From: Fervidobacterium changbaicum
GTDB lineage: Bacteria > Thermotogota > Thermotogae > Thermotogales > Fervidobacteriaceae
Direction of reading: 5' to 3'
Assembly: GCF_004117075.1 (NCBI RefSeq)
Contig: NZ_CP026721.1
Coordinates: 434,001-498,000, forward strand
DNA length: 64,000 nt
The translations under genes were made by a program, and so were the position numbers. The notes beneath the pieces were generated by a model that was given only the letters and a program-made list of their open reading frames with translations, was not told where the DNA came from and ran no database searches. Every line of letters begins with the position of its first letter. Within the stretch, counting starts at the first letter, position 1. Shown in pieces: positions 1-64,000 of this stretch.

Positions 1-30
1 CGGGAATTTCACCCTGCCCCGAGAGTAGCT
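1..30 (-). promoter_or_regulatory. FMN (RFN) riboswitch, 5' part only
   Basis: Read on the minus strand, this stretch carries the conserved 5' half of the RFN element: CGGGGCAGGGTG followed by AAATTCCC. That is the signature of FMN-sensing riboswitches, which control riboflavin synthesis or uptake genes. The rest of the aptamer and the regulated gene lie beyond position 1. It starts about 80 nt after the btuC stop codon. I saw no clear promoter or terminator between them. Confidence 0.8.
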
Positions 31-109
31 GGTGTATCTAGCTATTAAATTTTTAGTTCTATTCTTTACGCATACGTTTTATCACAATAAGAGGAAAAAT
101 CAAGAGTCT

Positions 110-1111
110 CTATTTTAAACTGCCGTTCTTAAACTTGAGCAAGAAGAACATGAACGGAGCACCTATTAGTGCTGTGATGATACCTACAGGTATTTCAACA
201 GGATTCAGTAACGTCCTTGCCAGCGTGTCACAGACGGACATAAGCATACCACCTATGAGTATGGTGGCCAATAAGTTCTTACTGTGTTTCGGTCCTGCTA
301 CAATACGTGCCATATGTGGGACTATAAGCCCAACAAAACCGATGATTCCTGTTTTGGAAACAAAGGCTGCAGTAACAAATGAGCCAAGTAGATAGAAGAG
401 CCATTTTAATGCTTCTACGTTGATTCCCAAACTTTTTGCTTCTTTCTCACCAAGGGTCATCACATCTAAACGTTTGCTCAATGCAAATGAAAGCAGTACA
501 AGTACTCCAAGAGAAATCGAAGGTACTATCAAATCATGAAACGTTATTCCAGAAAATGTTCCATAAAGCCATACATGTCCGCTCACAAGTGTCTTGTTTG
601 CTATGTTTAAAAGCAACATACTTCCAGCAGAAAACAATGTGCTAACAAGCACACCGCTCAAGACAAGGTGAACTGTTGGAACGACGCTTCCTTTTTTTGC
701 TAAAACAATGGAAAGTGTAGATGCAACCAGGGCGAAGATAAAGCTCATCGTTGGAATGCTGACATGTGCTATTGAGTTCACAATGAAATATATAGCCAGA
801 AGAGCTCCAAAGCTTGCGCCTGCTGAAGTGCCAATAAGATAAGGATCAACAAGAGGGTTTTTCATGATAGCTTGGAATATGTTACCGACCAAGGAAAGAG
901 CTATGCCTGTCAAGGTAGCCATGAGAACTCTCGGCAATCTTAGGTTGAAAATTAAGTACCTTTCGGAAGTTTCTTCGCCGATTAGTTTGAATAACCTTAT
1001 CGGACTTACGTAAACTGTTCCAAAGGATAAGTTAACTAGGAAGACGATGACAAAAACGACAGGGAGCAGATACCTCCCTGTCGATTTTAACCAGCGAATC
1101 AGCTTTTGCAA
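110..1111 (-). CDS. btuC: FecCD/BtuC-family ABC transporter permease
   Basis: This 333-residue polytopic inner-membrane protein is the permease of an ABC importer for corrinoids or iron chelates. The hydrophobic profile fits about ten membrane helices. The family block GNIFQAIMKNPLVDPYLIG lies near residues 75-95, and the cytoplasmic coupling region near 260 contains GFVGLIVPHMAR. The start is TTG, with GGAGG ten bases upstream inside the end of the preceding substrate-binding-protein gene. Cobalamin is the likely substrate because the operon is preceded by a B12 riboswitch. No ATPase gene follows in the 109 bases left before the window edge, where an FMN riboswitch begins, so the ATPase must be encoded elsewhere. 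Confidence 0.9.
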   Translation of the reverse strand: MQKLIRWLKSTGRYLLPVVFVIVFLVNLSFGTVYVSPIRLFKLIGEETSERYLIFNLRLPRVLMATLTGIALSLVGNIFQAIMKNPLVDPYLIGTSAGASFGALLAIYFIVNSIAHVSIPTMSFIFALVASTLSIVLAKKGSVVPTVHLVLSGVLVSTLFSAGSMLLLNIANKTLVSGHVWLYGTFSGITFHDLIVPSISLGVLVLLSFALSKRLDVMTLGEKEAKSLGINVEALKWLFYLLGSFVTAAFVSKTGIIGFVGLIVPHMARIVAGPKHSKNLLATILIGGMLMSVCDTLARTLLNPVEIPVGIITALIGAPFMFFLLKFKNGSLK

Positions 1112-1114
1112 GAA

Positions 1115-2023
1115 TTACTTACCTCCGTAGAAGAAGTTGTAGAATACTTCAAGATAATCGAAAAGATGCGGAGCAGCTTGGCTTACTTCACTGCCATCAA
1201 CAATAAAGACTTTCCCAGTTTTTACAGCTTTCAAGCTTTTCATTATTGAATGGTTTTTTACAGCCTGTTCAACTTGCTTTGGATCTCCGTATGCGCCAAT
1301 AATTATGATATCCGGATCTTCTTTTACGAGCCATTCCCAGCTTACCGATAACCATCCATTGTTTCCGCTGTAAGGTGCCGCGATATTTCGTCCACCGGCG
1401 ATAACGATTAGTTCGTTCATATAGGAACCGGTTCCTGCGGTCCACAATTCTTTTACCTTGTCATCTGGAACAGTTATTGTAAAAAATACCGTGGGTCTTT
1501 TTTCCAATGGGATTTTCGAAGTTTTTTGTCCCATCTCGGTCATCTTTTGCCGGAGCTGATTTACAAGCTTATCGGCTTTCTCTTTAACGTTGAAGATCGC
1601 TCCCAACTGTCCAACAGCCTTTATTATATCGGTCAGTGTGTTTGCATTGAGAACGTAAGCTGTCAACTTTGCTTTTTCTAACTTTTCTACTTCAGGAAAC
1701 TGAAAACCACCGAACATTATAACGAGGTCAGGCCTTAACGAGTAGATCTTTTCAATGTTGAGAGGGACCATATTACCGATGTTTTCTGCCTTCTGATAAC
1801 TATCCCAAGCGGTGACACCTATAATGCGATTTTCTAATCCGAGTGCTTGTAAGTATCTTGTTGCGCTTGGTGCAGCGGAGACAACCCTCCTTGGTGGCAT
1901 CGGAATGTTTACGATCCTTCCAGCGTCATCAACAACAGCGATCGCAAGTGACAGGACCGACGCAAGAAGCACGACAGCCAGTACAACTTTCCTGAAAGAA
2001 CCTGAATCCAAAAGCTTCACCAT
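1115..2023 (-). CDS. btuF: BtuF-like cobalamin-binding periplasmic protein
   Basis: This is a substrate-binding protein of the class III helical-backbone family, about 302 residues, with an N-terminal signal/anchor segment (FRKVVLAVVLLASVLSLAIA). The mature part begins with the typical DDAGRIVNIP and PRRVVSAAPSATRYLQALG blocks found in BtuF/FepB proteins. I chose the ATG at 2023 because GGGAGGG lies just upstream. The open frame extends further upstream, but those codons overlap the riboswitch expression platform. It delivers ligand to the permease encoded three bases downstream. Specificity for B12 is inferred from the riboswitch, not from residues I can read. Confidence 0.88.
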   Translation of the reverse strand: MVKLLDSGSFRKVVLAVVLLASVLSLAIAVVDDAGRIVNIPMPPRRVVSAAPSATRYLQALGLENRIIGVTAWDSYQKAENIGNMVPLNIEKIYSLRPDLVIMFGGFQFPEVEKLEKAKLTAYVLNANTLTDIIKAVGQLGAIFNVKEKADKLVNQLRQKMTEMGQKTSKIPLEKRPTVFFTITVPDDKVKELWTAGTGSYMNELIVIAGGRNIAAPYSGNNGWLSVSWEWLVKEDPDIIIIGAYGDPKQVEQAVKNHSIMKSLKAVKTGKVFIVDGSEVSQAAPHLFDYLEVFYNFFYGGK

Positions 2024-2046
2024 ACTAAGACACCCTCCCTCTTTGC

Positions 2047-2085
2047 AAAAATTTATCGCCATCCCCAGGCTACGTGGTGGATGGC
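2047..2085 (-). terminator. riboswitch expression platform, terminator-like hairpin
   Basis: Immediately after the B12 aptamer, minus-strand GCCATCC (2079-2085) can pair with GGATGGC, followed by GATAAATTTTT. This looks like a transcription-attenuation hairpin between the aptamer and the btuF ribosome binding site. The seven-pair stem and short U-run make it a moderate prediction. Confidence 0.55.
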
Positions 2086-2251
2086 AACCTTCCTCTGCAT
2101 GCCAGGTCTCCCGACTCACGGATCATCCTACTCCCTGCACCTTCCCAGCTCCAACTGAGCCAGTGGCTTTCTGCAGGTTTCGTCCCCGCTCACGGTGGCG
2201 GCCCCGTGCCGGATTTTCACCGGACTTCCCTTAAACATGCAAAGGGAGGTT
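2086..2251 (-). promoter_or_regulatory. cobalamin (B12) riboswitch aptamer
   Basis: On the minus strand the conserved blocks occur in order: GGGAAG, then GGTGAAAATCC, a GCCACTG block, GGGAAGGTG, and the B12 box ending GAGACCTGGC. The flanks 2236-2251 and 2086-2101 can pair over 16 positions with one mismatch and one wobble, forming a long P1 helix. In this family, adenosylcobalamin binding usually switches off the downstream transporter. The riboswitch leads directly into btuF. Confidence 0.95.
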
Positions 2252-2269
2252 TATTTGACTTTTTCCTAT

Positions 2270-2298
2270 ATTATACACGAACAATCCAAAATCAACAA
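2270..2298 (-). promoter_or_regulatory. promoter of the btuF-btuC leader
   Basis: On the minus strand TTGTTG (2293-2298) and a perfect TATAAT (2270-2275) are separated by 17 bases. Transcription would start near 2263, about 12 bases before the riboswitch P1 helix. The -35 match is weak. Confidence 0.6.
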
Positions 2299-2324
2299 CC
2301 ACAATTTTTACTGACTTTACCCCT

Positions 2325-2717
2325 TTAATAATTTCTAACGGCTTTATTTCCGGGCTTCAAACCCACTTTTCTTAAGTAGAATACGTTAAACAAAGAGTAT
2401 GCTCCTGTTATCAGAAGGATTATATCGGAGAGTGATAATTCATTCGGTCTTTCTCCAAACAAGAGATTCACAAATGAAATCAAATATCCCAAGAGAACAT
2501 AACCGGCAGCTATGGTGAAAAGCACACTACCAACATAAAGGTGAGCTATTCTAAAAGAGTAAGACGTACTCCCAAATTCTCGAAAGGCAGTCAAAAAAAT
2601 CAAGGTGAATGAGAAAATCACGAGCGAAAAGATGAAATCACCTCTTATTATGTACATTAAGAATGTCAGGAGTGAGAGGAAAAGCTCTAATCCTAAAATC
2701 TTATTCAGGCTTCTCAT
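2325..2717 (-). CDS. small membrane protein of the feo operon
   Basis: This 130-residue hydrophobic protein has four likely membrane helices (roughly residues 8-25, 28-46, 58-85 and 95-115). It ends in a short basic tail. I do not recognise a family. Its ATG overlaps the feoB stop codon by four bases, so it is translationally coupled to the ferrous-iron transporter and probably made with it. It is neither FeoC-like (no winged helix or Fe-S cysteines) nor a second FeoA. An accessory role in FeoB function is inference from position only. Confidence 0.75.
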   Translation of the reverse strand: MRSLNKILGLELFLSLLTFLMYIIRGDFIFSLVIFSFTLIFLTAFREFGSTSYSFRIAHLYVGSVLFTIAAGYVLLGYLISFVNLLFGERPNELSLSDIILLITGAYSLFNVFYLRKVGLKPGNKAVRNY

Positions 2718-4615
2718 AAAATCACCCTTCCAATGCTGTAAACTATCAGAGATAGGATGTACGAAATGGATAAGCTATAAATCACGGCCAATAACGTGTA
2801 TTTCCAGCTGTTTGTCTCGCTTTTGATTGCAGCGAGCGTTGCAAAACACGGCATATAACCGAGAACGAACACCATCAACGTTGCACCTATTACAGCATCA
2901 ATTGATATATTTGCTACATTTTGGTAAAACTGCGAAAGTGACGATACGATAACCTCCTTAGCAACACCTCCAAAGATAAGGGATGCAACAATTTGCCAGG
3001 AGAACCCCAAAGGAGCGAATAAAGGTTGGAGGAACTTTCCAACTGTAGCAACAAAACTTCTCTCTATATCTCCATTGGCTGGAAAATAACTAAGCGCCCA
3101 AATAACAACACTAGCGACAAAGATGATCGTTCCTGCTTTCTCTAAAAAGTGCTTTCCTCTATTCCAGACGTACGTTAAAACGTTTGAAAGTTTTGGAAAC
3201 CTGTACCTTGGTAGTTCCATAACAAGTGGAACCGCTTGGCCTTTGAGTATGAATTTGTTCACTAACCTTGAAGAGACTGCTGTAAGTAATAAGCTCAGAA
3301 CGTATATGGCAAAGAATGCCTCAGCTTTATGGTTAGGGAATGCGATGCTAACAATCAGCAAGTAAACAGGGATTCTTGCACTACAGCTTATAAATGGAGA
3401 AACCAGTATTGTGGTTATTCTTTCTCTCTCGTCCGCTAGTCCGCGAGCTGCCATAACTGTGCTGACATTACATCCAAATCCTAACAGAAGTGTCATAAAT
3501 GATCTCCCCGTAAGTCTGAGTGAGTACATGAGCCTATCAACGAGAAAGGCTATACGTGGGAGATAACCGCTTTCTTCCATAATACCAAGTGCGAAAAACA
3601 GTGCGAATATGCTCGGAACAAATGCTAAGACACTTCCAACTCCATTTATAATTCCTTGAGATACTAGCGATGTCAGTAATGTATCACTACCCACGGCATT
3701 TGCCAGTTTCTCGAAAAGGTATTCAAGAAGACCTACGAGAGGTTCGGAGACTTTAAATGTGAAGTTAAATGCAAGATACATAAGTGATATGAATATTGGG
3801 ATACCTATAAACTTATGTGTTAAAACGTGATCAAGCGCTTCCGTGACACCAAGTACTTCTTCATTTCTCTTTATAGCCAGTTGAACAACATTTGAAATGT
3901 ATTGGTATTTAACCAAAGGAATCTCGGTTTTCATATCGGGCGATATGCTATTCAAAATCTCATTTGCGCATTCCTTTTTGACAAAGTCATGGGCAAATTT
4001 ATCACCTTCGATTATTTTTACCGCCATAAAGCGTTTGTTGAATTGTTCAGTCACACACTGCTCAAGTGACCTTATTTTTTCTTCGATCTCCTTTCCATAA
4101 TCAAGCATTAGAGGTCTTGTTTGCTTTTTAAACACACTTATTATTTTTTCTTTGAGTTCCTCGATACCTTCGCCCGTATGAGCGGACGTGAGCACCACAG
4201 GAACTCGCAAATACGTTTCCAATGTGTTTTTATCTATCTTTATTCCATTCTTCTTCGCTTCATCGATGGCATTAAATACGGCAATGACGTTTAAACCCAA
4301 TTCAACAGCTTCCAGTAACAGATATATCCCTTGCTCTGGACTCATGCTGTCTATAATAACCACTGTCACGTTTGGAGGAGAAAAAATCAAGTAATCTCGT
4401 GTAACTTTCTCGTCAACAGACGTTGCCGTCAAACTATATACCCCGGGTAGGTCAACAAAATGGAGTGTGTAGTCACCAAAAACAGTGGCACCTTCTATTC
4501 GGCTCACAGTGACACCCGGCCAGTTGGCTACATACTGACGTGCACCAACCAGCTTGTTAAATAAACTGGTCTTTCCAACGTTTGGATTCCCAAGCAATCC
4601 CACGGTGATAATCAT
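2714..4615 (-). CDS. feoB: ferrous iron transporter FeoB
   Basis: This 633-residue protein is the GTP-gated Fe(II) importer of the inner membrane. The N-terminal G domain shows G1 GNPNVGKTS (residues 9-17), G3 DLPG and G4 NAID. A helical linker follows, then the polytopic permease with two gate regions: GFGCNVSTVMAARGLADERER near residue 390 and GYMPCFATLAA near 585, both with the conserved cysteine. It is somewhat shorter than E. coli FeoB. It overlaps feoA upstream and the small membrane-protein gene downstream by four bases each, so all three form one operon read from the consensus promoter at 5248-5276. Confidence 0.97.
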   Translation of the reverse strand: MIITVGLLGNPNVGKTSLFNKLVGARQYVANWPGVTVSRIEGATVFGDYTLHFVDLPGVYSLTATSVDEKVTRDYLIFSPPNVTVVIIDSMSPEQGIYLLLEAVELGLNVIAVFNAIDEAKKNGIKIDKNTLETYLRVPVVLTSAHTGEGIEELKEKIISVFKKQTRPLMLDYGKEIEEKIRSLEQCVTEQFNKRFMAVKIIEGDKFAHDFVKKECANEILNSISPDMKTEIPLVKYQYISNVVQLAIKRNEEVLGVTEALDHVLTHKFIGIPIFISLMYLAFNFTFKVSEPLVGLLEYLFEKLANAVGSDTLLTSLVSQGIINGVGSVLAFVPSIFALFFALGIMEESGYLPRIAFLVDRLMYSLRLTGRSFMTLLLGFGCNVSTVMAARGLADERERITTILVSPFISCSARIPVYLLIVSIAFPNHKAEAFFAIYVLSLLLTAVSSRLVNKFILKGQAVPLVMELPRYRFPKLSNVLTYVWNRGKHFLEKAGTIIFVASVVIWALSYFPANGDIERSFVATVGKFLQPLFAPLGFSWQIVASLIFGGVAKEVIVSSLSQFYQNVANISIDAVIGATLMVFVLGYMPCFATLAAIKSETNSWKYTLLAVIYSLSISYILSLIVYSIGRVIL

Positions 4616-5148
4616 TTGTGATCACCCTTTGTATTATCCTCCAAGTTCTTTAAATTTCCAGAATACTCGGATGTATTTCCATTTCGAGTATCGACTTGGC
4701 CTTGTTGATTTTGATGAACAGCTTTGACTAATATTTTCGATAGCTTTCCGAAACCTATATCGAATGTGCCAAGGGTGGTGACAACCTTCCTGTTTGGCAA
4801 AAGCGTTACTGTTGTTCCTTTTGTTATGCCAATTCTTGAAAGCCACCTGTGGATTCCAAATCCACCTACAATTTCATTAACGACGTATTGGCCGGGAACA
4901 GCATGTGAAAGAGGAAATACCGAATCGGTGAGTAAGTCGACCTCGACAAGTTCTGCTTCTGACTGTCTTAAACTGATAATTTTATTGAAGACCTTGTACA
5001 TCCTTGGATCACCCATTGGTGCGCTCTTAATTACAGTTACTTTCACGCCAGGTAGAATTCCTATCGCTCTAAGTTTAGGAGATATATCGGAATCTCTAAC
5101 GTGTTTTACAACAGTACTTGCACCAACGGGGACTTCAGACAATTTCAC
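4612..5148 (-). CDS. feoA: FeoA protein with two tandem FeoA domains
   Basis: This is a cytosolic partner of FeoB made of two SH3-like FeoA domains in one chain. The first (about residues 1-68) starts KLSEVPVGASTVVKHV and contains GILPGVKVTV. The second (about 72-146) contains GQYVVNEI, RIGITKGTTVTLLP and GKLSKILVKA. A polar Asn/Gln-rich tail follows. I chose the GTG at 5148 because GAGGTGA lies four bases upstream. A longer reading from 5184 has no comparable signal. Typical FeoA is a single domain of about 75 residues, so this 178-residue form is a duplication or fusion. Confidence 0.9.
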   Translation of the reverse strand: MKLSEVPVGASTVVKHVRDSDISPKLRAIGILPGVKVTVIKSAPMGDPRMYKVFNKIISLRQSEAELVEVDLLTDSVFPLSHAVPGQYVVNEIVGGFGIHRWLSRIGITKGTTVTLLPNRKVVTTLGTFDIGFGKLSKILVKAVHQNQQGQVDTRNGNTSEYSGNLKNLEDNTKGDHK

Positions 5149-5226
5149 AAAGCTCACCTCTCTGTAAATTCGACAGATTCGCATTTTTTTCTTCTCAAAT
5201 TTAGATCAACCTATACTTTTTGCTTG

Positions 5227-5243
5227 TTGAGAATTGTTTTCAA
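5227..5243. promoter_or_regulatory. candidate operator at the feo transcription start
   Basis: An interrupted palindrome, TTGAGAA-TTG-TTTTCAA, overlaps the predicted start site of the feo promoter, just downstream of its -10 box. Its position suits a repressor such as a Fur- or DtxR-type iron regulator. The sequence does not match the E. coli Fur box closely, so the regulator cannot be named. Confidence 0.4.
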
Positions 5244-5247
5244 TAAG

Positions 5248-5276
5248 ATTATACTTGATGAATTCTTTGATGTCAA
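5248..5276 (-). promoter_or_regulatory. consensus sigma-70 promoter of the feoA-feoB operon
   Basis: On the minus strand a perfect TTGACA (5271-5276) and a perfect TATAAT (5248-5253) are separated by exactly 17 bases. Transcription would begin near 5241, leaving a leader of about 90 bases before the feoA GTG. Such a strong core promoter implies control by repression. The 315-base gap 5149-5463 otherwise holds only the candidate operator and the divergent glnA promoter. Confidence 0.85.
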
Positions 5277-5345
5277 CAAAACCGAAGATTTTTAGATTTT
5301 CTATATAGATAAATGCCAAATAAACGCTGTTATGAACACTTTTCA

Positions 5346-5374
5346 TTGACGATAAGCCAAAAAAGTGTTAAAAT
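5346..5374 (+). promoter_or_regulatory. promoter of glnA
   Basis: TTGACG (5346-5351), a 17-base spacer and TAAAAT (5369-5374) give a good sigma-70 promoter. It faces glnA, with a leader of about 80 bases and a G-rich ribosome binding site at 5452-5457. No obvious operator or structured leader was seen. Confidence 0.7.
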
Positions 5375-5463
5375 ACATGTATGATTATTCTTGCACATTC
5401 TTTCGCCAAAATAAGTCATTTGAAAAAACTTCGAAATCAAAAACATGAAGTGGGGGGCTTTAC

Positions 5464-6801
5464 ATGCGTACTATTAGGGAGATGTCTCGTGAGGAACTTT
5501 TTAGGTTTGTTGAGGAGAACCAAGTTAGGTTCGTAAGGTTGCAGTTCACTGATATTAACGGGATGATGAAGAATGTAGAAATCCCTGCAGATGAGCTCGA
5601 AGGAGCTTTGAACGGTGGAATTATGTTCGATGGTTCATCCGTTGAGGGTTTTGCAAGGTTGCATGAATCGGATATGTACCTTAAGCCGGATTTGAGAACT
5701 GTTGCGATGCTTCCCTGGACTTTTGATGGACACAGAAGCGCACGAATAATTTGCGATGTTTATAGTGATCCAGAACATCCCTTCGAAGGTGACCCACGGT
5801 ACAGGTTGAAATTGGTTGAGGAAAAGGCACGAAAAATGGGATTTGTACCTTACGCAGGTCCGGAGGTTGAATTTTTCATACTTCCAAGGCAAAACAATCG
5901 GCCAGTTTTTGAATTTTTAGATAGTGGGAGTTATTTTGATTTACTTCCTGTGGATATAGCTGAGCATATAAGAACGGAAGTTTCAGTTCACCTTGAAGAA
6001 ATGGGATTAGATGTTGAAACCACACATCACGAAGTTGCACCGTCGCAACATGAGGTTGATTTCCGGTATGCTGAGCCAGTAATTGCTGCAGACAATGTTC
6101 AGACGGTAAAGCTTGTGATTAAAACGCTTGCTATAAAGAATAATCTTCACGCAACGTTTATGCCAAAACCTTTCTTTGGCGTTAATGGAAGTGGAATGCA
6201 TGTTCATATGAGTCTATTTACACTCGACGGTAGAAACGCCTTTTACGACGAAACCGCTCCGGATGGAATTTCTCAGATAATGAAATACTTTATCGGTGGA
6301 CTTATCGCACACGCACGTGAAATAACCGCAGTAACAAATCCAACCGTCAACAGCTACAAAAGGCTCGTTCCTGGTTACGAGGCACCGGTTAACATAGCAT
6401 GGAGCAAAGGCAACAGAACGGCATTAATTAGAATTCCCAAATCGAGAGGAAAAGCTACAAGAATCGAGTACAGATCACCAGATCCATCGTGTAATCCTTA
6501 CTTAGCATTTGCCGTAATCTTGGCAGCGGGATTAGATGGCATTGAGAATAAGATAGAACCACCTGCTGCTGTTGAGGAGAACATCTATCAGATGTCGGAG
6601 AGTGAGAAGCAAAAACGTGGAATTCATAGGTTACCATCGAACTTAAAGGAAGCTCTTATTGAAGCAGAGAATAGCAAACTTGTCAGAGAAGTTCTTGGCG
6701 AGCATGTTTGGGAAAAGTTCTCGAGATTGAAAGAAAGAGAGTGGTGGGAATATTCAGCAAGTGTCACTGATTGGGAGAGAAGGAAATACGAGAACATATG
6801 A
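5464..6801 (+). CDS. glnA: glutamine synthetase, type I
   Basis: This 445-residue enzyme condenses ammonium and glutamate to glutamine using ATP. Visible blocks are MFDGSSVEGF (substrate latch), GPEVEFF (metal), HEVAPSQHEVDFR, NGSGMHVHMS and the ammonium/glutamate-site block ending NRTALIRIP, with RIEYRSPDPSCNPY near the C terminus. The length and the absence of a recognisable adenylylation-site segment fit the GSI-alpha group, usually feedback-regulated rather than adenylylated. The ATG follows GGGGGG by six bases. The stop codon overlaps the start of the next gene (ATGA), so the radical SAM gene is co-transcribed. Confidence 0.97.
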   Translation: MRTIREMSREELFRFVEENQVRFVRLQFTDINGMMKNVEIPADELEGALNGGIMFDGSSVEGFARLHESDMYLKPDLRTVAMLPWTFDGHRSARIICDVYSDPEHPFEGDPRYRLKLVEEKARKMGFVPYAGPEVEFFILPRQNNRPVFEFLDSGSYFDLLPVDIAEHIRTEVSVHLEEMGLDVETTHHEVAPSQHEVDFRYAEPVIAADNVQTVKLVIKTLAIKNNLHATFMPKPFFGVNGSGMHVHMSLFTLDGRNAFYDETAPDGISQIMKYFIGGLIAHAREITAVTNPTVNSYKRLVPGYEAPVNIAWSKGNRTALIRIPKSRGKATRIEYRSPDPSCNPYLAFAVILAAGLDGIENKIEPPAAVEENIYQMSESEKQKRGIHRLPSNLKEALIEAENSKLVREVLGEHVWEKFSRLKEREWWEYSASVTDWERRKYENI

Positions 6802-8546
6802 AAAATTCTGAAACAGGGCTATTCCTTCCGACAACGGAAGAAGAAGTGAAAGCTCATGGTTTTAAAAGCCTAGATGTCATCTTAGTGACGGGTGATGCTT
6901 ACATAGACCACCCGTCTTTTGGTGCTGCTTTAATCGCAAGGTTGTTAGAAAGCAGAGGCTACAAAGTCGGTATAATTGCTCAGCCTGAGGGTCCTGAGGA
7001 TATAAAAAGACTCGGAAAACCAAATTTGTTTTTTGGAGTTACCTCAGGGAGCGTTGATTCTATGGTTGCGAATTACACAGCGTCACGTAAGAAGAGAAAA
7101 TCCGACGATTATACACCTGGTGGTATTAACAACAAGCGTCCAGATAGAGCTGTTATCCAATATGTTAATTGGATTAAGCAAGCGTTCAAAGACGTAAAGA
7201 TAGTTATTGGAGGTATAGAAGCAAGCCTTAGAAGATTCGCACATTATGATTGGTGGAGCGACAGAGTTAGAAAATCCATATTGCTTGATTCAAAAGCGGA
7301 TATATTGGTTTACGGAATGGGCGAAAGGGCCATTTTAGAAATAGCGCAAAGGACTGCTTCTGGAAAAGATCTCGACAATATACGTGGAACAGTCATTTGG
7401 AAAAGTTCTCTGAACGTTTTGGAATCAGAGGAAAATGGTTTGGGTAACGTTAATCTACGCATAATCAAACTTCCTTCATACGAGGAAGTGGTGAATGATA
7501 AAAGAAAGTACGCGGAAGCATACCGTTTGATGGTTGAAAACACAGAACCTTTTAAAAACGTAGTCCTCGTTCAAAAGCACGATACAAGATATGTTATCCA
7601 GTATCCTCCTGCTTGGCCTCTTACGCAAAGGGAGTTGGATGAGTTATATTTACTGCCATATACAAGAAGAGTCCATCCTTATTATCTTGCCAAAGGACCA
7701 GTAAAAGCTATCGAGACTGTAAGATTTTCCATTACTGCTGTTAGAGGATGCTTCGGAAATTGTGCATTCTGCGCAATAACAAATCACCAGTCAACGCACG
7801 TTGTTTCACGCTCAACGGAATCTATTCTTGAAGAAGCAAGGATTCTTACAAAGATGCCAGAATTTCGAGGAACCATAGTTGATGTCGGTGGTCCGACAGC
7901 GAACATGTTTGCGTTATCTTGTTCAGTTCGAAATACCAAGGGACAATGTCCTAAGAATTGTCTTACTCCAGACATTTGTAAGATGGCTTTAAGTAGCTCA
8001 TCGAAGAACGATGCCGCAGATGAATTCATTGAGCTTTTGAAGAAAGTCAAAAGTATTCCAGGTGTAAAGCATGTCTTCGTCGGTTCAGGCATAAGACACG
8101 ACCTGATTCTTGCTTCTTTGAATGCAGATTACATAATCTCATCACTGGTAGATTTCACCTCAGGACAACTTAAGTTGGCACCAGAACATGCACACCCAGA
8201 TGTCTTGAGAATCATGCGCAAACCACCTGTTGGATTGTTCTTGGAGTTTAAAAGACGATTTGAGGAAGCTGCAAGAAAAAAGGGCCAGAAAAAATACGTT
8301 ATCGGTTATTTCATCGTTGCTCACCCAGGAGAAGGTGAAAAAGAGAATAAATATCTTCGAGAGTTCATCAAGAAGAATCTTGGATATGTTCCGCAGCAGG
8401 TGCAGATATTCACACCTACACCGGGAACACTAAGCACTACGATATATTATACAGGTCTAGAACCGTTTACAGGCGACGAAGTTTACGTAGAGAAAAAAGA
8501 CAAGGTCAGAAATATCTTCAAAGAAAATATCGTTAATCTTCGATAA
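6798..8546 (+). CDS. YgiQ-family radical SAM protein (UPF0313)
   Basis: This 582-residue protein has an N-terminal B12-binding-like region (DVILVTGDAYIDHPSFG near residue 25) and a radical SAM core with the cluster-binding CFGNCAFC motif near residue 318. A cysteine-rich insertion follows (CPKNC, CKM). The family is widespread but its substrate is not established to my knowledge. I placed the start at the ATG overlapping the glnA stop. A TTG 27 bases upstream is also in frame but lies deep in glnA. The 3' end overlaps the convergent racemase gene by 14 bases. Confidence 0.93.
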   Translation: MKNSETGLFLPTTEEEVKAHGFKSLDVILVTGDAYIDHPSFGAALIARLLESRGYKVGIIAQPEGPEDIKRLGKPNLFFGVTSGSVDSMVANYTASRKKRKSDDYTPGGINNKRPDRAVIQYVNWIKQAFKDVKIVIGGIEASLRRFAHYDWWSDRVRKSILLDSKADILVYGMGERAILEIAQRTASGKDLDNIRGTVIWKSSLNVLESEENGLGNVNLRIIKLPSYEEVVNDKRKYAEAYRLMVENTEPFKNVVLVQKHDTRYVIQYPPAWPLTQRELDELYLLPYTRRVHPYYLAKGPVKAIETVRFSITAVRGCFGNCAFCAITNHQSTHVVSRSTESILEEARILTKMPEFRGTIVDVGGPTANMFALSCSVRNTKGQCPKNCLTPDICKMALSSSSKNDAADEFIELLKKVKSIPGVKHVFVGSGIRHDLILASLNADYIISSLVDFTSGQLKLAPEHAHPDVLRIMRKPPVGLFLEFKRRFEEAARKKGQKKYVIGYFIVAHPGEGEKENKYLREFIKKNLGYVPQQVQIFTPTPGTLSTTIYYTGLEPFTGDEVYVEKKDKVRNIFKENIVNLR

Positions 8547-9618
8547 AAACTTTCTCTACATATGGACTTGTGAACGCTCTAAGTGCACATCCATAACTCA
8601 TTCTGAATCTAACAATGTCTCCCGGCCTAAATTCCTTATCACTTTCCGTTGTATCTACAATGAGATGGTCGCTCGATGCGTGGAGCACTTTTAGGCCCTG
8701 TTCAAAAGGTATCAATCCATCTGGTTTCACGTCTTGTTCTCCTATTGCAAGTATGATTCTTTTTCTGAGGCCCCTGTCTTCGAACAGTGGCGTTCTTCCG
8801 AATGCGTCCTTCCCGATTTCTCCCACAGGAACGGATGGCTTGTAATCAACTTCCACCACTTCTGCCTCTAATATCACTGTATCTTGCCTCAGATAAGGGA
8901 TATCTCTGTCTCCGGTGGCGTCGGTCCCAAGTATGATGCCTTCTCCAACTCTAAACTGGTTAATCCCATCTGGCAAGGTATTATCTTCCAACATTTTCAA
9001 AGTAACCGTGCTTCCACCACTTACAATGAGTTCATACCCCAAACGTGATTCGAGTGTCTTCTTGATTTCAACAAGTAACCCCATGTTTTCTTTCGTTGGT
9101 AATACACCACCGTAACAACCTAAGTTAGTTCCTATTCCCCTTAAAATCGCATGTTTCAAATTCCCAACAGTCGAGAGGATTTCTTCGACAGCGTTTTCAA
9201 ACCAAACACCTTCTCGTAAATCTCCAACATCTATCATATAAATGATATTCACGTTCTTATCTAATTCTTTTGCACACCTGTCAATTTCAAGCGCGACTTG
9301 AGGCATGGAAACAAGAAATTCGTCAACCAGACGGATCGCTTTCGGGATTTCGGAAAGCATAGGGATTCTCAGCAACTGAAAAGGTCCAGGAATACCGGCG
9401 TGGTATAGATTTTCTATATTCTTCAAACGAGATTCTCCAATTTTGTCAACTCCAGCAGCTCTCATTGACTTTGCAATCAGTGGATTGCCTAAGGACAGTT
9501 TTGTTACTCCGACTAGTTCGATCCCTTTTGAATGACAGATTTCAACAACTCTTGAAGCGTTCTGCCTTATCGCAGATAAATTTATTATCATACGCGGATA
9601 TATACGTTCTGGCTTCAT
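8533..9618 (-). CDS. PLP-dependent amino-acid racemase, Orr/alanine racemase-like
   Basis: This 361-residue protein has a fold-type III barrel like the N-terminal domain of alanine racemase. The PLP lysine lies in LVGVTKLSLGNP (about K40), and RGIGTNLGCYGG and IVSGGSTVTLKML mark the phosphate-binding side. The family includes ornithine racemase and the lysine racemase that supplies D-lysine to Thermotoga peptidoglycan. A role in D-amino-acid supply for the wall is therefore plausible, but the exact substrate cannot be read here. GGAGGAAGC precedes the ATG. It is transcribed alone, divergent from punA. Confidence 0.88.
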   Translation of the reverse strand: MKPERIYPRMIINLSAIRQNASRVVEICHSKGIELVGVTKLSLGNPLIAKSMRAAGVDKIGESRLKNIENLYHAGIPGPFQLLRIPMLSEIPKAIRLVDEFLVSMPQVALEIDRCAKELDKNVNIIYMIDVGDLREGVWFENAVEEILSTVGNLKHAILRGIGTNLGCYGGVLPTKENMGLLVEIKKTLESRLGYELIVSGGSTVTLKMLEDNTLPDGINQFRVGEGIILGTDATGDRDIPYLRQDTVILEAEVVEVDYKPSVPVGEIGKDAFGRTPLFEDRGLRKRIILAIGEQDVKPDGLIPFEQGLKVLHASSDHLIVDTTESDKEFRPGDIVRFRMSYGCALRAFTSPYVEKVFIED

Positions 9619-9676
9619 AAGCTTCCTCCTTCCGTTTTTTTCATACCTTTAAACTTTCCAATTTTTCAAGAAACTA

Positions 9677-9685
9677 TGGTATAAT
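9677..9685 (+). promoter_or_regulatory. extended -10 promoter of punA
   Basis: TGGTATAAT is an extended -10 box with a perfect hexamer. The -35 region is poor (TTTCCA, 19 bases away). It would give a leader of about 110 bases before punA. The leader contains short complementary segments (TAGTGA and TCACTA, CACGAAC and GTTCTTGTG) that could fold, but it matches no riboswitch I know. Confidence 0.6.
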
Positions 9686-9802
9686 ACATTGAAGCGGAAC
9701 TTAGTGACACGAACTTTCTTCACTATCGCGTTCTTGTGATTCTACAGCACAATTTTAAGCTAAGAATGAAATTATGCAAAGTACTTTTTGGGAGGGATTT
9801 TC

Positions 9803-10606
9803 GTGGATAAGCGAGTCAGAGAAGCATATGAGTACATAGCTTCAAAAATTTCTTTAAAACCAAAGATAGCACTTATACTTGGGTCCGGTTTAGGTTTCTT
9901 AGCAAATGAAGTGAAAAACGCCCAACATATTAGCTACAAGGATATTCCGCATTTTCCATACTCCACTGCCCCTGGTCATGAAGGAAAATTGGTCTTTGGG
10001 GAGCTTTTTGGAAAAGAGGTTGTTGTTTTAAGTGGAAGGTTTCATATATACGAGGGTTGGAATCCCACTGATATAAAACTTGTCATTCACACATTGAAGC
10101 TTCTTGGAATTGAACGCATGCTTGTCACAAATGCAGCGGGTGCGATAAACACAAGTTACACTCCGGGAGACATAGTCATGGTTAAAGACGTTATCAACCT
10201 TATGTTTAGAAATCCACTCAGAGGACCAAACGATGAAGATATAGGTCCAAGATTTCCAGATATGTTAGGTGCTTTTGACAGAGATTGGATGGAGAAAGTG
10301 AAGGAAGTTTTCCCGGAAATGAAAGAAGGTGTTTATATTGCAGTAACAGGTCCTACGTACGAAACTCCCGCTGAAATAAAGGCTTTTAGAAAATTAGGAG
10401 CGGACTTGGTAGGTATGTCAACGGTACCGGAATTGATTGTCTGTGCACATAGTGGGATAAAAGCCTTGGTGTTTTCTTGTGCAACAAATATGGCGGCTGG
10501 AGTACTTGAACAGCCTTTATCACACGAAGAGGTCGTTGAAGTTGCTAACAAGGTTAAAGAAAAGTTTATTGAAGTAGTTAGAAAGGCTTTGGAGGTGCTG
10601 GAATGA
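9803..10606 (+). CDS. punA: purine nucleoside phosphorylase
   Basis: This 267-residue enzyme cleaves purine nucleosides with phosphate, in salvage. Family blocks are ILGSGLGFLANEV (phosphate-binding loop), PGHEGKLVFG, LSGRFHIYEGW, VTNAAGAIN, GPTYETPAEI and the base-binding CATNMAAG region. It belongs to the trimeric type. The GTG start was chosen because GGGAGG ends seven bases upstream. The TTG fifteen bases earlier overlaps that site. Its stop overlaps the next start as ATGA, coupling it to the DHH phosphoesterase. Confidence 0.95.
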   Translation: MDKRVREAYEYIASKISLKPKIALILGSGLGFLANEVKNAQHISYKDIPHFPYSTAPGHEGKLVFGELFGKEVVVLSGRFHIYEGWNPTDIKLVIHTLKLLGIERMLVTNAAGAINTSYTPGDIVMVKDVINLMFRNPLRGPNDEDIGPRFPDMLGAFDRDWMEKVKEVFPEMKEGVYIAVTGPTYETPAEIKAFRKLGADLVGMSTVPELIVCAHSGIKALVFSCATNMAAGVLEQPLSHEEVVEVANKVKEKFIEVVRKALEVLE

Positions 10607-11601
10607 ATCGTGATTTTCTCTCGATAGTAGGAGAGCTAAGTCTAGCTAAGAAAATATTGGTTGTTGGACATATTATGCCTGATGGTGATGACATAAGTTC
10701 TGTCCTAAGTGCTGCACTGGGACTGAGAAGATTGGGAAAAGAAGTAATGTCTGGTATAGACTGGAGGATCCCATGGTATTTCTACGAGTTCGAAGAAACG
10801 AACCTCATAAAAAGTTACGATGAGATTATCCAAACCGGCTTTCAACCAGACTTTGTCCTCGTACTCGATGCATCGAGTCCTGATAGAATAGGACGATTTC
10901 AGGAGTTTCTCAAGAAGATTAACTCTGCGGTGGTTGACCACCATGGTACCAATACACTCTTTGGTACGCTTAACTGGGTTGATACGAAATTCGGCTCCAC
11001 AGCCCAGATGGTTCTCAGGCTCAATACAGAACTTGGTGTGCCGTACGATGGAAGGCTTGCAACTATTAATTTAATGGGGATAGCTACTGACACGGGCTTT
11101 TTCAGGTATTCGAATGCTGACGAAATTGTTTTTTCGGACGCTACAAAACTAGTTTCTATGGGTGGGAAATCGTATTTGGTTTCAAGGATTTTTGAAAACA
11201 AGAGAATAGAGCAATTCAAGTTACTTTCAACAATGGTTGAACACATTCAGACAGAAAACAACGGACAAATCGTTTATTCTTACCTCTCTAAGAAGGATTA
11301 CGAGTCAAATAACTGTACAGAAGACGATAGCGGTGGTTTTGTTGGTGAACTGCGTTCAATACAGGGTGTAGAGCTTGCAATCTTCCTTTCTGAATACGAA
11401 CACAATGAAGTGCACATAAGCTTTAGGTCAAAAGATTGGTTTGACTGTAGCAAATTAGCAGTTTTACTGGGTGGTGGAGGACATCCACGAGCTGCAGGTT
11501 GTACACTAAAAGGAGAATTACCAGTTATAATAGAAGAAGTAATTAGGGAAGCTAAGATCATGTATGATGCCCAACTGAAGGCGTTAGAAGGTGTTCACTA
11601 A
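10603..11601 (+). CDS. nrnA: DHH/DHHA1 phosphoesterase (NrnA-like)
   Basis: This 332-residue phosphoesterase probably degrades nanoRNA, pAp or linear cyclic-dinucleotide products such as pGpG. The DHH domain has GHIMPDGDD (residues 22-30), VLDASS and VVDHHGTN near 108-115. The DHHA1 domain ends with GGGGHPRAAGC. These are the metal- and nucleotide-binding motifs of the family. It is coupled to punA. Its position directly before two GGDEF proteins would suit a role in clearing c-di-GMP breakdown products, but that link is inference. Confidence 0.9.
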   Translation: MNRDFLSIVGELSLAKKILVVGHIMPDGDDISSVLSAALGLRRLGKEVMSGIDWRIPWYFYEFEETNLIKSYDEIIQTGFQPDFVLVLDASSPDRIGRFQEFLKKINSAVVDHHGTNTLFGTLNWVDTKFGSTAQMVLRLNTELGVPYDGRLATINLMGIATDTGFFRYSNADEIVFSDATKLVSMGGKSYLVSRIFENKRIEQFKLLSTMVEHIQTENNGQIVYSYLSKKDYESNNCTEDDSGGFVGELRSIQGVELAIFLSEYEHNEVHISFRSKDWFDCSKLAVLLGGGGHPRAAGCTLKGELPVIIEEVIREAKIMYDAQLKALEGVH

Positions 11602-11679
11602 TTCGTTAAGTCTTTATTCAGCATTTTTTGTTTTCCGCGCACCAAGTTTGAGAAAGAATTTTGGCTGGGGGGGTTTTTC

Positions 11680-14600
11680 ACGTCATTATCAGGACGAGAG
11701 ACTTTTCTAAAGCGCTTTATAGGTACTGAGCAAGTTATCGAAAAAGATGAGGGAAGATTCCTAGAGTGGACTTCTGATCGGAACATTGTCGAGGATTTCC
11801 GAGAGTTCGTTGTACATATAAATAGTTTTGCATTTTCTAAACGGTTCATTCTTCCCGCTATGATTTTACCTTCCGAGGCCGAAATATCGGTACTCTTCAG
11901 ATATTCAGGAGAGAAACATATCGCAGAATGTATCAATGAAGAAATAAGACTACGAGAGCTTACAGATGAAGAGCGTGAAAAGCTTATCGAGGCAATTCTA
12001 AGGATTGCCAGGTTTGTTTTACTTGGTAACATTCCTCCTTTTCCAGCCTTTAGCGTCTTTGATGTGTTTACATTTGCTGGTGAATTCTTTTTCAAACCAC
12101 CTGTGCTTTTTAAATACGATTTCTACAAAACACTTTATCATGATGTGTTGAGCCGTGAAAACAGCGAAATAGGTAAGTACATATTTATCGACAAGGAATA
12201 TCTCAAGAAAGGTCAATATGATAAATACTCAACATTACGCATTTTAGCAAATTTTATTGAGATTTTCGATATCGCCAATAAATATGCAACTATAATTTCA
12301 AGAATGCGAGATGGAACTATTAGAGTCGATGAATTGGAGAAAGATAGACTGGATGAGAAAGTTTTATTTGCTTTAGTTTCAGAAATTGAGCAACGATGTG
12401 ATTCGAGTGCACAGGAGGGAAAAAAGTATTTGGAGATACTTGTCGATACAAGTAGTTATTATCGTTTATTCAAAGACTACGTAGCCAGAATTGACCGGTA
12501 CCTTGCAGATCGTGGAAGGACTCTACTTTACATCGGCGATGATTTTACAAACATTGCACGACAAATCTTATGGAAAAACCGTGAGAAGTTCTCAACTGTG
12601 GAGTTTTCAGAACTTATTAAATGTCTGTATATAAGCTGTAAATTCGACACGATAATCACTGAACTTTTAAAGATTTTTAGAACGCTAAGTCCTTTGGTAG
12701 TTGTGGTTAAAGATACTGTGGAGCCTCACTACCTGATACGACGATTCTTAGAAATCTTAAAGCATTCTGAAATAAAGACTGTTGTTTTAGCGTTCAAATC
12801 AATCAATCCCGACATGGTGGTCAGTGTACCAACTGCAAATATTACATTACCCGTCTTGCCTTTTGAAGAATTAAAGACGAAGCTTTCGGAGCTTAAAGAC
12901 GGAGAGGTGCTAATAAGGGCTCTCGGATTAGAATTTTCAAGAGATGATGTGTTACTCTTCAGCAGGGTTACGGGTAAGGATGGAGAAAGTATTTTGAAAA
13001 ACTTAATGAAAGAAAAAATAGTTCGTTCCGACGATGGTGAATACGTTGTTAACATCGATCCTAAGCTAGGTGACCTGTTATTAGGTGATGAAAAAAGGGA
13101 AACAAGCAACGAGTTAAAACAGCTGCACGAAGCAATGGCACAGGAATACAGAAAAATGATAAGTCCCTATAGTCATTCCTCTTTCAAGGCAGCTTGGCAC
13201 TATCTTTTGGCAGGTAAAGAAATCGCAGCTATTGTGGAATATTTGAGATTTGTTCGAAATGCTATGGATAGATATACTTTTTCACCTTCAGTACTTTCCG
13301 ATATATTGCAAAGAGCGTATTCAGTTCTTGAAAAAAATGGCAGAACTGATTCTTATGCATTCCATAGGATTAAACTGGAGCTTGAGTACCGCATAGGCGT
13401 ACGGTTAAATTTCACGAAGGCAAACTTACCAGACAAAATAATTTACGATTACTTAAGAGTACTTGATATCTTTCTTGAAGAAAGATACCATGATTGTATT
13501 GAATACGCAGAAAAGATTCTCAAACACCAAAATCTAACAAAGTACAAATTTTTAAAACTTGCTTTAATCAAAGAGAGGGCACACGTTAACTATTACGATA
13601 AACTCTCAGACAAGGTAATAAGTGTCGAAGAAATCCAAAAACTGCCTATCTTGAACACAAAGTGGGCTGAATTAAAGGCAGAGTGGTTGTGGCAAATAGG
13701 AAACGCTCTAAGTCACACTAATCCTGAAAAGTCAATAAATTACCTGAGGGAAGCCTTGGAAATTTCCAGAGAATACGATTTGAAACATCTTCTTGTGAGA
13801 ATCCTTAACTCTTTTGGGATATCGTACGACGGTTATTTACTTTCGATTGTTTATTTCAAGGAAGCAATTAGAATCGCCGGAGAGATTGGCTACGTACACT
13901 ACAATTTATCTCCAAGGATGAACTTGGCTCGTGAACTTTTGTATTTCGGAAGGTTTGGAGAATTACTTAACGAACTCAAGTCGATGGAAGACCTTTCAAT
14001 TGGATATAGGTCACCTTCTAATACGGCTTTTTTGTATAGACTGTACGGTATGTTTCATTCATATTTGCGCCATTATGAAAAAGGTTGGGAGTACATTAAT
14101 AAAGCCCTTTTGGTAGAAAAGGAAAATGACTTACCGCACTCTTCTCTTAGGGCTATGATTCTTCACGAAATGCTTTGCGGAAAGAAAGAGAATGCTAGGG
14201 AATTGATAGAAAAATATCGGGATGATCCTGCAATCCATACACGAGCGTTTGAATACCTTGTGCGTATGATTATTGCCAGAGACGATGAAGAATTCTTTAG
14301 AGCTTGGTCAGAGTATGTAAGCTCTCCATACACACTTCTAAGGGAAGAGATACTTTACTTGTTCACTGACCAAATTTTCAGAGTTGATAAAGGTAAGTTA
14401 GAGGAGGAATTAAATAAATGGGATAGTTTTTACACTTCAGAGATGACAAAGCTTTCGCTCCTGTATGTGTTGTTGGCAAAATTAAGATATTACGAGTTGA
14501 TCCGCAATGAATTAAAATATAATATGACAAAGTTGCGATTGATGAAACTCATAAAACAGTTAGGAATAGAGGATGATTTTAGAGAATTTTTGGACGAAGA

Positions 14601-15498
14601 TTTAGAACCACAGGTGGACAATATACTTACAGGTTACGAGATAATTGAAACGTTGGAGATTCTAAGATCTTTGGATCAGAGAGTCAATTTGGATGAGTTT
14701 CTAAGGATTTTCTCAAATATTATCATCAGTATCTTCCGAACACAATCTGTTTTCATTTCAGTGACTGATAAAAGAGTTAATCTTTCATCAACTATTGGCT
14801 TCTTACCACAAAACAAACAGACAAATATTGTTAAACTTGATCCGCTTGAGGTTGGCATTTCTGGTAGTATAGACGAATACAGCGAATACATAATTTATTT
14901 AGCGGGTAATTTTTCTATTAAAAAAGAATCAGAAGTTGAAGAATTTTGGAACAAATTGACGTTGTTGGATGAACTCTTTTCAAATCAACTCAAAGGAATA
15001 ATATATAGAGAAAGAGCAATGAGAGATTCTCTAACAGGGCTGTACAATAGATGGAGGTTTACCCAGATCTTAAAAGAATACTTGGAAGAACCACAAGTTA
15101 AACTCAAGCAGAAAGAAATCAGTGTGTTCATGGCTGACATAGATGACTTTAAGAAGATCAACGACAATTACGGTCATATGAAAGGAGACGAAGTATTGAG
15201 AAATGTTGCAAAGATTTTACAAGAAGAGGTGGAAGGTTTTGGAATTGTAGCTAGATACGGTGGAGAGGAATTTGTTGGGGTGTTGGAAGCGGAAAAGAAC
15301 AAGTGTTTGGAGGTTTGCGAAAATATCCGGCGCAGGTTGGAAATGGCTTCCGAAAGTATCTTTGGTTTTAGGGTTACTCTCAGCTTTGGTATTTCTTCCT
15401 CTCTGGAAAGGTCAACCATTACCGAAATCTTGGGTCTTGCCGATCAGAGATTGTACAAAGCCAAGGAAATGGGAAAGAACAGAGTTTGCATCGAATGA
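11680..15498 (+). CDS. giant signalling protein: degenerate kinase/NTPase, TPR-like helices, GGDEF (paralogue 1)
   Basis: This 1272-residue protein aligns along its length with the next gene. The N-terminal 180 residues match the neighbour's kinase-like domain (IFIDKEYLKKG against IFIAPEFYKGE) but lack kinase motifs. The NTPase region has lost its P-loop (LLYIGDDFTNIAR where the neighbour has a Walker A). A long helical, TPR-like region follows. The C-terminal diguanylate cyclase domain has ADIDDFKKINDNYGH and GGEEF at residues 1194-1198, but no RxxD inhibitory site upstream of it. Homology continues upstream of the first ATG (11860), with no stop back to 11601. A GGGGGGG site ends six bases before ACG at 11680, the start proposed here. 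If ACG is not used, the product starts at 11860. Confidence 0.8.
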   Translation, partial: TSLSGRETFLKRFIGTEQVIEKDEGRFLEWTSDRNIVEDFREFVVHINSFAFSKRFILPAMILPSEAEISVLFRYSGEKHIAECINEEIRLRELTDEEREKLIEAILRIARFVLLGNIPPFPAFSVFDVFTFAGEFFFKPPVLFKYDFYKTLYHDVLSRENSEIGKYIFIDKEYLKKGQYDKYSTLRILANFIEIFDIANKYATIISRMRDGTIRVDELEKDRLDEKVLFALVSEIEQRCDSSAQEGKKYLEILVDTSSYYRLFKDYVARIDRYLADRGRTLLYIGDDFTNIARQILWKNREKFSTVEFSELIKCLYISCKFDTIITELLKIFRTLSPLVVVVKDTVEPHYLIRRFLEILKHSEIKTVVLAFKSINPDMVVSVPTANITLPVLPFEELKTKLSELKDGEVLIRALGLEFSRDDVLLFSRVTGKDGESILKNLMKEKIVRSDDGEYVVNIDPKLGDLLLGDEKRETSNELKQLHEAMAQEYRKMISPYSHSSFKAAWHYLLAGKEIAAIVEYLRFVRNAMDRYTFSPSVLSDILQRAYSVLEKNGRTDSYAFHRIKLELEYRIGVRLNFTKANLPDKIIYDYLRVLDIFLEERYHDCIEYAEKILKHQNLTKYKFLKLALIKERAHVNYYDKLSDKVISVEEIQKLPILNTKWAELKAEWLWQIGNALSHTNPEKSINYLREALEISREYDLKHLLVRILNSFGISYDGYLLSIVYFKEAIRIAGEIGYVHYNLSPRMNLARELLYFGRFGELLNELKSMEDLSIGYRSPSNTAFLYRLYGMFHSYLRHYEKGWEYINKALLVEKENDLPHSSLRAMILHEMLCGKKENARELIEKYRDDPAIHTRAFEYLVRMIIARDDEEFFRAWSEYVSSPYTLLREEILYLFTDQIFRVDKGKLEEELNKWDSFYTSEMTKLSLLYVLLAKLRYYELIRNELKYNMTKLRLMKLIKQLGIEDDFREFLDEDLEPQVDNILTGYEIIETLEILRSLDQRVNLDEFLRIFSNIIISIFRTQSVFISVTDKRVNLSSTIGFLPQNKQTNIVKLDPLEVGISGSIDEYSEYIIYLAGNFSIKKESEVEEFWNKLTLLDELFSNQLKGIIYRERAMRDSLTGLYNRWRFTQILKEYLEEPQVKLKQKEISVFMADIDDFKKINDNYGHMKGDEVLRNVAKILQEEVEGFGIVARYGGEEFVGVLEAEKNKCLEVCENIRRRLEMASESIFGFRVTLSFGISSSLERSTITEILGLADQRLYKAKEMGKNRVCIE

Positions 15499-15541
15499 AA
15501 AACAAATTAAAACTCTATGCCTACAGGAGGCGTAAAGTACT

Positions 15542-18500
15542 GTGGAGATATTGGAATATCTAGGGGATACGTACTGGAGTAGTGATTACCTTGTTGAAAT
15601 AAACGGATACAAAAAAATTGCCAAATTTGTCGATAAGAAATTGATTCACAATCGAGCTGAGGTCATTTTACGTTCAGATTTGGCGCGAAGTATCAGTGGA
15701 ATTTTGGTTCCAGAAGATTTTTACTTTGAGGAGCGTGAGAGAGATATTTTCGTGTACGATATATCATCTTACAAAACAATTAATCAGATTACTCAAGAAC
15801 ACCTTCAGATAATTGTTCCGCAGTTATTCTCTATTTTAAAAACAGTTTTGCATATTCCAAAGCTTTACATCCCATACATTGGCTTGGATGATATTATAGT
15901 AGCGGATGACGAAGTGAGAATCTTTCTTCCTTTGATACAGTCTTTAGAAAGTGTACACCAGATGAGCGAAAGGTGGAAAATTTTCATAGCTCCAGAATTT
16001 TACAAGGGTGAGAGCTCAGACAAATCAACGATCTATGTTTTTGGAAAATTGATTTACGAATTAATCAACAACTCTGAAGTTAAAAAAGTAGTTGAACCAA
16101 TGATAGTAGAAGACGTATCCAAAAGAGAATTCACCGAGGAAATTCCCTTCCACAACGTTCTACCTTCAAAAAAGATACTGACTGTAAGAAGGATAGTGAG
16201 AGATGAGGAAAAGGAACTAATAGATTTTATTAGTAATCCTGGAAAAAAGGAAAACTTCATAGGTGTGATAGGTCCTCAGAGAGTTGGTAAAACAACCACA
16301 ATAGAAAATCTCCAAAACTACTTCAGGCAAAGTGGGATACCTTTTCTCCATGTTATGAATGCTTCAGATTTGATTGCTCAGACGTTGCAAATCTCGTCGG
16401 AACGTATACCTGATAGTCTACTGACACGTCTAACTTATTGTTTAGAGAATGTTTGTTCGATCGACACAATCAGCGTAGATGTGGTAGAGGCGTTGAGCTA
16501 TCTGGATAAAGTTATTATTTTTGTTGATGATTACCACGAAGCCTCTGAGTTATTAAGAGCGTTCCTAAGAAGAATTGCAACATTAGAAACTTCAGGGAAG
16601 ATAAAAATTTTGGCATTTTCAGTAGAAGATTCGGAGGATTTTGAAGTAAGATTTGAACTCAAACCGTTCACCAAGGATATGATAAGAAGACTTTTGAATG
16701 AGTCTTTCTCAAAGGTGGAAAATGAAGATATCCTTGTTGATTGGCTGTACGGAGCCAGTGGAGGACTACCAGGATTGATTGTGGAAAATTTAAGATATCT
16801 CTATGAAAATGAAATATTAACAAAAGTTCAAGACCAATTTGTGTGCGATGTAGAAAGGTTGGTGGAACTTAACATCGAAACTGCGTTCGTTGATCGAATA
16901 CGTAAGTACGAACATGCATCGACAAAGTACCTTGCGATACTGGGACAAAAATTTACACTGGATGAAGTAAAGCATTTGGAAGAATTCTTAGGTATCGAAA
17001 TAAGCTTACAGGAACTCTTTGAAGATGGCATACTTTACAGGGAATACAGCAAGATACGTTTCACGCTGAGACATTACTGGCAAATTATGCACGAAGCTAT
17101 TCCCGTGGATGAAAGATTGGAGCTACACAAGAGGTTAGCTGCAATAACCAATGACTTTGAAAAGAAGGCTTGGCATTTAGAATTGTCAGGAAACAAAATA
17201 TCAGCAGCTGTAGCTTATCTTAAGTATGCCAACGAAATGCTTAATTATTATGCTTCTCCTTCTGTGATACACAGCATTTTACAAAAAGCCAAAAGGTTGA
17301 TTAATTCACGAGAATCATACGCTTTTCTCAAGCTAACATTGGAATTATTCGAAAGAACAGAAGACAAAACTTATGCAGAGGACATTGAGATTCCGGATAA
17401 GAATATATACACTTATCTGAAAGCACGCTACTATTATCTTTTGTACGATTACGATCAAGCAATAGAGATTTTGAAGAACTCAAAAATTGACCTTGGTCCA
17501 TTTGGTAATTTGAGGCGGGAGTTTCTCTTAATGTCATCCGAAGTAGCGCAATCTTCTAAAAGAAACGAATACTATGAAAGAGTAAAACAGATACTTGAAA
17601 ATCTTGATGAAACAAATCCCGTGCACGTGAGGTTGATTGTTGATATTTACATCTTCATATCTTTTATAGCGCGCTCCAGTTCTTCGAGAGTTATTGAATA
17701 CCTTAGAAAGGCTGAGAAACTCGCACTGGACTACAATATTGCTCACAAGCTTCCGTCAATTTACAATAATCTTGCACTCGGTGTTACGAATACAACGATT
17801 TCGATGGAGTACCTACAGAGGGCTGTAGAAGTCGCAGAAAGAATAGGACTGCCTGCCCGAAGTTACTTGGCAAGGTTAAATATGCTCTCGCATGCCCTTT
17901 ACGCTGGCAGAATAAAGGATTTCCTAGTTGGTATGGCGGAACTCATGCCAAAACTTGAAATGTTAGGGCTTAGGGATGAAATCATATTTGCTAATACAAT
18001 TGAGGCCTTCTATCATTCATATAACTTTGAATTGGAAAATGCACTCGAACACCTCGAATCTGTTGGAAAGCGTTTTGGTGTTGATATGTCTGCGGAAGTT
18101 TTGTCGGTGTACTTTCTGTCAAGAAATCTTGACAAGGCAAAAGAGCTTATACCGAAGGTTTTAGAAAGTGAGCAATTTGGAGAGGATACCAAAGAGATTG
18201 TAAGAGTTATATCTTCCTTGGAAAGTGGTGAATTCCCAGAAAAATGGAAACGCTACAGGGATTCTGGCGGAAAGTATTTCAGGGAAGAGATGGCAGCAGT
18301 TCTTGGCGAAGAACTTGCCAAGAGTGTTCCAGATGCTTTTAAGGAAGAACTTGAGTACTTAGAAACCAATTATGTGCTTGACGGTTCTTTATTGTCCCTT
18401 GCTATGGTCTACGAAGGATATGGTCATTACTATAAGGTTCTTGGAAATGAGTACAAATCCAGATCTTATTACTCAAAAGCACTAACATTGTATAAAGACA

Positions 18501-19492
18501 TCGGCATGGAAAACGCGGCTAAATCGTTAAGCAAAATTTACAACATTGAATCTGAAGAGTCTGAGAAGAGGGTTTCTTCAAAGCAATTAATTGCACTCTC
18601 TTATGATTTGCTTTCAAGCTTAAAAGCCATAGACCCAAAAACAGAACCAGAAAGACTTCTAAATTTCTTCTCAGCAAAGATATTATCAGTTATACCTGCA
18701 AGAACTATTTTACTTAAAGTGTACGATAGCGTTTTAGATAAGGCTTTTGAAACAGCCATAGGTGTTTCTGAAGGGGAAAAACCATCAAAGGAAACCTTTA
18801 GTACAATTCCCTTGGAAATTTATCTTATTGATAACGTTGATCAAAGTGCATCATACGAACTTTGGTTGTCAAATCCAAAAGCAAGATTTTCAGAAGACTA
18901 TAAGAAAGAGCTCTTGCCAATTCTTCAACTGCTCGAATACAGCTTCATTGCTGTTATGAAAGGAACGTTAACATGGCTGAGAAGCTTGATCGATCCGCTT
19001 ACCAAACTGTACACAAGATACCATTTCAGTGAGTTGCTTGAGCATCACTTTAACAAGGCAGTTTCCGAGAACGGAGAACTATGTGTTGTTATGTGCGACA
19101 TCGACAATTTTAAGAATATAAATGATACGTACGGGCATCTCACTGGTGACGAAGTATTGAAAGAGGTTGCAAGAATATTACGCGATAACGTCCGTTCAAC
19201 CGATGTTGTTGCCCGATTCGGTGGAGAGGAATTTGTACTCTTGTTCCCTTCGACTGGTAGAGAAGAAGCGCTTATAGTTGTGGAAAGATTGAGAAGGTTA
19301 ACAAGGGATATAACTAAATTCCCGTTCAAAATCACGCTGAGTTACGGGGTAGCCGTTTATCCACTCTGTAAGGTTAACAATCCAGAGGAATTAATTCAAA
19401 AGGCCGACGTAGCCTTGTACCACGCAAAGAATACCGGTAAGGACAAAATCGTTTTGTATTCGGAGGGAATGACGGGTGGATTGCATGCGTAA
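15542..19492 (+). CDS. giant signalling protein: pseudokinase, P-loop NTPase, TPR-like helices, GGDEF (paralogue 2)
   Basis: This 1316-residue protein starts with a kinase-like domain. APE occurs at residues 150-152, followed by the subdomain-IX-like IYVFGKLIYELI. The HRD and DFG positions are replaced (LYIPYIGLDDIIV, IFLPLI), so it is probably a pseudokinase. A STAND/AAA-type NTPase follows, with Walker A GPQRVGKTT at 244-252 and Walker B KVIIFVDDY. Long TPR-like helical repeats lead to a linker of possible GAF type and a GGDEF domain. That domain has CDIDNFKNINDTYGH, GGEEF at 1227-1231 and an intact RSTD inhibitory site five residues before it. Predicted output is c-di-GMP. The start is GTG with AGGAGG eleven bases upstream. 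Confidence 0.88.
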   Translation: MEILEYLGDTYWSSDYLVEINGYKKIAKFVDKKLIHNRAEVILRSDLARSISGILVPEDFYFEERERDIFVYDISSYKTINQITQEHLQIIVPQLFSILKTVLHIPKLYIPYIGLDDIIVADDEVRIFLPLIQSLESVHQMSERWKIFIAPEFYKGESSDKSTIYVFGKLIYELINNSEVKKVVEPMIVEDVSKREFTEEIPFHNVLPSKKILTVRRIVRDEEKELIDFISNPGKKENFIGVIGPQRVGKTTTIENLQNYFRQSGIPFLHVMNASDLIAQTLQISSERIPDSLLTRLTYCLENVCSIDTISVDVVEALSYLDKVIIFVDDYHEASELLRAFLRRIATLETSGKIKILAFSVEDSEDFEVRFELKPFTKDMIRRLLNESFSKVENEDILVDWLYGASGGLPGLIVENLRYLYENEILTKVQDQFVCDVERLVELNIETAFVDRIRKYEHASTKYLAILGQKFTLDEVKHLEEFLGIEISLQELFEDGILYREYSKIRFTLRHYWQIMHEAIPVDERLELHKRLAAITNDFEKKAWHLELSGNKISAAVAYLKYANEMLNYYASPSVIHSILQKAKRLINSRESYAFLKLTLELFERTEDKTYAEDIEIPDKNIYTYLKARYYYLLYDYDQAIEILKNSKIDLGPFGNLRREFLLMSSEVAQSSKRNEYYERVKQILENLDETNPVHVRLIVDIYIFISFIARSSSSRVIEYLRKAEKLALDYNIAHKLPSIYNNLALGVTNTTISMEYLQRAVEVAERIGLPARSYLARLNMLSHALYAGRIKDFLVGMAELMPKLEMLGLRDEIIFANTIEAFYHSYNFELENALEHLESVGKRFGVDMSAEVLSVYFLSRNLDKAKELIPKVLESEQFGEDTKEIVRVISSLESGEFPEKWKRYRDSGGKYFREEMAAVLGEELAKSVPDAFKEELEYLETNYVLDGSLLSLAMVYEGYGHYYKVLGNEYKSRSYYSKALTLYKDIGMENAAKSLSKIYNIESEESEKRVSSKQLIALSYDLLSSLKAIDPKTEPERLLNFFSAKILSVIPARTILLKVYDSVLDKAFETAIGVSEGEKPSKETFSTIPLEIYLIDNVDQSASYELWLSNPKARFSEDYKKELLPILQLLEYSFIAVMKGTLTWLRSLIDPLTKLYTRYHFSELLEHHFNKAVSENGELCVVMCDIDNFKNINDTYGHLTGDEVLKEVARILRDNVRSTDVVARFGGEEFVLLFPSTGREEALIVVERLRRLTRDITKFPFKITLSYGVAVYPLCKVNNPEELIQKADVALYHAKNTGKDKIVLYSEGMTGGLHA

Positions 19493-20414
19493 AGGTGACG
19501 AAAAACAAATTCGAGGTTTTAAAAAGAGGATGATAGAGAAGCTTTGGGATTTAGGTTGCGACCTGTTTTTCAATGAAAACCTTTCTCATCACGTTAGTTT
19601 TAGACTCGGTGGAATTGTTCCACTATTTGTAATTCCAAACTCGACAGAAGGATTCTTAGGAGCAATAAAGCTCCTCAAAGAATGCGAAATTCCATTTAGA
19701 GTTGTTGGTAAAGGTACGAATATAATCCCAACCGATGATGAAAAGGATTTTGCCGTTATTTCTACAGAAAGGATAGATTTTGTTGAAGTTCGTGATGAGT
19801 TTGTAAACGTATCTGCTGGAATGTCGTTCAAGAGTTTGTGTTTATTTGCGCTTGAGCATTCGCTTTCAGGTTTGGAAAACGCCTTTGGGTTGCCAGGTAG
19901 TGTCGGCGGGGCAATTTACATGAATGCAGGTTGTTATGGTTGGGAAATGGCACAGAATGTTGTGAGTATCCAAGCATTTGACGGAAGTAGAGTTGTTACT
20001 ATAAATTCATCGGAAGCAAGATTTGGTTACAGAGACAGTATATTTAAGCACGAAAGATCGCTTATAATAATTTCGGCTGTCCTAAAGTTATCCAAGGGGG
20101 ACAGAGAGAAAATACACAATCTTATGCTTGATACAATGAAGAAGAGATACGAAAAGCAACCATTAGAGTATCCAAGCGCAGGTAGTGTTTTTAAAAGACC
20201 AAGACCGGACTTCTATGTTGGTACGGCTATTGAATCGTTAGGATTAAAAGGTTATCAAATTGGTGGGGCTCAAGTTTCTGAAAAGCACGCAGGATTTATA
20301 ATTAATAAAGGGAACGCAACTGCTTCCGATGTTCTAAAGTTGATTGAGTTTATCAAAGGCAAAGTCAAGGAGCACTATGGCGTTGATTTGGAAACGGAAG
20401 TTGAAATCTGGTAG
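19485..20414 (+). CDS. murB: UDP-N-acetylenolpyruvoylglucosamine reductase
   Basis: This FAD enzyme of cytosolic peptidoglycan precursor synthesis reduces UDP-GlcNAc-enolpyruvate to UDP-MurNAc. It has 309 residues, with HHVSFRLGG, GKGTNII (FAD loop), the GLPGSVGGAIYMNAGCYG core, FGYRDSIFK and the catalytic-serine block SAGSVFKRP. The short length without the extra YRxSxF-loop domain fits the type II enzymes. I chose the ATG that overlaps the end of the GGDEF gene by eight bases. An in-frame TTG nine bases earlier is possible. Confidence 0.95.
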   Translation: MRKGDEKQIRGFKKRMIEKLWDLGCDLFFNENLSHHVSFRLGGIVPLFVIPNSTEGFLGAIKLLKECEIPFRVVGKGTNIIPTDDEKDFAVISTERIDFVEVRDEFVNVSAGMSFKSLCLFALEHSLSGLENAFGLPGSVGGAIYMNAGCYGWEMAQNVVSIQAFDGSRVVTINSSEARFGYRDSIFKHERSLIIISAVLKLSKGDREKIHNLMLDTMKKRYEKQPLEYPSAGSVFKRPRPDFYVGTAIESLGLKGYQIGGAQVSEKHAGFIINKGNATASDVLKLIEFIKGKVKEHYGVDLETEVEIW

Positions 20415-20454
20415 CAAGCGTTTTACATATAGGATGAGTGGAGGTGCCTGAGAA

Positions 20455-21798
20455 ATGGGGATGAACGAGCTGGTCTGGAAAAAACGAACAAGAGAAGAGG
20501 TCGAACATTTTTCCGCTAAGTACAAAGAGTTTATCGAGTATGCGAAAACAGAAAGATTAGCCATTGAGTATTTTGAAAGAGTGCTTTTGGATAATGGTTA
20601 CATCCCGCTAGAAAAGTATACAGGTAAAGAAGAGAAATTGTTCTACGTAAACCGGGGCAAATCATTGGTTGCGATTAATGGAAAGATTTTGAACGGTATC
20701 AATTTTGTTGCTGCACATGTTGATGCTCCAAGGATTGACTTAAAACCAAATCCATTGTATGAAGACTCTGGAATCGCTCTAGCAAAAACGCACTATTATG
20801 GTGGCGTGAAAAAATATCAATGGTTAAGTCTACCTCTGGCACTTGTAGGCGTTGTTGTAAAAGAAAACGGTGAAAAGATAAATGTCTGCATAGGTTGTAA
20901 TGAAAATGATCCTGTGTTGGTCCTTCCCGACCTACTTCCACATTTGGACAAAGAAGACAAAAAAGTAAGCGAACAATTTAAAGCAGAAAGGATGAATGTG
21001 GTACTTGGTTCAATTCCACTTGAAGGTGAAGAAAAAGAGCCTGTTAAGAAATATATCCTGAATCTCTTAAAAGAAAAATACAGTATTGAGGAAGAAGATT
21101 TCGTAAGTGCAGATTTGGAGCTTGTTCCAGCTTTGAAACCAAGAGATGTAGGAATTGACGGTAGCTTCATCGGAGCGTATGGTCATGATGATAGAATATG
21201 TGCATTCGAAGGTGTTATGGCGTTATTACATGCGCAACCAAAGAATAGAGCTATCGGTGTTATATTGTTCGATAGGGAAGAAATCGGTAGCGAAGGAGAT
21301 GCAGGGGCCCAAGCAAGATTTTACAGGGCGTTCTTGAGAAAAATACTCTCAGTTGACGGATTCAGCGACACTGAGAGAATGCTCGATGAAATTATAGATA
21401 AATCAACCGTTCTTTCAGCTGACGTGACTGCCCTTTTTGATCCATCTTACCCGGATGTCCATGACAAACAGAACGTGGCTAAGGCAGGATACGGTGTCGC
21501 TTTGGTAAAATATACCGGTAGGGGAGGAAAAAGTGGGGCAAGCGAAGCTCACGCTGAGTTGGTAGGTAAGGTTAGAGGCATTCTTAATAAGAACGGGATA
21601 TCATGGCAAGTAAGCCTGCTGGGCAAGGTTGATGTTGGAGGCGGAGGAACGGTAGCAAAATTCCTTGCAAAGGAAGGATTTGATACAATTGATATTGGAC
21701 CAGGGTTAATGAGTATGCATGCACCATTCGAACTTGTTTCAAAAGCTGACCTTTACGAGACCTACCTTGCATTCAAAGTTCTTATCGAAGAACTATAA
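20455..21798 (+). CDS. M18-family aminopeptidase
   Basis: This is a 447-residue cytosolic zinc aminopeptidase. Metal and catalytic positions are visible as AAHVDAPRIDL (His and Asp), FDREEIGSEGDAG (the Glu pair), SADVTALFDPSYPD and the late HAPFELVSK. M18 enzymes form dodecameric tetrahedra and trim acidic or hydrophobic residues from peptides. GGAGGTG precedes the ATG. It lies between murB and a MarR regulator with short gaps, suggesting one transcript. Confidence 0.94.
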   Translation: MGMNELVWKKRTREEVEHFSAKYKEFIEYAKTERLAIEYFERVLLDNGYIPLEKYTGKEEKLFYVNRGKSLVAINGKILNGINFVAAHVDAPRIDLKPNPLYEDSGIALAKTHYYGGVKKYQWLSLPLALVGVVVKENGEKINVCIGCNENDPVLVLPDLLPHLDKEDKKVSEQFKAERMNVVLGSIPLEGEEKEPVKKYILNLLKEKYSIEEEDFVSADLELVPALKPRDVGIDGSFIGAYGHDDRICAFEGVMALLHAQPKNRAIGVILFDREEIGSEGDAGAQARFYRAFLRKILSVDGFSDTERMLDEIIDKSTVLSADVTALFDPSYPDVHDKQNVAKAGYGVALVKYTGRGGKSGASEAHAELVGKVRGILNKNGISWQVSLLGKVDVGGGGTVAKFLAKEGFDTIDIGPGLMSMHAPFELVSKADLYETYLAFKVLIEEL

Positions 21799-21814
21799 AA
21801 AATGGGGTGGTTCG

Positions 21815-22285
21815 ATGTTTTCAGATAGCACCATTACAGAAAATGAGACAAGAAGAGACTTACCGGCTCATCTTGAGCAACTTTTGAGGACTATCTGTTT
21901 TAGAATACGTGTTCAAGGGCGTGAAGCTCTGAAGAACTACAGCATCACTGCCGCACAATTTGACCTACTACAACGGGTTTATTTCAACGGGCCTCAAACA
22001 ATGACAAAATTAAGCCAGTCTTTGGGTATTGCAAAAAGTACAACCAGTGGCCTTGTAACGAGATTGGTGAGAGATGGTTTCTTGGATAGAAGAAGAGATG
22101 AAACAGACAGAAGAGTATTCACAGTAGCTATCACTCCTCTAGGAGAACAGGTGATAAAATCCGTTATAGAAATGAGAGTTAGATATGTGGAAGAGGTTAT
22201 AAAGCAAATACCTGAAGAAAAAATCACTTTAGTACACAATGCCTTAGATATACTTTATGAAGTTATGAGCCCAAAGCAACACTGA
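21815..22285 (+). CDS. MarR-family transcriptional regulator
   Basis: This 156-residue winged-helix regulator has an N-terminal dimerisation helix (HLEQLLRTICFRIR), a helix-turn-helix around MTKLSQSLGIAKSTTSGLVTR and a wing with RRRDETDRRVFTVAITPLG. All are typical of MarR repressors that respond to small ligands or oxidation. The ATG at 21815 follows GGGGTGG. In-frame codons upstream lie inside the peptidase gene. Its targets are unknown. It is probably co-transcribed with the PEGA and envelope genes that follow. Confidence 0.93.
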   Translation: MFSDSTITENETRRDLPAHLEQLLRTICFRIRVQGREALKNYSITAAQFDLLQRVYFNGPQTMTKLSQSLGIAKSTTSGLVTRLVRDGFLDRRRDETDRRVFTVAITPLGEQVIKSVIEMRVRYVEEVIKQIPEEKITLVHNALDILYEVMSPKQH

Positions 22286-22308
22286 AGAGCAAATTGGCAA
22301 GTTCTGGA

Positions 22309-23751
22309 ATGGGAGAGATTCTTCTGGTCGGCGAGATTCGTTCTAAAAAACTATACATTTTTACAATTCTTCTTACATTATTAATGTTTTTATCACAGAC
22401 CTTATTTTCAATTACAGTCTACGCACCCAAGGGAAGCATGATTTACTTCAATGATCGACTCATGGGGATTGTGCAAAAGGACGCACTGAGTTTTACTGCA
22501 GAGTTACCAGGTGTCTTAAAAGTTGTCAAGCCTGGTTATATCCCGTATGAAGAAACAGTCACAGAGGATGCAACGATTACCGTTGAATTGTCATTACCGT
22601 CCTTTCTAAATATAAAATTAAACCCCGCCGGTGCAAGGATATTTGTTGATGGTAAAGCAATAAATAGTGATCTTGGTACGGGCATCGCAAGGTTTCAAAT
22701 AGGCTTCGGAATTCATGAAATTGTGGTACAAGCTCCTGAATATGCAACGAAGACATTAAAGGTAGAAGTCAGCCCATATGAAGAAAAAAATCTTGAAATA
22801 TCACTAAAAAGAACGGTAACACTCAAGCTAATCTCGGATAAAAGGATTGATAACGTCATCTTCAACGGAGAGACAATAAGCATCCCAACATCACTGGAGG
22901 TTACGCCTGGCAAGCACAAGATTTATTTACCAATCAATTTCTTGAAGAATATCCAGGAGTTTGAAGTTCCGTTCGTGGATGAGTATACCTATAAAGTTGA
23001 TTCTACACAGCTATACAAATTATCTATTGATGGAACTCCAGGTGGAGCGTACGCGTCCATTGCAGGTCAAGTTTTTAAGCTTCCAAACACGCTGCTGCTA
23101 CCAGAAAGCACTTATGAAGTTCGAATATACTCCGAAGGTTACGAAGAGTATGCAACAAAGGTTGATTTGAGAAAAGATTCCGTGATATTTTATAATCTAA
23201 AACCCAAGTCGGAGGTCTCTATTAGAACGTTCAAGGACGAATTAACAGTAGAGTACGATGGATATGAACGAAGTAATGTGGTTTTCAAAACGTGGTTTAC
23301 CACAATAAAGGACGCAACTGGAAACGTTGTTTGGTATGGCTTTAGTGACGGGACTATTAAGGATACTCCCAAGAGTATTCCTGTAATAATAAGCAAAGAC
23401 ATAGTTTGTGTAATAGATGGTAAGGTGTTTAAGGGGCCTACAATTTTGCAGGTGGCAAGTGGTTCAACAGTGCTTTTGTACGATCAAAGAAAAGGTAACA
23501 GCCAAGAGAAATTACAAGTTAACCGCACTACGGTTGTTGATTCTGAAGATAGGGTACTCGTGAACATCTACTCAAAAGATGCATACGAGGTATACTGGGA
23601 CGATAAATTCGTTGGAACTACGCCCATTTACTTCTTCGTAACAACTGCAGGCAAGCACAAGTTGGTATTTGTGAGAAATGACCTAAAAGTGGACGAAAAA
23701 ATTGTCGAAACCAAGAAAGGTCATCTCAATGAATTCTGTCCATCATTTTGA
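22309..23751 (+). CDS. secreted PEGA-domain protein
   Basis: This 480-residue protein has an N-terminal hydrophobic segment (LYIFTILLTLLMFLSQTLFS) that could be a signal peptide or anchor. Several beta-rich PEGA-like repeats follow, for example LNIKLNPAGARIFVDGKAI, an INVxFNGETI-like stretch near residue 195, YKLSIDGTPGGAYASIAG, and a final VYWDDKFVGTTPIYF. PEGA domains are extracytoplasmic modules often linked to S-layer or envelope proteins. The start is uncertain: ATG at 22309 has a poor ribosome binding site, and TTG at 22294 is an alternative. Confidence 0.85.
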   Translation: MGEILLVGEIRSKKLYIFTILLTLLMFLSQTLFSITVYAPKGSMIYFNDRLMGIVQKDALSFTAELPGVLKVVKPGYIPYEETVTEDATITVELSLPSFLNIKLNPAGARIFVDGKAINSDLGTGIARFQIGFGIHEIVVQAPEYATKTLKVEVSPYEEKNLEISLKRTVTLKLISDKRIDNVIFNGETISIPTSLEVTPGKHKIYLPINFLKNIQEFEVPFVDEYTYKVDSTQLYKLSIDGTPGGAYASIAGQVFKLPNTLLLPESTYEVRIYSEGYEEYATKVDLRKDSVIFYNLKPKSEVSIRTFKDELTVEYDGYERSNVVFKTWFTTIKDATGNVVWYGFSDGTIKDTPKSIPVIISKDIVCVIDGKVFKGPTILQVASGSTVLLYDQRKGNSQEKLQVNRTTVVDSEDRVLVNIYSKDAYEVYWDDKFVGTTPIYFFVTTAGKHKLVFVRNDLKVDEKIVETKKGHLNEFCPSF

Positions 23752-23785
23752 GACTTTTCTCTAATCATTGTGTGAGGTGAGAACA

Positions 23786-25090
23786 ATGACTCATTTCATG
23801 TACAAAATACTAAATGCTAAAATTACGCTTCTTGTTTCTGTAATCGCGGTAATCTTCATCGTCAGTTATTCCTTTGCTGCCACGATAAAAGATTTGTCTC
23901 CATCGGCGGCTGAGTACAAAGCCGTAAGTTTTTTGGTCGAACAAAGAATTATGGATGTAGATTCTAATGGAAATTTTAAACCTTCACTTTTGGTGACAAA
24001 ACTTGACCTTGCTCGTTATTTGTATGCTCTTATAAACAAGTATGATCTACCAGGCACGCAGGGTGCAAAGTCAGATGTTTTGGAGAAAATTGAATCAAGA
24101 ATTTCCAATCTTGAAAAACAAATACCCAGCGTTTCCCCAGGGTCATCAACAAATATTTCCGTGTTGCAGAGCGAAGTAAACGAATTGAAAAAAAGACTTG
24201 TAGCAGTTGAGAATAGAGTTAGTATTTTAGAGTCCAAGCAAATAGATGCATCGAAAGACCAGCAGGGTTTACTTTCAATTCAGAGCGATATCTCAGCACT
24301 GGCCAAAAGGCTAGCGCTTGTTGAAAACAAAATTTCAACAGCTACGCAACCAAAAGACTATAGCAAGGAGATAGAGCAGTTGCAATTAAAGATAGGAACT
24401 CTCGAATCGAAAATCAATTCTCTACCACAACCTAAATACTACGACAAAGATATAGAACAACTCACAAAGAAAACTGCTGATATGGAAACGAAAATCAACC
24501 AGCTTTCTACTGCTACAACTATCCTTTCGGAAAAACTTTCAAAACTTGAATCAAAATCAGCGGATGATTTGAAAAACTTATCTAATGTCACTATGAACAA
24601 AATTACAGAGCTGCAAGGTAATCTAGACAAATCAGTAAGACAATTATCTGAGGAGCTCGAAGCCTTAAAGTCGCGTCTTGGAGTTCTCGAAGAAGTTATT
24701 GAAAAAGGTCAAGATTTTTTGCAACGTTTAGAGGCCTTAGATGCTTTAACAGTTATTAACGCGTTTTCCAGTTTAGAAGTTCTTTCGAACCGTTTTGATC
24801 AGCTTGAGGCGAAGTACAAAAAGCTTGAAGACAAAATTTCTGAAATTTCCTTGGAGCAAAGGTATATTCTTAACGAATTAGTTTTATCTCAGAGTTCGAC
24901 GAAAAAATTGTATGCACTAGAGCAAAGAATTTCGCAAGTTGAAGCGACCAATACGAACAATATCAACGAAATCAAAACCATATCATCACAGATGGAAACT
25001 CTGAACAACCAACTGTCATCCATCCGCACAATTGCTTACATTAGCTTGTTAGTTTCCATCATCGCAGGAATTCTTGTGATTCTCAAATGA
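23786..25090 (+). CDS. Omp-alpha-like SLH/coiled-coil tether protein (short form)
   Basis: This 434-residue envelope protein has a signal segment, then one SLH-type domain (about residues 35-95, SAAEYKAVSFLVEQRIMDVD). Heptad-rich coiled coil follows to about residue 405 with repeats such as IEQLQLKIGTLESKI, and then a C-terminal hydrophobic helix (IAYISLLVSIIAGILVILK). This is the layout of the Thermotoga spacer protein Omp-alpha, which tethers the outer toga to the cell wall. GAGGTGAG precedes the ATG. A longer form is encoded at 41685-44747. Confidence 0.88.
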   Translation: MTHFMYKILNAKITLLVSVIAVIFIVSYSFAATIKDLSPSAAEYKAVSFLVEQRIMDVDSNGNFKPSLLVTKLDLARYLYALINKYDLPGTQGAKSDVLEKIESRISNLEKQIPSVSPGSSTNISVLQSEVNELKKRLVAVENRVSILESKQIDASKDQQGLLSIQSDISALAKRLALVENKISTATQPKDYSKEIEQLQLKIGTLESKINSLPQPKYYDKDIEQLTKKTADMETKINQLSTATTILSEKLSKLESKSADDLKNLSNVTMNKITELQGNLDKSVRQLSEELEALKSRLGVLEEVIEKGQDFLQRLEALDALTVINAFSSLEVLSNRFDQLEAKYKKLEDKISEISLEQRYILNELVLSQSSTKKLYALEQRISQVEATNTNNINEIKTISSQMETLNNQLSSIRTIAYISLLVSIIAGILVILK

Positions 25091-25114
25091 AAGAGAAGGG
25101 AATTGATAGTAATT

Positions 25115-25897
25115 ATGATAGGACTTGCTTTACAAGCTGGGGGAGTAAAAGGTTTCTCGCATATAGCGACATTAAAGGTTTTTGAGGAATGTAAAACTAA
25201 GCCCGATATTATATCAGGCTCTTCAGCAGGTGCTATAGTTGGTGCATTGTATGCATTGCACAACGATTCGGACGTGGTTTACAAAGCCTTTTCAGATGCT
25301 GTTCGAAAATTCCTCAAAAAACAAAAATCAAAACCAGAACCAATAATGAATTTTGAAATGGTTATAAAGGAATCTCTCTACAGTCTTGACGAGTATTACC
25401 AGTTTTTTAAAGCTCTCTTTGGAAAAAGGAAGTTTTCCGAGTTGAAAACCAAACTCTTGGTTGTGGCTTTCGATATTGAAAGTTGGAAAAGTTTTATTAT
25501 AGATGAAGGCTATGTTGTTGACGCGGTGCTTGCAAGTTGTACAGTTCCTGGCGTGTTCGAACCTACGTACATTGCAGGTGTTCGAATGCTTGATGGTGGA
25601 GTTCTTTCTCCGGTCCCAACGTTCGAATTAAAGCAATATGGAGTGGATAAAATCGTCGCAAGTATTTTTAAAGAGAGTGTCCCATCATATACAACGCATA
25701 TGGAGCTTATGCTTACTATTGATGCGATTAAAGAATCGTATATTATACAACATGAACTTAGCATTGCAGACTTTGTATTTAGTTATCCTGTCAATGTCAA
25801 CTGGCAAGATTTTAATAAGTACGCAGAGGTTTATGAAAATGCTCTAAACGTCGCAAGGAGAGTGAAAGATGAGTTTGAAAATTTCATTAGGCGGTGA
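25115..25897 (+). CDS. patatin-like phospholipase
   Basis: This is a 260-residue serine acyl hydrolase of the RssA/YlbK-like patatin family. The oxyanion segment LALQAGGVKG is followed by the nucleophile elbow SGSSAGAIVG. The dyad aspartate is in MLDGGVLSPVP. All catalytic elements are intact. I chose the ATG in front of IGLALQAGG. A TTG twelve bases upstream lies only two bases from AGAAGGG and is also possible. The last 29 bases overlap the next gene, a divergent relative. Confidence 0.85.
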   Translation: MIGLALQAGGVKGFSHIATLKVFEECKTKPDIISGSSAGAIVGALYALHNDSDVVYKAFSDAVRKFLKKQKSKPEPIMNFEMVIKESLYSLDEYYQFFKALFGKRKFSELKTKLLVVAFDIESWKSFIIDEGYVVDAVLASCTVPGVFEPTYIAGVRMLDGGVLSPVPTFELKQYGVDKIVASIFKESVPSYTTHMELMLTIDAIKESYIIQHELSIADFVFSYPVNVNWQDFNKYAEVYENALNVARRVKDEFENFIRR

Positions 25898-26624
25898 TAT
25901 TTTACATTACCTGGGTTCTTTGGGATTGTTGACAGCCCTTGATGAAGAGAAGCTGACAGAAAGTGATGACTTGGAAATACACTGCAGCGGTTTCTCATGC
26001 GTACCGTTGATCTTATGGTTTTATCGAAAAAACAGTGCTTATAATAGCCTTTCAAACATGTGGAACGAAGCTTTCAAGTTCTTCAAAGGTGCTTCTGAAC
26101 CTTCATTAGACAAAATTGGGAAGAACTTACTTCTCTTGTACAAGATTCAGAGAAAGATAGACACCAATTTTTCGAATCAGAAGCTTAGAGAATTTGTTGA
26201 AAAGTGGATACCTGATATAGAAATTAATGAGAGTCAAAAAATTAAAATTCATGCTTATAACCTTGAGAAGAGCCAAGACGATATTCTTTTTGGCAATGCA
26301 AGAGGAATTTTGATGCGTGCAATTACATATCCTATTGATTTTGCTCCAGTTGATGGGTATATTTCTTCAAGTTGGGTGTTTGGAATTCCCGAAGGGGATG
26401 GTATAATATACATTGACTGGTATAATAATTTTGAACCTCGGAAAGCTACCGACTTCCTTCTTATGGCTACCTTTGCCAGAACATCTGCTTTAATTAAGCT
26501 TGCAACGTCAAAGGCAAAAGCAACAGCAGTGATTCCTTTTAAATGTTCAGCCAACAACGAATTTAGGTCCATTAGTAATCGCTTCTACCTGGCAGGGAAG
26601 GAACTTGCCCAGAAACTCAAGTAA
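25869..26624 (+). CDS. divergent patatin-like protein with altered active site
   Basis: This 251-residue protein aligns weakly with the preceding patatin. LKISLGGDILHYLGSLGLL sits where the oxyanion loop should be, and HCSGFSCVPLILWFY replaces the nucleophile elbow. The serine is kept but the second glycine of GxSxG is a cysteine. A DG pair is kept in PVDGYISSSWVFG. AAGGAGA in front of the ATG supports the start despite a 29-base overlap with the upstream gene. It may be a pseudoenzyme partner of the active patatin. The homology is my reading and is not certain. Confidence 0.65.
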   Translation: MSLKISLGGDILHYLGSLGLLTALDEEKLTESDDLEIHCSGFSCVPLILWFYRKNSAYNSLSNMWNEAFKFFKGASEPSLDKIGKNLLLLYKIQRKIDTNFSNQKLREFVEKWIPDIEINESQKIKIHAYNLEKSQDDILFGNARGILMRAITYPIDFAPVDGYISSSWVFGIPEGDGIIYIDWYNNFEPRKATDFLLMATFARTSALIKLATSKAKATAVIPFKCSANNEFRSISNRFYLAGKELAQKLK

Positions 26625-26672
26625 AAGGTTGTTGAAGCCTTAGATAAATTAATACATGCTGGAGGGATATTT

Positions 26673-27344
26673 ATGAAAAGGTTTTTGAAAGTACTCGGCA
26701 TTTTTGTGCTGCTTATCGCAGTTGTAATTGTTTTGACTTCACAAACTACAGCCACTACAACGACACAGAAAAAGTCCAAAACTGTACGAGTCTCCGCTGA
26801 CTATGTGGAACCAAAAAGCGATATTATATACTACAAAGGTCGAGTCTTCGTAAATATTGAAGAGGACAAAGTAAGTCTTAAGACAGCTGAGATGTACGTA
26901 AAAAAAGTCGGAGATAAATGGAGAACTGTCGACATTCCAACGAAAGTTGAGTTCACATTTGATGGAGGTAGTGCGGTAGCGGAGAAAATGACTTATGACC
27001 TGGACAACAGAACAGGAAACCTAACAAATTCGACCGTCACAATCCTTGATACAAAAAGTAATGAGAAAATAATCGTGGTCAGTGATACTCTTAACTTTGA
27101 TCTTGAGAACGATAAGTATAATGGAACGAAGAAAGGCGGAGTAAATATAACGAAAGGTGCTGTTAAGGCTGTGGCAGATAGGTTTGAATACGACAAAAAG
27201 AAAGGAGAGCTTTATCTTTACGGAGCAGTTGTCATAACCGATGATCAAAAGGGTATAAAGATGACCGCTTCTGATGCTGTCATATATACTGAAAAGAACG
27301 ATATGAAGGCCAACAACGTAAGCATTGAACTGAAAGTCGAATAG
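26673..27344 (+). CDS. OstA/LptA-like periplasmic protein
   Basis: This 223-residue protein has an N-terminal hydrophobic anchor (VLGIFVLLIAVVIVLTSQT). Repeated beta-strands of the OstA/LptA type follow: VRVSADYVEPKSDIIYYKG, AEKMTYDLDNRTGNLTN, ADRFEYDKKKGELYLYGAV and TASDAVIYTEKND. In LPS bacteria such proteins carry lipid A-linked glycans across the periplasm. The ligand in a toga-bearing cell is unknown. GGAGGG precedes the ATG. It lies just before miaA, with a 62-base gap. Confidence 0.85.
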   Translation: MKRFLKVLGIFVLLIAVVIVLTSQTTATTTTQKKSKTVRVSADYVEPKSDIIYYKGRVFVNIEEDKVSLKTAEMYVKKVGDKWRTVDIPTKVEFTFDGGSAVAEKMTYDLDNRTGNLTNSTVTILDTKSNEKIIVVSDTLNFDLENDKYNGTKKGGVNITKGAVKAVADRFEYDKKKGELYLYGAVVITDDQKGIKMTASDAVIYTEKNDMKANNVSIELKVE

Positions 27345-27406
27345 TTTGATGTCATTCTTTCCGTAAAATTTTTCAGCAAACATTCAATATGCGATGGGGG
27401 ATTAGA

Positions 27407-28309
27407 GTGAAAAGGATAATAATATCCGGACCAACGGCTTCAGGAAAGACCGATTTTGCCATTCAACTTGCAGAACATTTACCTATAGAAGTCATCTCTA
27501 TGGATTCAAGACAGATATACAAATATATGGACATTGGAACAGCCAAACCGGATCCATATCAGCTTGCTCTAGTAAAACATCATATGATCGATATTATTGA
27601 ACCAAACGAATATTTCAACGCTTTTCTGTACCAAAAGATGGCGAAAGAGAAAGAAGAAGAAATAAGAAATTCTGGAAAGATACCAATATATGTTGGTGGC
27701 ACAGGACTTTACATAGATGCATTAGTAAAAGGTTTTTTTGAAGGCGTCTCACGTGATGAAAACATACGTAAGGAGTTAAGCAAACTCAACGAACAGGAAC
27801 CAGGAATTTTGAGAAAAATGCTCGAAGAATTTGATCCGGAAGCTGCATCAAGAATTCATCCGCAAGACATTAAACGCACCATTAGAGCGTTAGAGGTCTA
27901 TCTAAAGACAGGTAAGAGAATTTCTGAGCTGCAAACCCAACAGGCAAATTATGAAGACTTCGTACTTATCGTCTTGAATCCAAAGAGAGAGGAGCTTTAC
28001 GACAGAATAAATCGCCGTGCCGAAAAGATGATTGAGCACGGGCTTATTGAAGAAGTAAAGACACTTATCGAAAGATACGGTAAGAACCTCGATGCTTTCA
28101 AAACCATAGGATATAAAGAGATAATAGACTACTTGGATGGAGTGTACAGTTTGGAGTTGGCACTGCATCTAATAAAGCGAAACACACGACATTACGCAAG
28201 AAGGCAGATAATATATCTTAGAAGATTTCCAAACGCCATATGGCTGGAACCTGGAAAAGAAGCGTTGGAAAGTGTTCTTAGGATTATCCAAAAAGAGGCC
28301 CAATTCTAG
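27407..28309 (+). CDS. miaA: tRNA dimethylallyltransferase MiaA
   Basis: This 300-residue enzyme transfers dimethylallyl to A37 of tRNAs that read UNN codons. The P-loop is GPTASGKT, followed by SMDSRQIYKYMDIGTAKP, the PIYVGGTGLYIDAL block and the C-terminal FKTIGYKEI and RHYARRQ segments. The GTG start has GGGGG six bases upstream. An in-frame ATG 18 bases earlier would overlap that site. Confidence 0.96.
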   Translation: MKRIIISGPTASGKTDFAIQLAEHLPIEVISMDSRQIYKYMDIGTAKPDPYQLALVKHHMIDIIEPNEYFNAFLYQKMAKEKEEEIRNSGKIPIYVGGTGLYIDALVKGFFEGVSRDENIRKELSKLNEQEPGILRKMLEEFDPEAASRIHPQDIKRTIRALEVYLKTGKRISELQTQQANYEDFVLIVLNPKREELYDRINRRAEKMIEHGLIEEVKTLIERYGKNLDAFKTIGYKEIIDYLDGVYSLELALHLIKRNTRHYARRQIIYLRRFPNAIWLEPGKEALESVLRIIQKEAQF

Positions 28310-28342
28310 ATAAGAGAGCGGTTACAGACAGAGGTGGAGTAT

Positions 28343-29929
28343 ATGGAAGCGTTGTATAGAAAATATCGACCAACGAGGTTCTCGGAAATAGTCGGACAGG
28401 AACATATCAAAAGACTTTTGAAAAATGCTCTTGACAAACGCAGGATTAGTCACGCATACATATTTGCTGGTCCTCGTGGTACTGGAAAAACCACAACTGC
28501 GCGGATTCTCGCAAAATCGTTGAACTGTGAAAACAACCAATACAAAGAACCGTGCAACGAATGTGTTTCGTGCAAAGCTATTGACAACGGATCGCATTTG
28601 GATGTTATAGAGCTTGATGCCGCTTCAAATAGAGGCATCGACGAGGTTAGAAAAATCAGAGAAGGTGTGAACTTCACACCCGTTATGGGGAAATACAAAG
28701 TATACATCATCGACGAGGTTCATATGCTTACAAAGGAAGCTTTTAATGCACTTCTTAAAACATTAGAAGAACCTCCACAGCATGTTGTGTTTATTTTAGC
28801 CACGACAAACCCTGAAAAAATACCTCCAACTATCATCTCTCGTTGCCAAGTTTTGGAATTCCGAAACATCTCAAATGACGAGATTAAAAGCCGTCTTAGA
28901 GAGATTTGCGAGAAAGAAGGTTACGATGTAACCGATGAGGCACTGGAAAAGGTCGTAAGAAAAGCTGCAGGCGGACTTAGAGATGCACTCTCAATTCTTG
29001 AGCAGGTTGTAAGATATTCTGGTGGGGAAGTCACCCCACAGGCTGTTAACGAGGCTTTAGGATTGGTAGGTGACGAAACAATTGATGAGTTTATTGAATC
29101 GCTACGTACTGGGGACTTGCAAAGTGTTGAAGATATTATAGACGAAGTTTACGTAGAAAGAGGGGATTTCGACACATTCCTGACACAGGTTATAGAAAAG
29201 TTGTTGGAGCAGAAAAACAGTCATGGTATCAAATTGGCTTCTGAGATCTATAAAATACAAAAAGAGTTAAAAACTGCCGAGGAGAAACTCTTACTGGCAA
29301 AGGTGTTGATGCTTAATTTAGCAGTAATGCAAAACAAATCTGCTGAAATTCCATTCTCACAACCAACGGCAACGTATTCATCAAAAACTGTAGCTCAAAC
29401 CAAAAGCTTAGAAACTCCGAAATCCTCGGTTGAGTCAGAAGAAGAAGTTCAGCAGCTGGTTCAAACGACAAGCAATGGTATTAATAAAGGAACTGCAAAT
29501 GAAACAAAGATGATAGCAGAAGAGAAAGTCAAAGAAAGTGTCGTATCACCAATTGAAAAGCTCGAAAATGGCGGAGAAAGAGATTTGACAAAGAACCAAA
29601 TTGAGGAGGTTACTCCTACTGAAGGTTCGAAATCCCAAACTCAGCTTAGATTTGTGACAAGCGAAATCTTAGAGGATTTGAAATTGAACGGTGACTTATC
29701 GATCTTTGTTGGTCTGTCTCTTGCTACGGTCTATGAACTAGATGACGTTGTAAGAATCGTATTCGATAAATCCAAACAATTCAGCTACGAGGTATTAAAA
29801 GAAAAGAAGGATCAAATAGCTCTGCTCTATCAAAAGAAGTCTGGCAAAAACAGAGATGTTGTAATAGAACTTGCAGATGATGACCATGATCCTGTCCTGG
29901 AAAAATTGAAGATTCTGCTCACAGATTAA
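28343..29929 (+). CDS. dnaX: DNA polymerase III subunit gamma/tau
   Basis: This 528-residue clamp-loader ATPase starts ALYRKYRPTRFSEIVGQEHI. Walker A GPRGTGKTTTAR is near residue 45. A four-cysteine zinc site follows (CENNQYKEPCNECVSC), then VYIIDEVHML (Walker B), the SRC sensor and a polar, Glu/Lys-rich linker from about 330 to 430. A tau-like C-terminal domain completes it. I saw no obvious slippery sequence for frameshifting to a shorter gamma form. The ATG at 28343 follows GAGGTGG. Confidence 0.95.
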   Translation: MEALYRKYRPTRFSEIVGQEHIKRLLKNALDKRRISHAYIFAGPRGTGKTTTARILAKSLNCENNQYKEPCNECVSCKAIDNGSHLDVIELDAASNRGIDEVRKIREGVNFTPVMGKYKVYIIDEVHMLTKEAFNALLKTLEEPPQHVVFILATTNPEKIPPTIISRCQVLEFRNISNDEIKSRLREICEKEGYDVTDEALEKVVRKAAGGLRDALSILEQVVRYSGGEVTPQAVNEALGLVGDETIDEFIESLRTGDLQSVEDIIDEVYVERGDFDTFLTQVIEKLLEQKNSHGIKLASEIYKIQKELKTAEEKLLLAKVLMLNLAVMQNKSAEIPFSQPTATYSSKTVAQTKSLETPKSSVESEEEVQQLVQTTSNGINKGTANETKMIAEEKVKESVVSPIEKLENGGERDLTKNQIEEVTPTEGSKSQTQLRFVTSEILEDLKLNGDLSIFVGLSLATVYELDDVVRIVFDKSKQFSYEVLKEKKDQIALLYQKKSGKNRDVVIELADDDHDPVLEKLKILLTD

Positions 29930-29955
29930 CTTAAACGAAAGGGCGTGAGTGGAGA

Positions 29956-31013
29956 ATGGTAGATATATACGAAATTATAAGTAAAGCGAAGAATTCTCGA
30001 GCCACAGATGTCCATATATCTGCAGATAACCCTCCAATTATGCGTGTTGATGGATACTTAACAAAGATGCAAGGTTACAAACCTCTTACTCCAAGCGAAG
30101 TGAGAGATATTGTAACGCGTCTTTTAGAAGAACATGATATAATGAGCCATAATAAGGAAGTGGATTTCTCTTTCGGTTTTGAAGATGTAAGAATTAGGGC
30201 CAACCTCTACTATGAGCGTGGTAATCCTGCTTTGGCTTTGAGGATTATCACAAAGCGTATAAGGACCTTCGAAGAACTTGGACTTCCCACGACCATTAGA
30301 GATTTCTGCGATAGAGACACAGGACTAATCATCATAACAGGTCCTACCGGAAGCGGTAAATCCACAACGCTTGCAGCTATGGTTGACTATATTAATTCCA
30401 AGTATGCATACCACATAATTACGATAGAAGATCCTATAGAGTACGTTTTCGAAAATAAGAATTCACTGATACATCAGCGTGAAGTAGGGCGAGACACGGA
30501 ATCATTTGCAGATGGTCTTAAATACGCACTCAGGCAAGATCCGGATATAATTCTTGTTGGTGAAATGAGGGATTTAGAAACAATTTCGTTGGCACTGACA
30601 GCCGCTGAGACTGGGCATTTGGTCCTTGCGACTCTTCACACAAACTCTGCAGCAACGGCACCTGAAAGAATTGTTGACGTCTTTCCGGCTCATCAGCAGA
30701 AGCAGGTTTCATTGCAGCTTGCAAATACATTAGTAGGCGTTGTTTACCAAAGGCTCGTTCCAAAGAAGACGGTGGGAATGATGCCGGTTGCAGAGATATT
30801 GGTAGCAAATGCTGCGGTAAAGAACCTCATAAGAGAAGGAAAGATTCATCAGATAGAGAGCATCATGCAAACCGCTCAGAAACTTGGAAATGTTCTTTTT
30901 GATGATGCTCTTCTAAAGGCATATTTTGACAATGCAATAACGAAAGAGACACTTATAGGTTTTGCACGCAATCCTGAGGAGGTGTCTAAGAAAATAGGAT
31001 GGACAGGAGTTTA

Positions 31014-31014
<1 letters not shown>
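29956..31014 (+). CDS. pilT: type IV pilus retraction ATPase PilT
   Basis: This 352-residue hexameric ATPase depolymerises type IV pili. The N-terminal domain has the [14 protein letters not shown] block. The RecA-like domain has Walker [11 protein letters not shown], the Asp box in [10 protein letters not shown], Walker B ILVGEMRD and the His box [12 protein letters not shown]. The AIRNLIRE-type retraction motif is present in the form [13 protein letters not shown]. No pilin or PilB gene is nearby. It sits in a housekeeping operon whose stop overlaps the prfA start by one base. Confidence 0.94.
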
Positions 31015-32689
<1,675 letters not shown>

Positions 32690-32746
32690 GGACATTTTTT
32701 TATAGTAGATATTTCTGGTAATTCTTAATCCGGAGGTGGCCGTTAA

Positions 32747-34015
32747 TTGAGCGAAGGAATTAGTATGAAACAACTTGAAGAAATGACAATGAAAGAACTA
32801 TACGAATTGGCAAGAAAATATGATATCCCAAGGTATACTAGCATGAGGAAACAAGACTTAATATTCGAAATCCTCGAGGCCAAAGCAAAGGCTGAAGGTT
32901 ATTTTTTTGGTGAAGGTGTGCTTGAAATCGCTCCTGACGGCTATGGTTTCTTGAGAAGTTTGGAAACGATGCTCTCCGGTCCAAAGGATATATACGTCTC
33001 GCAATCTCAAATCAGGAAATTTAATCTAAACACAGGTGACATTGTTTCTGGAGTCATTCGCCCTCCAAAAGAGGGTGAACGATTCAATGCGATGATTAAA
33101 ATCGAAGCAATAAACTACAAACCCCCTGAGTTTGCAAATGAGAGGGTTAATTTTGAAAACTTGACACCTGATTATCCAAGAGAACGATATGTTCTTGAAA
33201 CTAAGCCCGATATATTCTCAACAAGACTTATAGACCTATTTGCGCCTATTGGAAAAGGCCAGCGTGGTATGATAGTTGCTCCTCCGAAGGCAGGTAAGAC
33301 GACTATACTAAAAGAGATAGCCAACGGCATAGCCGAAAATCATCCGGACACAATAAGAATAGTGTTGCTTATCGATGAAAGACCTGAAGAAGTTACCGAC
33401 ATCAAAGAATCCGTTGATGCAAAAGTTATTGCAGCTCCATTTGATATGCCCTCCGAAAAACAGATTAAAATAGCCGAATTAACACTTGAGATGTGTAAGC
33501 GTCTTGTCGAGTATGGTAATCACGTTGTTGTGCTTTTAGATAGTTTGACGAGACTTGCGCGTGTGTATAACATAACGGTGCCACCGAGTGGGAAATTGTT
33601 GACTGGTGGTGTTGACCCTGCTGCGTTACATAAACCAAAGCAGTTTTTTGGAGCTGCACGAAATACTCGTGAAGGTGGAAGCTTAACCATAATCGCAACG
33701 GCTCTCGTAGAAACAGGTTCTAAGATGGATGAGGTCATATTTGAAGAATTCAAAGGTACAGGTAACATGGAATTGGTTCTCTCAAGACAGCTTGCAAACA
33801 AAAGAATATTCCCAGCGATAAATATCACGCTCTCTGGAACAAGAAGAGAGGAACTGTTAATTACTCAGAACAACCTTAAGAAAATTTGGTTGCTGCGACG
33901 AATGCTCGATTCCATGAGTGAAGAAGAAGGTCTGAAACTGATCTTAAATAAGCTTAAGGACACGAAAACAAATGCTGAATTTCTTGCGTTAATTGATGCT
34001 CAAAAAAGTGTTTAG
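32747..34015 (+). CDS. rho: transcription termination factor Rho
   Basis: This 422-residue hexameric RNA helicase ends transcription of untranslated RNA. The N-terminal helical domain (LEEMTMKELYELARKY) precedes a cold-shock-like RNA-binding domain (GVLEIAPDGYGFLRS). The ATPase core has Walker A APPKAGKTT, Walker B VVVLLDSLTRLARVYN and the Q/R-loop GGVDPAALHKPKQFFGAARN. TTG at 32747 lies ten bases after GGAGG. An in-frame ATG six codons downstream is an alternative. The presence of Rho matters for reading unterminated gene ends in this window. Confidence 0.96.
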   Translation: MSEGISMKQLEEMTMKELYELARKYDIPRYTSMRKQDLIFEILEAKAKAEGYFFGEGVLEIAPDGYGFLRSLETMLSGPKDIYVSQSQIRKFNLNTGDIVSGVIRPPKEGERFNAMIKIEAINYKPPEFANERVNFENLTPDYPRERYVLETKPDIFSTRLIDLFAPIGKGQRGMIVAPPKAGKTTILKEIANGIAENHPDTIRIVLLIDERPEEVTDIKESVDAKVIAAPFDMPSEKQIKIAELTLEMCKRLVEYGNHVVVLLDSLTRLARVYNITVPPSGKLLTGGVDPAALHKPKQFFGAARNTREGGSLTIIATALVETGSKMDEVIFEEFKGTGNMELVLSRQLANKRIFPAINITLSGTRREELLITQNNLKKIWLLRRMLDSMSEEEGLKLILNKLKDTKTNAEFLALIDAQKSV

Positions 34016-34045
34016 TTTAAATTGAACTTTTTGAGAGGTGCGTTA

Positions 34046-35194
34046 ATGACTTTTGAAAAGTCGCATCTTAATGAGTGGTACATTTTGCCATTATTCACGT
34101 TAATTTTTGCAATACTTTTGGCCACTGCAACCCTGCTGTTGGCTGTTTCACAGAGGGCAATAGAATATTATTCCGCAGCTGAGCTTTCTTACAAATCTGG
34201 TGATTATTCCACCGCTTTGAGAAACTACGAGCTAGCACTCTCGACAGATCCTAAAATTGAAGGATACGATTCACAGATAAAGTTTAAAATGGGAATATCA
34301 GCTTATATGATGGGTGATTACGATAAGGCGAGAAGTTATCTTGCCGGTTATAACAACGATTTTGTCAGAGCTTTGCTTGATTCTATAGCTCAACGTAAAG
34401 CTCAAGACGAATGGAAAAAATGGATTGCTACTTACAGACCTACTACAGTTGAAGAAGCTACTCAAGTAGTCTCTCAAGTTCAACAAAAATCAAAAATTAA
34501 CTGGGTCCCAGTGCTTATTATCTTTGTTACCACATTTTCGGTCCTGCTAATAGCAGAACTTAGGATTTACAAAGCTAGAAGGATGGTTGTTGAACTTCCT
34601 GCAAAACCATCCGAGATTTCTCCTGTTGTTGACACAGGTGGTTCTAAAAGTTACGAAACTGTGGAGCAACCTAAGCCTGAGGTTTCTGAAGAATTTCAGC
34701 TCATACCGGAAGATGCGAGAATTGTTGATTTTGAAGAGTTGTTGAAAAGTGAGATAGACGTCTTCAAAGACATATTTGAACAGATTTCTACACAGCATGC
34801 CAGTCAAGAGCCGGAGGAAGCTAAAAGTTTTGAAGAATTGGAACTTAAACCATCTGGTGGAGCAGAAAAGGATTGGGCTGAAAGAGAAAAAATTGTTGAG
34901 GAGATACTTGGCGAGACTAAAGAATTGATTGAAGACCTGGGAAGAATGGTTGAGCAAAAGCCTGAAGAGGAACAAACTACTCAGTTTGAATTGGAAAGTA
35001 TTGAAGCTGAGCTCGTGAGTAAGTTGAAAACACTTAGAGATAGTTGGAATGAAGAAATTCAGTTAACAGCTGATCTATACGAAGAAATACAGAAAGACTT
35101 TTCAGAATTCGATACTCTGGAAAAGATTACCGACGAAGAAACAAAAGTGTTAGTCGAAAAACTTATTAAACTCAGGCAGGGTGAGAATAATTGA
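34046..35194 (+). CDS. membrane protein with TPR-like repeats and acidic cytoplasmic tail
   Basis: This 382-residue protein is of unknown function. It has a membrane helix near residues 13-35 and then TPR-like units in an outside loop (AAELSYKSGDYSTALRNYELAL, KMGISAYMMGDYDKARSYL). A second helix lies near 155-175 (WVPVLIIFVTTFSVLLIAEL). The tail of about 200 residues is strongly acidic and probably helical. The ATG follows GAGGTG. The last four bases overlap the next gene, a transporter, so the two are co-translated. A scaffold or regulator for the permeases is a guess from position. Confidence 0.8.
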   Translation: MTFEKSHLNEWYILPLFTLIFAILLATATLLLAVSQRAIEYYSAAELSYKSGDYSTALRNYELALSTDPKIEGYDSQIKFKMGISAYMMGDYDKARSYLAGYNNDFVRALLDSIAQRKAQDEWKKWIATYRPTTVEEATQVVSQVQQKSKINWVPVLIIFVTTFSVLLIAELRIYKARRMVVELPAKPSEISPVVDTGGSKSYETVEQPKPEVSEEFQLIPEDARIVDFEELLKSEIDVFKDIFEQISTQHASQEPEEAKSFEELELKPSGGAEKDWAEREKIVEEILGETKELIEDLGRMVEQKPEEEQTTQFELESIEAELVSKLKTLRDSWNEEIQLTADLYEEIQKDFSEFDTLEKITDEETKVLVEKLIKLRQGENN

Positions 35195-36438
35195 TATCAT
35201 TAATTCTTGTTCTGTATGCTATAGCTTATGCTTACATAATTTTCGAGCCCAACGTTTCCTCAGTTTCAACGTTAATGCTGGGGCTCGTTTCTGTGTTACT
35301 AGTTGGAGGTTTTGATCTCGCACACATATCTAAAATAGTTGATTTTAACACACTCTTTATACTCATAGGCATGATGACAGTCGTTGCTATTTTAAAAGAA
35401 AAAGGTGTCTTTGTCGAGATTTCGAGGATAATACTAATCTTAAGCAGGGGGAAGGTTTTATTTGCAGTTATACTCATCAATATCGCTATATTTTTGCTCT
35501 CAAGTTTTTTAGATAACGTCACAACAATATTGATATTTATTCCGATACTCTTTTACACCGCCGATGCTTTGCAAGTTGACTCAAAACCTATTTTGATCAA
35601 TGCACTTTTTTTCTCAAACCTTGGCGGTGTGACCACGGCTATAGGTGACCCTCCGAATATCATCATTTACAGCGCCTCTCGTCAAAGTTTCGTTTCGTTT
35701 ATAATTCACCTCATGCCCGTTGGTATTTTAACATTGTTTATACAACTACTATTTGCAAAGAGGGCTTTAAGGGTTCAAGAGCCCGAGACGGAGTTTAATG
35801 TACAAACTATTAGAGATAAATCTACAAGTGATAACTGGTTATATTATCTGCTTGTTTTTACTGGAATAATTGTACTGATGATGTTACATGAAAAAATACG
35901 ATTAGAACTAGGGATTATCACAATGCTTGGAGCAATGGTGTTACTCTTTGTTGAAAAGAAGAATTTTCAATCAGTTGTGGGAGAAGTTGACTGGGACACT
36001 TTAAGTCTAATCACAGGATTATACTTTTTAAACTTTTCTTTGGAACACGTAAATTTATTTGCCACTGCTGTAGGTGTACTTTCAAGGATTAACGTTCCTT
36101 TCATATTAGCGTTGATTATTTTCTGGAGCTCACTCTTCTTGACAGGCTTTTTAAGTGCGTTACCGGTGACGATGATATACCTTGCGATAATAAAGAAACT
36201 TATTCTCCTAGGTGCACCAACCACTTTGTACTGGGCACTTGCTTTGGGTGTTGGGATTGGTGGGAATTTAACACCTGTAGCATCGATGTGTAACATCGTT
36301 GGTAACAATCTTCTAAAGAAATTAAAGGATGAAACATTATCTTTTATTGATTTTACCAAAAGTATGTTGAAGCCGGTTTTACTTAGCGGTATAATTTCAA
36401 GTGTGTTTTTGATAGTATATTCTATAACCGGTTTTTGA
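35191..36438 (+). CDS. ArsB/NhaD-type anion or Na+/H+ permease 1
   Basis: This 415-residue polytopic protein belongs to the ion-transporter superfamily (ArsB, NhaD, SLC13). Both inverted-repeat signatures can be read: DNVTTILIFIPI with GGVTTAIGDPPNIII in the first half, and GNLTPVASMCNIVG in the second. The second signature differs from the usual GNLTPxGAxxNV, so substrate specificity may have shifted. The start is TTG with GCAGGGTGAG upstream, overlapping the TPR gene by four bases. Substrate is undetermined. Confidence 0.88.
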   Translation: MISLILVLYAIAYAYIIFEPNVSSVSTLMLGLVSVLLVGGFDLAHISKIVDFNTLFILIGMMTVVAILKEKGVFVEISRIILILSRGKVLFAVILINIAIFLLSSFLDNVTTILIFIPILFYTADALQVDSKPILINALFFSNLGGVTTAIGDPPNIIIYSASRQSFVSFIIHLMPVGILTLFIQLLFAKRALRVQEPETEFNVQTIRDKSTSDNWLYYLLVFTGIIVLMMLHEKIRLELGIITMLGAMVLLFVEKKNFQSVVGEVDWDTLSLITGLYFLNFSLEHVNLFATAVGVLSRINVPFILALIIFWSSLFLTGFLSALPVTMIYLAIIKKLILLGAPTTLYWALALGVGIGGNLTPVASMCNIVGNNLLKKLKDETLSFIDFTKSMLKPVLLSGIISSVFLIVYSITGF

Positions 36439-36464
36439 TTTGAAGTTTTGGGAAGGTGAACAAA

Positions 36465-37748
36465 GTGAAGATTGTTGTGGCTATGATGTTTGCTTTCGTT
36501 CTTTATTTTGTTGTCACAGGAAAGATCAACAAGACCATTGCAGCAATGGTCGGTGGTTTAACATTACTGGCTATCAGGATCTTTCCTGATCCTTACGAAG
36601 GGTTGAAAGAATCCATAGATATTAATACCCTTCTTTTTCTTATTGGCATGATGATTTTTGTACGCGTAATGGAGACCTCTGGAATATTTGAATACATAGC
36701 CATCAAAACCGTCAAGATTGCTGGGACGAGCGTACCAAAGCTATTTTTTGCAATGACTTTCGTTGTTGGTTTTGTTTCCGCTTTTATTGATAACGTTACA
36801 ACTGTTCTGATATTCATTCCCGTCACGTTTGCAATAAGTGATATTCTGAGTATAGATGCCGTCCCGTTTGTTCTTGGCGAGGTCTTTGCTTCCAATATTG
36901 GTGGCACTATGACTCCGATAGGGGACCCACCAAACATATTGATTACATCCGCCGCAAGGATCCCTTTCGCCGAATTTGCAAAGTACATGGTTCCGATAAA
37001 CTTAATTATACTCTTCTTAACGGACGTAGCACTAATACTCGCTTTTAGAAAAGAATTCGCGAAGAAATTTTCAAAGGAATTTTTGAGCAGGTTTGATGAA
37101 TCAAAGGTTGTAAAAAGTAAGAGACGATTTATAATGGCTGCTATATTTATGTTTTTCATTATTTCATTGTTCCTGTTTCAAAAGCAACTGAAACTTGAAA
37201 GTTCAATCATTGGTCTTATCGCTGGATTTTTCGGTTTATTGATATTTGAATCACATGAAATAACACCTTTCTTAGAAAAAGTGGAATGGGAAGTAATATT
37301 CTTTTTCCTTGGTCTTTTTATAATAACTGGTGCAATGGAGAAAGTGGGCTTGATGAATGATATGGCAAACTTTCTTGTTAAAGTATCATCCGGATCAATG
37401 GTAACACTATCTTCCGTCATTGTGTGGGCATCTGGCATCATTTCTGGCTTTGTCGATAACATACCGTTTGCCGCGACAATGATTCCGGTTATAAAAGGGT
37501 TGCCGGCTATAAATCCACAGTTCTCAAACATAACTCCATTATGGTACGCTTTATCTTTAGGAGTTTGTTTGGGCGGCAATCTGACCCCAGTAGGTGCCTC
37601 TGCAAATGTTGTTGGACTAACACTTTTGAAAAAGTACAAAGGAAAGGAGATAACATTTGGTAATTTTGTAAAGTATGGAGCAATAACTGTTTTCATTAGC
37701 TTAGTCATATCGAATGTCTATTCGTTGATACTTCTGAGAATTATGTAA
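36465..37748 (+). CDS. ArsB/NhaD-type anion or Na+/H+ permease 2
   Basis: This 427-residue protein is a paralogue of the preceding permease and closer to the family consensus. It has DNVTTVLIFIPVTF, then GGTMTPIGDPPNILI in the first repeat and DNIPFAATMIPV with GNLTPVGASANVVG in the second. About eleven membrane helices are expected. GTG at 36465 has GGAAGG eight bases upstream. The GTG at 36456 overlaps that site. The two tandem permeases could act separately or as a pair. Confidence 0.9.
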   Translation: MKIVVAMMFAFVLYFVVTGKINKTIAAMVGGLTLLAIRIFPDPYEGLKESIDINTLLFLIGMMIFVRVMETSGIFEYIAIKTVKIAGTSVPKLFFAMTFVVGFVSAFIDNVTTVLIFIPVTFAISDILSIDAVPFVLGEVFASNIGGTMTPIGDPPNILITSAARIPFAEFAKYMVPINLIILFLTDVALILAFRKEFAKKFSKEFLSRFDESKVVKSKRRFIMAAIFMFFIISLFLFQKQLKLESSIIGLIAGFFGLLIFESHEITPFLEKVEWEVIFFFLGLFIITGAMEKVGLMNDMANFLVKVSSGSMVTLSSVIVWASGIISGFVDNIPFAATMIPVIKGLPAINPQFSNITPLWYALSLGVCLGGNLTPVGASANVVGLTLLKKYKGKEITFGNFVKYGAITVFISLVISNVYSLILLRIM

Positions 37749-37767
37749 GGTGGATTTTGATGTTAGC

Positions 37768-38442
37768 ATGGTGGATGTTAAAACTCTTTCGGACTATATG
37801 GAACCGAAAACATTAGAAGAAGCGGAACAGATACAAAAAGAGTTGGCAAAGAGACTCGCCCTCTGTCCACTTGATTTTTCTCAGATATCTTTAATTGCGG
37901 GTGTTGATGTTAGCTATATTGATGACCAAGCGTTGGGGATTGTTGTGCTGATAAACAAAGAACTTGAAATTGTTGAAGTAGTTTCCGAACGCATGAAGGT
38001 CACCTTCCCATATATTCCAGGCTTTCTTGCATTTCGGGAAGCACCGGTCATAATTAAATGCTTTGAAAAGCTGAAAAATAGACCAGATGTCGCGTTATTT
38101 GATGGTCAAGGGATTGCGCATCCACGAAAACTCGGAATAGCGAGCCACGTGGGTATTCTGTTGGATTTGCCTACCATAGGTATAGCAAAAAGCGTGCTGT
38201 ATGGAAAGTGTCAAAAACCATCTACCGTAGGTCAAGCTACATTGCTAAAGGGCCAAGACGAAGAAGTCTTAGGTTATTGCTATTTGTCAAAGAAGAACAC
38301 AAAACCGATAATAATATCCCCTGGATACAAAACAGACTTGGATAGTTCCCTACATATAGTAAAATCACTCCTAAACGGTTTCAAACTCCCTGAACCTGTG
38401 AGGTTAGCGCACTTATACTCGCAGAAGTTTAAAGGGTCCTGA
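37768..38442 (+). CDS. nfi: endonuclease V
   Basis: This 224-residue enzyme nicks DNA near deoxyinosine during deamination repair. Catalytic and recognition blocks are AGVDVSYI (metal Asp), SERMKVTFPYIPGFLAFRE, DVALFDGQGIAHPRKLGIASHVG and GIAKSVLYG. The PYIP wedge that senses the lesion is intact. The start is uncertain: ATG at 37768 agrees best with the length of the Thermotoga enzyme but lacks a well-spaced ribosome binding site. GTG at 37750 is also in frame. Confidence 0.93.
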   Translation: MVDVKTLSDYMEPKTLEEAEQIQKELAKRLALCPLDFSQISLIAGVDVSYIDDQALGIVVLINKELEIVEVVSERMKVTFPYIPGFLAFREAPVIIKCFEKLKNRPDVALFDGQGIAHPRKLGIASHVGILLDLPTIGIAKSVLYGKCQKPSTVGQATLLKGQDEEVLGYCYLSKKNTKPIIISPGYKTDLDSSLHIVKSLLNGFKLPEPVRLAHLYSQKFKGS

Positions 38443-38590
38443 AAATTCGAACATGCCTAAGTATATCCTGCCTTATCATCTTACCTATTCAAAAAATTCT
38501 AAGGATTTTTTAAGGTTTGACAAATACAATATACGGCGGAACGGGGTTCAAAATCAGTTACCACACTCTTTGTAAAAGGGAGGTGTGTCT

Positions 38591-39253
38591 ATGAGAAGGG
38601 TCTTATCTTTGCTTGTTATACTCGCTGGTGCGCTTATGATTTTCGCTGCCACACAACCCAAGGCCTTGGGAATGCTAGAAAACTTCATTCTTGAAAAGAC
38701 ACCTTTTGAGATTACAGGAACTATAAAAGAAGTTGTTTACAGACCTGCCGGATTTGGTTACACCGTAGTATCAGACGAAGCAACGGAAGTTAAAATTCCA
38801 TTTACTGGAAACCTCGGAACACTATTAAAACCTGAAGAGAAAGTAGTATTAAAAGGGTCAAAAATCACAGCCTTTGTTCCTGTTAGCCTTGAAGCAAAAG
38901 GGTACAAGTTGGTTTTTAGAAACATCGTTCCAGAAAATGTTCAGCTAACAGAGGTTAAGGCTAAGATCAAAAAGATTTTGGTGAGCAGAACCTCTGTAGA
39001 AATATTGATTGTTGATGAAAACAGCAAAGAGTACAAGTTGCCAGCCTCTGTTGTGCCGTTCTGGAAGAGCTTAAAAGAGGGCGACGACGTCAAAATTACA
39101 GGTTTCACAAGAACTTTTGAGGTTAATGAAAGTATAACGATTGGTGGAAAAACCTACCTGCTACCTGCAAAAGAACTTATGACAAGGTTAGAGCATAGAC
39201 CTAATTTGTTCAAACAAGGATACATAGCAAAATTCTTCAAGCAACGAAGATAA
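38591..39253 (+). CDS. secreted protein with two similar beta-rich domains
   Basis: This 220-residue protein has a signal peptide (LSLLVILAGALMIFAATQP) and two related segments: TGTIKEVVYRPAGFGYTVVS to about residue 105, and KAKIKKILVSRTSVEILIVD to about 175. Each ends in a K/E-E-x-V-x-L/I-x-G strand pair, suggesting duplicated OB-like barrels. No family is recognised. GGGAGG lies five bases before the ATG. It has its own upstream gap of 148 bases and ends at a strong terminator, so it is probably transcribed alone. Confidence 0.8.
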   Translation: MRRVLSLLVILAGALMIFAATQPKALGMLENFILEKTPFEITGTIKEVVYRPAGFGYTVVSDEATEVKIPFTGNLGTLLKPEEKVVLKGSKITAFVPVSLEAKGYKLVFRNIVPENVQLTEVKAKIKKILVSRTSVEILIVDENSKEYKLPASVVPFWKSLKEGDDVKITGFTRTFEVNESITIGGKTYLLPAKELMTRLEHRPNLFKQGYIAKFFKQRR

Positions 39254-39275
39254 AGACTTGGAAAAACCAAAACAG

Positions 39276-39306
39276 AAAGCCAGGCTTGATGCCTGGCTTT
39301 TTTTCT
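39276..39306 (+). terminator. intrinsic terminator, probably bidirectional
   Basis: AAAGCCAGGC and GCCTGGCTTT form a perfect ten-pair stem with a five-base loop (TTGAT), followed by TTTTCT on the plus strand. It lies between the convergent secreted-protein and ferritin genes. The minus-strand side is less U-rich. Confidence 0.9.
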
Positions 39307-39328
39307 ATTGTTTGCAGGAACTTTTATC

Positions 39329-39814
39329 TTACTCCCTACTTCCGAGCTCCCTATCAAGCATATACAAACCTGTTGGACTATCCTGAAGTTTCTTGAGCTT
39401 TCTCACGATTATATCAGTCTGCGCTTCTTCTTCAACCTGTTCTTTTACAAACCAAGAAAGGAATTGCTCCGTTGCGTAGTCGTTCTCCTTCCTTGCAAGT
39501 TCTAATATCGTATTAATGCTCTTTGTTATGAATTTCTCATGTTCGTATGCTGCCTCAAAAGCTTCAAGCGGGCTTTTCCAAGTAGCTTTGGGCTTTTCTA
39601 AAGCCGGTAACTCAACTCTGGAACCTCTCTCGTAAAGAAAATCATAGATTTTCATCGCATGCCCCAATTCTTCTTTTGCTTGAACTTTCATCCATTTTGC
39701 AAAACCAGGCAAATCAATTGAATCAAAATACGTTGCCATTGATAAGTACAAATAAGCTGAGAAAACCTCCTTACCCACTTGTTCATTCAAAGCTTTGTAT
39801 ACCTTCTCACTCAT
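39329..39814 (-). CDS. ftn: ferritin
   Basis: This 161-residue non-haem ferritin stores iron in a 24-mer shell. The four-helix bundle shows the ferroxidase ligands: E in NEQVGKEVFSAYLYLSMA, the E-x-x-H of AKEELGHAMKIYD, E in AYEHEKFITKS and E/Q in VKEQVEEEAQTD. GGGAGG lies eight bases before the ATG at 39814. It is the second gene after a peroxiredoxin on one transcript, fitting joint control of iron and peroxide. Confidence 0.96.
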   Translation of the reverse strand: MSEKVYKALNEQVGKEVFSAYLYLSMATYFDSIDLPGFAKWMKVQAKEELGHAMKIYDFLYERGSRVELPALEKPKATWKSPLEAFEAAYEHEKFITKSINTILELARKENDYATEQFLSWFVKEQVEEEAQTDIIVRKLKKLQDSPTGLYMLDRELGSRE

Positions 39815-39870
39815 CTTTGCCACCTCCCTTTGAGTTTTTTAATTGCTGTAAGAAGAAACCTTGGATCTCT

Positions 39871-40323
39871 TTAGAGCACCTCTTCTATTTCTTCATAAGG
39901 TGGTTCGATTCTTGGATCCTCAGTAAGCCATGAATAGACAACCTTTCCATTTTCAACAACAAATACCGCTCTCTTAGCCACTACGTAATTTGGTATACCA
40001 GCGAAGTTCTCATGCACACCACCATATTGCTTTGCAACAACGCCTCCGAAATCAGACAACAACCTGAAGTTAAGTCTGTTCTTCTCTGCAAAGGCTTTGT
40101 TAGCAAAAGGACTATCAACACTAATTCCAAGAACGGTAGCGTCTAAGTTATTGAATTTCGCCAACATGTCTCGAAATGTGCAAAGTTCTTTCTCACATAC
40201 GCTGGTAAACGCCCCTGGATAGAATACTAATACTACTTTACCTTCAATTTCAGAAAGCTTTACCTTCTGCAAGCTTGTATCAAACAATTCAAAATCTGGT
40301 GCAAACTGCCCTTTTTCTAACAT
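39871..40323 (-). CDS. peroxiredoxin (AhpE/Bcp-type)
   Basis: This 150-residue thiol peroxidase has a thioredoxin fold. The peroxidatic cysteine is in YPGAFTSVCEKELC, and a second cysteine five residues later could be the resolving one, as in atypical two-Cys enzymes. The arginine partner fits RAVFVV. AAAGGAG lies eight bases before the ATG at 40323. It is followed after a 56-base gap by ferritin. Together they would remove peroxide and sequester iron in an anaerobe exposed to oxygen. Confidence 0.94.
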   Translation of the reverse strand: MLEKGQFAPDFELFDTSLQKVKLSEIEGKVVLVFYPGAFTSVCEKELCTFRDMLAKFNNLDATVLGISVDSPFANKAFAEKNRLNFRLLSDFGGVVAKQYGGVHENFAGIPNYVVAKRAVFVVENGKVVYSWLTEDPRIEPPYEEIEEVL

Positions 40324-40362
40324 AAATTTCACTCCTTTGTAAAAGTTTGTACTACCTAATAT

Positions 40363-40391
40363 ATTATACCTTATATAATTTTATAAGTCAA
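40363..40391 (-). promoter_or_regulatory. promoter of the peroxiredoxin-ferritin operon
   Basis: On the minus strand TTGACT (40386-40391) and a perfect TATAAT (40363-40368) are separated by 17 bases. The predicted start is near 40356, giving a leader of about 33 bases. No clear PerR-type palindrome was seen next to it. Confidence 0.8.
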
Positions 40392-40414
40392 CCACTCTGA
40401 GAAAAGGAATGTTT

Positions 40415-40460
40415 CACAAAAATCAATCCGGAGAACCATTGTTGAGGTTCTCTGGATTGA
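40415..40460 (-). terminator. intrinsic terminator on the minus strand
   Basis: A 15-pair stem (40423-40437 with 40446-40460, one G-T wobble, eight-base loop) is followed on the minus strand by TTTTTGTG. It would stop transcripts coming from the right, where only the IS transposase now lies. It may be left over from an earlier gene arrangement. The 303-base gap 40324-40626 holds this, the peroxiredoxin promoter, a plus-strand promoter and the IS end. Confidence 0.75.
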
Positions 40461-40541
40461 AAGAGATAATATGTTTTGACGAGAAAATGGTGAAAATTCA
40501 ACTGTCTTAAGCTTAAATCACCCAAAACTACAAAGTAACAA

Positions 40542-40571
40542 TTGCAACTTCCCTGAAATGTGTGGTATAAT
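40542..40571 (+). promoter_or_regulatory. plus-strand promoter cut off from its gene by the IS
   Basis: TTGCAA (40542-40547), an 18-base spacer and an extended -10 TGGTATAAT ending at 40571 form a credible promoter. It now reads into the end of the insertion sequence, against the transposase direction. It may once have served the Omp-alpha-like gene or another gene lost by rearrangement. Confidence 0.65.
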
Positions 40572-40626
40572 ATACATGAACCCACTGTTCAGGGTTAATA
40601 TTCTCTCATCACATCCTTTGATGCTG

Positions 40627-41556
40627 TTAACTTGTAGTGATGGAAGACAATAGAACACTCATAACACGCGCAATATCATTGCCATTCAGTTTCAAGAGAT
40701 TTCTCACTACACAAAAACTGTTTACGTACATTGGAAGATTGTCAATATTCTTAAATCCACGCTTGGCTCGTACAAAGTCTTGGAATAACGAAAACTTCGA
40801 TTCACATTGATTGTTTTGCCCAAGTCTCACAACAATATGATTGATATTCTTGTATAGTATCTTCACTGCACCATATGCACCAAGTCCATCTGTAATTAGT
40901 TCGATTGTTCTTTCGTTGTTACCAAAGAACTTCTCTAACAATATCTTCACTTGACCCATATCGCGATATTTGGATACATGCCAAGCAACAATAAGATTCG
41001 AATCGTGCTCAACTAAGAACCAAACATAGTACTTTTTGGATTTAAACAAAACGACAGTTTCATCACCATGGACTTTGAAAGCATCTACAGGAACGAGGAT
41101 GGAAAAGAAACAAGACAACTTAAGGATCCACTTGTAGATAGCGACATGAGAGACTTTGATATTAAGTGAGTCTCTGATGGAACGCAAGGACACAGCTTTG
41201 AAATAAAGGACGAAGGCTTTAAGAACAATAAAGATAGGGAAACGGAAGAACTTGAAAGAGTCGAAAGGAAGAGGGACAAATTGAGGTAAGTTAGTTGGGA
41301 TTTCGTCTCTGGTATGGCAAGAACGGCAACGGAACTTAACGAAGGCTTTTTTGATTTTGTGGATTTGCATAGTTTTTCCACAGACAGGGCATTTAGGATA
41401 AGGGAAAGAGAAGAGCTTGTGTTTTTTTGAATGAACAAGTCTGAAAGTGCGCTTACAGTCTTTGCAAAAGTATTGTTGGTTACCGTACTTATCATGACCG
41501 TTTTTGTAGATGTTGGTAGAGCCGCATTTGGGGCAAGAGACTACAGAATTTTGCAT
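40627..41556 (-). CDS. zinc-ribbon DDE transposase (IS6/IS1-like), copy A
   Basis: This 309-residue transposase has an N-terminal zinc ribbon (CPKCGSTNIYKNG with CKDCKRTF), a second cysteine pair set (CPVCG, CRSCH), a helix-turn-helix-like region around SLNIKVSHVAIYKWI and a catalytic core with HGDET, ITDGLGAYG and NNQCESKFS as the D, D and E positions. I chose the ATG behind AAAGGAGG. The longer open frame upstream runs through the terminal region. The family assignment rests on the D-D-E spacing and the 8-base duplication of copy B. Residue 48 is Leu here and Phe in copy B. Confidence 0.9.
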   Translation of the reverse strand: MQNSVVSCPKCGSTNIYKNGHDKYGNQQYFCKDCKRTFRLVHSKKHKLFSFPYPKCPVCGKTMQIHKIKKAFVKFRCRSCHTRDEIPTNLPQFVPLPFDSFKFFRFPIFIVLKAFVLYFKAVSLRSIRDSLNIKVSHVAIYKWILKLSCFFSILVPVDAFKVHGDETVVLFKSKKYYVWFLVEHDSNLIVAWHVSKYRDMGQVKILLEKFFGNNERTIELITDGLGAYGAVKILYKNINHIVVRLGQNNQCESKFSLFQDFVRAKRGFKNIDNLPMYVNSFCVVRNLLKLNGNDIARVMSVLLSSITTS

Positions 41557-41582
41557 AGTGGAGTACCTCCTTTTTGTGAGAA

Positions 41583-41610
41583 TTGATGGTGGGGGGTGTT
41601 CCACTAATAA
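41583..41610 (+). promoter_or_regulatory. possible outward promoter in the IS end (copy A)
   Basis: Inside the IS, reading outward toward the Omp-alpha-like gene, TTGATG and TAATAA are separated by 16 bases. The match is weak. It is listed because the gene has only 24 bases between the IS and its start codon, so any promoter must lie inside or beyond the element. The same sequence faces the oxidoreductase operon in copy B. Confidence 0.3.
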
Positions 41611-41684
41611 GAAGATAATACGGTTTTTGGAAATTTTCAATACTTTTAGTTAACAGCATCATTTCTACCAAGGGGGGAAGTCAC

Positions 41685-44600
41685 ATGAGGAAAAGTATCT
41701 TTAAAATGGTATTCATTGTCTCATTTGTGTTACTTTCAGTAGTTTTGCACGCAGAATATAAGGACGTCCCGCAATCGCACTGGGCCTACGAAGCTGTTGA
41801 AAAGATGAGCAGCCTCGGAATTATCTCGGGGTTCCCTGATGGAACATTTAGAGGAAATGAAACGGTGACCAGATATCAAGTTGTTATGTTGCTTTACAGG
41901 TTATATTCTCTATTTGATGAAGGTCTTAAAGAAATAGATAATAAAGTTACCAATATTCAAGCAAAGTTTTCTGAAATACCTCAGCAGAGCCAAGTTTCAA
42001 GTATTCAACAATCTGTTGATACACTTCGCAAAGAACAGGATGAAGCAAAATCGACTTTTAGAAAGGATATAGAAGAAATCCAGTTATCCATAAGCAGGCT
42101 TTCACAAGAACTTAAAAAGACATCCGAGGATCTCAACGCCTACAAATCAACCCTCAATAAGTCCGTCACTTCCATAAGTTCTGTCGAACAAAAGGTAAAT
42201 ACGTTGAACGAAACTCAGGAATCTCTAAAAAAATCAATAAATGAACTAAATAGCAAGTATACAAGCCTGAATTCCCGCCTAGATACCCTTGAGAAGTCTT
42301 CCAAAAGCCTTTCCGACTCAATTTCAAGAATCAGCGATTCATTAAAGGAACTTGAAAATAGTCTGAATTCCAAACTTAAACAACTTCAAGATGCTCTTCA
42401 GAGCCAGAAAGCAACTTCTGCTGCCGAAAGCAATGCGGACGTAGAAGCTGAAATCAAAGAGTTAAAGGAAAGATTAGCATCTTTGGAACTTTTAAAAGCC
42501 GATGTTCAAAATTTGAGCAGTAAAGTTTACGAAATCCAAAGCTCTATACTTGAGATAAAGTCTCTTAAAGAGAAAATTTTTGCTACAGAACCGGGTACAC
42601 CAAGCGAAGACGATATTTCAAAGATACTCGTAGAAATTGTTTTTTTGCAGGAAAGTATCTCCACCCTATCGAAAAGCGACGCGAAAATTCAAAACGAGCT
42701 TGATACACTGAGCAAGAAGGTCGATAATCTTTCAAAACAGCTTGAGACTTTATTTGGAGAAGATGAAGAAATAAAGAAGAGATTAAACGAATTATTCGCG
42801 AAGATCAAAGAAATTTCCGAAAAAAGCCAAAGTAAAGATACACAACAGTTGGTCTCAGAACTAAAATACAGTGAAACTTTGCTTGAGGAACTTAAAATCA
42901 AGATTCTTGAAAGTGCTGAAATTAAGGCATTAGAAGAAAGTTTAACAAAGGTTTCAAGTATAGAAACCACGATGAATTCTTTGGCAGAGAAATTAAATCA
43001 ACTGGAGAAGAAATATCAACTAAGCAACAATTATGCTGACAAAGATGAAATTGAGAATCTAAAGCGAGAAGTACAGTCTGTCAGAGAATTGCTAAGCGAG
43101 TTCAAAGTATTACCTGCTGATGATAAAAAAGTTCAAACCCTATTGCAGGAGATCCAAATGAAAAATCAAAGGATTGATGAAATAGAAAGAAGATTACAAA
43201 GCGTTTCTGACAAATATATCGAATTGGCCAGGTTAACAGATGATTTAGTTGCAAAGGTCTCGCAGATATCCGGAAAGCTTTCCCAGGATGCTAATTATCA
43301 AACTCTTATTACTGAGATGAATTCTCTAAAGGATAAGGTCAAGAAAATAGAAGACGACGTTCAGAAGCGAGCAACAACGGCTCAGCTGAATTCTGTCAAC
43401 CAGAACATACAGAAGGTGTTATCTCTGACTTTAGACATCCAGGAAAAAATTAAACAAATTGAAAGCAGGTTGCAAAACTTAGAAAGCTTAAGGGACAGCA
43501 ATGTGCAAAGAGCGGATAGTGTATCGTACTCAAGTTCAATTGGTACCTTTGATACCAACGTAGCAGGAGAAATTTCTGATTTGAAAAGTACTGTTAATTC
43601 AATCAGCAAGTTGGTGGATGAGTTACAGAAACAAACTGTTTCTCTGGCTAAAACCGTTGAACTTGATGCCGGTAAGATCTCGTCTATATCAACAAACTTC
43701 GATTCTCTGACTGATAAGGTAAAATCCATTGATAAGGAAGTAGTAAATCTAAAAACAACAGTATCTAAGCTGGCAGAAAGGATCGAAAAGATAGGAGAAA
43801 ATCAAGAGATCTTTTCAAAAGAGGTTTCTGAAAAGGTCCTTTCGATAATTCCTTCAATTAATGAAAAACTCGAATCATTGGAAGTAAACTTGCAGAACTT
43901 AGCAAAACTTTGTGACACTCTCTCAAATGAAACAAAAGTACTTAGTAATTCATTGAACGGAATCAAGGCAGTGCAACAAGCAACACAGCAAGTTGTGGCA
44001 GACCTTAAAGAAACAGTGGGTAACCACGAGCAAAGACTTGATTACCTGGAAAAGAACATTCAAGTTACGAACAACCTCATAGACGAAATTAATAACCGAA
44101 TAGTAAGTAAAAACATTGCTTTAAGTGAACGCATTGATTCTTTGGAGAAACAAGTTAAGGAACAAGACGAAACTATTTCAAACACGCATGTGGTGATTGT
44201 AAACATCGAAAATAAAATCACTAGCATAGAAAAATCCCTTGAAACATTTGCAACAAAAGATATCTTGGAAGCAAGATTAAACGAGAGTTCATCTCAATTT
44301 TCTGAGAGCATTGAAAATCTCAAAAACGATATATTCGAAAGAATTGAGGAAATTGAAGAACTGATATACAAAGAAGTTCAAAAAATCTCTTCAGATCAGG
44401 AAAAAGCACGTACAGAATTGACGGAAGTTAGAAAGTTGATAGAGGAAACCACAACTGATGTAGAAAATGCTAAAGAAGAAATTAACATGCTAAAAACTGT
44501 TACTCAACAAACTCAAGAACAAATTCAGCAGAATCAAGAACGAATCAGCAATGCTTATGAACAAGTAAAAACATTGAACGAAAGTAAAGCTGACAGAGAA

Positions 44601-44747
44601 CAGGTTTCACAGATTTCAACTTCTGTGAACAATTTGGAAAAGGAACTGAACAGTTTGAAAGCCGAGAATAGCATTTTAAAGAACTGGTTGGTAATCTTTG
44701 GACTAGCTATAACTGGTATCATCGTCTACCTTGTAATAAACCAATAG
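41685..44747 (+). CDS. Omp-alpha-like SLH/coiled-coil outer-envelope tether (long form)
   Basis: This 1020-residue protein has a signal peptide (FKMVFIVSFVLLSVVLHAE), an SLH domain (YKDVPQSHWAYEAVEKMSSL to about residue 75) and some 900 residues of almost unbroken heptad coiled coil. A C-terminal membrane helix (WLVIFGLAITGIIVYLVIN) completes it. This is the classic Omp-alpha architecture: the SLH end binds wall polymer and the helix sits in the outer membrane. At this length the coil could span over 100 nm. GGGGGGAAG precedes the ATG. An IS end lies 24 bases upstream. ABC exporter genes follow after 20 bases. Confidence 0.92.
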   Translation: MRKSIFKMVFIVSFVLLSVVLHAEYKDVPQSHWAYEAVEKMSSLGIISGFPDGTFRGNETVTRYQVVMLLYRLYSLFDEGLKEIDNKVTNIQAKFSEIPQQSQVSSIQQSVDTLRKEQDEAKSTFRKDIEEIQLSISRLSQELKKTSEDLNAYKSTLNKSVTSISSVEQKVNTLNETQESLKKSINELNSKYTSLNSRLDTLEKSSKSLSDSISRISDSLKELENSLNSKLKQLQDALQSQKATSAAESNADVEAEIKELKERLASLELLKADVQNLSSKVYEIQSSILEIKSLKEKIFATEPGTPSEDDISKILVEIVFLQESISTLSKSDAKIQNELDTLSKKVDNLSKQLETLFGEDEEIKKRLNELFAKIKEISEKSQSKDTQQLVSELKYSETLLEELKIKILESAEIKALEESLTKVSSIETTMNSLAEKLNQLEKKYQLSNNYADKDEIENLKREVQSVRELLSEFKVLPADDKKVQTLLQEIQMKNQRIDEIERRLQSVSDKYIELARLTDDLVAKVSQISGKLSQDANYQTLITEMNSLKDKVKKIEDDVQKRATTAQLNSVNQNIQKVLSLTLDIQEKIKQIESRLQNLESLRDSNVQRADSVSYSSSIGTFDTNVAGEISDLKSTVNSISKLVDELQKQTVSLAKTVELDAGKISSISTNFDSLTDKVKSIDKEVVNLKTTVSKLAERIEKIGENQEIFSKEVSEKVLSIIPSINEKLESLEVNLQNLAKLCDTLSNETKVLSNSLNGIKAVQQATQQVVADLKETVGNHEQRLDYLEKNIQVTNNLIDEINNRIVSKNIALSERIDSLEKQVKEQDETISNTHVVIVNIENKITSIEKSLETFATKDILEARLNESSSQFSESIENLKNDIFERIEEIEELIYKEVQKISSDQEKARTELTEVRKLIEETTTDVENAKEEINMLKTVTQQTQEQIQQNQERISNAYEQVKTLNESKADREQVSQISTSVNNLEKELNSLKAENSILKNWLVIFGLAITGIIVYLVINQ

Positions 44748-44767
44748 CTCAGAAAAAGGAGAATAAC

Positions 44768-45769
44768 ATGCTTTTTTACTCATTTCTTCTCGTAAATTTT
44801 AGAAACAGATTTCTATTTTTTATGAATCTACTTCTTCCAATAGTTTTCTTAATACTATTCGGCGCAGTATTTGGAAAGCAACAGACGAATACGTCTGTTG
44901 CTTTTTACTCTGATAGACCTATCGAATTAGATTTCGAAAACTGGACAAGGCTTTCAGAAATACCCATCAAAGAAGAAATTGAGAAAAGTTCATACGACGC
45001 AGTTGTGATTGCCAGAGGTGGAAAAGTTGAAGTTTTCCTAAAGTCAAATCTATTTCAAAATGACTACGAACTCGAAGTCTTTAGATTGCGCTATTCTGGA
45101 AAGAACACAGCGAAACCTGTTGTAGTTAATCCGCATCCTGTAAGTATTGGTAGAGAACTAAGCTCTCTTGAGTACATCATGATTGGTGTTGTTGCTGTAT
45201 CGCTACTTTCGGTCGGAATGAACGCTGGCGTTAGTATTTATTCCGAGTATGTGAGATATGGCTTGTTTAAAAGGCTCTCTGTAACCCCTGTCTCTCACCT
45301 CGAGTTGTTTCTCAGTTGTGCTGGAGCAAATGTATCAACTGGTATCGTTTCCTCCTTTGTTGTGCTCCTGCTTTCAAAAGTCATATTCAACGCCAATTTG
45401 ATAGTTGGTTTCACAAAACTGCCCGTATATTTTTTGGTTGTCGTCAGTTCCGTTTTGGCAAACCTAACAATTGGAACAATCTTGGGCCTACTGTTTAAAA
45501 AATCGGCCCAAGGTATCGCACAAGTACTTTATACGATATTCATATTCTTCTCAGGTGTCTACTTCCCAATTGACTTCCTACCGAAAGCTCTACGCTTCGC
45601 TTCTTATATTACAACTCCAAGATACGTTCACTTGTTATTTCAAAAGGTTTACGAAATCCCTGTCCTTGATGATTTCACTTTTTACCTGATTAACTTCGTT
45701 TTTATCCTATTAGGATTAGTTGTGGGCAGTTCCGCAACAAAGAGATTACTCCTTTTAGAGAATAGATAG
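44768..45769 (+). CDS. ABC-2 type transporter permease 1
   Basis: This 333-residue membrane protein has an N-terminal helix (NLLLPIVFLILFGAVFG), an extracytoplasmic stretch of about 110 residues and a C-terminal block of five helices with the ABC-2 signature around GVYFPIDFLPKALRFASYITTPRY. It probably pairs with the second permease encoded two genes on, around a shared ATPase, to export a drug, lipid or polymer. A terminator-like hairpin lies inside its 5' region (44875-44906). AAGGAG precedes the ATG. Confidence 0.9.
   Translation: MLFYSFLLVNFRNRFLFFMNLLLPIVFLILFGAVFGKQQTNTSVAFYSDRPIELDFENWTRLSEIPIKEEIEKSSYDAVVIARGGKVEVFLKSNLFQNDYELEVFRLRYSGKNTAKPVVVNPHPVSIGRELSSLEYIMIGVVAVSLLSVGMNAGVSIYSEYVRYGLFKRLSVTPVSHLELFLSCAGANVSTGIVSSFVVLLLSKVIFNANLIVGFTKLPVYFLVVVSSVLANLTIGTILGLLFKKSAQGIAQVLYTIFIFFSGVYFPIDFLPKALRFASYITTPRYVHLLFQKVYEIPVLDDFTFYLINFVFILLGLVVGSSATKRLLLLENR
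44875..44906 (+). terminator. terminator-like hairpin inside the permease gene
   Basis: A perfect 13-pair inverted repeat (44875-44887 with 44892-44904) has a four-base loop and its 3' arm runs into five T. It looks like an intrinsic terminator yet encodes residues 36-46 of the permease. It could reduce transcription from the upstream tether gene into the exporter genes when translation lags. Confidence 0.6.
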
Positions 45770-45792
45770 CAAAGCTGTGGTAGGTGATATTC

Positions 45793-46674
45793 ATGGAAGC
45801 AAGCAATCTAGTACTTGTTGCTACAGACCTTAAGAAGTACTACCAATCAGTAAAAGCGGTTGATGGAGTTTCCGTAGAACTTCGAAAAGGGGAAGTTATT
45901 TCCATACTTGGACCTAATGGAGCAGGTAAGACAACGACCGTTGAAATGCTGGAAGGATTAAGAAAACCAGACAGCGGGCAAATAGTTTACTTTGGTAGTT
46001 ACGAGAAAACGGTCGATGAAGTAAAGGAAAGAATCGGCGTCTGCTTACAGGAGAATTTCTTTTTCGAAGACCTTACAGTGCTCGAAACTCTTAGGTTGTA
46101 CGCATCTTTCTATCAAAAGAATCTTGATATAGATGAGATCGTTGAAACATTTCAGTTAGGAGAAAAGTTAAAGACAAAAATAAGGCATCTTTCTGGAGGT
46201 CAAAAACAACGGTTGGCTGTTGCTTTGGCATTTATAAACGATCCAGATATCGTTTTTCTGGATGAACCTACAGTTGGTTTGGATCCACAAGCTCGGAGGC
46301 ACTTGTGGGACGTGATTTTGAAATACAAGGACGCTGGAAAATCGATAATTCTTACAACGCATTATATGGATGAAGCACATCAACTATCAGATAGAGTTTA
46401 TATTATGGACCACGGGAAAATCATCGCGCACGGTACCCCACAAGAATTGATAACTTCATCAAATCTGAATTCTGTCATCGAATTTCCTAAGCAGTACGCT
46501 GACAAGGTCAATATTCAGGAATTAATAATTTCTGGAGAATACGCGTATGTCACCGTTAACGATCCAATACCGGTTATAGAAAAACTCCTTTCCGCGAACG
46601 TCAGAAATTTCGTACTAAGACACCCAACACTTGAAGATGTATTTCTGAAACTGACCGGTCGTAAAATTGATTAG
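45793..46674 (+). CDS. ABC transporter ATP-binding protein (ABC-2 exporter)
   Basis: This 293-residue ATPase has Walker A GPNGAGKTTT, Q-loop CLQENFFFEDLTV, signature LSGGQKQR, Walker B IVFLDEPTVGLDP and H-loop LTTHYMDEA. A C-terminal extension ends with LRHPTLEDVFLKLTG, typical of the drug and lipid exporter group (CcmA/DrrA-like). The ATG at 45793 is preceded by TAGGTGA. It lies between two ABC-2 permease genes and would energise both. Confidence 0.95.
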   Translation: MEASNLVLVATDLKKYYQSVKAVDGVSVELRKGEVISILGPNGAGKTTTVEMLEGLRKPDSGQIVYFGSYEKTVDEVKERIGVCLQENFFFEDLTVLETLRLYASFYQKNLDIDEIVETFQLGEKLKTKIRHLSGGQKQRLAVALAFINDPDIVFLDEPTVGLDPQARRHLWDVILKYKDAGKSIILTTHYMDEAHQLSDRVYIMDHGKIIAHGTPQELITSSNLNSVIEFPKQYADKVNIQELIISGEYAYVTVNDPIPVIEKLLSANVRNFVLRHPTLEDVFLKLTGRKID

Positions 46675-46692
46675 AAATCTGGGAGGAAATCC

Positions 46693-47820
46693 ATGAAAGT
46701 ACATGGTTTAAAGGAACTCTTCGTTTCATTATTTAAGCAGTTCTTTCTAAGGTCAAAAGAATCAGTCTTTTGGCTTGTACTATTTCCAAGCATACTGTTC
46801 TTAATCCTAACAACTATATTCGGAAACGTAGAAGAAAACGTTGAGTTAAAAGTTAAAATTCTGGGTGAAAGTAACATTTTGAAGAAAGCCTTTGAAAATA
46901 TACAGCAGTTCAATGTAGTGTTTGTAGATTTTGCCAACGATAATGAACGTTTGTCCAAGCTGAAAGAACTAGAAAAGGAGTTACGTGCAGGAAAGATACA
47001 CGCATATGTAGTACTTCCTGAAAATTTTGATTCACAACTCCAGTTAGCGCTCTTTCTTCAAAAAACGCAGTTTCATCGTAGAGTTTTAGTTGATATTTAT
47101 TACGTTCCGCTAAGGCAGGAATCAAAACTTGCGGGAAATATTTTGTCAAGCGTTTTTGATTCCCTCGGGATAAAAGAATCGGTGTCTCTTGAAATCCACA
47201 ATTTGTCCAAAGCTGAATTCGAATACAACGAATTCATTTATCCGGGAGTTGTTGGGATGGCGTTCTTGTCGGTCTTTCTTTTTGGTTTCTTGAGTGAGGT
47301 TGAATACATCTACAGAAAAGGTGTACTACGTCGTTTTTACACAACACCGGTTAACATTATCTACGTGCTCGTGTTCATTGCTATCGTTGATGTAATCCAA
47401 CTCGTTTTGGGAATATCTGTCTTAAGCTTTTTTGCTATTTTAAAGGGTGTGGATGTTATTAGCTACTTACCTTCTCTTCTTTTGCATGGCTCTATCGCAT
47501 GTATTCTTCTAACCTTATTAGTCTTAAACGTTTTGATAATCTCCAATAAAAAAGCCTCAAGGATCTTCGTTTTTGGGCAGATCTATTTCCAAGTTCAGAT
47601 GTTCGCAGGAGGTTTTTATTTCCCATTGAAGTTCGCAAATCCGATAGTTAAAAGCATAGCTAAAATTTTGCCGCTTACGTACATTGTAGACGCTATGCGT
47701 ATGACAAAGCAGCTAAGTGCATTAGAAAGTGGACATTTTCTTGTTCCAGTGGTGTATATAATTATTATGTCAGTTAGTCTTGCGATTTTTTCGAAACGGC
47801 TAAAGGTATCCGAATCTTAA
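46693..47820 (+). CDS. ABC-2 type transporter permease 2
   Basis: This 375-residue membrane protein has one N-terminal helix (VFWLVLFPSILFLILTTIFG), a large extracytoplasmic domain of about 150 residues and five C-terminal helices with the ABC-2 region GGFYFPLKFANPIVKSIAKILPLTYIVDAMR. It resembles permease 1 in layout but not closely in sequence, so a heterodimeric transporter is likely. GGGAGG precedes the ATG. Confidence 0.92.
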   Translation: MKVHGLKELFVSLFKQFFLRSKESVFWLVLFPSILFLILTTIFGNVEENVELKVKILGESNILKKAFENIQQFNVVFVDFANDNERLSKLKELEKELRAGKIHAYVVLPENFDSQLQLALFLQKTQFHRRVLVDIYYVPLRQESKLAGNILSSVFDSLGIKESVSLEIHNLSKAEFEYNEFIYPGVVGMAFLSVFLFGFLSEVEYIYRKGVLRRFYTTPVNIIYVLVFIAIVDVIQLVLGISVLSFFAILKGVDVISYLPSLLLHGSIACILLTLLVLNVLIISNKKASRIFVFGQIYFQVQMFAGGFYFPLKFANPIVKSIAKILPLTYIVDAMRMTKQLSALESGHFLVPVVYIIIMSVSLAIFSKRLKVSES

Positions 47821-47853
47821 TAAAAGCACATAAAACAAGGGACGAGAGCTTTC

Positions 47854-48765
47854 ATGAACGTATATGACGGTTCGAAACTTGTTTTAGGAATTTGTCTTTT
47901 GATATTGCCCGCCTTAATAATCATAGGTTTGTTACTTCCAAATGTACTAAATTCACCGTCAAATGTTTCTGTATACTTCACGGAACAAGAACCGCTAACG
48001 AATCTTGCTGTGAACTTTATCAGCTCATCTGATACTTTCCTTTACGTATCTGCTCTCGATGTTAGTCATCCGGCGATTCTCTCGGCTCTCAGAAACCTTC
48101 AAAGCAGAGGTGTCGATGTTAAAGTAATAACTGAAAAAGCCGTGGTTGGATTACCTTCGAAGATTGATGCTTCAAAGGGATTACACCATGTAAAGTTTAT
48201 GGTAAATGACCACGGTGTTTTATTTGGCTCAGCCAATTTCAGTATCAGTGGTTTAGAAATGGGACTAAACGATATACTTGTATTTCCACGAAGTTACACT
48301 CAGAGATTTAAAGAGTTCTTCCTATATATTTGGAATTATGGTAAAATTGGAACAGTCAAAGACTTTCTGGTTTCACCAGTCGATAATGCTGAAGGACTTG
48401 TACTAAAATCAATACAAAAGGCGCATAGAAGAATCTATATCTGCATGTATGCATTTACCGACAAAAATATACTGACCGCAATAAAATGGAAGCAGAGTCA
48501 AGGAGTAGACGTAAGAATAGTCACAGATAAGTGGTTTCTTGGTAGTCCTATATCAAAGTACCTTCGAAACCACGCAAAGGTAATTAATAAAAGGATGCTC
48601 CATCATAAATTCATAATCGTTGATAATCAACTGTTCACAGGTTCTACAAACTACACAGAAAGCGGTTTTCACAGAAACGTCGAAATGATTTGGAGTACAA
48701 AGAATCGAAGAATCGTTAAGTTGTATGAACAAGTTTTCGAAGCACTGACGAATGGGAGTTGGTAA
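47854..48765 (+). CDS. phospholipase D-family protein, membrane-anchored
   Basis: This 303-residue protein has an N-terminal membrane helix (GICLLILPALIIIGLLLP) and two PLD half-sites: HHVKFMVNDHGVLFGSANFS near residue 110 and HHKFIIVDNQLFTGSTNYT near 250. Both keep His and Lys. The first has N-D in place of the usual xxxxD spacing. Members act as phospholipases, nucleases or cardiolipin synthases. The short length and single anchor fit a periplasmic nuclease or phosphodiesterase of the Nuc type. The substrate is unknown. It follows the ABC exporter by 33 bases. Confidence 0.9.
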   Translation: MNVYDGSKLVLGICLLILPALIIIGLLLPNVLNSPSNVSVYFTEQEPLTNLAVNFISSSDTFLYVSALDVSHPAILSALRNLQSRGVDVKVITEKAVVGLPSKIDASKGLHHVKFMVNDHGVLFGSANFSISGLEMGLNDILVFPRSYTQRFKEFFLYIWNYGKIGTVKDFLVSPVDNAEGLVLKSIQKAHRRIYICMYAFTDKNILTAIKWKQSQGVDVRIVTDKWFLGSPISKYLRNHAKVINKRMLHHKFIIVDNQLFTGSTNYTESGFHRNVEMIWSTKNRRIVKLYEQVFEALTNGSW

Positions 48766-48771
48766 GTAGCA

Positions 48772-49779
48772 ATGAGTAAGATAATTATCGAAACAAAGGT
48801 CATCAAGATAAACGATTTGTACAACGATTCCATCGAATACGCTTGCAATATTCTTAGAAAGGGAGGACTAGTGGCCTTTCCAACGGAAACAGTTTACGGG
48901 CTTGGCGCACTTGCACTAAATCCAGATGCAGTTAGAAGGATATTTGAAGTAAAAGGAAGGCCACAGGATAATCCATTGATAGTGCACCTTTCTAGTCTTG
49001 GACAACTGGAAAGTGTTGCTTACCTCGAGCCAAGGTACTTGAATATAATCAAAAAACTAACACCAGGACCTGTAACGTTTGTGCTCAAAAAGAAGAAAAA
49101 CATTCCTCTAGTAGTAACAGCAGGGCTGGATACCGTCGGCGTTCGCATACCTGCTCATCCTGTTGCTCAACGATTATCCCAATGTGCAGGGCCAATAGCA
49201 GCTCCAAGCGCAAATCTTTCTGGCAGACCAAGTCCCACGGATGCTAAGAGTGTGATTGAAGATTTGTACGGGCGTGTGGAATGCATCATCGATGCCGGTG
49301 AAAGCGCTTTTGGAATAGAATCGACAATCATTGATTTAACAAAAGAAAAACCTTTGGTCCTTCGTCCAGGACCTGTTACTATAGAAGAACTGAACGAAAT
49401 ATTCGGAGAGTTCGGCGGTGTGGAGTATTATGTTCCTAAGTCAAACGAAAAGCCCTTGGCACCAGGCATGAAGTATAGACATTACGCTCCAGAGAAAAAC
49501 TTAAGCCTCGTTGAAAAAGATAAAATAAGCGATTATGCTAATAAGGATGTTTTGATTTTGTGCACACGTGAAACCTACGAAAAGTATTTGAAAGGTGCCA
49601 AAAATGTACATATAATTGGGGAATTTGGAAAGCCATACACAATTGCACAGAACCTCTACAAAAGTTTGAGATTTGTTGATAAAAGCTCTTATCCAGAAGC
49701 TATTATCGAAAAGCTTCCAGAAGAAGGTATATTCTTTTCGATAATGAACAGGATCAAGAAAGCGGTTTCCAAGCAATGA
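48772..49779 (+). CDS. tsaC: threonylcarbamoyl-AMP synthase (Sua5 type)
   Basis: This 335-residue enzyme makes threonylcarbamoyl-AMP for t6A37 modification of tRNA. The YrdC domain has [49 protein letters not shown] and [13 protein letters not shown]. The linker [15 protein letters not shown] and the C-terminal Sua5 domain are present, so it is the long, Sua5-type form rather than short TsaC. Its end overlaps the reading frame upstream of hslV, with a 32-base gap to the hslV start. Confidence 0.95.
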
Positions 49780-49811
49780 AAATATACTTGATTCAGCAGG
49801 AGGGAAAAATC

Positions 49812-50372
49812 ATGTCCGAATCTGTAGAAAGAGAAGAAAAACTTTGGCATTCAACTACCGTTCTAGCAGTTAGGAAAGACGGAAAGGTTGTTATGGCCGC
49901 CGATGGTCAAGTTACCTACGGAGCAACGGTTATGAAAGGCACGGCAAGAAAGGTCAGAAAGATTGGCGATGGCAAGGTACTTGCAGGATTCGCAGGTGCA
50001 GTTGCAGATGCTATGACGCTGCTTGAACGTTTTGAGACAAAATACAGGGAATGGAATGGAAATCTGCTGAAAGCAGCAATTGAACTTGCAAAGGATTGGA
50101 GATTGGATAGAGCTTTAAGACGACTCGAAGCCATGCTCATTGTCGCTGATAAGGAACACCTTTTGATTCTTTCAGGAACTGGCGAAGTAATCCAACCAGA
50201 CGAAGATATAGCTGCAATAGGTTCCGGTGGTCCATATGCATTGGCAGCGGCAAGGGCGTTGATTAGAAATACAAATCTAGATGCAAGAAGCATCGCAGAG
50301 CAAGCTATGAAAATCGCCAGTGAGATATGCATCTACACTAATGAAAATATAACGGTCGAGGAATTAGAATAA
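49812..50372 (+). CDS. hslV: ATP-dependent protease peptidase subunit HslV
   Basis: This 186-residue Ntn hydrolase forms the proteolytic chamber of HslUV. The catalytic threonine follows a short propeptide in [13 protein letters not shown] (about T15). [12 protein letters not shown] and GTARKVRKI give the conserved Asp and Lys, and [14 protein letters not shown] the later core. The ATG at 49812 follows GCAGGAGGG. No hslU ATPase gene is adjacent on either side, although the two usually form an operon. Confidence 0.95.
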
Positions 50373-50397
50373 AATATAAGTGGGTGCACTAACGCAT

Positions 50398-50679
50398 ATG
50401 GTAGTTGGATACGGAACAATACTCATAAAGCTCTTCGGTGTCAACTCATTGAAAGAAAAACGGAGCATAGTGCGAAGCCTTGTAAATGATTTGAAAAAAC
50501 GGTTTGAGATATCCGCAATTGAATCGGGAAGACAAGATTCAAAAGACTACATTCTCATCGGAATCGCTTTTGCAACACTTAGTGAAAACGACGCCGAAGC
50601 AAAATTAGATAGTATTGAAACTTACGTAGAAAGCAGGTACACTATAGAAGAATTCACTTACGATTTTCATCATTTCTGA
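50398..50679 (+). CDS. DUF503 (YlxP-like) protein
   Basis: This 93-residue ferredoxin-like protein has the family start GYGTILIKLFGVNSLKEKRSIVRSLVNDLKKRF and the AIESGRQDSKDYILIGIAF strand pair. YlxP proteins occur near rbfA and infB in many Firmicutes and may help ribosome assembly, but the function is unsettled. I chose ATG at 50398 by homology. Only a weak GGGTG lies upstream, and GTG at 50380 is an alternative. Confidence 0.85.
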   Translation: MVVGYGTILIKLFGVNSLKEKRSIVRSLVNDLKKRFEISAIESGRQDSKDYILIGIAFATLSENDAEAKLDSIETYVESRYTIEEFTYDFHHF

Positions 50680-50712
50680 TTTTTTGAAAAGCTTGTAACT
50701 AGGAGGTAACGT

Positions 50713-51291
50713 ATGAACGCTGAATTCATAATAGAAGACCTTAAAATACTAGTAAACAAACTGGTAAAGCCTGAAAGAATTGAACATGTGAACGGTGTGG
50801 TTGACTTTTGTTCTCGGTTAGCGAAAAGATACAATCTGGATAGCGACAAACTGACAATTATGGCACTTGCCCACGACCTATTCAGAGACGTACCAGAGAA
50901 AAAACTTAAGAAGATGGCTACTGCCTATCAAATCCCTGTTACAGGTATCATCGAAAAAAGACCAATCTTGTTACACGGACTTGTTGCGGCTGAATTCTTG
51001 AAAAGGAAGTATAAGATAATCGACGAAGACGTGCTATTAGGAATCGCTTATCATACTTCTGGACATCCGGATTTCGGGCCTTATGCAAAAGCTCTTGCCC
51101 TGGCCGATTCTCTAGAATTGACAAGACTTTATGAAAAGGTTAACCAGCTCAGGGAAATAGCTTTTTACGACTTAAATGTCGCATATTTTGAGATAATCAA
51201 AAATAAAATCATATACGCAGTAACGCACGACCTTTACCTATTACCACTGACAACAGAAACGTGGAACAAATTGGTTGAGAGAAAGGAGTGA
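50713..51291 (+). CDS. yqeK: HD-domain phosphohydrolase YqeK (Ap4A hydrolase)
   Basis: This 192-residue metal-dependent HD protein hydrolyses diadenosine tetraphosphate symmetrically in characterised YqeK relatives. Metal ligands are seen as H in RIEHVNGVVDF, HD in MALAHDLFRDV, H in ILLHGLVAAEFL, and the H pair in IAYHTSGHPDFG. AGGAGG lies before the ATG. It runs into the next gene, an anchored envelope protein, with a shared or nearly shared junction. Confidence 0.92.
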   Translation: MNAEFIIEDLKILVNKLVKPERIEHVNGVVDFCSRLAKRYNLDSDKLTIMALAHDLFRDVPEKKLKKMATAYQIPVTGIIEKRPILLHGLVAAEFLKRKYKIIDEDVLLGIAYHTSGHPDFGPYAKALALADSLELTRLYEKVNQLREIAFYDLNVAYFEIIKNKIIYAVTHDLYLLPLTTETWNKLVERKE

Positions 51292-51302
51292 ACCCAAGGA
51301 TT

Positions 51303-52034
51303 ATGAAAACAAACAAAAGCTACGTTGGTAAACAAAGAAAAAGAACAGAAGGCGGTTACGGAAAGATAGTACTCATAATTTTAGGTGTAGCTGTTATCCT
51401 TGTATTTCTTTATTTTGGTATCAGAATTGCCGCAATAAGGAATTCCCCAGATTTCGACTTAAATAAAATTTCTGTTTATTATTTCGTTTATCCAGTTAAT
51501 ACTTCAAATATCGAAAATCTTGTAGAAACCAAAGCAAAAAATAAACTTCTCATCGTCAGCGGAGAGAAAAAAGCAGTATACATGATTGATGTTCCTGTGA
51601 CGCTTTTTATTAATTCAAAAAAACTCGATGCCACAAAGGGGAGTCCAAGAGACTTCTTAACTTACTTCGTTGATTTGCTCAGTTTGAAACCAGATTATTC
51701 CTATGTAGTTTATCAAAAAGAAGAATTCTTTCAAAAAGCCAATGTAAAAGATATAAACAACTTAGTTCAAGTATACAGTAAACATGGGCTCAGGCTATCA
51801 GACTATTTATCCTTGTCCAAACAGGTAACAGCTCTACGACCAGAATCTGCAATAACGGAAGCCGCGCTTGCAAAACTTTACTACGTACTGGGGAGATTCA
51901 GCATAGAAACAATGGAACTCCCACTGATTACGTCTATGCCAATAAAAATAACTGTTGATGGTAATGTCTATTACAGGACGTATTTGGACGAAGAAAAGTT
52001 GCCCGAACTCGCAAAGAACTTTCAGAACAAGTAA
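51303..52034 (+). CDS. membrane-anchored extracytoplasmic protein
   Basis: This protein of about 243 residues has a basic N terminus, one membrane helix (GKIVLIILGVAVILVFLYFGI) and an extracytoplasmic alpha/beta domain. The yqeK neighbour is often followed by a LytR-CpsA-Psr protein in other bacteria, and the layout would fit a shortened relative, but I cannot see the catalytic arginines of that family. The start is uncertain: ATG at 51303 or GTG at 51288, which overlaps the yqeK stop. Confidence 0.75.
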   Translation: MKTNKSYVGKQRKRTEGGYGKIVLIILGVAVILVFLYFGIRIAAIRNSPDFDLNKISVYYFVYPVNTSNIENLVETKAKNKLLIVSGEKKAVYMIDVPVTLFINSKKLDATKGSPRDFLTYFVDLLSLKPDYSYVVYQKEEFFQKANVKDINNLVQVYSKHGLRLSDYLSLSKQVTALRPESAITEAALAKLYYVLGRFSIETMELPLITSMPIKITVDGNVYYRTYLDEEKLPELAKNFQNK

Positions 52035-52076
52035 CCTTTGGAATATTCACAAATACAGAGAAGGAGGAGGGATAGT

Positions 52077-52529
52077 ATGAAAAAAACTCTTGTCGTTTTA
52101 GGCATTTTTATGATACTTTCCTTGGGGTTGGCTTTTGAACTAAACGTAGGTGCTTTTTATTCCTTTAACCAAACATGGTTGGTAGTGGCAGAGGTGAATT
52201 CATTTTCTCAAACAGCAAACACACCTAACACAACAACTGGATTTACCGCAATGTTCTTAACAGACTTTTCAAACCGTTATCTTGGTATGCTTGGAGGAAT
52301 CGCTAAATACGATATGAAACTTGACTTTGGAAAAGTTTCATTGTACGGAGCAGGAGGAATGCTCTTTCCGATAACAGATTTTGGTTTCGAGAAGATAACA
52401 AGTATTGTTCGTGTTGGTGCGAAATACTATGCTGGCAGTATAGTTTTCAACACAGGTATCTTTTCATTTTATCTGTCCGATAATTCGAAAGTTGAAGGTG
52501 TCGAATTTCTCTTGGGTTACACCTTTTAA
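52077..52529 (+). CDS. small secreted, probably outer-envelope beta-barrel protein
   Basis: This 150-residue protein has a clear signal peptide (LVVLGIFMILSLGLAFE). The rest alternates hydrophobic and polar residues (FELNVGAFYSFNQTW, KLDFGKVSLYGAGGML, VGAKYYAGSIVFNTGIFSFYL) and ends LGYTF with a terminal aromatic residue, as in outer-membrane barrels. GGAGGAGGG lies before the ATG. No family is recognised. The barrel assignment is inference from composition and the C-terminal Phe. Confidence 0.75.
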   Translation: MKKTLVVLGIFMILSLGLAFELNVGAFYSFNQTWLVVAEVNSFSQTANTPNTTTGFTAMFLTDFSNRYLGMLGGIAKYDMKLDFGKVSLYGAGGMLFPITDFGFEKITSIVRVGAKYYAGSIVFNTGIFSFYLSDNSKVEGVEFLLGYTF

Positions 52530-52605
52530 TCAGTAAATACCTGTTCATTTTGCCGTATATTTTTGTATGCACAATCTTACACACGTATGCGTTTAGAACG
52601 AATGC

Positions 52606-52634
52606 TTGAAAAACAAAAATTGTTCGTGTACTAT
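52606..52634 (+). promoter_or_regulatory. promoter of argF
   Basis: TTGAAA (52606-52611), 17 bases and TACTAT (52629-52634) form a reasonable promoter. The leader is about 52 bases. Upstream, GTATGC occurs twice, 20 bases apart (52565 and 52585), which could be an activator or ArgR-type site, but this is not established. Confidence 0.6.
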
Positions 52635-52693
52635 AGTTCACAGTCAGAAGACATAATCTTCTATAAACTTATAGCATAAGGGAGGTACTGCGT

Positions 52694-53635
52694 ATGGCAG
52701 TAAATATGAAGGGTCGTTCGATTCTTTCACTCATGGATAACACACCGGAAGAAATTCGCTACTTACTCGACATCGCAAAACAGGTCAAGGCAGAAAGCCG
52801 AGCTGGGATCAGGCATCAAAGATTTGTAGGTAAAACTCTTGCGCTAATTTTCGAAAAGAGGTCCACGAGGACAAGGTTGGCTTTTGAGACAGCGTTTGCC
52901 GAAGAAGGAGGTCATCCAATATTCCTCTCTATACAAGATATCCAGCTTGGTGCGAAAGAATCGATCGAAGACACAGCAAGAGTGCTAGGTAGAATGGTTG
53001 ACGCAATTGAATTCAGGGGCTTCAAACAAGAGACAGTTGAGATTCTTGCCAAGTATTCAGGTGTGCCCGTTTACAACGGTTTAACGGATCTATTCCATCC
53101 AACTCAGGTTTTGGCAGACCTTCAGACAATCGAAGAAGAATTTGGTAGGCTAAAGGGCATTAAACTTGTTTTCATGGGAGACGGAAGAAACAACATGGCA
53201 AACTCTCTCATGGTCGGAGCAGCAAAGATGGGTATGCACTATGTTATCTGCTCACCAGAATCACTCAGACCGGAAAAATGGCTTGTTGACGAATGTATGA
53301 AATTTGCAAAAGAAAGTGGCGCAACAATCGAATTCACAGACAATCCTGATGAAGCGGTCAAAGGTGCTGATGTCATCTACACAGACGTCTGGGCATCTAT
53401 GGGCGAAGAAGACAAAGCAGCAGAAAGAAGAAAATTGCTCCAGCCATACCAGGTCAACGAGGAATTGATGAGAAAGACAGGAAAACCAGAAACAATATTC
53501 ATGCACTGCTTACCAGCTGTAAAAGGAGAAGAAGTTACTTTCGAAGTCATTGAAGGAAAACAATCAAGAGTCTGGGACGAAGCAGAGAACAGAAAACACA
53601 CGATAAAGGCAATACTAATAGCAACTCTGCTGTAA
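52694..53635 (+). CDS. argF: ornithine carbamoyltransferase
   Basis: This 313-residue enzyme forms citrulline from ornithine and carbamoyl phosphate. The carbamoyl-phosphate loop is KRSTRTRLAFE. Other blocks are FRGFKQETVEILAKYSGVPV, GLTDLFHPTQVLADLQT, FMGDGRNNMANSL and the catalytic-cysteine region FMHCLPAVKGEEV. GGGAGG precedes the ATG. No other arginine genes are nearby. It has its own promoter and a strong terminator, so it is probably a single-gene unit. Anabolic and catabolic roles cannot be separated by sequence. Confidence 0.96.
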   Translation: MAVNMKGRSILSLMDNTPEEIRYLLDIAKQVKAESRAGIRHQRFVGKTLALIFEKRSTRTRLAFETAFAEEGGHPIFLSIQDIQLGAKESIEDTARVLGRMVDAIEFRGFKQETVEILAKYSGVPVYNGLTDLFHPTQVLADLQTIEEEFGRLKGIKLVFMGDGRNNMANSLMVGAAKMGMHYVICSPESLRPEKWLVDECMKFAKESGATIEFTDNPDEAVKGADVIYTDVWASMGEEDKAAERRKLLQPYQVNEELMRKTGKPETIFMHCLPAVKGEEVTFEVIEGKQSRVWDEAENRKHTIKAILIATLL

Positions 53636-53656
53636 TAAACACCAAAATAGATAATT

Positions 53657-53688
53657 AAAGCGGTGGCCTGCACCACCGCTTTATTTTT
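53657..53688 (+). terminator. intrinsic terminator after argF
   Basis: AAAGCGGTGG and CCACCGCTTT form a perfect ten-pair stem with a six-base loop, followed by ATTTTT. It lies between convergent argF and the minus-strand operon. Its minus-strand tail is only moderately U-rich. Confidence 0.9.
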
Positions 53689-53696
53689 GAATAATA

Positions 53697-55418
53697 TCAC
53701 ATCTTTTCTACGAGCTTGTAAAGTGTTTTTGCCGCAAGATAGGTACCTTCTTTTTCGTATCCCTCTACTCCGAGCATCGTTCTTATCTCCCCAACTCTTA
53801 CACCGGTTTCAAACATTTTTCGCAAGAACGTCTCAGCAATCTTATGGTGTTCTTCCTTTCGTTGAACTGCACCAAAGGGATTAGCAAAGTAACTTTCGGT
53901 CATTCCTTCCTCCGATGTAGTCCCTTTTGACATTCTTTTACCGGCCGAAAAGACTTCCAGCGCCTTTTCAACGTTGTCGAAGAAAACAACTCTTTCTTCA
54001 TCATTATGGACTTCCGTGTAATTGTTAGCGTACAGAAAGAAATCTATAGGTGTTGGCGTAATTACCTCTTTGTAGTTATTGAACGGTACTATCACCCTTG
54101 CGTTGATCTTATCAGGATTCATAAAGATACTCCTATCCATTGTGTAATAGGCATATCCGGGTGGGAGGTCGTCGAGTCTGACAAAGGCTCCTGTTTCTGT
54201 TCCATAGGCAACTACCCTACCATTGAGGATATCTAAAGACCCCATATCGTCGATAATAACATCTACGTATGCTACTTCTTCCAATCTATTCAGAGCATCA
54301 AGTGTTTCACTCTTCCCTGCACCGCTGTCACCCACAAACATAGCTACCGCACTCTTTCCATTCTTTAATACTATACGCGCCATAGAGCCATGAACAGGTA
54401 ATTTTCCTTGGTCTATCCTTATCAAATTGTGTAGTGTCAGCATTGTCTTTTTCATATACCCGAAATAGTCATTCTCATCTAAAGCAGGGATTACTCCAAC
54501 GTAGAGTTCTCCATCTTTAAATACAACTCCGTTCTTCCATTCGGGTTTGTAATCCGGGATACTTTCAACCGGCAAACCGAATATCAAAACACCGGATGTT
54601 TTCTTGCTCCTAATATCAACAATATCGGCGAATTGGAACAAGTTGCCTAAACCAGCCGCATGGGAAAGGTATTCTTTATGAACGAACACATAAACCAAAA
54701 GCTCTGCCACCAGCACAGGTACAAGGAACCAATCTCTTTCTCTGTTGCTTAGTTTGATTTGGTTTAATACTTGTTTCTCCACAACTGGTAATACACCTTT
54801 TCGTTTATTCGACCTGGTGTAAAAGATAACCGGAGGGTCGAATATGGCACCCCAGACCATGGGAATATCTTTAAATGCTTCAAACCGTTCATCAGAAATT
54901 TCTATCTCGTCAACCAAAAATGTAACTTGAGCGCCGCTTGGAAGTTGTCTAATGATATTTGTATTGTCTGGTGATATATTTTTCATAATTGTGCGGTACA
55001 AGTTCCTTATCAAATTCTTGAATTCCTCAGCAATCATAACCGCTGTAAAAACGATGCTGGTCTTCCTTGCATTGTCGATAGTATACCTCTCTTTTTTAAT
55101 CATGAACCTGTGCTTATTACGCCAAAAGGAGTAGAAGGATTCTACGAACTTTGCTAAGTCATCTGGATTTACATAGTTGATGATTGTTGTAATTTCACGT
55201 ATGTTCCTCAAAGTTAGTAGGTGAAGGTATTCGATGAAATGCTTAACATCGTAATCATCGCCTATGCGAAAAGCTTCCAAAGTCCTCAAAAGCGGCGAAT
55301 TCCTCTCTTTCAATACTGCAATGTACTCTCTAAGAAGGCTTTCGAAACCCGGGTTACTCAGTATCTCACTAGAGTCAGTGTAAACAATAGAGCCATCGAT
55401 AATCACACTTCTTCCCAT
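53697..55418 (-). CDS. P-loop protein related to HPr kinase and PEP carboxykinase
   Basis: This 573-residue protein is of unknown function. The first 330 residues are largely helical with no recognised domain. The C-terminal part has HGSMARIV, then the P-loop GDSGAGKSE (residues 363-371), an acidic IIDDMGSLD near 388-396 and GTETGAFVRLDDLPPG near 406-421. The P-loop resembles HPr kinase/phosphorylase, and the last block resembles PEP carboxykinase. No HPr-binding signature is evident. A protein or small-molecule kinase is plausible. AAGGAGGG precedes the ATG, which overlaps the mrnC end by 16 bases. Confidence 0.82.
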   Translation of the reverse strand: MGRSVIIDGSIVYTDSSEILSNPGFESLLREYIAVLKERNSPLLRTLEAFRIGDDYDVKHFIEYLHLLTLRNIREITTIINYVNPDDLAKFVESFYSFWRNKHRFMIKKERYTIDNARKTSIVFTAVMIAEEFKNLIRNLYRTIMKNISPDNTNIIRQLPSGAQVTFLVDEIEISDERFEAFKDIPMVWGAIFDPPVIFYTRSNKRKGVLPVVEKQVLNQIKLSNRERDWFLVPVLVAELLVYVFVHKEYLSHAAGLGNLFQFADIVDIRSKKTSGVLIFGLPVESIPDYKPEWKNGVVFKDGELYVGVIPALDENDYFGYMKKTMLTLHNLIRIDQGKLPVHGSMARIVLKNGKSAVAMFVGDSGAGKSETLDALNRLEEVAYVDVIIDDMGSLDILNGRVVAYGTETGAFVRLDDLPPGYAYYTMDRSIFMNPDKINARVIVPFNNYKEVITPTPIDFFLYANNYTEVHNDEERVVFFDNVEKALEVFSAGKRMSKGTTSEEGMTESYFANPFGAVQRKEEHHKIAETFLRKMFETGVRVGEIRTMLGVEGYEKEGTYLAAKTLYKLVEKM

Positions 55419-55804
55419 CGCAATCCCTCCTTTAGAAGAAACCCAAGACGCTCTCTATCTGTAAGATAAAGATATCCAACTAATGCTTCAAAACCGGTAC
55501 TTTTAATGTAAAGGCGGTCATTACCATGCTTTCTTGCGCTCTTACTATTCATCCCACGACGTACAATGTCTCTCTCCTTTTCAGTAAGCAGTGTCATTAT
55601 CCTGTCCAATGCTTTACTTTGGCCTTCACGTGAAACGTAGGTATTAGAGAGTTTGTGTAAATCCCTTGCCTTAACATCTTTTAAAATGTGCAGTTTAACG
55701 TAAAGATTGTAAACAGCATCGCCGAGATAAGCCAAGGTGTCGCTAGATAACTCTTCAGCATTAACTGTGGGAACTGGAAATACACACGACATGTCAAGCC
55801 GCAT
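55403..55804 (-). CDS. mrnC: Mini-ribonuclease 3
   Basis: This protein of about 133 residues is an RNase III catalytic domain without an RNA-binding domain. It has LAYLGDAVYNLYVKLHIL (acidic metal ligand), SNTYVSREGQSKAL, and the second acidic cluster in TGFEALVGYLYL. In Bacillus, MrnC matures 23S rRNA ends. The start is uncertain because no good ribosome binding site is seen. I used the ATG overlapping the upstream DUF1667 gene by 11 bases. ATG at 55828 is possible. Confidence 0.88.
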   Translation of the reverse strand: MRLDMSCVFPVPTVNAEELSSDTLAYLGDAVYNLYVKLHILKDVKARDLHKLSNTYVSREGQSKALDRIMTLLTEKERDIVRRGMNSKSARKHGNDRLYIKSTGFEALVGYLYLTDRERLGFLLKEGLRWEEV

Positions 55805-56177
55805 CTGATCTTTCTGCTCTTTCGACATTTCTGGTTGCAACAATATCAGCTCCTGTGTTAAGTATGTCCTTGATAATTACATCTCCAACTCTTACAGGTG
55901 CTTCGACCCTGGTATTTTTCAAAATATCCATAATTTTCATAACTAATCTCCTTGGTATTGGTTTGTTTGTCTTCACAGATACCAACGGTAGTTCTCCATT
56001 TAACACCAGAACACTCGAAGTTAATATTCTCAAAGGCTCAATTATCTCCTGTTTTCCATATTCGATTCCACGTGGGCATCTATTTCCAGAAACGATTATC
56101 TCTCCGTTATCCTCTTGCCTAACCGTTAATCTACAACCTAACGGACACATTATACAAACCATTTCTTCCACTTTCAT
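55794..56177 (-). CDS. DUF1667 cysteine-rich protein (GlpABC-like third subunit)
   Basis: This 127-residue protein has CIMCPLGC at residues 8-15 and CPRG near 34, then a domain with VSVKTNKPIPRRLVMKIMDIL. DUF1667 proteins are encoded next to two FAD oxidoreductases in Thermotoga and Clostridia as part of a glycerol-3-phosphate or NADH dehydrogenase-like set. The cysteines may bind a metal or Fe-S cluster. GGAGGTG precedes the ATG, which overlaps the upstream oxidoreductase stop. Confidence 0.9.
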   Translation of the reverse strand: MKVEEMVCIMCPLGCRLTVRQEDNGEIIVSGNRCPRGIEYGKQEIIEPLRILTSSVLVLNGELPLVSVKTNKPIPRRLVMKIMDILKNTRVEAPVRVGDVIIKDILNTGADIVATRNVERAERSDAA

Positions 56178-57415
56178 TCTAACACCTCCACTACAATATC
56201 TCCACTCCCGATTTTTGACTCGGGAATCTTGATGTTAACCATTTCACTCGGTGAAAGATTAAGATGCTTTTTGCTGTATAGCAGATTGTTCCTTTGCTTT
56301 ATACGTATGGTTCCCTCTTCCATCGGCTTTTTAACTCGTAGATAGATGTTAAGATTCGTCCCTTCCTCGTACCAAGACGGGAATAAAATCCCTACATTTT
56401 GACCTTTTTCTACAAAGAATTTTGCAGGTTCCCAACTGTTTTTGACGTACATCGCTGCAAACTTTCCTGCAACGGTCCCTTCTTCTGTAACCCAGTCGAC
56501 GAGGTCGTATATTACTGTGCAGTTCCCAGCTGCGAAAATCCAATTCAAAGAAGACCTTCCAGAGCTTGATGTCACAATACCTTTCGTCCACGGGTCAATT
56601 TTAAGGAAGTCCTTGAATAAAGTTGTTTGGGGAATCAGTCCTACGGAGAGAACCAACGTATCAACTTTGAACTTTTTTTCTGTGCCAGGAATTGGCTTAA
56701 AATCTTTGTCGAGTTGAGCGATAATAACCTCTTCCAACCTTTCCTTTCCGTAAATACCTACAACAGTATGACTCAGGTAAAGTGGAATATCAAAATCTTT
56801 CAAACACTGCCTTATATTCCTTTCTAGTCCACCTGGGTACGGCATTCTTTCAACAACTGCTACGACTTCAACACCCTCAAGAGTAAGTCGTCTGGCCATT
56901 ATCAGCCCTATATCTCCAGACCCAACTATTATAGCTTTTCGACCAGGTAGCCTGTTTTCCAAGTTCACAAATCTCTGAGCAACACCAGCTGTAAAAACAC
57001 CGGCAGGTCTGGTCCCAGGAACAAGTATTCCACCCATAGGTCTTTCCCTTGCGCCTGTTGCAACAATAAGGGCTTTCGGCTTGTAGAGTGTTATTCCTTC
57101 GACTGATGCAACGACTACTTCTTTTCTCTTATAATCTATTTGATGCACGTATTGCTCAACTTTAACATCTATATTCGGATACTGATGAACTATTCTCTTA
57201 ATCCTTTCCGCATATTCAGGACCAGTTAATTCTTCTCTGAAATAATGCAATCCAAAACCGTTATGGATACATTGGTTCAAGACACCACCACTTCTGTCAT
57301 CTCTCTCAACCAAAACTACCTCGTTAACTCCTTCTCTCGCAGCCCCGATTGCAGCTCCCAGCCCTGCTGCTCCAGCACCTATAACAAGAATATCGACATT
57401 TCTTTCTTTTATCAT
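56174..57415 (-). CDS. FAD/NAD(P)-dependent oxidoreductase (GlpB/Nox-like)
   Basis: This 413-residue flavoprotein has an N-terminal FAD-binding GAGAAGLGAAIGAAREG with VERDDRSGG. A second dinucleotide fold follows with KAIIVGSGDIGLIMARRLTLEG for NAD(P)H. VATGARERPMGG and FAAGNCTVIYDLVDWVTEEG match the family's ATG and late FAD motifs. It is coupled by ATGA overlaps to both neighbours, so the three probably form one complex that passes electrons from glycerol-3-phosphate or a related substrate to NAD(P) or another acceptor. Confidence 0.9.
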   Translation of the reverse strand: MIKERNVDILVIGAGAAGLGAAIGAAREGVNEVVLVERDDRSGGVLNQCIHNGFGLHYFREELTGPEYAERIKRIVHQYPNIDVKVEQYVHQIDYKRKEVVVASVEGITLYKPKALIVATGARERPMGGILVPGTRPAGVFTAGVAQRFVNLENRLPGRKAIIVGSGDIGLIMARRLTLEGVEVVAVVERMPYPGGLERNIRQCLKDFDIPLYLSHTVVGIYGKERLEEVIIAQLDKDFKPIPGTEKKFKVDTLVLSVGLIPQTTLFKDFLKIDPWTKGIVTSSSGRSSLNWIFAAGNCTVIYDLVDWVTEEGTVAGKFAAMYVKNSWEPAKFFVEKGQNVGILFPSWYEEGTNLNIYLRVKKPMEEGTIRIKQRNNLLYSKKHLNLSPSEMVNIKIPESKIGSGDIVVEVLE

Positions 57416-58854
57416 TTTCTCACCTTCCCTAATAGAATGAAACTACCTTCGCTGCGAAGTCTTATGTCCGAAGCATCAACTCCGAGTTCTCTTGCTAAGA
57501 TTTTCATTATTCTGTGCATACAGAATCCTCCTTGGCAACTACCGAACATTGCGCGAGTTCTGAATTTTATTCCATCTATCGTTCTCGCACCTCGTTTAAT
57601 GGCTTCCAATATTTCCCTTTCGGTTACCTTATTGCAGAAACATATCATCTTTCCGGCAAGCGGGTCTTTCTCGATTTCTTCATTCCATATCGAGGGTGGC
57701 AAATCTGCGTAGTGTTTTATCCTTTCTCTAGTAGCTTTGAAATTTCCTTTCTCATGAAACGTTTCGCCCATGGCTTCCTGGACTTCTTCGACCATAAACT
57801 TTGCAATTGCAGGTGCTGCAGTTAAACCTGGTGATCGCATGGCTATCACATTAAAGAAACCTGTCACACTGGTTCTACCTATAAAGAAATCCTTTTGAGG
57901 ACTTTCTGGCCTTAAGCCTGCGAATGTTTTTATCGATGCTCTGAAATCAATCAGTGGTGCCATCTTCAACGCTCTGGATATCAGAGCCTCAAATCCTTCA
58001 AACGTAGTTGATGTATCCTCTCTGAATTCTCTTTCAGGTGGCAAATCGACGGCGGTTGGGCCAACCAAAATTCCGCCATCCACTGTAGGAGTAACAAGCG
58101 TTCCTTTACCAAGAACGGAAGGCGTTGGGAAGAGAATGCTCTTTACAAAGCCACTGAATTCTTGCTTATCTAACAGGATGTATTCTCCTTTTCTTGGATG
58201 CAGCGGTACGAACTCTGCACCAGCCATTTTTGCAACTTCATCGCCGTACATTCCAGCTGCGTTAATAAGCACATCCACTTCAAATTCACCTTTGTTGGTT
58301 ACAACCTTTTTGATCTTTTGGTTTTCTGTTACTATCTCCAAGACTTGCGTGTCAAGATACAGTTTTGCTCCATTTTCCACTGCGTTTTCCACAGCTGCCA
58401 TAGCAACCATCCAAGGTTCTGTTATACCGGCTGTTGGTGCCCAAAGGGCAGCTATAACCTCTGGATTAACATTTGGTTCGTACGAAAGGATTTTGTCTCT
58501 ATCCCAAATTTCTAAACCTGGTACTCCGTTTATTTCACCGCGCTTATATAGTTCTTCCAAAACTCTTACTTCGTCATCTTTAAAGGCCAGCACTAAAGAA
58601 CCTATTCTTTTTAAATCGAACTGCAGCTCCTTCGCAAGCTCTGTGTACAATGAGTTACCTGGGACACAGAACTTCGAGCGAACCGTTCCTGGTTCATCAT
58701 CGTATCCAGCATGGACAATCGCAGAGTTAGCTTTTGTTATGCCCATCCCAACATCCCAATTCTTCTCAAAAATTAGAACCTCAACATCATATCTACTCAT
58801 CTCTCTGGCAATTAAGGCTCCAACAACACCTGCACCAATGATACCTACTCTCAT
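57412..58854 (-). CDS. GlpA-like FAD dehydrogenase with C-terminal [2Fe-2S] domain
   Basis: This 480-residue protein has an N-terminal DAO-fold FAD domain (IGAGVVGALIAREMS, KANSAIVHAGYDDEPGT) like anaerobic glycerol-3-phosphate dehydrogenase. A C-terminal BFD-like iron-sulfur domain has CFCNKVTEREI and GSCQGGFCMHRI near residues 408-455. Oxidation of glycerol-3-phosphate to dihydroxyacetone phosphate is the likely role, though 2-hydroxyglutarate-type substrates cannot be excluded. It heads a five-gene minus-strand operon. CGGGGGTGA precedes the ATG. The IS copy B begins 24 bases upstream and has separated it from its original promoter. Confidence 0.9.
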   Translation of the reverse strand: MRVGIIGAGVVGALIAREMSRYDVEVLIFEKNWDVGMGITKANSAIVHAGYDDEPGTVRSKFCVPGNSLYTELAKELQFDLKRIGSLVLAFKDDEVRVLEELYKRGEINGVPGLEIWDRDKILSYEPNVNPEVIAALWAPTAGITEPWMVAMAAVENAVENGAKLYLDTQVLEIVTENQKIKKVVTNKGEFEVDVLINAAGMYGDEVAKMAGAEFVPLHPRKGEYILLDKQEFSGFVKSILFPTPSVLGKGTLVTPTVDGGILVGPTAVDLPPEREFREDTSTTFEGFEALISRALKMAPLIDFRASIKTFAGLRPESPQKDFFIGRTSVTGFFNVIAMRSPGLTAAPAIAKFMVEEVQEAMGETFHEKGNFKATRERIKHYADLPPSIWNEEIEKDPLAGKMICFCNKVTEREILEAIKRGARTIDGIKFRTRAMFGSCQGGFCMHRIMKILARELGVDASDIRLRSEGSFILLGKVRK

Positions 58855-58870
58855 TTCTTCACCCCCGAGT

Positions 58871-58878
58871 GCTAAATT
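58871..58878 (+). repeat. target-site duplication of IS copy B, left
   Basis: GCTAAATT occurs directly before the left inverted repeat and again directly after the right one (59920-59927). An 8-base duplication fits IS6-like elements and shows a simple insertion here. Confidence 0.9.
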
Positions 58879-59919
58879 GATGCTGTTAACTAAAAGTATT
58901 GAAAATTTCCAAAAACCGTATTATCTTCTTATTAGTGGAACACCCCCCACCATCAATTCTCACAAAAAGGAGGTACTCCACTATGCAAAATTCTGTAGTC
59001 TCTTGCCCCAAATGCGGCTCTACCAACATCTACAAAAACGGTCATGATAAGTACGGTAACCAACAATACTTTTGCAAAGACTGTAAGCGCACTTTCAGAC
59101 TTGTTCATTCAAAAAAACACAAGTTCTTCTCTTTCCCTTATCCTAAATGCCCTGTCTGTGGAAAAACTATGCAAATCCACAAAATCAAAAAAGCCTTCGT
59201 TAAGTTCCGTTGCCGTTCTTGCCATACCAGAGACGAAATCCCAACTAACTTACCTCAATTTGTCCCTCTTCCTTTCGACTCTTTCAAGTTCTTCCGTTTC
59301 CCTATCTTTATTGTTCTTAAAGCCTTCGTCCTTTATTTCAAAGCTGTGTCCTTGCGTTCCATCAGAGACTCACTTAATATCAAAGTCTCTCATGTCGCTA
59401 TCTACAAGTGGATCCTTAAGTTGTCTTGTTTCTTTTCCATCCTCGTTCCTGTAGATGCTTTCAAAGTCCATGGTGATGAAACTGTCGTTTTGTTTAAATC
59501 CAAAAAGTACTATGTTTGGTTCTTAGTTGAGCACGATTCGAATCTTATTGTTGCTTGGCATGTATCCAAATATCGCGATATGGGTCAAGTGAAGATATTG
59601 TTAGAGAAGTTCTTTGGTAACAACGAAAGAACAATCGAACTAATTACAGATGGACTTGGTGCATATGGTGCAGTGAAGATACTATACAAGAATATCAATC
59701 ATATTGTTGTGAGACTTGGGCAAAACAATCAATGTGAATCGAAGTTTTCGTTATTCCAAGACTTTGTACGAGCCAAGCGTGGATTTAAGAATATTGACAA
59801 TCTTCCAATGTACGTAAACAGTTTTTGTGTAGTGAGAAATCTCTTGAAACTGAATGGCAATGATATTGCGCGTGTTATGAGTGTTCTATTGTCTTCCATC
59901 ACTACAAGTTAACAGCATC
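58879..59919 (+). mobile_element. insertion sequence, copy B (1041 bp)
   Basis: The element has perfect GATGCTGTTAACT termini in inverse orientation and encodes one transposase. It is flanked by the 8-base direct repeat GCTAAATT, marking a clean insertion. It is inverted relative to copy A at 40620-41660 and nearly identical. The one difference I found is at 59124. Its transposase promoter may be TTGAAA at 58899-58904 with TATCTT at 58922-58927 (17-base spacer). The left end lies 24 bases upstream of the divergent GlpA-like gene. Confidence 0.95.
58983..59912 (+). CDS. zinc-ribbon DDE transposase (IS6/IS1-like), copy B
   Basis: This 309-residue protein is identical to copy A except Phe instead of Leu at residue 48. 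The zinc ribbon, HTH-like segment and the D-D-E core (HGDET, ITDGLGAYG, NNQCESKFS) are all intact. The frame is unbroken and the element has a target duplication, so it is probably active or was until recently. GGAGG lies nine bases before the ATG. Confidence 0.93.
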   Translation: MQNSVVSCPKCGSTNIYKNGHDKYGNQQYFCKDCKRTFRLVHSKKHKFFSFPYPKCPVCGKTMQIHKIKKAFVKFRCRSCHTRDEIPTNLPQFVPLPFDSFKFFRFPIFIVLKAFVLYFKAVSLRSIRDSLNIKVSHVAIYKWILKLSCFFSILVPVDAFKVHGDETVVLFKSKKYYVWFLVEHDSNLIVAWHVSKYRDMGQVKILLEKFFGNNERTIELITDGLGAYGAVKILYKNINHIVVRLGQNNQCESKFSLFQDFVRAKRGFKNIDNLPMYVNSFCVVRNLLKLNGNDIARVMSVLLSSITTS

Positions 59920-59927
59920 GCTAAATT
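59920..59927 (+). repeat. target-site duplication of IS copy B, right
   Basis: This is the second copy of GCTAAATT, directly after the right inverted repeat, matching 58871-58878 exactly. Confidence 0.9.
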
Positions 59928-60021
59928 GGAAAAATTTCCCTCGTAATTATTCTATCACAAAACCTACGTGCTCCGTATCAAAGTATTTGAACAAAAGTTC
60001 CTGTTATAATTTCTTAATTTT

Positions 60022-60053
60022 TTGAGCACTGGTGCTCTCAATTGTGGTATAAT
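60022..60053 (+). promoter_or_regulatory. tmk promoter with internal inverted repeat
   Basis: An extended -10 TGGTATAAT (ending 60053) lies upstream of tmk. A TTGAGC at 60022-60027 is 20 bases away, longer than ideal. Between them GAGCAC-TG-GTGCTC (60024-60037) forms a symmetrical site where a repressor could bind. A second extended -10 (TGTTATAAT, 60002-60010) lies further upstream. Confidence 0.5.
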
Positions 60054-60089
60054 TTTCGTGAAAAGACATAGTAAAGGGAGGAGCTCACT

Positions 60090-60689
60090 GTGTTCGTATC
60101 ATTCGAGGGAATAGACGGATGCGGCAAAAGTACGCAGATTGACCTTTTCACAAAGTATTTGGAATCAAACGGCATTAACTATGTTAAGGTGAGAGAACCT
60201 GGAGGCACAAAGTTAGGAGAAAGGATAAGGCAGCTATTGGTTAGTGAAGAAATGATCTCTCGAAGTGAATTATTGCTTTTTCTAGCTTCAAGAGCTCAGC
60301 TCGTTGAAGAAGTTATAAAACCCGCATTGAAGGAAGGAAAAGTTGTGGTCGCTGATAGATTTGCGCACTCAAGCGTTGCATATCAAGGTTGTGGCAGAAA
60401 TTTGGGGATGGACGTTGTTAAAATGCTAAATGACTTTGCAACCAACGGAATCTATCCAGACTTGGTGTTCTACATCGATATCCCTGTTGAATTGGCAATG
60501 CTAAGGATAAGCAAAGAACACAGGGACAGAATTGAACGCGAAGGTGTAGAATTTTTCGAAAGAGTCAGAAGTTGCTACCAGCAATTGTGCAGAAGTGAGG
60601 AAAGTTTTGTACTAATTGATGGGACAAAAGATAAACAATCTATAAGTGGTGAAATAATAAGGATTTTTGAAAAGCACTATAAAATATGA
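60090..60689 (+). CDS. tmk: thymidylate kinase
   Basis: This 199-residue enzyme phosphorylates dTMP to dTDP for DNA synthesis. The P-loop is EGIDGCGKSTQ (residues 5-15), followed by the DR-x-x-x-S/A region VVADRFAHSSVAYQG, LREPGGT-like VREPGGTKLGERIR and the YIDIPVELAMLRI segment before the lid. The GTG start follows GGGAGGAG. It is transcribed alone and converges on fliQ. Confidence 0.96.
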   Translation: MFVSFEGIDGCGKSTQIDLFTKYLESNGINYVKVREPGGTKLGERIRQLLVSEEMISRSELLLFLASRAQLVEEVIKPALKEGKVVVADRFAHSSVAYQGCGRNLGMDVVKMLNDFATNGIYPDLVFYIDIPVELAMLRISKEHRDRIEREGVEFFERVRSCYQQLCRSEESFVLIDGTKDKQSISGEIIRIFEKHYKI

Positions 60690-60702
60690 ATAAACCGTGA
60701 TA

Positions 60703-60969
60703 CTAAATCATAGACATGTACTTTTCTATGATGTCCTTGATAAAATCAAGCACACTTTCGACCATCCAACCAAAGAGGAACATAAGAGTCAGAAAGACGA
60801 CTATAATGCGTGGTGCAAACGTTAGAGTCTGCTCATGGATCTGTGTTGCAGCTTGAAAGATACTAATCAAAATACCTACCGCGAGGCTAACAAGTAGCGG
60901 AGGTGTTATAAGTGTCAACAGCAATTGTATTCCGTGTTTTACGATATCCAGGAAAACCTCTATGGTCAT
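60703..60969 (-). CDS. fliQ: flagellar biosynthesis protein FliQ
   Basis: This 88-residue protein is a two-helix subunit of the flagellar type III export gate. Helix one is about residues 12-38 and helix two about 52-78. The family block GILISIFQAATQIHEQTLTFAPRI is complete. AAAGGAG lies nine bases before the ATG. Its usual partners fliP, fliR and flhB are not in the window. It stands alone between two plus-strand genes and has its own promoter. Confidence 0.95.
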   Translation of the reverse strand: MTIEVFLDIVKHGIQLLLTLITPPLLVSLAVGILISIFQAATQIHEQTLTFAPRIIVVFLTLMFLFGWMVESVLDFIKDIIEKYMSMI

Positions 60970-61007
60970 AGCAGAATCTCCTTTCGTTTTTCAGTACTTT
61001 TTTACTT

Positions 61008-61036
61008 ATTATAGCAAAAATATGGGAAACACTCAA
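61008..61036 (-). promoter_or_regulatory. promoter of fliQ
   Basis: On the minus strand TTGAGT (61031-61036) and a perfect TATAAT (61008-61013) are separated by 17 bases. The predicted start is near 61001, about 30 bases before the fliQ ATG. It is a housekeeping-type promoter, not a sigma-28 flagellar one. It overlaps the leader of the divergent lipoprotein gene. Confidence 0.75.
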
Positions 61037-61059
61037 ATCCGATTTTTGGGGGGAGAGTT

Positions 61060-64000
61060 ATGAAAGCAAGGTTAAAAACAAAGACCTATACTTTCCTCGG
61101 TATGTGCGCCTTGTCAATCTTTGTGGCGCTTAGTTTTCTATTCTCATGTACGTACGCACCAAAACCTGAATTTGGTAGCATCCAATATGACGGAAAAGTC
61201 TATTCTGATTTCAGTACGCCGATATCCGTTGTCAGGTCAAAGAATATAGTTGTGAACATGAAAACATCAGGAGATTATCGATACACGTACAAATTAGACG
61301 GGATCACGTTAATCGAATCAACCACTACTAACTTCTTATTGTTGAAAGACCACAATAGTAAGCTCCCTTTGTCCAAGGAATTCTTTATCAATACTCATAC
61401 TCTAACGATCGTTGTTACTGTTTCCGGTCGAAGCGAAAGTCTCTCCGTACCTATAAGAATAGTGAATCAAAAGCCTGTGGTTATTATAGCTAAAAAGGGC
61501 GACAAGCAGATCTCAATTTCTATCATCGAACCCGATGGAGATACAATCAAGGAAAAGTCTATAAAGCTATACAAGGACGATAAAGAAATCTCCACCCTTT
61601 CTGAAGGTGATATTGATGTAAGTAGATACTCCCCCGGTAAGTATAAGATTATGGTTTCAGTTTCCGATGAATTCGACGAGTCGGAACAAGCTGAATATTC
61701 CTTTGAAATACAAGCGGGAGGAGCTATTCAGGAAACGAATGTTCCTCCAACAGTCAAAATCGTTCAACCATTCCAGAATGAATCAACGCCACCCAATCTT
61801 GTGTTAAGATACGTCGGAGCAGACGAAAACACAGGTGACATATTAGTTTACGATGTTGATGTCGCAAAAGCCGGTGATTCAAACGTACTGATTCAAGCAC
61901 GTAAAACAAAATCAAATGAAATTGTAATACCAAACCTTGAAAGAAATACGACCTATGTAGCTACAGTAACCGTTTATGACTTGGCGGGTGCTTCAGCTAC
62001 CGATAGTGTTACATTCAAAACATCTTCTAAAGAAAACTACTTATACGTTAATGCAAAGGACTTTGGAGGAAAATCTTTACTGTCGATACTCAAAGTAACT
62101 GATTTGGAGCGAATTTCGACAGTTGGCTCGTGGACTTACGATGGTTCAATCGAGGACTTTGATGTTGTTGAAGACTTCATATATGTTACTAGTGGATATG
62201 ATTTGATTATCATTAATTCAAGAGACAAATACAAACCCAAAACAGTTGGTACATTAAAATTCGAGTCTACGCTATCTGCCATAAGAGTTTACAAAACCTA
62301 CGGCATTGTTGGTGTTGGGTATGATAAGATAGAAGTCGTAAACTTGACTACCCCATCATCGCCGTCGGTATTTTCTACAAAAGCCGGTGAAAGGTTGTTC
62401 TCTTTCACTATACCAACACTGTACACAAAGAAGAATGGTGTGAAGAAAGATTCTATTAATATAACTCAAGGTAGGATAAATGACATAGTACTCTTTGGCG
62501 ACAAAGCATACATTGCAGCTGACCTTGCCGGCATTTGGGAGTTAGATTTGTCGGTGCTTCCGAATATTACTATTAAGGATATAAAGAACGTCGTACCTGG
62601 TGACTATTCATGTATCGATGTAGGTACGGTTAACGATGAATGTGTACTGGCTTTCGGAGAAGGAAATACTGCAGGGATTGTTAAGTTACCAATCGCGACA
62701 ACACCAGTTGCAACAAAACTTGATTATACATTCGATACTCCCGTAAGAAGAGTTAGAATACATAATGGAAAGATCTTCATACTTACAATGGATAGGTTTT
62801 ACGAATGGGATGGAAGTGCAAGCACACAACCAACTTTAATAAGGAACATTCGCGGAAGCAACCTACATGATTTTTATTTCTTATACGAAAAAGATGGAAC
62901 GGAAAATTGCCTACTATTCGATGAAGTACGTGGCATGTGGAGATTTAGAAAATTTGGAACAAAATATGAGCTCTACGAACCTAACAAAATATACTCTTCA
63001 AAAGACCACGTTCAATACGGTAAATTCATCTTTTTGATAGGAGATGGATTTGTCGGCAATAACCTTGATGGAGAAGGACTTTACGCTATTGACGCTAGAG
63101 ATCCTTACAACTATATCGTACAAGACTACCTACTTGGCGAATACGAAAAGATAAAGCTCAATCCATATGGTTTAAATCCAAAAATCGCAGTTCAAAAGAA
63201 GTCTGAGAATAAAATTATCTTGTACGATTATAGAACAGAAAATCTTGATTTTTCTACCGATACAACCTTAGATTTATCTTCCTATAGTAAAGTTTACGAT
63301 TTCGCGATTGATAGCAGGAACAATATATACGCACTCGTTCTGGATGGAACAACGAGTAAAGTTGTAAGGTTTGACTATAATACTTTTACAAAATCAGCTG
63401 AGACAACTCTGCCAGGAACAATTAGTCAAGCATTGCCTTACGTGTCATCCCCTGTTGAAACTGTTGAGCCGAAGAATATCGAACTTGCAATTGACAACCT
63501 CTCCAAGAGCAAGGAAACATTGGCTGTGTTAGTGGCTCTTGGCCGCGCAGGAAGCATGAAACTCTCTGCGGACCTTAATTCAGCTTCCTCAACAATCTTC
63601 ACTAGATATTACTCTGTTCAAAAAGAACAAGACAGTTACACGCTAAAGAAATACAATCCCGGTTTCGATCAAAAGATAATTGCGGACAAATACTTTGATA
63701 GAATTTATGTGGCAGATGGAGAATACAACGGCGTATGGTTGATGGATAGGAACGGAGTAAACTTGCTTGACGCTGACGAAGATAAACTTTCTTCTATACC
63801 GCTTTTTGAAGGAGCACCTGCTAGAAATATTTCTTGGTTCGGCAACAAGCTCTTCGTAGCTGGCGGTGGATTTGGCTACAAGATAGTAGATGTTTATCAA
63901 AAGAAGCCTGTCGCTGAAGTGAACTTTTCAGGTCTAACGTACACATTTAACCTAACAAGTAACGATGACAAGTACCTCTTCGTTTCAACGGATAGCGGTT
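61060..64000 (+). CDS. large beta-propeller lipoprotein, 3' end beyond the window
   Basis: At least 980 codons are open to the window edge without a stop. The N terminus is a lipoprotein signal: MKARLKTKTY, a hydrophobic core, then the lipobox LFSC with cysteine at residue 33. Two Ig- or fibronectin-like regions follow (to about residue 320; PPTVKIVQPFQN and TTYVATVTVYDLAG mark the second). From about residue 327 there are propeller-type repeats resembling LVIVD blades, for example EDFIYVTSGYDLIIINSR, FGDKAYIAADLAGIWELDL and RIYVADGEYNGVWLMDR. It is presumably surface-exposed and binding in function. GGGGGGAGAG lies just before the ATG. Confidence 0.88.
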   Translation, partial: MKARLKTKTYTFLGMCALSIFVALSFLFSCTYAPKPEFGSIQYDGKVYSDFSTPISVVRSKNIVVNMKTSGDYRYTYKLDGITLIESTTTNFLLLKDHNSKLPLSKEFFINTHTLTIVVTVSGRSESLSVPIRIVNQKPVVIIAKKGDKQISISIIEPDGDTIKEKSIKLYKDDKEISTLSEGDIDVSRYSPGKYKIMVSVSDEFDESEQAEYSFEIQAGGAIQETNVPPTVKIVQPFQNESTPPNLVLRYVGADENTGDILVYDVDVAKAGDSNVLIQARKTKSNEIVIPNLERNTTYVATVTVYDLAGASATDSVTFKTSSKENYLYVNAKDFGGKSLLSILKVTDLERISTVGSWTYDGSIEDFDVVEDFIYVTSGYDLIIINSRDKYKPKTVGTLKFESTLSAIRVYKTYGIVGVGYDKIEVVNLTTPSSPSVFSTKAGERLFSFTIPTLYTKKNGVKKDSINITQGRINDIVLFGDKAYIAADLAGIWELDLSVLPNITIKDIKNVVPGDYSCIDVGTVNDECVLAFGEGNTAGIVKLPIATTPVATKLDYTFDTPVRRVRIHNGKIFILTMDRFYEWDGSASTQPTLIRNIRGSNLHDFYFLYEKDGTENCLLFDEVRGMWRFRKFGTKYELYEPNKIYSSKDHVQYGKFIFLIGDGFVGNNLDGEGLYAIDARDPYNYIVQDYLLGEYEKIKLNPYGLNPKIAVQKKSENKIILYDYRTENLDFSTDTTLDLSSYSKVYDFAIDSRNNIYALVLDGTTSKVVRFDYNTFTKSAETTLPGTISQALPYVSSPVETVEPKNIELAIDNLSKSKETLAVLVALGRAGSMKLSADLNSASSTIFTRYYSVQKEQDSYTLKKYNPGFDQKIIADKYFDRIYVADGEYNGVWLMDRNGVNLLDADEDKLSSIPLFEGAPARNISWFGNKLFVAGGGFGYKIVDVYQKKPVAEVNFSGLTYTFNLTSNDDKYLFVSTDSG

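Follow-up and report, generated by a model that had tools for sequence, protein, structure and literature searches.

Two giant genes in tandem in Fervidobacterium changbaicum raise the question of what a protein that runs from a kinase-like domain to a predicted diguanylate cyclase may do, and whether two neighbouring copies of it are equivalent. The genes were analysed within a 64,000-nucleotide stretch of DNA (the window); both, with all their features given below, are on the forward strand. ORF1 (11680..15498) encodes about 1272 residues, and ORF2 (15542..19492, GTG start) encodes 1316. The comparison of ORF2 with ORF1 gave 28% identity over residues 517-1305 (2e-69). The sequence-only reading of two adjacent paralogues of about 1270 and 1316 residues is thus borne out, with the length of ORF1 resting on a proposed ACG start codon.

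Domain plan and spread of the family

Both ORFs encode cytoplasmic, single-chain signalling proteins of a Thermotogota-wide family. The domain order of ORF2 was found to be pseudokinase, STAND NTPase, TPR, small alpha/beta domain and GGEEF, and ORF1 comprises a pseudokinase, a degenerate NTPase-like region, TPR and GGEEF. The ORF2 profile was matched in 67 of 103 Thermotogota genomes, with the pseudokinase carried by 56. Most Thermotogota possess the ORF2 type only, suggesting that the ORF1 partner is dispensable for basic function. A search with an 11-member alignment recovered eight relatives, all from Thermotogota, plus one ANME archaeal locus that matches only residues 215-410, and a tblastn search for relatives on plasmids found none. 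The rarity implied earlier did not hold, given the 67 matching genomes and the report, as early as 2005, of kinase, TPR and GGDEF in one protein (PMC1262709).

The gene directly upstream (10603..11601, forward strand) encodes a DHH/DHHA1 phosphodiesterase of the NrnA type, orthologous to T. maritima TM1595; its match to the NCBIfam NrnA model (1.6e-26) lies under that model's cut-off. In the relative genome G031, the gene adjoining the ORF2 orthologue matches PDB 5o1u/TM1595 at 1.5e-203. A DHH/DHHA1 gene directly upstream of the ORF2-type gene is the usual order in Thermotogales (most loci), but the family persists in some genomes without this neighbour, and the link may therefore be positional only. 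Effectors and hydrolases of c-di-GMP (PilZ, EAL) are present in the genome. No riboswitch was found near ORF1 or ORF2; the sole one in the window is a cobalamin riboswitch at 2084-2254.

Pseudokinase, NTPase and cyclase domains

The N-terminal domain of ORF2 (residues 1-215; 15542..16186) had been described as kinase-like, with APE at 150-152, a YVFGKLIYEL helix, and HRD and DFG replaced, and these features were seen as stated. Pfam searches of single N-terminal domains, including PF00069, gave no significant match, making a fold comparison necessary. The AlphaFold2 model (pLDDT 83.5) has a kinase fold: a Foldseek comparison with the PDB returned 1993 matches with E <= 10, and the best 50, those listed, were kinases only (best E 3e-8). 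An unbiased profile search of PDB sequences pointed the same way, with kinases making up 25 of 27 matches, all weak (E at least 0.025). The kinase-like N terminus is not confined to paralogue 2, for which it had been reported; ORF1 has one too (11716..12324), detected at E 3.3e-25 with a family N-terminal-domain profile from which the window sequence was excluded. A residue census revealed that the position equivalent to the catalytic Asp of HRD is Asp in 0 of 54 ORF2 relatives and 0 of 11 ORF1-type paralogues, in keeping with the earlier impression of a dead kinase, and that Pro takes the place of the DFG Asp in 42 of the 54 and in all 11. PF00069 was not matched in genome G000. By model and sequence, the domain is a protein kinase fold without catalytic residues; the structure prediction, named earlier as a check that could overturn the kinase-like reading, upheld it.

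An active input, by unusual ATP binding or by non-protein-kinase chemistry such as that of SelO-type pseudokinases, would fit the retention of the beta-3 Lys/Arg in 53 of 54 ORF2-type proteins, an Asp at the Asn171-equivalent position in 52 of 54, and the maintenance of the domain across the phylum, exclusively in the ORF2/ORF1 family. However, the Gly-rich loop, the catalytic Asp and the DFG Asp are absent from every member, and in Thermotoga the domain is shorter still and lacks APE. We regard such activity as improbable, and favour a catalytically dead domain.

The part of ORF2 that is C-terminal of the pseudokinase has as its best PDB match 6mfv, the STAND-TPR protein PH0952 (E 4.8e-11). 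The STAND core spans residues 214-519 (16181..17098; boundaries approximate), from the NBD to the winged-helix region of the model, and includes Walker A (GPQRVGKT, residues 244-251; 16271..16294), Walker B (Asp329-Asp330; 16526..16531) and a GLP motif at 408-411. The Walker A/B and GxP motifs are near-invariant among 54 ORF2-type proteins, Gly244, Gly249, Lys250 and Asp329 being present in all of them. A TPR-like region follows (about residues 520-1000; 17099..18541), recognised from helical pairs in the model and from TPR structures among the fold matches. Pfam NTPase models scored under their curated cut-offs on the ORFs, and the assignment of ORF2-type proteins as STAND NTPases, with P-loop, Walker B, GxP and a predicted winged helix, is based on fold and motifs. 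The sequence-only reading of a STAND-like NTPase with TPR-like repeats agrees with these motifs, the model and the 6mfv match. A small alpha/beta domain and linker helix, placed by the secondary structure of the model at about residues 1013-1145 (18578..18976), precede the GGDEF domain; the small domain has no Pfam match and resembles GAF in topology only.

Both ORFs end in a predicted diguanylate cyclase with the full set of catalytic residues. The GGDEF domain of ORF2 (18983..19456; PF00990, 2.7e-46) contains, by residue census, an I-site RSTD (RxxD; 19193-19204) and a GGEEF motif (19220-19234). The P-loop, helical repeats and active-looking GGDEF proposed for ORF2, and the diguanylate cyclase output, were all recovered. 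No readable ORF2-type protein lacks any of the GGEEF, DxD and ND residues (49-51 of 54 can be read, the others being cut off), and the I-site has Arg in 50 and Asp in 49 of the readable relatives.

The first paralogue and its proposed start codon

ORF1 orthologues were found in 11 genomes, of Fervidobacterium and one sister genus. The Walker A Lys is present in none of the 11, and the I-site Asp is lost in all 10 that are readable, whereas the GGDEF domain of ORF1 (15010..15489; PF00990, 6.7e-38) keeps its GGEEF catalytic residues. Judged by these residues, the pair is not equivalent: ORF1 alone has lost its NTP-binding motif and its site for c-di-GMP feedback. In the tree, the ten ORF1 copies included group as a single clade on a long branch, and this branch, together with the missing Walker A, I-site and canonical start, is what might be expected if ORF1 were a decaying duplicate heading for a pseudogene, with ACG as a lost start codon. 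We consider this quite unlikely. The frame is open for more than 1200 codons in every complete copy, the GGEEF, DxD and ND residues are intact in 10 of 10 readable proteins, a comparison of two close species puts dN/dS at about 0.2 for the first 60 codons, the pseudokinase and the GGDEF region, and the ACG itself is retained in seven genomes of two genera.

The ORF1 frame extends without a stop from 11602 to 15498, and the earliest ATG/GTG/TTG in it, at 11860, would give 1212 aa; the start assumed earlier, at 11680..11682, reads ACG and would give 1272 aa. This ACG follows a G-rich Shine-Dalgarno sequence, GGGGGGG (11667..11673), identified by its conserved motif and spacing. In 7 of the 11 orthologues no usable ATG/GTG/TTG exists, the ACG is invariant, and GGGG[GC]G lies 5-7 nt ahead of it. 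The conserved domain sequence begins shortly after the ACG, ahead of any ATG/GTG/TTG. Genome-wide, the pattern GGGGGGN6ACG has two occurrences, of which the second contains an ATG. The remaining four orthologues have TTG, GTG or ATG close to the expected start, indicating that ACG is not strictly required. Translation of ORF1 apparently begins at ACG 11680, which as a start codon is very unusual.

Starts in a different place were weighed and, on the conservation evidence, judged unlikely. The automatic ORF call places the start at ATG 11860, which would leave a truncated N-lobe; yet pseudokinase homology extends from 11716 onward, the sequence ahead of 11860 (TTCTTCCCGCT) lacks a Shine-Dalgarno, the first canonical codon varies by species (codons 26-60 after the ACG in genomes G000, G004 and G008), and the stretch ahead of it is under purifying selection, making this start improbable. 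Far less probable is initiation in another frame, at TTG 11648, followed by -1 slippage at GGGGGGGTTTTT into the main frame. The heptamer G GGT TTT fits a slippery pattern but is unconserved; in other species the G run and the ACG recur between different flanking bases, and a stop closely precedes them. Among the matches listed in literature searches on ACG starts, the cases were confined to organelles, viruses, eukaryotes and engineered systems.

Proposed switch and related systems

Autoinhibition and multimerisation of STAND proteins have been described (PMC6468293). From this family we infer a ligand-sensing, oligomerising switch. On sequences, models and analogy, it is reasonably probable that ORF2 is an ATP-gated, oligomerising c-di-GMP switch, with ORF1 as a low-expressed, switch-less and feedback-free partner. 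NTPase-TPR contacts would keep the ADP-bound ORF2 monomer shut, as they do in MalT and PH0952. Once a ligand or partner protein binds the TPRs and/or the pseudokinase, ADP could be exchanged for ATP; the ATP-bound protein would multimerise, bringing C-terminal GGEEF domains together as active dimers that make c-di-GMP, and product bound at the I-site would limit the output. In ORF1, ATP binding as in ORF2 would no longer be possible and the I-site is gone, with the active site complete; it would most likely join ORF2 assemblies as a scarce partner and contribute cyclase activity without a feedback limit, its dose kept low by translation from ACG. The linear dinucleotide that c-di-GMP breakdown leaves could be cleared by the DHH/DHHA1 phosphodiesterase. 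Alternatively, ORF1 may act as a decoy or as a cyclase in its own right. More tentatively, a conserved natural ACG start may keep the switch-less, feedback-free ORF1 scarce relative to the ATP-gated, feedback-inhibited ORF2, in mixed assemblies scaffolded by the pseudokinase domains.

MalT and PH0952 (6mfv) share the NBD, winged helix, arm and TPR sensor with ORF2, but their effectors are DNA-binding domains, whereas in ORF2 this module is preceded by a pseudokinase and followed by a diguanylate cyclase. HstK-type cyanobacterial proteins consist of kinase, NTPase, GAF and histidine kinase; by this generally known plan they resemble ORF2 in the succession of kinase, NTPase, helical region and signalling output, but the output of ORF2 is GGDEF instead of a histidine kinase, and its kinase domain is dead. 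A domain search of the ORFs matched no histidine kinase family, the C-terminus being GGDEF. PknK, which we take to be the kinase and MalT-like protein of Mycobacterium tuberculosis, shares the order of these two parts with ORF2, but its kinase is active and it lacks GGDEF. A protein of that organism is listed with a kinase and then a MalT-like region (PMC1262709). An 1826-aa protein of Clostridium thermocellum, with a kinase, six TPRs and GGDEF (Krupa & Srinivasan 2005, PMC1262709), has, by its description, the same order of kinase, helical repeats and GGDEF in one giant chain; it is larger, lies outside Thermotogota, has no NTPase named and was classed among catalytic kinases, whereas the Thermotogota proteins lack the catalytic Asp. 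The canonical diguanylate cyclases PleD, WspR and T. maritima TM1788 have GGEEF, DxD and I-site in common with ORF2 and differ in the input module; ORF1 additionally lacks the I-site.

The kinase, TPR and GGDEF combination is thus already known; what is new is the ORF1-type loss of the Walker A Lys and I-site with an intact GGEEF, and the conserved ACG as a proposed start. Confirmation would make the latter a clear natural example of a conserved ACG start in a bacterial chromosome. These Thermotogota genomes are often without a recognisable Ser/Thr kinase, and a conserved pseudokinase and predicted STAND switch stand directly upstream of c-di-GMP synthesis across this deep-branching thermophilic phylum. 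The tandem pair may serve as a natural experiment, in which one cyclase has an ATP switch and feedback and the other has neither.

Kinase-like and NTPase domains of the tandem paralogues

ORF2 occupies a clean frame of 1316 aa with a GTG start (15542-19492), and the ORF1 frame is open from 11602 to 15498, with its first ATG, GTG or TTG at 11860. The two products are paralogues (28% identity across ORF2 residues 517-1305, E 2e-69), and each terminates in a GGDEF domain (PF00990, E 1e-37 to 1e-46). These features, together with the predicted folds, bore out the sequence-only reading of tandem giant paralogues with kinase-like, NTPase, helical and GGDEF parts.

Pfam searches with single N-terminal sequences did not detect the N-terminal domain. 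An AlphaFold2 model of ORF2 residues 1-232, based on nine sequences (mean pLDDT 83.5), revealed the strand and helix succession of a kinase, and a Foldseek search of the PDB gave 1993 matches at E <= 10, the best 50 of which were all protein kinases (E from 3e-8), in agreement with the kinase-like fold proposed earlier. A profile of 33 N-terminal domains matched kinases in 25 of 27 hits among PDB sequences, with weak E-values (best 0.025). Residue mapping was anchored on the near-invariant Asp117 as the equivalent of Asn171 (PKA numbering), an assignment of our own rather than a structural superposition, which places the catalytic Asp166 at residue 112 and the DFG Asp184 at Pro130, exactly 13 residues on. 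Among 54 ORF2-type and 11 ORF1-type proteins (orthologues of the two genes), residue 112 was never Asp in either group, and residue 130 was Pro in 42/54 and 11/11, respectively. The beta-3 lysine position holds Lys or Arg in 53 of the 54 ORF2-type proteins, APE is present in most, and the Gly-rich loop is missing. By its residues and modeled fold, the N-terminal domain is a conserved pseudokinase. In five Thermotoga-type loci (L067, L068, L069, L074, and L075), it is shortened and lacks APE, indicating further degeneration.

An alpha/beta NTPase and a winged-helix region open the model of ORF2 residues 214-1145 (pLDDT 84.6); an extended series of helical hairpins comes next, and the model ends with a small alpha/beta domain and a linker helix. 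The best PDB match of this model was 6mfv, the STAND protein PH0952 with a TPR sensor (E 4.8e-11), followed by MalT, plant NLR, Orc/Cdc6, and TPR proteins. All 54 ORF2-type proteins have the Walker A Gly and Lys, Walker B Asp329, and the GxP Gly. Diguanylate cyclases act as dimers, and multimerization would therefore be a natural means of turning on the C-terminal GGDEF domains of ORF2. MalT and PH0952 are described as ADP-bound at rest, autoinhibited through arm and sensor contacts, and as ATP-bound multimers when active (PMC6468293).

Distribution and gene neighborhood

A family profile of 29 ORF2-type proteins, with the GGDEF domain left out, matched in 67 of 103 Thermotogota genomes, some of which, such as those of family f11, align over the helical part only. 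The N-terminal domain alone was found in 56/103 genomes, every match lying inside an ORF1- or ORF2-type protein or a fragment of one. Most family members are 1200-1400 aa long with the parts in the same order. Given this wide occurrence, the ORF2-type protein is, on comparative grounds, an old protein conserved in the phylum and no local oddity. The anatomy proposed earlier stood, the implied rarity did not, and the switch mechanism stays a hypothesis. Conservation of the dead kinase across Thermotogota, as judged from sequences and models, is a new observation. The combination of kinase, TPR, and GGDEF, which ORF2 shares, was named in 2005 in a Clostridium thermocellum protein, a likeness drawn from the published description (PMC1262709). 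For Thermotoga maritima, the same survey listed one kinase-like protein, marked as lacking the catalytic Asp (PMC1262709), which may be the ORF2-type protein.

True PF00069 kinases occur in 27/103 genomes of the phylum; a PF00069 search of genome G000 gave zero matches. The f11 genomes (e.g., G056, G070, G080, and G099) encode relatives of ~900 aa that match the helical part of the profile only, without the pseudokinase, and possess real Ser/Thr kinases elsewhere. At G096:C12:186463-189916 (L070), several stops interrupt an ORF2-type gene, an apparent pseudogene.

In most Thermotogales loci (families f1-f3), a DHH/DHHA1 protein gene lies directly upstream of the pair or single gene, often preceded by purine nucleoside phosphorylase; this adjacency is lost outside the order. 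The DHH protein of genome G031 matches the TM1595 structures over its full length. RNase R follows in two Pseudothermotoga-type loci, and a membrane pyrophosphatase adjoins the family gene in the three f9 loci checked. Known activities of the enzyme class suggest a putative role for the DHH enzyme in clearing pGpG.

Elsewhere in the window, a cobalamin riboswitch (RF00174, 2084-2254, minus strand, 96 bits) was the sole Rfam match, and a 485-aa protein (22294-23751, plus strand) has an N-terminal hydrophobic stretch and, by eye, PEGA-like repeats; an NCBIfam search with it gave no match. Genome G000 carries two EAL-domain copies with identical scores (C1:22913-23608 and 2245770-2246465), each match containing one TAG stop, near both ends of the chromosome sequence, where the region is apparently duplicated.

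Start codon of ORF1

Seven genomes (G000, G004, G006, G007, G008, G009, and G013), which are related lineages rather than seven independent events, lack a usable canonical start in the ORF1 frame. Each has a GGGG[GC]G Shine-Dalgarno sequence followed 5-7 nt on by an in-frame ACG, which is invariant while adjacent codons vary; among the threonine codons counted in genes of the window, just 20% are ACG. A stop lies <=7 codons before the ACG in G004, G008, and G009, too close for any start to fit in between. The frame in G013 does contain a GTG, located upstream of the Shine-Dalgarno sequence. The conserved pseudokinase domain of ORF1 begins at 11716, 144 nt ahead of the first ATG. Purifying selection acts on codons 1-60 (pS 0.49, pN 0.13, two close species). 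GGGGGGN6ACG occurs at two sites genome-wide, the second of which contains an ATG. Genomes G001, G002, G003, and G005 have TTG or another canonical codon close to the Shine-Dalgarno sequence. ORF1 probably starts at ACG, a new proposal; 11680, the start coordinate in the sequence-only reading, is exactly this codon. The hits listed by literature searches of partial coverage included no bacterial chromosomal ACG start.

Divergence of the ORF1-type paralogue

ORF1-type genes are confined to Fervidobacterium and one sister genus, and always adjoin ORF2 wherever the contig shows it. The ten copies in the tree form one fully supported clade, which falls beside the ORF2-type proteins as a whole, a placement that its long branch may distort. 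The N-terminal domain is kept in 11/11 proteins; that of the window ORF1 matched the profile, from which this copy was absent, with E 3.3e-25. The Walker A Lys is missing in all 11, and the Asp of the I-site (the RxxD product-feedback site) in 10/10 with a readable C-terminus, all of which keep every catalytic GGDEF residue. A comparison of two close species gave a dN/dS of ~0.2 for the pseudokinase and GGDEF regions; the middle region, nearly identical in both species, yielded no usable ratio. That ORF1 has jointly lost the ATP switch and the feedback site but retains its active site points to a changed role, rather than decay; as read from these residues, and newly recognized here, the tandem pair would split labor between ORF1 and ORF2.

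Follow-up and report, generated by a model that had tools for sequence, protein, structure and literature searches.

Here we describe two large neighbouring genes, paralogue 1 (P1) and paralogue 2 (P2), arranged head to tail on the + strand of a 64,000-nucleotide stretch of Fervidobacterium changbaicum DNA (the window, whose positions are used throughout). The genes at the locus are as follows.

9788..10606, + strand, purine-nucleoside phosphorylase (inosine and guanosine type)
10603..11601, + strand, DHH/DHHA1 phosphodiesterase, the conserved upstream neighbour
11680..15498, + strand, P1, with kinase-like, NTPase-like (no Walker A), repeat, GAF-position and GGDEF regions
15542..19492, + strand, P2, 1316 aa, with a GTG start after GGAGG and a P1-like layout plus Walker A, Walker B and RxxD
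19476..20414, + strand, murB, the conserved downstream neighbour in the family

Synteny agrees with the naming of all three flanking genes. The phosphorylase and murB score over the NCBIfam cut-offs, and the DHH gene is closely related to T. maritima TM1595 (PDB 5o1u, E 5e-108), although as a neighbour of the pair and not a member of it. The order purine-nucleoside phosphorylase, DHH phosphodiesterase, P1 where present, P2 and murB is kept in the inspected family loci as far as these reach, the stretch from genome G009 covering DHH, P1 and P2 only. A putative operon for c-di-GMP synthesis and dinucleotide recycling is a reasonable reading of this locus. In F. islandicum AW-1, c-di-GMP has been measured in cells growing on feathers (PMC13157175). 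Promoter-like and terminator-like sites between 9600 and 20600 did not rise above shuffled sequence.

P1 and P2 are 28% identical over 817 columns by BLASTP, and a profile-profile alignment runs along both proteins (hhalign probability 100, 1203 columns, 22% identity). A GGDEF domain, far above the Pfam cut-off, forms the C-terminal part of both. A kinase-like fold is a likely candidate for the N-terminal region of P2. Its profile found nothing significant (best E 0.045), but 47 of the 49 chains among the matches listed are named as kinases, and the motif APE in this region is invariant in 29 of 29 P2-type sequences. Folding this stretch as a single sequence gave a useless model (mean pLDDT 29.5). 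The kinase-like, repeat and GAF-position regions of P1 are still there despite its loss of Walker A.

Motifs of the NTPase-like and GGDEF regions

The two proteins differ at two motifs and agree at a third, the positions having been fixed by alignment (with MAFFT for the first and third features below, and also by profile-profile alignment for the first; by BLASTP, profile-profile alignment and the P1 consensus for the second).

12442..12480, + strand, VDTSSYYRLFKDY, the P1 stretch at the place of the P-loop
12532..12561, + strand, IGDDFTNIAR, a conserved P1 motif that is not the P-loop equivalent
15232..15243, + strand, EGFG at the inhibitory site (I-site) of P1
15259..15273, + strand, GGEEF of P1
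16271..16297, + strand, GPQRVGKTT, Walker A of P2
19193..19204, + strand, RSTD, the I-site of P2
19220..19234, + strand, GGEEF of P2

P1 contains no GxxxxGK[ST], and the sequence-only reading was right that Walker A is present in P2 and gone from P1. That reading had also taken IGDDFTNIAR for the P1 counterpart of the P-loop, which we correct here: the motif sits about 30 residues too far downstream, and BLASTP, MAFFT and profile-profile alignment either pair it with VMNASDLIAQ of P2 or put the P-loop elsewhere. P2 GVIGPQRVGKTT corresponds to P1 ILVDTSSYYRLFKDY by BLASTP and profile-profile alignment, the two methods that also match VMNASDLIAQ with IGDDFTNIAR. The latter is covered by a hallmark of the 11 P1 sequences with the consensus GxDFTNVxRQLL, its N being invariant. 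About 70 residues of the P2 NTPase, bearing the GLPG segment, have no P1 counterpart in the profile-profile alignment, and the first acidic residue of Walker B is retained in 7 of the 11 P1 sequences. Walker A occurs in none of the 11 P1 orthologues. GxxxxGK is found in all 36 P2-type rows (30, plus 6 of family f3), and G244, G249, K250, T252 and D329, belonging to Walker A and B, are invariant in 29/29 P2-type sequences. P2 and its relatives resemble STAND-type NTPases (Pfam ATPase_2, AAA_16, AAA_22, nSTAND) in matching these families and keeping Walker A; the AAA_16 match is weak in P2 itself and stronger among its relatives, and ATPase_2 or AAA_16 matches at E 0.01 were obtained for 16 and 17 of the 29 P2-type sequences. 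The pair departs from STAND-type proteins in having GGDEF as effector, and P1 does so further in its want of Walker A and of the missing residues. Lacking Walker A, P1 is not NTP-switched in its NTPase domain, which does not mean that it is ungated.

In the GGDEF domain, EGFG of P1 stands where P2 has RSTD, five residues ahead of GGEEF in both, and GGEEF and the first metal aspartate (D-I-D) are intact in P1 and P2, all as previously read from the sequence. GGEEF is present in 11/11 P1 orthologues and DxD in all ten that are readable there, P1 keeps the FKxxND and GD residues too, and GG(D/E)EF with the first metal aspartate is likewise kept in the readable P2 rows. RxxD is absent from all 11 P1 sequences (ten in the main alignment and an eleventh, cut by a contig end, that was read on another contig) and present in 33 of 34 readable P2-type rows, the exception being RxxxD in G019; two further rows are cut. 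Loss of RxxD is not special by itself, an idea we discarded on finding that 4 of the 12 GGDEF domains of this genome with a clean GG[DE]E signature, P1 included, lack the motif, as do 8 of 20 GGDEF matches genome-wide. The absence is therefore informative only through its conservation within P1, and on that conservation, with Walker A missing in 11/11 and RxxD in 11/11, the pair of losses exceeds chance.

P1 and P2 are probably both diguanylate cyclases, since P1 has GGEEF in every orthologue and its GGDEF domain has a dN/dS of 0.17 in the one measurable pair. The T. maritima cyclase tDGC (PDB 4urg, 4urs, 4urq) and PleD share with them a GGDEF domain with an A-site, and with P2 also RxxD, but have no STAND, repeat or kinase-like part. 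In tDGC, R158A, a mutation of RxxD, abolishes product inhibition (PMC4215984); P1 is naturally without RxxD, as that mutant is artificially. The sequence-only reading held P2 to be nucleotide-gated and feedback-inhibited and P1 to be neither. The asymmetry is real and conserved, and, with R158A as precedent, this division is the natural prediction, but P1 is not thereby ungated.

Conservation and age of the pair

Of the 61 genomes searched, 11 carry P1, always adjoining P2: the nine from the genus of the window (G000-G008), and G009 and G013, which belong to a second genus of the family. In the other nine of the 20 family genomes a P2-type gene alone was found at full length. Contig ends cut P1 and P2 of G005 and P2 of G009, the tail of the G005 P1 being the one read on another contig. 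First genes that keep Walker A and RxxD were sought in all 11 P1 loci and none was found; the split between the paralogues is thus fixed and not local. A scan of genome contigs with P1 as query returned one unrelated GGDEF match.

In a tree of 45 rows, computed with two models, P1 forms a single clade that falls outside every P2 in the family (support 98-99); L038 and L058 are left out of this tree but are counted in the motif tallies. Duplication inside the two genera is rejected under LG+G4 (AU p 0.0037), but the P1 branch is long. The DHH gene lies directly 5' of the P2-type gene in the inspected loci that lack P1 (five of the nine single-copy family genomes, two genomes of family f2 and one of f3), and P1 lies between the DHH gene and P2 in the four further P1 loci inspected besides the window. 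From the tree and this neighbour pattern it follows that P1 is older than the family split and has been lost in three genera, or that it is pulled outward by its long branch. P1 stands as an old clade of its own whose catalytic signature is intact, and it is not decaying. A local accident, with P1 as a decaying duplicate, would fit the absence of two motifs and part of a domain and the longer tip branch of P1 (11/11 genomes, 1.4 to 4.4 times that of P2), but inner stops occur in 0/11 P1 loci, dN/dS over the whole of P1 is 0.26 (G008/G004) and 0.18 (G001/G005), beside 0.13 and 0.10 for P2, and the losses are identical in 11/11 P1. Together these rule decay out, and we regard its probability as negligible. 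Between G009 and G013 dS is saturated, so that a ratio is given for the NTPase-like segment only (0.15), and G001/G005 yields none for GGDEF.

The start of P1

The sequence-only reading began P1 at 11680, a position that appears right from homology, the Shine-Dalgarno (SD) site and conservation, but the codon there is ACG, a non-standard start, and the first in-frame ATG is at 11860.

11667..11673, + strand, run of seven G, proposed SD site of P1, six bases 5' of the ACG, predicted to pair with the 16S tail
11680..11682, + strand, ACG, proposed start codon of P1, with the same spacing and in frame in 7/11 P1 loci

The P1 frame is open from 11602 to 15498 and contains no ATG, GTG or TTG from 11602 to 11859. 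Homology to the N-terminus of P2 itself starts at residue 7 counted from 11680 in the profile alignment, and translation of P1 is therefore expected to start near that position. The SD duplex with the 16S tail is calculated at -10.5 kcal/mol (median -9.95 for 42 window genes), and the window gene at 5464 has an identical GGGGGG-N6 layout, but with ATG. In seven of the 11 P1 loci (G000, G004, G006, G007, G008, G009, G013), GGGGGG or GGGCGG is followed by six bases, different in each locus, and an in-frame ACG; G004, G008 and G009 carry an in-frame stop 6 or 7 codons 5' of it. In these seven loci the features expected of a non-canonical start, namely a conserved N-terminus that lacks a canonical start, an SD site at proper spacing and conservation, are found together. 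Against this, G001, G003 and G005 (3/11) have TTG 11 bases after a run of five G, G002 fits neither pattern clearly, and in G013 the ACG has canonical codons on both sides, 13 before it and 7 after it. In a control count, an SD-led ACG placed 14 or more codons 5' of the first canonical start was seen in 1/54 open frames of the window, P1 itself, and in 0/357 frames from 400 kb of the same genome. Counts of the bare GGGSGG-N6-ACG pattern range from 0 to 11 per genome across the 20 family genomes; position and frame are therefore what matter. Four leaders folded around the P1 start gave no conserved RNA structure (z-scores -0.23, -0.23, 0.28, 0.69).

Translation might instead begin 3' of the ACG, at a canonical codon (11860 here), or reach the P1 frame by frameshift or readthrough from upstream, with ACG a chance Thr codon. 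The ATG at 11860 is indeed the first standard start in the frame, and P1 here continues the frame of the DHH gene past its stop. However, the 60 codons before 11860 show homology to P2 and purifying selection (dN/dS over the first 60 codons 0.18 and 0.17, two pairs), and across the seven ACG loci the next canonical codon, 7 to 60 codons 3' of the ACG, is not conserved in position. As explanations shared by these loci, readthrough and upstream frameshifting are ruled out, the upstream gene of G007 ending in a different frame and no other-frame canonical codon being common to the seven. On balance we think a start other than the ACG unlikely.

S. aureus offers examples of conserved non-canonical starts that have extended SD sites (PMC13009471), and in Streptomyces sigR a GTC start holds the product below that of its operon partner (PMC5472188). 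The genes infC, sigR and S. aureus cvfC1 and ccpN share with P1 the lack of a canonical codon at a conserved N-terminus, a strong SD site and retention in relatives; they use ATT, ATA, ATC or GTC, in contrast to the candidate ACG of P1. A narrow-phrase literature search, with subscription journals mostly outside its coverage, turned up no mention of ACG as a natural start codon in bacteria, so the absence of such reports is unproven.

Proposed working mode

We suggest that P1 and P2 make up an old tandem of large diguanylate cyclases of the STAND type. P2 would represent the ancestral design, with an NTPase module capable of binding nucleotide, the repeat region and a GGDEF domain open to product inhibition via RxxD. 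In P1 the nucleotide switch (Walker A, with about 70 NTPase residues) and the inhibitory site would have gone, while purifying selection maintained the GGDEF signature. c-di-GMP would then come from both, controlled by nucleotide and by product in P2 and by neither in P1. A cyclase without switch and feedback brakes would have to be limited in some other way, for which a weak start codon is one candidate. The repeat and GAF-position regions of P1, or contact with P2, may restrain it, and its synthesis may be rationed by the weak conserved ACG, throttling it relative to P2. We give an even chance to this reading, with P1 a second, c-di-GMP-insensitive cyclase checked in these ways and P2 keeping the gated, inhibitable ancestral design. 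What the computations show directly are the synteny, the selection, the loss of the motifs and its conservation, and an N-terminus that has no canonical start; cyclase activity, escape from feedback, initiation at the ACG and contact with P2 are inferred.

Two other arrangements of the pair deserve weighing. The paralogues could form a heteromer, as the sequence-only reading also considered, in which the switch driven by NTP comes from P2 and P1 adds a catalytic half-site that has no I-site, the mixed dimer resisting feedback. GGDEF domains act as dimers. Dimers are reported for tDGC (PMC4215984), and P1 and P2 have a common layout over 1203 aligned profile columns and are adjacent and co-retained in 11/11 genomes. 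Adjacency and co-retention, which are the basis of this proposal, make a heteromer possible, but tandem paralogues often work separately, and we think it somewhat unlikely. Alternatively, P1 could be the regulator and P2 the catalyst, the GGDEF domain of P1 binding GTP or c-di-GMP without turnover, which would suit its two missing control features and its faster evolution, seen in the longer tip branches. The sequence-only reading had likewise proposed a regulator and catalyst pair, which we do not follow: P1 retains GGEEF, the metal aspartate and the FKxxND and GD residues, its GGDEF domain is under the selection noted above, and both copies look catalytic. Moreover, a sensor would be expected to retain the I-site, exactly what P1 has lost, and a purely regulatory P1 is in our view very unlikely.

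Returning to the reading of P1 as a second cyclase, a more specific version of it, that a conserved natural ACG start rations a switchless, feedback-less cyclase to sub-stoichiometry with its gated and inhibited paralogue, and so brings start strength, and hence IF3, into a c-di-GMP circuit, is a tentative one that we lean against. If the proposed start is true, ACG, conserved here in two genera and one mutation from ATG, would be added to the few start codons that bacteria are known to use naturally, and gene finders limited to ATG, GTG and TTG would trim 7 to 60 codons from the N-terminus of P1 in the seven loci with ACG. If the proposed division between the paralogues is true, the locus would offer a natural pair of cyclases for direct biochemical work, one having a nucleotide switch and product inhibition and the other lacking them.

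Genes upstream of the cyclases

Two genes lie before the cyclases and a third feature opens paralogue 2 (P2), the copy with Walker A and RxxD:
9788-11601, purine-nucleoside phosphorylase and TM1595-type DHH phosphodiesterase genes
15542-16190 (+), kinase-like region of the P2 N-terminus, with an invariant APE motif

The DHH gene keeps its place directly ahead of the P2-type gene as far out as the order's families f2 and f3. The phosphorylase, DHH and cyclase genes may form a dinucleotide-recycling operon. On the minus strand, 8533-9618 matches ornithine racemase Orr strongly yet below the cut-off (386/480 bits).

Kinase-like region and a YADEF pair

Catalytic motifs are not clear in the kinase-like region, which is possibly a pseudokinase. 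Separately, the window's own genome (G000) carries two GGDEF matches with identical scores (L086 and L087; contig C1, 23672-24139 and 2246529-2246996), whose motif stretches are identical, YADEF replacing GGDEF in both; they are perhaps a recent duplication.

Proposed start codon of paralogue 1

At the start of paralogue 1 (P1), which lacks Walker A and RxxD, 7 of the 11 loci (L039-L049) share a conserved layout, an in-frame ACG six bases after a G-run (11667-11682 in the window). This ACG is likely a non-canonical start codon, and such a start would escape standard gene finders.
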